Source: Acidobacteriaceae bacterium
GTDB lineage: Bacteria > Acidobacteriota > Terriglobia > Terriglobales > Acidobacteriaceae
Length of the DNA stretch: 12,518 bases
Assembly (NCBI GenBank): GCA_030040175.1
Contig: JASHUF010000111.1
Span: 1 to 12,518 of the forward strand
Direction of reading: 5' to 3'
Position numbers and translations under genes: made by a program. Position 1 is the stretch's first letter, and every line of letters begins with the position of its first letter. Shown piece by piece: positions 1-12,518 of the stretch. The notes under the pieces are model-generated. The model saw nothing but the letters and a program-made list of their open reading frames with translations. It was not told where the DNA came from and made no database searches.

Positions 1-13
1 GCGCAGTGGGCAT
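1..13 (-). CDS. Start of an unidentified gene leaving the window
   Basis: On the minus strand an ATG at 13-11 is followed by three more sense codons (M-P-T-A) before the window ends. It is preceded by a good Shine-Dalgarno-like GGAGA about 4-5 nt upstream (plus-strand TCTCC at 18-22). The spacing and the position about 165 nt downstream of the peroxiredoxin gene on the same strand fit the start of the next gene. Nothing can be said about its product. Confidence 0.35.
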
Positions 14-178
14 GGTTTCTCCGTGTCCGGCAGCAAGGGCCTTGTGGACGGAGCCGCGCAGCGCCCGCGCGAGCGCCGGTGAACAGGAAACACCGCCTGC
101 GGCGTTCGCAATGCAGCGCCGCCGGCGCTCTCAAAGGGCCGCGGCCGCAATCCCGGCACGAGGGCCAGAGTGGATCTT
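14..178. other. Intergenic region downstream of the peroxiredoxin gene
   Basis: This 165-bp gap holds no convincing reading frame. On the minus strand there is a small GC stem at about 90-105 (ACGCC pairing with GGCGGT-type bases), followed by a mildly T-rich tract. It could be a weak terminator for the peroxiredoxin gene, but the stem is short and contains a wobble pair. A second short stem (GCGCC/GGCGC) lies at about 118-130. Confidence 0.3.
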
Positions 179-784
179 CTAATTCGGCTCTACCGCTCCG
201 GTCATTCCGGCCGGCGCCGCCGGCGGCGTACCCCCGGGAATGGCATCGAGGACGGTCGAGGCCGCGGTAGCCGGATTCACCCTGGTCCACACCTGGGCGA
301 TCTTGCCGGTGGGATCGATAAGGAAGGTGTTCCGGTTGGCGATGCTCACGCCGTTGTAATTGCCCAGCGAGCCGTATGCGCTCACCACCGTGTGGCCGGT
401 GTCCGCGAGCAGGTGAAAGGTGAGCCCGTCCCTGGCGCAGAACTGCTTGTGGCTGTCGGCCGAGTCCACGCTCACACCCAAAATAACGGCGTTTTTGGCG
501 TTGAATTGGCTCTGCGCATCCTGGAATTTATGCGCCTCGATGGTGCAGCCGCTGGTCATGTCTTTGGGATAGAAGTAAAGCACCACCCACTTGCCGCGGT
601 ACTGGTCGAGCGAAATGTTCGTGCCGTCCTGCGAGGGCAAGGTAAATGCGGGCGCGGTCTGGCCCACCGTTGGGATAGGGGTCGGCATGGGGGCGGCCAT
701 GGCGCTGTCCTGCGCCACGGCCGGGACGATCGAAAGAGCAGCCACGGCCGCCAGGGCCACGGAGAAGACGAACGGCTTCTTCAC
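179..784 (-). CDS. Secreted PrxQ/BCP-type peroxiredoxin (thioredoxin-dependent thiol peroxidase)
   Basis: This 201-aa protein of the AhpC/TSA (BCP/PrxQ) family reduces peroxides with thiol reductant. The start is a GTG at 784 with GGAGG 6 nt upstream; longer frames reach back into lpxI and are not used. Residues 1-24 form a signal peptide (KK, hydrophobic stretch, cleavage after AVA), so the enzyme should act in the periplasm. The fold begins near residue 41 (VGQTAPAFTLP). The peroxidatic cysteine is C80 in the FYPKDMTSGCT motif. The helix position five residues later, used by E. coli BCP for the resolving cysteine, is not Cys. Instead C116 lies exactly 36 residues after C80, the spacing of Xylella PrxQ (C47/C83), so an atypical 2-Cys mechanism is likely. 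The last 20 or so residues are Pro/Ala/Gly-rich. The gene lies 89 nt downstream of lpxI on the same strand. Confidence 0.9.
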   Translation of the reverse strand: MKKPFVFSVALAAVAALSIVPAVAQDSAMAAPMPTPIPTVGQTAPAFTLPSQDGTNISLDQYRGKWVVLYFYPKDMTSGCTIEAHKFQDAQSQFNAKNAVILGVSVDSADSHKQFCARDGLTFHLLADTGHTVVSAYGSLGNYNGVSIANRNTFLIDPTGKIAQVWTRVNPATAASTVLDAIPGGTPPAAPAGMTGAVEPN

Positions 785-873
785 GGAATACCTCCGGGAT
801 TTCAGGATTGACGCAATCAGGAAACGGAGACGGAAAAAGGCCGGCAGACGGATTTCCGCTGCTTGAACCAGTA

Positions 874-1746
874 TCAGCGCCGGGAGGCCACAATGGCAAT
901 GCCGGCGGTGTTGGCCCGGGCGAGGAGGGAGTCGCGGTCGAAGAGGAGTGTGCGTCCGGCCTCGATGGAAAGGCAAGCGGCCCCGGCGCGGATCATGGTT
1001 TCGACTGTGGCCGTGCCGATGACCGGGACATCGAAGCGGAGGTCCTGGTTCGGCTTGGCTACCTTGACCACGGTGAGCCGGCGGGCGAGAATCGACGGCT
1101 CCGCTGCAGCGTCGCCGTTCGACGGGTCGTCGAGTGAACGCATCAGCCGGCCGGCGCGCTCGATGGTCGCGTCCGTGCCTTCCATGGCCTCGACGGCCAC
1201 GCAGGCCTGCGCGGCCACAACCACCGTCTGGCCGATGTCGAAGGCAGCCAGGGCACGGGCAACATTGAGGCCGTACTCGATGTTCTTGTTCTCTTCCTCG
1301 CCGGGTGCGCGCTTCGTGAGCACACCTTCGGCTGCCAGCAGCGGCTCGAGGAACGAGGTGGAGCTGACGAGCTCGATGCCTTCGTCGGCCAGCACCTTGG
1401 CCACGGCGCCGAGGAGCATGTCGGTCGACCGGGTGCGGAGACTGAGGAGCAGCTTGGCCAGCCGCCAGTCGGGCCGAATGGAGGAAAAGATCTGCTTGTG
1501 TTTCACCTGGCCGGCCATCACGGCGCGGGTCACGCCTTCCTTGCGGAAGGTTTCGATGAGCCTCGAAAGCTCGCCCAGCGAGAGCCAGTGGACGCGGATC
1601 TGGGCGTCGTCGGCGGCGAGACGGTCGATCTCGGGATCGGTTTCTTCCTTGATGGCGGCGACCACGACGGTGAGCCCCTGGGCGCGCGCCGCGTCGAGCA
1701 GGAGAAACGGGAAGCGGCCGTTGCCGGCGATGAGGCCGAGGGTCAT
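874..1746 (-). CDS. lpxI: UDP-2,3-diacylglucosamine pyrophosphatase LpxI (DUF1009)
   Basis: LpxI hydrolyses UDP-2,3-diacylglucosamine to lipid X and UMP in the cytoplasm. It is the alternative to LpxH in lipid A synthesis. The 290-aa length fits the family. Visible family motifs are the N-terminal GLIAGNGRFPFLLLDAAR (residues 3-21), GQVKHKQIF (79-87), the central segment VAVEAMEGTDATIERAG (183-199), and KPNQDLRFDVPVIG (231-244), whose acidic residues belong to the C-terminal catalytic domain. Residues about 204-218 are a low-complexity insertion (D/S/A/E-rich). The ATG at 1746 gives the expected N-terminus, although no good Shine-Dalgarno precedes it. In relatives lpxI usually follows lpxA closely; here 792 nt with a transposase and two REP-like hairpins separate them, so its transcription may differ from that of lpxA. 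Confidence 0.93.
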   Translation of the reverse strand: MTLGLIAGNGRFPFLLLDAARAQGLTVVVAAIKEETDPEIDRLAADDAQIRVHWLSLGELSRLIETFRKEGVTRAVMAGQVKHKQIFSSIRPDWRLAKLLLSLRTRSTDMLLGAVAKVLADEGIELVSSTSFLEPLLAAEGVLTKRAPGEEENKNIEYGLNVARALAAFDIGQTVVVAAQACVAVEAMEGTDATIERAGRLMRSLDDPSNGDAAAEPSILARRLTVVKVAKPNQDLRFDVPVIGTATVETMIRAGAACLSIEAGRTLLFDRDSLLARANTAGIAIVASRR

Positions 1747-1793
1747 GCGGACCGCCGGGCCGCTGCGAGCGAACAGGGATCGCAGGCGGGTCT

Positions 1794-1810
1794 TCCTCCC
1801 GGAGGGAGGA
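1794..1810. repeat. Tight inverted repeat beside the REP-like element
   Basis: A perfect 7-bp inverted repeat, TCCTCCC / GGGAGGA, surrounds a 3-nt loop GGA. It lies 10 nt left of the left REP-like hairpin, between lpxI and the transposase. It could be part of the mobile cassette or a local structure in the lpxI leader; no function is evident. Confidence 0.5.
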
Positions 1811-1820
1811 CCGACGATAG

Positions 1821-1858
1821 CCCAGGGTGGAGTGCGCGGGGGCGCACGAAACCCTGGG
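1821..1858. repeat. REP-like 38-nt hairpin, left copy
   Basis: An outer stem CCCAGGGT (1821-1828) pairs with ACCCTGGG (1851-1858). An inner stem GTGCGC (1832-1837) pairs with GCGCAC (1842-1847) across a GGGG loop. The reverse complement of the right copy (2419-2456) has the same length and matches it at 32 of 38 positions. Four of the six differences are two compensatory base pairs. This is the pattern expected of repetitive extragenic palindromes mobilised by a RAYT transposase. Confidence 0.8.
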
Positions 1859-1941
1859 AATCTAGCGCGAGAGTGACGCGCCCGTCCCGGAGGGCCGGTC
1901 GAATCATCGTGACGCCGATTGCTCTAGAATGGGTTGCCATC

Positions 1942-2391
1942 ATGTCCCACACCTACTGTTGCGCAGTGTTTCACTGCGTGTTTTCCACCCAGGAGCGGCG
2001 AAAAGCGATTTCCGCCGAGATGCGTGAGAGACTCTGGGCCTACCTGGGAGGAGTTGCGCGCAAGCGTGGGATGAAAGCGATTGCTGTAGGAGGGATGGAA
2101 GATCACGTCCACATTCTACTGTCCCTCCCATCATCGATGGCGATCGCGGAGGCCATGCGAGAGATCAAAAGCGAGTCGTCGCGATGGATGCGTGAGGAGG
2201 CTGGCAAGCCGCGCTTTGCTTGGCAGGAGGGATACGGTGCATTCTCGGTCGGATGCGCGCAGATCGATACGACCGTGGCATACATCGCGCGGCAGGCCGA
2301 ACATCATAAGCGGCGCGATTTTCAGGCGGAGTTCGTGGCGTTCCTGAAGAAGCACAAGATTGAGTACGATCCGCGATACGTGTGGGGCTGA
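1942..2391 (+). CDS. IS200/IS605-type Y1 (HUH) transposase, RAYT-like
   Basis: This is a 149-aa single-domain Y1 transposase that would cut and rejoin single-stranded DNA at hairpin ends. Visible motifs are the metal-binding HUH signature MEDHVHILLSLP (H55, H57), WQEGYGAFSV (94-103), and the catalytic YxxxQ as YIARQ (Y114, Q118) followed by HH at 121-122. The C-terminus (HKIEYDPRYVWG) is typical for this group and the protein looks intact. The ATG at 1942 is chosen because homology begins there (MSHTYCCAVFHCVFST); the frame is open further upstream only across antisense lpxI. No Shine-Dalgarno is seen. A TAGAAT at 1925-1930 could be a -10 box giving a nearly leaderless mRNA. It is the only gene between 1747 and 2538 and is flanked by inverted REP-like hairpins, hence the RAYT reading. 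No TnpB partner is present. Confidence 0.9.
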   Translation: MSHTYCCAVFHCVFSTQERRKAISAEMRERLWAYLGGVARKRGMKAIAVGGMEDHVHILLSLPSSMAIAEAMREIKSESSRWMREEAGKPRFAWQEGYGAFSVGCAQIDTTVAYIARQAEHHKRRDFQAEFVAFLKKHKIEYDPRYVWG

Positions 2392-2418
2392 TTTCGGGCG
2401 GTTGGGAGGGCGAGTGTT

Positions 2419-2456
2419 CCCAGGGCTTCGTCCGCCGCGGCGGACTCCGCCCTGGG
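2419..2456. repeat. REP-like 38-nt hairpin, right copy (inverted)
   Basis: An outer stem CCCAGGGC (2419-2426) pairs with GCCCTGGG (2449-2456). An inner stem TCCGCC (2431-2436) pairs with GGCGGA (2439-2444) across a 2-nt GC. It begins 27 nt after the transposase stop codon. It is the inverted partner of the hairpin at 1821-1858, with outer arms identical at seven of eight bases per side and the non-palindromic strands GGAG and CGAA conserved. Confidence 0.8.
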
Positions 2457-2467
2457 CAATTTTCGAG

Positions 2468-2482
2468 CGCCGCTGCGCGGCG
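2468..2482. repeat. Short GC hairpin between REP-like element and lpxA
   Basis: A perfect 6-bp inverted repeat CGCCGC / GCGGCG surrounds the loop TGC, 11 nt right of the right REP-like copy and 57 nt past the lpxA stop codon. No T tract follows on either strand, so it is not a standard intrinsic terminator. It may be a companion hairpin of the REP unit. Confidence 0.4.
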
Positions 2483-2538
2483 AAGTTCGATGCCTGCGGG
2501 GACGGGTCGCGATAGTCCTTTGCGAGGATGCGGGAGGG

Positions 2539-3324
2539 CTATTTGATCACCCCGCGGTGGGAGCGTTCGATGAAGGCGATCAGCGTCGCGATGTCGTTGT
2601 CGGCGGTGTCGCCGGCATGCAGGGCGCGGAGTTGTTCGAGGGCCTGCGTGGTGTTCAACTTCGAGGCGAGCAGCAGGCGGAAGGCCTTTTGCAGGCGGGC
2701 GAGGCGGTCGGGCGAAAAGCCGCGCCGCTCGAGGCCGATCTTGTTGATTCCGAATGCCTTGTTTTCGCGCCGCGCAGAGGTGAGCGAGAACGGGAGCACG
2801 TCCTGGGTGACGATGGTCCCGCCGCCGACGAAGGCGTAGGCGCCCACGGTGCAGTGCTGGTGAACGGGGCAGAAGGCGCCGAGGGTGACATGGTCTTCGA
2901 TGGTGACGTGGCCGGCCAGCGTGGCTGCATTAGCGAGGATGCAGTGGCTGCCCACCTGGCTGTCATGGCCGATGTGCACCTGGGTCATAAGCAGGCAGTT
3001 GGAACCGATGCGGGTGACGCCTCCGCCGCCGGCGGTGCCGCGGCTGATGGTCACGCTCTCGCGAATGGTATTCGAGTCGCCGAGGATGGTCTCCGTAGGC
3101 TCGCCTTTGTATTTGAGGTCCTGCGGGGCCACGCCGACGGAGCAGAAAGGATAGAAGACATTGCGTGCGCCGATACGCGTGCGGCCGTCGAGGACGACGT
3201 GGGAGATGAGGATGCAGTCTTCGCCCAGGACCACCTCAGGGCCGATGGTGGAGAACGGACCGACGGTCGAGGAGGCAGGTACTTGGGCTCCCGGAGCGAT
3301 CACCGCGCTCGGGTGAATGCTCAT
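2539..3324 (-). CDS. lpxA: Acyl-[ACP]--UDP-N-acetylglucosamine O-acyltransferase LpxA
   Basis: LpxA transfers a beta-hydroxyacyl chain from ACP to the 3-OH of UDP-GlcNAc, the first step of lipid A synthesis in the cytoplasm. The 261-aa protein has the expected left-handed beta-helix of hexapeptide repeats (residues about 3-180) and the C-terminal helical domain starting at NKIGLERRGFS. The catalytic histidine is H120 in VHIGHD (E. coli H125). H117, H139 (LAGHV) and H155 (VHQ) match E. coli H122, H144 and H160. G168 aligns with the E. coli chain-length ruler G173, so a long (C14-like) acyl chain is predicted. The ATG overlaps the fabZ stop as ATGA, implying translational coupling; only a weak GGGGA precedes it. 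Confidence 0.96.
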   Translation of the reverse strand: MSIHPSAVIAPGAQVPASSTVGPFSTIGPEVVLGEDCILISHVVLDGRTRIGARNVFYPFCSVGVAPQDLKYKGEPTETILGDSNTIRESVTISRGTAGGGGVTRIGSNCLLMTQVHIGHDSQVGSHCILANAATLAGHVTIEDHVTLGAFCPVHQHCTVGAYAFVGGGTIVTQDVLPFSLTSARRENKAFGINKIGLERRGFSPDRLARLQKAFRLLLASKLNTTQALEQLRALHAGDTADNDIATLIAFIERSHRGVIK

Positions 3325-3827
3325 GCAATCCCCGAATCCGGCTCCGGCCCCGCGTCCGGTCCGGTGGTGTCGCCATGAGCGCGGCGCTCGCGCTCCCGCG
3401 TGACTACCTGGCAGGTGAGCGTAGCCTCGCAGGCCAGCTTGCCCTCGACCGTGGCGCGGCCGGCGATGCGCCCGGCGCGGGAGCGGAAGGCGAGCACGTC
3501 CACCTCGATGCGCAACTGGTCGCCCGGCGTGACCGGACGGCGAAACTTGGCGCGCTCGATGCCGGTAAAAACCACCAGTTTCTTGTCCCGGTCGGCGATC
3601 TCGGCCAGCATGATCATGCCGCCGGCCTGGGCCATGGCCTCCACCACAAGGACGCCGGGCATGATGGGGTAGCCGGGAAAGTGGCCCTGGAAGAAGGGCT
3701 CGTTGATGGTGACGTTCTTGATGGCCACCAGGCGTTTGGCAGGCTCGAACTCGACCACCCGGTCGATGAGCAGAAAGGGATAGCGGTGGGGCAGGAAGTC
3801 CAGGATCTCCTGGATGGCGAACGTCAT
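3321..3827 (-). CDS. fabZ: 3-hydroxyacyl-[ACP] dehydratase FabZ
   Basis: FabZ dehydrates 3-hydroxyacyl-ACP in fatty acid elongation and competes with LpxA for the hydroxyacyl-ACP pool. The hot-dog fold is recognised from [13 protein letters not shown] (residues 12-24), the active-site segment [23 protein letters not shown] with catalytic H49 and E63, and [15 protein letters not shown] (89-103). At 168 aa it is longer than most FabZ because about 25 residues rich in R, E, G, P and D follow the last strand (TCQVV). The ATG at 3827 has a GGAG 7 nt upstream. The stop overlaps the lpxA start by 4 nt, so both are read from one mRNA, with a promoter and leader hairpin predicted just upstream. Confidence 0.96.
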
Positions 3828-3843
3828 TCCTTCTCTCCAGAGG

Positions 3844-3871
3844 CGAGCGGCCGAATTGCCTCGGCCGCTCG
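3844..3871 (-). promoter_or_regulatory. Strong hairpin in the fabZ-lpxA leader
   Basis: A perfect 11-bp stem (3844-3854 with 3861-3871, CGAGCGGCCGA and its complement) surrounds the loop ATTGCC. It lies between the candidate fabZ promoter and the fabZ ribosome binding site, ending about 5 nt before the GGAG. No T tract follows on either strand. It is therefore more likely an mRNA leader structure or a factor-dependent stop for the upstream EAL gene than an intrinsic terminator. Confidence 0.6.
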
Positions 3872-3894
3872 GGGACAGGTTGAGGCTCGAAGGG

Positions 3895-3925
3895 ATTATA
3901 AATAAGGGCTTGGCACGTGGATCAA
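3895..3925 (-). promoter_or_regulatory. Candidate sigma-70 promoter for fabZ-lpxA
   Basis: On the minus strand a perfect TATAAT (3900-3895) is preceded, after a 19-nt spacer, by TTGATC (3925-3920), which matches four of six -35 bases. The -35 overlaps the stop codon of the EAL gene. Transcription would start near 3888, giving a leader of about 60 nt that contains the 11-bp hairpin. The perfect -10 in a GC-rich window is the main support; the spacer is longer than ideal. Confidence 0.5.
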
Positions 3926-5343
3926 CCGACGGCTTCGACTTTGGCCGGCTCCAAGCAGGAGGCGAACCCCGCCGACCGGTAGCGCTGCGGCCACTCGCGC
4001 AGGAATCGGGTCATCTCGTCGGCGGGAATCGGCTTCTGGAAAAGAAATCCCTGGGCGGCGTCGCAACCGATCTGGCGCAGCGCATCGAGCTCGCCGGGCT
4101 CTTCCACGCCCTCGGCCACCGTGCGCAGTTTGAGCTGCCGCGCCATGGCCACGATGGTCTGGCAGAGGACCCGCATGTCCCGCGAGTGATCGATGCCGTG
4201 GATGAAGCAGCGGTCGATCTTCATGGTGTCGAGCGCGACCCGCTTGAGCACGTTAAATCCGGTGTAGCGGGTGCCGAAATCGTCGATGGCGACACGCGCG
4301 CCAATCGCCTTCAGTTGGCGCACCCGCGCGGCGAAGAGGTCTTCGTCGTCGAAGAGCACCGACTCCGTGACTTCGAGATGCAGCTTGGTGGGGGCGATGG
4401 GAAATTCGAGCAGCCGCGCGCGGACGGCGGGGGCAAAGTCCTCGCGGCGCAGATTCGACCATGATGTATTCACCGCGATCAAGGGCAGCGCAAGACCCAT
4501 ATCGCGCCAGCGCTGCGCGTCCCGGAGCGCGGTGGTGAGGGTGAACTCGACAATGCCCTGGATCAGCTCAGAGCGCTCGGCGACGGGAATGAACTCGCTC
4601 GGGGTAACGTAATTGGGTTCAGGATGGTTCCAGCGGATAAGCGCCTCAGCGCCCAGCACGCGGCCGGTGGAAAGCTCGATCTCAGGCTGATAAAAGACGC
4701 TGAAATGTTTCTGCTCGAGCGCCTTGTGCATCTCCATTTCCAGCAGGTGATCGCGCATGAGATGGTGGTTCATGCCGCTGCGGAAAGCCAGGACATGCGA
4801 GCTTTTGAGATAGCCAGAGCGGCTGGCGGCCAGACTGGCGAAGCGGGCCAGATCTTCGGCCGAATCGGCATCGGAAGGGCAGAACGCGACGCCGGCCGCG
4901 GTCTCCACCTTGTTGCGGGAGCCAGGGGCGCGCACGCGCCCCAGCGCATCGGCGATTTGCTGGATGTGGCGCCGGTCTGACTTGACCAGCTTGGCTCCCT
5001 CCAGCGCGACCAGGAAGCAGCGCGCACTGAAGCGGCCAACCAGCGCGCCGGGACCCACCACATGGCGAAGAACCTCTGCCACCTGGGCTACAAGCGCGTC
5101 AGTCCCTTTGGTGCCCCAGAGGGCAAACTCGCGGCGCAGATTCAGCACGTCGATCCAGAGCAACGCGATTTCCCGCCTGCCTGCGCGCGCCCTGATCAGC
5201 TTGGACAAGGCCCCCAGAAACGATTGGTAATTCAAAAGTCCAGTCTGGACGTCGTATCGCTGGCCGTACGCCTGCATCTGGCGGCGCAGTTCGTCTTCCA
5301 GTTCTTGTTCCGGCAGATTTTCCAAGGCCGAATTCCATCCCAT
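3922..5343 (-). CDS. Degenerate GGDEF-EAL protein, likely c-di-GMP phosphodiesterase
   Basis: This 473-aa soluble protein has a GGDEF-like domain (about 30-190) followed by an EAL domain (about 200-455) and no membrane segment. The GGDEF motif is replaced by FSARC (105-109, in VGRFSARCFLVAL), so cyclase activity is not expected. EAL residues for metal and substrate binding are all seen: GAEALIRW (E233), N292, LHLEVTES (E324), DDFGT (D354, D355), K375, AEGVE (E411) and QGFLF (Q431). Hydrolysis of c-di-GMP to pGpG is therefore likely, with the GGDEF part possibly regulatory. The usual DDFGTGYSSL reads DDFGTRYTGF, a mild deviation in the loop-6 region. The ATG at 5343 has only a weak Shine-Dalgarno; 41 residues (E/Q/L-rich) lie before the first conserved GGDEF strand. 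Its partner processes cannot be read from the neighbours. Confidence 0.9.
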   Translation of the reverse strand: MGWNSALENLPEQELEDELRRQMQAYGQRYDVQTGLLNYQSFLGALSKLIRARAGRREIALLWIDVLNLRREFALWGTKGTDALVAQVAEVLRHVVGPGALVGRFSARCFLVALEGAKLVKSDRRHIQQIADALGRVRAPGSRNKVETAAGVAFCPSDADSAEDLARFASLAASRSGYLKSSHVLAFRSGMNHHLMRDHLLEMEMHKALEQKHFSVFYQPEIELSTGRVLGAEALIRWNHPEPNYVTPSEFIPVAERSELIQGIVEFTLTTALRDAQRWRDMGLALPLIAVNTSWSNLRREDFAPAVRARLLEFPIAPTKLHLEVTESVLFDDEDLFAARVRQLKAIGARVAIDDFGTRYTGFNVLKRVALDTMKIDRCFIHGIDHSRDMRVLCQTIVAMARQLKLRTVAEGVEEPGELDALRQIGCDAAQGFLFQKPIPADEMTRFLREWPQRYRSAGFASCLEPAKVEAVG

Positions 5344-5656
5344 CCGGCCCGGTGATCCGAAGCCGGCGTCTATGCTACGCGCATGTGGGCCGTCTGCTTT
5401 CTGTGCGGTCCCGCAAGTATCGAAGGCCGATCTGGGTTGGGAAAAAGCAAAAACTCACGTCCGCAGCATGGGCCATTCGCGGCAACACGCTTCGGGACGA
5501 ATCGTTTCCTGGGTTGTGACCGATCGTCGCCGGCCACAAGGCACATTCCCATTCTGGCTTCAACTAAACCGCTTTTGCAATGGTGCCGATTCCGCGCCCG
5601 TATACAACTTCCCTGTCATTTACATCAAAGGGGGCCGCATGGGGGCCCGAGGGCGG
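5344..5656. other. Intergenic region upstream of the EAL gene
   Basis: This 313-bp gap separates two minus-strand genes. Short open frames in it lack coding character. On the minus strand a weak GGGCC/GGCCC stem (5632-5648) lies just past the stop of the unknown secreted-protein gene and is followed by CCTTT; it could be a poor terminator. I see no convincing -35/-10 pair for the EAL gene, although TAGCAT on the minus strand (5377-5372) is near its start. Confidence 0.4.
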
Positions 5657-6508
5657 CTATTTTGCGATCCTTCTGGTCGCGGCGTCCACATCCCAGAAGT
5701 CGGCGGGCAGGTTCTGGTTATAGATCACTTTGGTCACGTAGTACTGGCGCACCTGCTCGTCGTTCTTGAAACGGCTGATGGTAAACGGGGTGGGAAATCC
5801 GTCGACATCGTGGTAGTCGTCGTACTCTTCGGCGTCGGTGTTCTTGTCGTGGTAGACCGGATCGCGCCACTCGAAGACCCGCCGCAGAGGCAGATGGGTC
5901 TGAGCGTCCATGAGAATGGTCACGGCCTCATTCTGGGGGGAAATGAGGGTGACCTGCTCGGCCAGATGGCGCTCGGCCAGGTGCTGGCCTTCATAGATGA
6001 GTATGGTGTTCGGGTCCTTCATCCATACCTTGACCGCGGTTTCAATGGAGTGGTCGCGGCGGCGCAGGTAGTCGTCGAGGGTGTCCTTGTCCATGGCCGT
6101 CTTGCCGCGGTAGGTCACCTCCCAGCCGCGGTCGGCGATGACGAATTCGTCCACGTCGCGGTGCTTGGTGACCTCGATGCGGTCGTGATCGGGCCACTGG
6201 TGATACTCGAAGGTCTCGGTGGTGCCCAGATCGGGGGTTCCGTGGAAGAACGCTGCCACGTGGCCCTCCGTCTCCTTGTTTTTCTGGTTGAGCCAGGCTT
6301 GGCCGCCCAGGGCCTGGATCATGGCGTTGAGCGCGGCGCGGGCCTGGACCGCATTCTGCGCGCCGGTGTCGACGCCGGTTTGCGCGCGCGCGGCAGCGGG
6401 CGCGGCGAGCAGCAGAGCCCCGAGCACAACCGGAACCAGGGCTGGAACCAGGGCTGGAACAAGGGTTGGAATAAGGGTTGGAACCATGGCCGGCCAGATT
6501 CTACGCAT
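5657..6508 (-). CDS. Secreted protein of unknown function, lipoprotein-sorting (LolA-like) style
   Basis: This is a 283-aa exported protein. The ATG at 6508 is chosen because a strong AAGGGAG lies 5 nt upstream; the open frame extends to 6688 but without hydrophobic or conserved sequence. The signal peptide (1-42) is unusual. After MRRIWPAM come repeated four-residue units (VPTL, IPTL, VPAL, VPAL), then a leucine/alanine stretch with likely cleavage after ARA at residue 42. The mature part starts with a helix containing ALGG (about 60-75) and continues as beta-rich sequence with many aromatic and acidic residues, ending near NLPADFWDVDA. This resembles acidobacterial proteins annotated as outer-membrane lipoprotein-sorting-like, but I cannot assign a function. 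There is no lipobox cysteine. Confidence 0.75.
   Translation of the reverse strand: MRRIWPAMVPTLIPTLVPALVPALVPVVLGALLLAAPAAARAQTGVDTGAQNAVQARAALNAMIQALGGQAWLNQKNKETEGHVAAFFHGTPDLGTTETFEYHQWPDHDRIEVTKHRDVDEFVIADRGWEVTYRGKTAMDKDTLDDYLRRRDHSIETAVKVWMKDPNTILIYEGQHLAERHLAEQVTLISPQNEAVTILMDAQTHLPLRRVFEWRDPVYHDKNTDAEEYDDYHDVDGFPTPFTISRFKNDEQVRQYYVTKVIYNQNLPADFWDVDAATRRIAK
6432..6491. repeat. 12-bp tandem repeat inside a signal peptide
   Basis: Five 12-bp units run from 6432 to 6491. The first two are identical (GGAACCAGGGCT), the third and fourth carry two changes each from it or from each other, and the fifth (6480-6491) is the most diverged. Read on the minus strand they encode repeated x-(L/M/I)-(V/I)-P blocks in the signal peptide of the 5657-6508 gene. 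Because the unit is four codons, gain or loss of copies would keep the frame. Confidence 0.9.
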
Positions 6509-6719
6509 GAAGACTCCCTTCCGAAGCAGAGAAAAGAGCGGAAACCGCCGCGATGCAATGGGCCCGCATCCGCGCCTGTCTCCAGAGTAAGGGCTCCATG
6601 CCTGCGCGAGAAACCCCAGTTCGATTAGACGCAGGGCCATGCGGGGAGGAGTTTTCGCGGCGAACCCGAAGTTGCTGGCCAGGGCCACGCGCCGCGCCGC
6701 CCAAGGGGGCGCAGGCTCG

Positions 6720-6911
6720 TCAGATTGCCTTCAGCAGGCGGGCGGGGAGAAAGAGGATGGCCGCCACCAGCTCGAGCGCACCGCCCACGGCGATGCCCAC
6801 GATGCGGAACGGCAACAGGACCAGCCAGACCAGCGGATAAAGAGCCAGGGCCGCGAGCGCCAGCGGCCAGCAGAGCACCAGAAGAATGCACCAGAGCAGA
6901 AACTTGACCAT
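6720..6911 (-). CDS. Small two-helix membrane protein of unknown function
   Basis: This 63-aa protein is almost entirely hydrophobic. A first membrane helix covers about residues 4-30 (leucine/alanine-rich), a second about 33-57 (VGIAVGGALELVAAILFL), and a short basic tail follows (PARLLKAI). The ATG at 6911 puts the first helix right at the N-terminus (MVKFLLW). Upstream in-frame starts at 6944 and 6977 would add an arginine-rich stretch and cannot be excluded, since no start has a good Shine-Dalgarno. It stands alone, divergent from the gene to its right. I do not recognise the family. Confidence 0.6.
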   Translation of the reverse strand: MVKFLLWCILLVLCWPLALAALALYPLVWLVLLPFRIVGIAVGGALELVAAILFLPARLLKAI

Positions 6912-7080
6912 AGGCGCGAGCCGCCCGCGACGGCGGCCATCCATCCGTACGCAACTGGCGGCGAAAAGTTCCCCCACAGTAGGCCTTAGCTGACAGTACC
7001 CAAAGAGTGTGATTGCTGCGATTTCCCGAGTTCTCCTAGAGTGGCTTCATTCACCAGCTTGCGCATCGGCTGTTGACGGT

Positions 7081-7512
7081 ATGAACGAGAGCAGGAACAT
7101 CGACATAGAAGACCTCCGGCGGTCGCCCTGGGAGAAGGTCTGCGGCCGCATGGATGTTCTTTTCGGCTGGCTGCGCAAGCGGGGCTGGCGGGAGGCGGAG
7201 GCCGAGGTCATCGGGTGTGTAGCTACCAATCCCTTGAGGTATCAATCCAAGCAAGAACCGTGGATCGGCGGATACGCGGTGACATTCGCTTACAGGGTGG
7301 ATGGGAGGGATTACGAGGGGACGACGATCTCGCCGGAAAAGGTCGAGGCGGGTGAAAAGATGACGATCCGCTATAACCCCAGGCATCCTGCACAAAACAA
7401 TTCTTTCGACTCTGAAACCGATTGGGCGGAGCCGGCGGCGAAGTTGGAAGAGGTTCTCGTATTGTGCCTTTTACTGTTTGCCGTAGTTGTGTATTTCGTC
7501 GCCGGGCGCTAG
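7081..7512 (+). CDS. DUF3592-like membrane-anchored protein
   Basis: This protein of about 143 aa has a small beta-rich domain in which VTFAYRVDGRDYEG and VEAGEKMTIRYNPRHPAQNNSF resemble the DUF3592 pattern (strand, X-Y-x-v-x-G-x-x-Y, then a Y-x-P-x-x-P turn). One C-terminal membrane helix follows (VLVLCLLLFAVVVYFVAG). Family members often also have an N-terminal helix, which is absent here. The start is uncertain. ATG 7081 has no Shine-Dalgarno. ATG 7150 (MDVLFGWLRKRGW) has GGAGAAGG about 11 nt upstream and begins where the conserved part begins. A GTG at 7009 is also in frame. It ends 36 bp from the convergent mmcQ-like gene. Function unknown. Confidence 0.6.
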   Translation: MNESRNIDIEDLRRSPWEKVCGRMDVLFGWLRKRGWREAEAEVIGCVATNPLRYQSKQEPWIGGYAVTFAYRVDGRDYEGTTISPEKVEAGEKMTIRYNPRHPAQNNSFDSETDWAEPAAKLEEVLVLCLLLFAVVVYFVAGR

Positions 7513-7548
7513 CGGAATGCCGCAGCAAATCCGTTCGTTCTTCGCGGC

Positions 7549-8013
7549 TCAGGAACTCTTTTGCGGTCTGCGTTGACGCGGCCCGGGTTTGGCCCGCGCA
7601 GAGGCCCGCATCTTCCGGCCGCGCATCACGCGGGCGCGCTCCTTTTCCTGCATGCCGAGAACGGCTCTTGTGCGCGGCGGAAGCTTGGCCAGTACGAGAT
7701 CGTAGGCGCGGCGGAGCTCGTCCTCAATCTGGCGCGGACGCAGGGCGTCCCAGCGCTCGAGCGTGACCCAGTGCGCCTTGGCAAGCTACGGCGCGGGGAT
7801 GATACCTTCCACCTCCAGCAGTTCATGGAACCGCTCCGCGCCCGCATGAAACCAGAGCACACCGGTCCCGGTGCCATCGAGGTCGGTCATGGCGAACATC
7901 TTTCCGCCGAGGTCGCGGTCGCCCGCCCAATAGACCAGATGGTGGCCCCAGTTGACCGTCTCTGCCACATGCGGGAAGGCCATGCAGATGGTGCGGATGC
8001 GTTCATTGTCCAT
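7549..8013 (-). pseudogene. MmcQ/YjbR-family gene with an in-frame amber codon
   Basis: The frame from ATG 8013 to TGA 7549 encodes 154 codons of an MmcQ/YjbR-like protein (small CyaY-like fold, often labelled DNA-binding). It starts MDNERIRTICMAFPHVAETVNWG and contains the core GGKMFAMTDLDG and VLWFHAGAERFHELL. Codon 76 is TAG (7788-7786). The same frame then continues with clear family sequence (LAKAHWVTLERWDAL, then DELRRAYDLVLAKLP) to a basic tail. The interrupted site reads IIPAP-stop-LAKAHWV, where relatives have tyrosine, so TAC or TAT to TAG is the simplest change. The start overlaps the end of the adenosine-deaminase-like gene by 11 nt and has GGGAG upstream, suggesting translational coupling. 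The change could be a recent nonsense mutation or a sequence error. A functional 75-aa product is less likely. Confidence 0.85.
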
Positions 8014-9646
8014 GCAGGAGGCTCCCGAATGTGACGGCCTGAAATCTCGCTTCAAAGGCCGTGAAGCGCCGCTCGAGCTCCCATTGCGCCGCGGCTTTCT
8101 GGCTCGAAGCGAGAAATGCCTTGCACGCCGGCGGGGGATCCTCACCGCCGGGAGCCTGGCCGCGGCAGGCGCTCAGGGGCGTTGAAAAGTTGTCCGGCGC
8201 AGCCCACAGGCTCTCGCCGGGAAGAAAGGCGTGTTCCATGCCGGTGCGCGCCAGTTGCTTCAGGTCGCGGTAGGTAAGGTTGTAGTCGAGCGCGGCGCGC
8301 ACGTACTCGTGGGTAAGATCGATGCGGCTCACGCCTTCGTCGTCAGTGGAGAGCGCGACGGGCACGTGTGCCGAGCGATAAACAGGAAAGGGATGGCGAT
8401 CGCCGGAGACGCCGAGGATGCCTTCATTGGAGCTGAGGTTGATCTCGATCATGATGTGCCGGCCGGCGAGCTCCTGGAGCAGCCCGCGCGCGTCGTCTTC
8501 GTCCATCACGTCCACGCCGTGGCCGATGCGCTCGGCATGGCCCAGCTCCGCAGCCTGGCGGATGTGGAAGCGGAGCCCCTCGGGCGGCACGAGACCTTCG
8601 GCGAGCTCGCCCGCGTGCAGCGAGATGTGAACCTGCGGGTAAACGGAGTGGAGATAGTCCAGCATCTTCATGTGCAGCGTGTAATCGCGCATGGAAATGA
8701 AGCCGTCCTCCGGCATCACGAAGTTGATGCCCACCCAGGTTGAGTCGTGCGCGTTCATGCTTGCGGCGACGGTTTCAAAGCCCAGGAGCGCCTGCGCGAA
8801 GACCTGCTCCGGTGAGAAGCCGCGAAGAACCTGGTAAAGATAGCGGATTTCCACCTGGCATGCGGGCGCGGCTTGCGGCGTGCCGCAGCGCTCAAGCTGC
8901 TTGCGCCGGGTTTCCGCGTCCAGCACTTCCTTGCGGTCGGCCGCGACCTCGTCGCGCAGGCCGCGGCTGAGCAGTTGCTGGCGGAAGCGCGCGAAGGCCT
9001 GGGGATCGGCGGCGGCAAGCTGCGCGTTCCAACCCAGGTCGTGGGCAATCTGCGCAGCGTGGGTGAACACGGGTGTGTGCATCAGCTCAAGGTACTGCTG
9101 GTTCTGCGCGGCCGAGCGGCCGGCGATCTCATCGACCCACTCGCCGAGATGGCTGCCGCTGAGGCCCGCGAAGCGGTCGAAGGCGCTGAAGAACTGGTCG
9201 TGCTCGCTCCAGCCGCCGGGGGTGGGAGCGAAGCTGCGCACGGAAAACGAGTCGATCAGTTTGTCGTAAAGCGCCTGGTTGGCGGGCGTGATGTTGCCGG
9301 AGAGGGCTTTGGCGGGGATCAATTTCCCGGTGCAGGGAGGCTTGACGAAACTGAGCGCAACCGAATCGACGCAAAGACCGTCTTCGCCGGCGTCGCGGAT
9401 AAAAGTCTCCGCATAGACGGCGCCGGAGAGATGCACGTGGAGATCGGCGCCCTTGGGAAAATCGGCGAGGAAGGCGCGCAGCGCTTCCGGGCCCTGGTGG
9501 AGATTGGCTTCGTAAATGAGCGCAGTGCGCAGCTCGGCGCGGGTGGGCGGCGGATCAGTGTTTTGCCGGTGCGCGCAGCCGCCAAGCGCGGCCACCGCAG
9601 CGAGAGCCAACCCGCGACGTGCGAAAGAGAAGGAAAGCCGGCGCAT
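8003..9646 (-). CDS. Adenosine-deaminase-like lipoprotein (exported amidohydrolase)
   Basis: This is a 547-aa member of the adenosine/AMP deaminase branch of the amidohydrolase superfamily. The ATG at 9646 has GGGAGG 5 nt upstream. It starts a lipoprotein signal (MRRLSFSFARRGLALAAVAALGGC) with lipid cysteine C24, so the enzyme should be anchored facing the periplasm or outside. Zinc and catalytic motifs are complete: DLHVHLSG (H70, H72), LHAGE (H344, E347), IGHGVDV (H376) and LSTDDEG (D435, D436), plus EINLSSNEGILG. It is longer than cytosolic ADA (about 340 aa) because of an extra region between the HxH motif and the core (about 85-300). This resembles the secreted ADGF-like forms. The likely reaction is deamination of an exogenous purine nucleoside, but the substrate is not proven. 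The frame continues upstream to 9895 only because it crosses the tRNA antisense. Confidence 0.88.
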   Translation of the reverse strand: MRRLSFSFARRGLALAAVAALGGCAHRQNTDPPPTRAELRTALIYEANLHQGPEALRAFLADFPKGADLHVHLSGAVYAETFIRDAGEDGLCVDSVALSFVKPPCTGKLIPAKALSGNITPANQALYDKLIDSFSVRSFAPTPGGWSEHDQFFSAFDRFAGLSGSHLGEWVDEIAGRSAAQNQQYLELMHTPVFTHAAQIAHDLGWNAQLAAADPQAFARFRQQLLSRGLRDEVAADRKEVLDAETRRKQLERCGTPQAAPACQVEIRYLYQVLRGFSPEQVFAQALLGFETVAASMNAHDSTWVGINFVMPEDGFISMRDYTLHMKMLDYLHSVYPQVHISLHAGELAEGLVPPEGLRFHIRQAAELGHAERIGHGVDVMDEDDARGLLQELAGRHIMIEINLSSNEGILGVSGDRHPFPVYRSAHVPVALSTDDEGVSRIDLTHEYVRAALDYNLTYRDLKQLARTGMEHAFLPGESLWAAPDNFSTPLSACRGQAPGGEDPPPACKAFLASSQKAAAQWELERRFTAFEARFQAVTFGSLLHGQ

Positions 9647-9691
9647 GATTGCCTCCCAGTGTAGAGCACGGGTGGAGCGCACGACAGGTCC

Positions 9692-9720
9692 TGGTTGGGC
9701 TTGTCGAGGCTTGGTATACT
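9692..9720 (+). promoter_or_regulatory. Candidate promoter of tRNA-Phe
   Basis: TATACT (9715-9720) has an extended -10 TG just before it (TGG at 9712-9714). It is preceded after 17 nt by TGGTTG (9692-9697), a partial -35. Transcription would start near 9727, about 93 nt before the tRNA. The -10 and its extension are good and the -35 is weak. Confidence 0.45.
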
Positions 9721-9819
9721 GATCGAGTTGTTGCATCGTACTGTTCGTGGACCTTCCCACCTGAGCCGGCTCGGCCGGAACCCGCGCAGGAATTTGCAAC
9801 CGGATCAAGTCCGCACTGA

Positions 9820-9894
9820 GGCCAGGTAGCTCAGTGGTAGAGCGCGGCCCTGAAAAGGCCGGCGTCGGCGGTTCAATCCCGTCCCTGGCCACCA
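9820..9894 (+). tRNA. tRNA-Phe (anticodon GAA), CCA encoded
   Basis: A complete cloverleaf is present. The acceptor is GGCCAGG (9820-9826) with CCTGGCC (9884-9890). The D arm is GCTC/GAGC (9829-9843). The anticodon stem CGGCC/GGCCG (9845-9861) has loop CTGAAAA, giving anticodon GAA. The variable loop is GCGTC, and the T arm GGCGG/CCGTC has loop TTCAATC. Discriminator A is followed by an encoded CCA at 9892-9894. Confidence 0.97.
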
Positions 9895-9962
9895 CATCCT
9901 AAACAACTTAGCGGAAACTACAAACGAGAGATTTAAGCCGCGGGAACAATTGGGGAACATCC

Positions 9963-10181
9963 TCAAGCGGCGTGTTCCTCTTTCCCATTTCCTTGCTCCA
10001 TCAATTTCCAGATTTCACGCGCTGTGCTTCCGGTGCGAGCGCTGTGCTTGCGACCTACCTTGGCATAGCGTTCGGTCCCCGCGAACTGCCATTTTTCAGC
10101 AAGCTCTTTAGTGGTGCCGAAAGCTGGCGGAAATTGTGCGCGGGCTTTACGGCATTTTCTGAGTTACTGTGTCCTTTTCAT
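9963..10181 (-). pseudogene. Possible decayed small gene, unknown family
   Basis: On the minus strand an ATG at 10181, preceded by AGGA, opens M-K-R-T-Q and meets TAA at 10166-10164. The same frame then stays open for 66 codons to TGA at 9963. The residues look like a real soluble protein, for example TTKELAEKWQFAG, ERYAKVGRKHSARTG and AREIWKLMEQ, with many K, E and R. There is no other start codon after the TAA, so the frame is either broken or the C-terminal remnant of a larger gene. I do not recognise the family. Its place next to a tRNA makes a mobile-element origin plausible but unproven. Confidence 0.35.
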
Positions 10182-10260
10182 TTCCTCGTAAGGTCGCCGC
10201 TCCCTGTTGGTCGCGTCGACTCTGCCTTCCGTCTTCGGGATACAGCTACTCAGAAAATGC
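10152..10260. repeat. 23-bp inverted repeat, 63-nt spacer
   Basis: Positions 10152-10174 and the reverse complement of 10238-10260 match at 20 of 23 bases, beginning with 13 identical bases (GCATTTTCTGAGT). The spacer is 63 nt. A match of this length is unlikely by chance in a region this small. The left arm overlaps the TAA that breaks the small reading frame. Confidence 0.75.
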
Positions 10261-10309
10261 GCTAGCCCTTGAGGGATGGCCTATTCAAACTGACCCACTA
10301 CCGTTTGCT

Positions 10310-12518
10310 TCAACGACCAAAACTGTAACGCAGGGTGAATCGCGCCTGAATCGGTTCGACGGGATGCATCACCCTTGTGAATGCCGCGTTGGCATATACA
10401 ACGCTCGCAACCTGCTCCTGCCCAGCTAACGTGATTGGCGGAGTTGCCGGCAGACCCAGCCCGGCTGCGGGAGTGATTTGCGATACATAAGCGTAGTCTA
10501 CGTCGTGATCCCGACGGTTGAGCACATTGAGCCCTTCGCCCACGAGGCTCCAGTTCTTGTTCAATCGATACCTTGCCTGCAGGTTGACCAAAGCCGTTGA
10601 GGGCGACTTATACAGCGCGTCGGACGTCAAAGGGCGGGGCCCGAAGTAGCGCAGGCGCAGACTCGCCGAAAAGCCTTTGAAATCCTGCGCAGTGGCGCCC
10701 GCTGCGACCACCCAGCGAACCGCTTCGGGCACCTCCTTGCCGTACTGATTTTGCAGGTAACCGCTGTTCCCGTAGCTGACGGTTGCAGGTGTCACTACGC
10801 CCGTGGGCGTGGACCCGGTCGGAAGCAGCCCGAAGCAGTTGGAATTTCTTGAGCACAGCTGAGGTCCTGCTGACGTCTGGGTGTAAAACGTCGAATCGTA
10901 CGGATCGTCCTGGGCAAAAATGGCGCGGGAGTCCGCGAGGTCAGCATCGAGGACCCAATGTTCCGATGCCGTGTAGTAGTTTCCAACTTCGATGCCGTAG
11001 CGGTTGCTCGATTCAAAGGAAGGGGTCGTGCCTCCCGTGTCCCCATCCTGCAGCAGTTCGGAATTGCTGTGCAGATACCAGATCTCAACCGTGCTTTGCA
11101 GATGCGGGACGGCCACAGTGCGCACGCCGGCTTCCGCACCTTTGGTTTGGACCAGGAAGGGGATTTTGATGGGGTTCGGCGTGTTGTAGTACGGGTAGTC
11201 CGGCGAAACCGGTTCGTACAGTTGGGTTGAACCACGCACATCGTTGGTGTGGTAACTGAATCCGCCCTGCACATAGAACTCCGTATCCTTCCACGGCCCG
11301 AAGATCAAACTCGCTTTGGGACTGGGCAGGAACTTGGCGATCGACTGGTGGGTATTGGGATTGAAGTTGGGCTGATAGGGATCAAAGGGGTAGTTGGGAT
11401 TGGTGGGGTTGCTAAAGCTAGTGATGATCCCTTTGCCGTAGTCGCCGCGCAGGCCCAGGACCGAGCGCAATCTTTCTGCCCACTGAATCTTGCTTGAAAC
11501 CCAGGGACTTCCAATCGTCTCCGTAAATTTGTTCAAGTCCGTGGCCGCGGGCAACACCGCGACCTGATCGAGGTTGGAACAGTCACCGTTCGAGTCGCAG
11601 TCCCCTTGATAGTTGGCGGTATAGTCGGTCTTGTCCGTACGCACCCGGTCTTCCGTCCGATAAAGTCCGTTGTGAATCCAATCGTTCCGGACTTGCATGC
11701 CGAATGTGGTTTCCACCCTGCGTCCGTGCCACTCACTGAAAATCGTATGGCGCACGTCGAACCCAGCAACCCAACGCCTGTCCTGCTGTTCGAACTGGTC
11801 ACCCTTATATGGGTCGACCAAATAATAGGTGAAGTCAGAGAACAGATTGAGATCGTAATAGAATCCGTAAGCCATGATTCTCGTCTGTGAATTTGCGCCC
11901 TGGTGATGCCACTCGCCCTGCAAGCTGTAACGATGGGAGTGACCACCGTCTTCCGGATTCAGTGCCCCGAAGAAGCCGACGACGGGAATCGCGGTATAGG
12001 GGAGCTGATCGCTTGAGTTCCATCGGGTTCCAGCGTAGCCGCGGGCCGTGATGCTGAATCCGCTTTCGTCTCCGCCATGGCTATAAGTCATAAGGCCGTT
12101 GAATTTGTAGTAATTGTCCGGATGCACCCATGGGCCGCCGTCGTGATAGGCTTCTCCCCCGTACAGCAAACTGCCTTTGGCCCACTTGCGCGAGACGCCG
12201 AAGACAAACCGCGCAAACTGGTACATTCCGCCGTCGGCCTGGACGAAGTTCCGAGGCAGTGTTTTGTAGTACACGACTTGGGCATTTCCCGCCGAACCAT
12301 AGTCCCCGACATCTGCGTAATACGGGCCTTTCTCGGCATCTACCCGCTCCACAAACTCCGCAATAACGGTGTTCATGTCTGCGTAGCCTTCGCCATGCGC
12401 GTGCGATGGCAGGTTGAGCGGCATGCCGTCGAGGAAGATGGCGATGTCCGTGCCGTGGTCGAGATTGAAGCCACGCATGAAGTATTGGTTGGCCTTGCCG
12501 CCGCCGGCGTGTTGCGTG
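10310..12518 (-). CDS. TonB-dependent outer-membrane receptor, N-terminus outside the window
   Basis: About 735 C-terminal residues are visible and the frame is open through the right edge, so the signal peptide and first part of the protein are missing. The visible part starts within the plug domain (QHAGGGKANQY, then MRGFNLDHGTDIAIFLDGMPLN), and the plug ends near GNAQVVYYKTL. A long 22-strand-type beta-barrel follows, rich in alternating aromatic residues (for example RYSLQGEWHHQG, SIRLRYFGPRPL-like strands). It ends with FTLRYSFGR, close to the aromatic C-terminal signal needed for outer-membrane insertion, with two extra residues after the Phe. An acidic loop at 11567-11602 (DCDSNGDCSNLD) resembles a calcium-binding loop and has two cysteines. 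The ATG at 12478 is internal and not the real start. The substrate cannot be told from this part. Confidence 0.9.
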   Translation of the reverse strand, partial: TQHAGGGKANQYFMRGFNLDHGTDIAIFLDGMPLNLPSHAHGEGYADMNTVIAEFVERVDAEKGPYYADVGDYGSAGNAQVVYYKTLPRNFVQADGGMYQFARFVFGVSRKWAKGSLLYGGEAYHDGGPWVHPDNYYKFNGLMTYSHGGDESGFSITARGYAGTRWNSSDQLPYTAIPVVGFFGALNPEDGGHSHRYSLQGEWHHQGANSQTRIMAYGFYYDLNLFSDFTYYLVDPYKGDQFEQQDRRWVAGFDVRHTIFSEWHGRRVETTFGMQVRNDWIHNGLYRTEDRVRTDKTDYTANYQGDCDSNGDCSNLDQVAVLPAATDLNKFTETIGSPWVSSKIQWAERLRSVLGLRGDYGKGIITSFSNPTNPNYPFDPYQPNFNPNTHQSIAKFLPSPKASLIFGPWKDTEFYVQGGFSYHTNDVRGSTQLYEPVSPDYPYYNTPNPIKIPFLVQTKGAEAGVRTVAVPHLQSTVEIWYLHSNSELLQDGDTGGTTPSFESSNRYGIEVGNYYTASEHWVLDADLADSRAIFAQDDPYDSTFYTQTSAGPQLCSRNSNCFGLLPTGSTPTGVVTPATVSYGNSGYLQNQYGKEVPEAVRWVVAAGATAQDFKGFSASLRLRYFGPRPLTSDALYKSPSTALVNLQARYRLNKNWSLVGEGLNVLNRRDHDVDYAYVSQITPAAGLGLPATPPITLAGQEQVASVVYANAAFTRVMHPVEPIQARFTLRYSFGR

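Follow-up and report, generated by a model that had tools for sequence, protein, structure and literature searches.

The window, by which we mean the whole 12,518-nt stretch of Acidobacteriaceae DNA analysed here, holds a short transposase gene between lpxI and lpxA, bracketed by an inverted pair of elements that each comprise three hairpins (SL1, SL2 and SL3) and a tetranucleotide tag. Several of the following assignments draw on matches to R1, a covariance model for which 55 elements from other loci, and none from the window, were used.

874-1746, minus strand: lpxI, left neighbour, on the strand opposite to the transposase gene
1747-2538: inserted stretch of 792 nt, delimited by comparison with same-genus loci
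1795-1809, plus strand: left SL1, CCTCCC-GGA-GGGAGG, read from the sequence within the R1 match 1787-1903
1817-1820, plus strand: left tag ATAG at the foot of SL2, a putative guide tetranucleotide, read from the sequence
1821-1858, plus strand: left SL2, a 38-nt hairpin described in an earlier note on this DNA, from sequence and folding
1882-1898, plus strand: left SL3, adjoining the gene, its stem with one T.C mismatch, read from the sequence within the R1 match
1942-2391, plus strand: HUH/Y1 transposase gene, 149 aa, from Pfam, NCBIfam and PDB matches and conserved residues
2393-2415, minus strand: right SL3 site, apparently decayed and with no clean stem seen, from the sequence at the end of the R1 match 2393-2490
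2419-2456, minus strand: right SL2, the inverted 38-nt copy, from sequence and folding and within an RF01687 match (2419-2482)
2457-2460, minus strand: right tag ATTG (CAAT on the plus strand), read from the sequence
2468-2482, minus strand: right SL1, CGCCGC-GCA-GCGGCG on the minus strand, read from the sequence within the R1 match
2539-3324, minus strand: lpxA, right neighbour, on the strand opposite to the transposase gene

A tRNA gene lies further along the window (9820-9891; RF00005, 67.7 bits).

The encoded protein scores 98.7 bits against Pfam Y1_Tnp (cut-off 23) and 75.2 bits against the NCBIfam IS200 profile (cut-off 55), and a PDB sequence search matches it to the solved ISHp608 TnpA (E 1.9e-7); its nearest named relatives are labelled Acidobacteriaceae. 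Its motifs are DHVH (residues 54-57), WQ (94-95) and YIARQAEHH (114-122, with Y114). Both DHVH histidines, W94, Q118, H121 and H122 are kept in 100 of 100 aligned proteins, Y114 in 99 and Q95 in 96, and the catalytic residues of the window transposase are intact. The source assembly (3.37 Mb in 562 contigs) is 80% complete and contains one full-length transposase copy. A broken second homolog lies on contig C161 of the same genome (G000, 2396-2898; L002, L168), with a facing element pair still around it.

Comparison with 19 other same-genus loci (20 other genomes, one of which gave no locus) reveals that lpxA and lpxI are separated by 0-4 nt in 12 and by 49 nt in one, as against 792 nt in the window, so that the module was inserted into a tight junction. 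Among the 19, no lpxI lies within reach in three, and in one locus the same junction is occupied by a 62%-identical homolog, equally oriented and with elements of its own, which suggests an old insertion; a protein tree bearing on one old insertion versus two at lpxA-lpxI has a support of 0.151 and does not decide. At two loci (L125 and L126) the junction holds other open frames, of 309 and 352 codons in inserts of 1141 and 1060 nt, respectively. The tight junction in relatives, together with the patchy presence of the gene (62 of 150 family genomes at E ≤ 1e-20), would suit an insertion sequence in which gene and both flanks still move as one piece with inverted hairpin ends. We consider this unlikely: recent copies are few, with 2 of 80 within-genome protein pairs above 90% identity and a median identity of 0.495, the shared occupied junction points to an old event, and the ends of IS200/IS605 elements are not known to form an inverted pair. 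The reading that we prefer is that of a REPtron-like module, in which the bracketing elements are the presumed substrate of the enzyme encoded between them.

The two inverted 38-nt hairpins lie where they had been placed by the earlier note, and inspection of the copies confirms its account of their differences: these fall at positions 8, 14, 18, 20, 25 and 31, of which 8 and 31 (T-A versus C-G) and 14 and 25 (G-C versus C-G) form compensatory pairs, whereas 18 and 20 are loop positions. Two compensated pairs between just two copies are thin evidence by themselves. Folded as single-stranded DNA, the four hairpin strands reach -15 to -16.1 kcal/mol (z -3.8 to -6.1; 0, 0, 1 and 0 of 200 shuffles folding as well), and alignment of the upstream flank with the reverse-complemented downstream flank scores 53, compared to shuffle maxima of 25 (60 shuffles) and 29 (50 shuffles). 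Model R1 recovers both window copies, at 1787-1903 (plus strand, 37.7 bits) and 2393-2490 (minus strand, 27.7 bits), and the 38-nt hairpin thus makes up just the middle third of the whole element. The hairpin pair is real, and its extent exceeds the earlier description: SL2 is the centre of an element of about 100 nt that reads SL1, an NTAG tag with SL2, a spacer of about 20 nt and SL3.

To place the locus among its relatives, we drew on a protein scan of named genomes, which gave 15 loci from Acidobacteria, Hydrogenedentota, Lentisphaeria, Verrucomicrobia, Phycisphaerae, Planctomycetaceae and Bacteroidetes, and on a further 60 loci added by protein similarity from part of the matches listed. 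The pair test then covered 103 testable loci, a figure that leaves aside one locus that was too short and two (L054 and L055) without a single sufficiently long hit. Alignment of upstream with reverse-complemented downstream flanks at the first loci reveals a recurring inverted SL1-NTAG-SL2-spacer-SL3 arrangement with SL3 proximal to the gene. When the alignment score has to exceed the best of 60 shuffles by 8 or more, an inverted flank pair is present in 92 of the 103 testable loci, and 11 fail the test; the same flanks pass as direct repeats in 33 of 103.

A clean SL2 is found on both sides of the gene in 66 of the 103 loci, the other 37 having no clean matching SL2 pair. Tag and stem vary between loci and usually agree from left to right: among the 66, for which the choice of hairpin relied in part on pair similarity, the left tag equals the right in 51 (shuffle mean 11.2, maximum 21, 2000 rounds) and the first stem octamer is identical in 54 (mean 4.0, maximum 12). 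In the relatives TTAG, ATAG, GTAG or CTAG account for 98 of 132 tags, 27 of them GTAG. Within 15 genomes that carry several such genes, octamers agree in 35 of 43 comparisons around the same gene versus 6 of 100 between different genes; the likeness of the two ends could also come from gene conversion between them. Across 62 genes, protein distance correlates weakly with the SL2 stem (Mantel rho 0.163, 3 of 999 permutations as high) and with the tag (rho 0.168, 11 of 999), and the relation is clearer between nearest protein neighbours, which differ by 1.40 stem mismatches versus 2.47. A tail test for the cleavage site, run over 63 genes, gave a mean common substring of 2.81 versus 2.40 permuted (maximum 2.71, n = 1000), too weak a signal to place a site. 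In Bacteroidales, a homolog of the Paludibacter protein occurs in 66 of 149 genomes (E ≤ 1e-15), and of the 28 loci testable out of 30, 16 pass the pair test, three of them doubtfully (L232 is of low complexity, and L218 and L237 lack clear hairpins); the tags there are often ATAA, and the inverted-pair pattern extends to this order, though less cleanly.

Structural constraint on the folded hairpins, which had been proposed from the window pair, holds when elements from other loci are compared. Alignment A1 comprises 55 of 114 listed elements, one per gene and picked for Watson-Crick SL2 stems, the 114 themselves having been filtered to leave out stems longer than 22 nt, elements distant from the gene, and four loci. 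Paired cells amount to 91.5% on these 55 elements (74.4% when shuffled and at most 45.3% in slid controls), and both-side changes to 158 cells, compared to 48.9 in shuffles and no more than 40 in slid controls. Two of five covariation measures are just mildly above shuffles, namely 13 pairs versus 10.7 (26 of 500 shuffles as high) and 30 further pair types versus 26.4 (23 of 500). SL1 (76% paired) and SL3 (95.2%), neither of which was selected for pairing, both contain both-side changes.

The elements are also dispersed through the window's own genome. With 150 of 1123 candidates scored, model R1 yields at least 57 matches at E ≤ 1 and at least 48 at E ≤ 1e-3, so that the earlier note's refuting outcome, a hairpin found nowhere else in the genome, does not apply. 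The note's proposed search with the 38-nt pattern itself finds little, with 5 matches at up to three mismatches, two of which are the window's own; the exact pattern is rare, but related elements recovered by R1 are many. Thirty-two own-genome elements that we read fall into two types. Type A (CCCCGCG..., n = 15) includes the three inverted pairs of an array and the pair around the broken homolog on C161, and type B (CCCAGG... or CCCGGG..., n = 17, including the window's two) mostly carries ATAG or TTAG as its tag and often has the GGAG/CGAA internal loop with variable inner stem that the note had singled out. The array (L136, contig C233, 1423-2197) consists of three tandem inverted element pairs with a period of 252, 3.1 copies and 91% matches. 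Dispersed type B elements have the SL2 foot in common with the window copies and differ from them in SL1 and SL3, and it is therefore uncertain whether the window gene drives them. In a crude test against open reading frames, fewer elements than random stretches lie inside long frames: 9 of 26 lie mostly inside frames of 250 codons versus a fraction of 0.65 of random stretches, and 21 of 26 versus 0.94 at a threshold of 100 codons.

The element is homologous to Acido-Lenti-1 (RF01687), which Rfam files as an sRNA with function unassigned. The family scores above its cut-off at several of the first-scanned loci, on the strand opposite to the SL1-SL2-SL3 reading; in the window itself the right copy reaches 30.1 bits (2419-2482), below the cut-off of 37, and the left copy is not listed. 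RF01687 is weak on the window's branch, with 0 and 2 matches in two genomes whose proteins are 65% and 73% identical (G122 and G169, respectively). An Rfam scan of the 60 homologous loci selected by protein places Acido-Lenti-1 over the cut-off in 37 and no other Rfam family over its own; in 35 of the 60 its distance from the gene is at most 250 nt, and in 19 facing copies stand on either side. Its strands on the left are minus in 33 cases and plus in 3, and on the right plus in 27 and minus in 3, several of these from the tandem array L072. At that locus (206-1730), same-strand tandem copies flank one homologous gene on both sides in place of the usual facing pair. Three same-strand copies spaced by 136 nt also occur on contig C10 of genome G001 (8-325).

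Association with the gene was examined against 20 control loci, taken as lower-ranking Y1 matches in order from E 3.6e-14, without genome G059 and with 700-nt flanks where the contig allowed. Acido-Lenti-1 is found at one control locus of the 20 (L272; Fisher p 1.7e-5); the Y---NP type motif occurs in 13 of 19 control loci, the twentieth being too short, and is absent from L272, and other inverted hairpins or repeats surround 8 of 19. Of the Y1 loci L238-L241, two give short matches of 9.9-15.9 bits and two give none. Four Y---NP Y1 genes from the same genomes (L268, L277, L278 and L285) have unrelated inverted flank repeats of their own, several around GGGCACG...CGTGCC.

At the level of genomes, Acido-Lenti-1 occurs in 95 of 150 family genomes versus 0 of 14 control genomes (E ≤ 1e-3). 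It is present in 60 of the 62 genomes with the gene and in 35 of the 88 without (Fisher p 2.7e-14, kinship ignored), so not equally in both, as the note's second refuting outcome would have had it, with medians of at least 25.5 and 0 matches per genome, respectively (38 candidates per genome scored). Ten of those 35 genomes have 20 or more element matches. A looser protein search covered 57 genomes (the 35, two gene-only genomes and 20 of the 53 genomes with neither gene nor element) and gave some match (E ≤ 1e-3) in 14 of the 35, among them a nearly full-length homolog in G095 (3.3e-20) and pieces in G094, G073, G084 and G008; the remaining weaker matches may be other Y1 kinds. The same search gave no match in the other 21, and the element thus often occurs where no gene was found, through loss, through gaps in draft genomes or through a role of its own. 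Among 15 genomes reached by protein alone, Acido-Lenti-1 matches are present in 13 (2 to 132 per genome) and over the cut-off in 11; the two matchless genomes (G176 and G177) contain loci L048 and L049, both of which are among those that did not pass the pair test.

Do Acido-Lenti-1 and the hairpins act as RNA? Weinberg 2010 rated the motif as probably an RNA (PMC2864571), a 2026 paper describes its function as little known and suggests a regulatory role beside Tannerella protease genes (PMC13298647), several copies have been reported in Vibrio anguillarum (PMC10059132), and the family is named in PMC7682815 too; a link between motif and transposase is absent from the Acido-Lenti-1 passages of the first three. 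Among the titles listed for RAYT/REP work on Acidobacteria, on Bacteroidetes and of recent date, none makes a link to Acido-Lenti-1; this literature covered few subscription papers and no supplements, so that an earlier report is possible.

If the element were an sRNA, an attenuator or an mRNA-stability element, its nearness to the transposase would be secondary, and the end of the aligned element, which lies 0-20 nt from the gene start at many loci, could affect translation. However, RNA helices usually tolerate G.U, and in 80 distinct hits, scored over eight pairs of the SL2 main stem each, 632 of 640 pairs are Watson-Crick, with 1 G.T, 4 A.C and 3 others, a count mildly biased by choosing the stem length with most Watson-Crick pairs. 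The near-absence of G.T favours a function as DNA, and the copies that face each other across the gene, their left-right matching per gene and the array of inverted pairs likewise speak against the RNA reading, which we deem improbable. That the hairpins are terminators or other gene-end structures flanking the gene by chance, as GC-rich hairpins near gene ends might suggest, we reject as highly implausible, since neither window SL2 is followed by a T-run on its own strand and a three-hairpin element whose tag and spacing recur surrounds homologous genes in other phyla.

Given the layout and its recurrence across phyla, the covariation, the left-right matching, the dispersed copies, the array of inverted pairs and the homology to Acido-Lenti-1, we consider it likely that the locus is a REPtron-like module, that is, a class 1 Y1 HUH gene inside an inverted three-hairpin pair with NTAG-SL2 as its presumed substrate. 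In such a model the transposase would bind NTAG-SL2 on single-stranded DNA, for example on the lagging-strand template, and Y114 would cut and rejoin nearby with the tag as guide, by which the elements could spread or be maintained, singly or in inverted pairs; the two elements bracketing the gene would then correspond to a REPIN-like pair with the gene as its cargo, and Acido-Lenti-1 would be the enzyme's DNA substrate in place of an sRNA. What is catalogued as the Acido-Lenti-1 RNA is probably a DNA element on which transposases of this type act. We further lean towards a broader proposal, in which the family is the folded single-stranded DNA substrate of a class 1 (IS200-type) transposase and not an RNA, and REP-like repeats would thus have arisen or persisted in a second Y1 branch, in three-hairpin form, across Acidobacteriota, Hydrogenedentota, Lentisphaerota, Verrucomicrobiota, Planctomycetota and Bacteroidota. 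This offers a testable identity for an Rfam family described in 2010 and a candidate substrate for a transposase subclass published without REPs (PMC6006769); if true, sRNA-gene annotation mislabels these repeats, and the three-hairpin form provides a new test case for the reading of folded DNA by Y1 enzymes.

The earlier interpretation as a RAYT-like transposase within a minimal REPtron is, as a whole, partly supported. As in the RAYT/TnpA-REP REPtrons of E. coli and S. maltophilia, a Y1 HUH gene lies between inverted palindromes that each have a tetranucleotide at their foot, palindrome and tag are specific per gene, and dispersed copies and an inverted-pair array occur. In contrast, the window protein has Y---Q--HH where classical class 2 RAYTs have Y---NP and scores 34.7 bits against REP_Tyr_transpos (cut-off 80), the tags are ATAG and ATTG in the window and mostly NTAG in relatives where REPtrons have GT[AG]G, and the element spreads three hairpins over about 100 nt. 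The layout and the dispersed copies thus stand, but with two of the defining features, Y---NP and GT[AG]G, missing, we do not file the locus as a REPtron despite its presumed REPtron-like working. According to Corneloup 2021, TnpA-REP enzymes act on REPs in single-stranded form, and the importance of the GTAG tag is not the same in every system; by likeness to TnpA-REP/REP, NTAG-SL2 would also be processed as a single strand.

By motif, the protein fits TnpA-Y1 subclass 1.2, for which the relevant text of Quentin 2018 gives DH[IV]H, WQ, Y---Q--HH and a median of 148 aa (PMC6006769): it has 149 aa, DHVH, WQ and YIARQAEHH. In Table 1 of that paper WQ is also listed for subclasses 2.4-2.7, with W[TS] in 1.1 and WE in 2.2. 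The same text describes subclass 1.2 as found mostly in Cyanobacteria and Bacteroidetes, without REPs and generally without typical IS200 terminal structures, unlike the element-bracketed genes found here in Acidobacteriaceae and other phyla; inverted pairs in 92 of 103 loci revise the published description of the subclass as having no REPs, and not its sequence criterion.

TIRYTs are likewise Y1 genes within inverted repeats, some of them in Acidobacteria (Di Nocera 2013, PMC3733652), but 20 of 26 are placed in subclass 2.1 and the remaining 6 in 2.2 or 2.5 (Quentin 2018, PMC6006769), and their reported motif GGGGWSAS is unlike the window element. RF01687 covers SL2 and SL1 on the opposite strand, and differs in its filing as an sRNA, in a 46-nt model that omits SL3 and in a cut-off above the scores of the window copies. 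Finally, the locus resembles IS200/IS605 elements (IS608, ISDra2) in having hairpins near the gene and a Y1 transposase related in sequence to ISHp608 TnpA, and is set apart from them by its facing inverted pair, its few near-identical copies and its dispersed gene-free elements.
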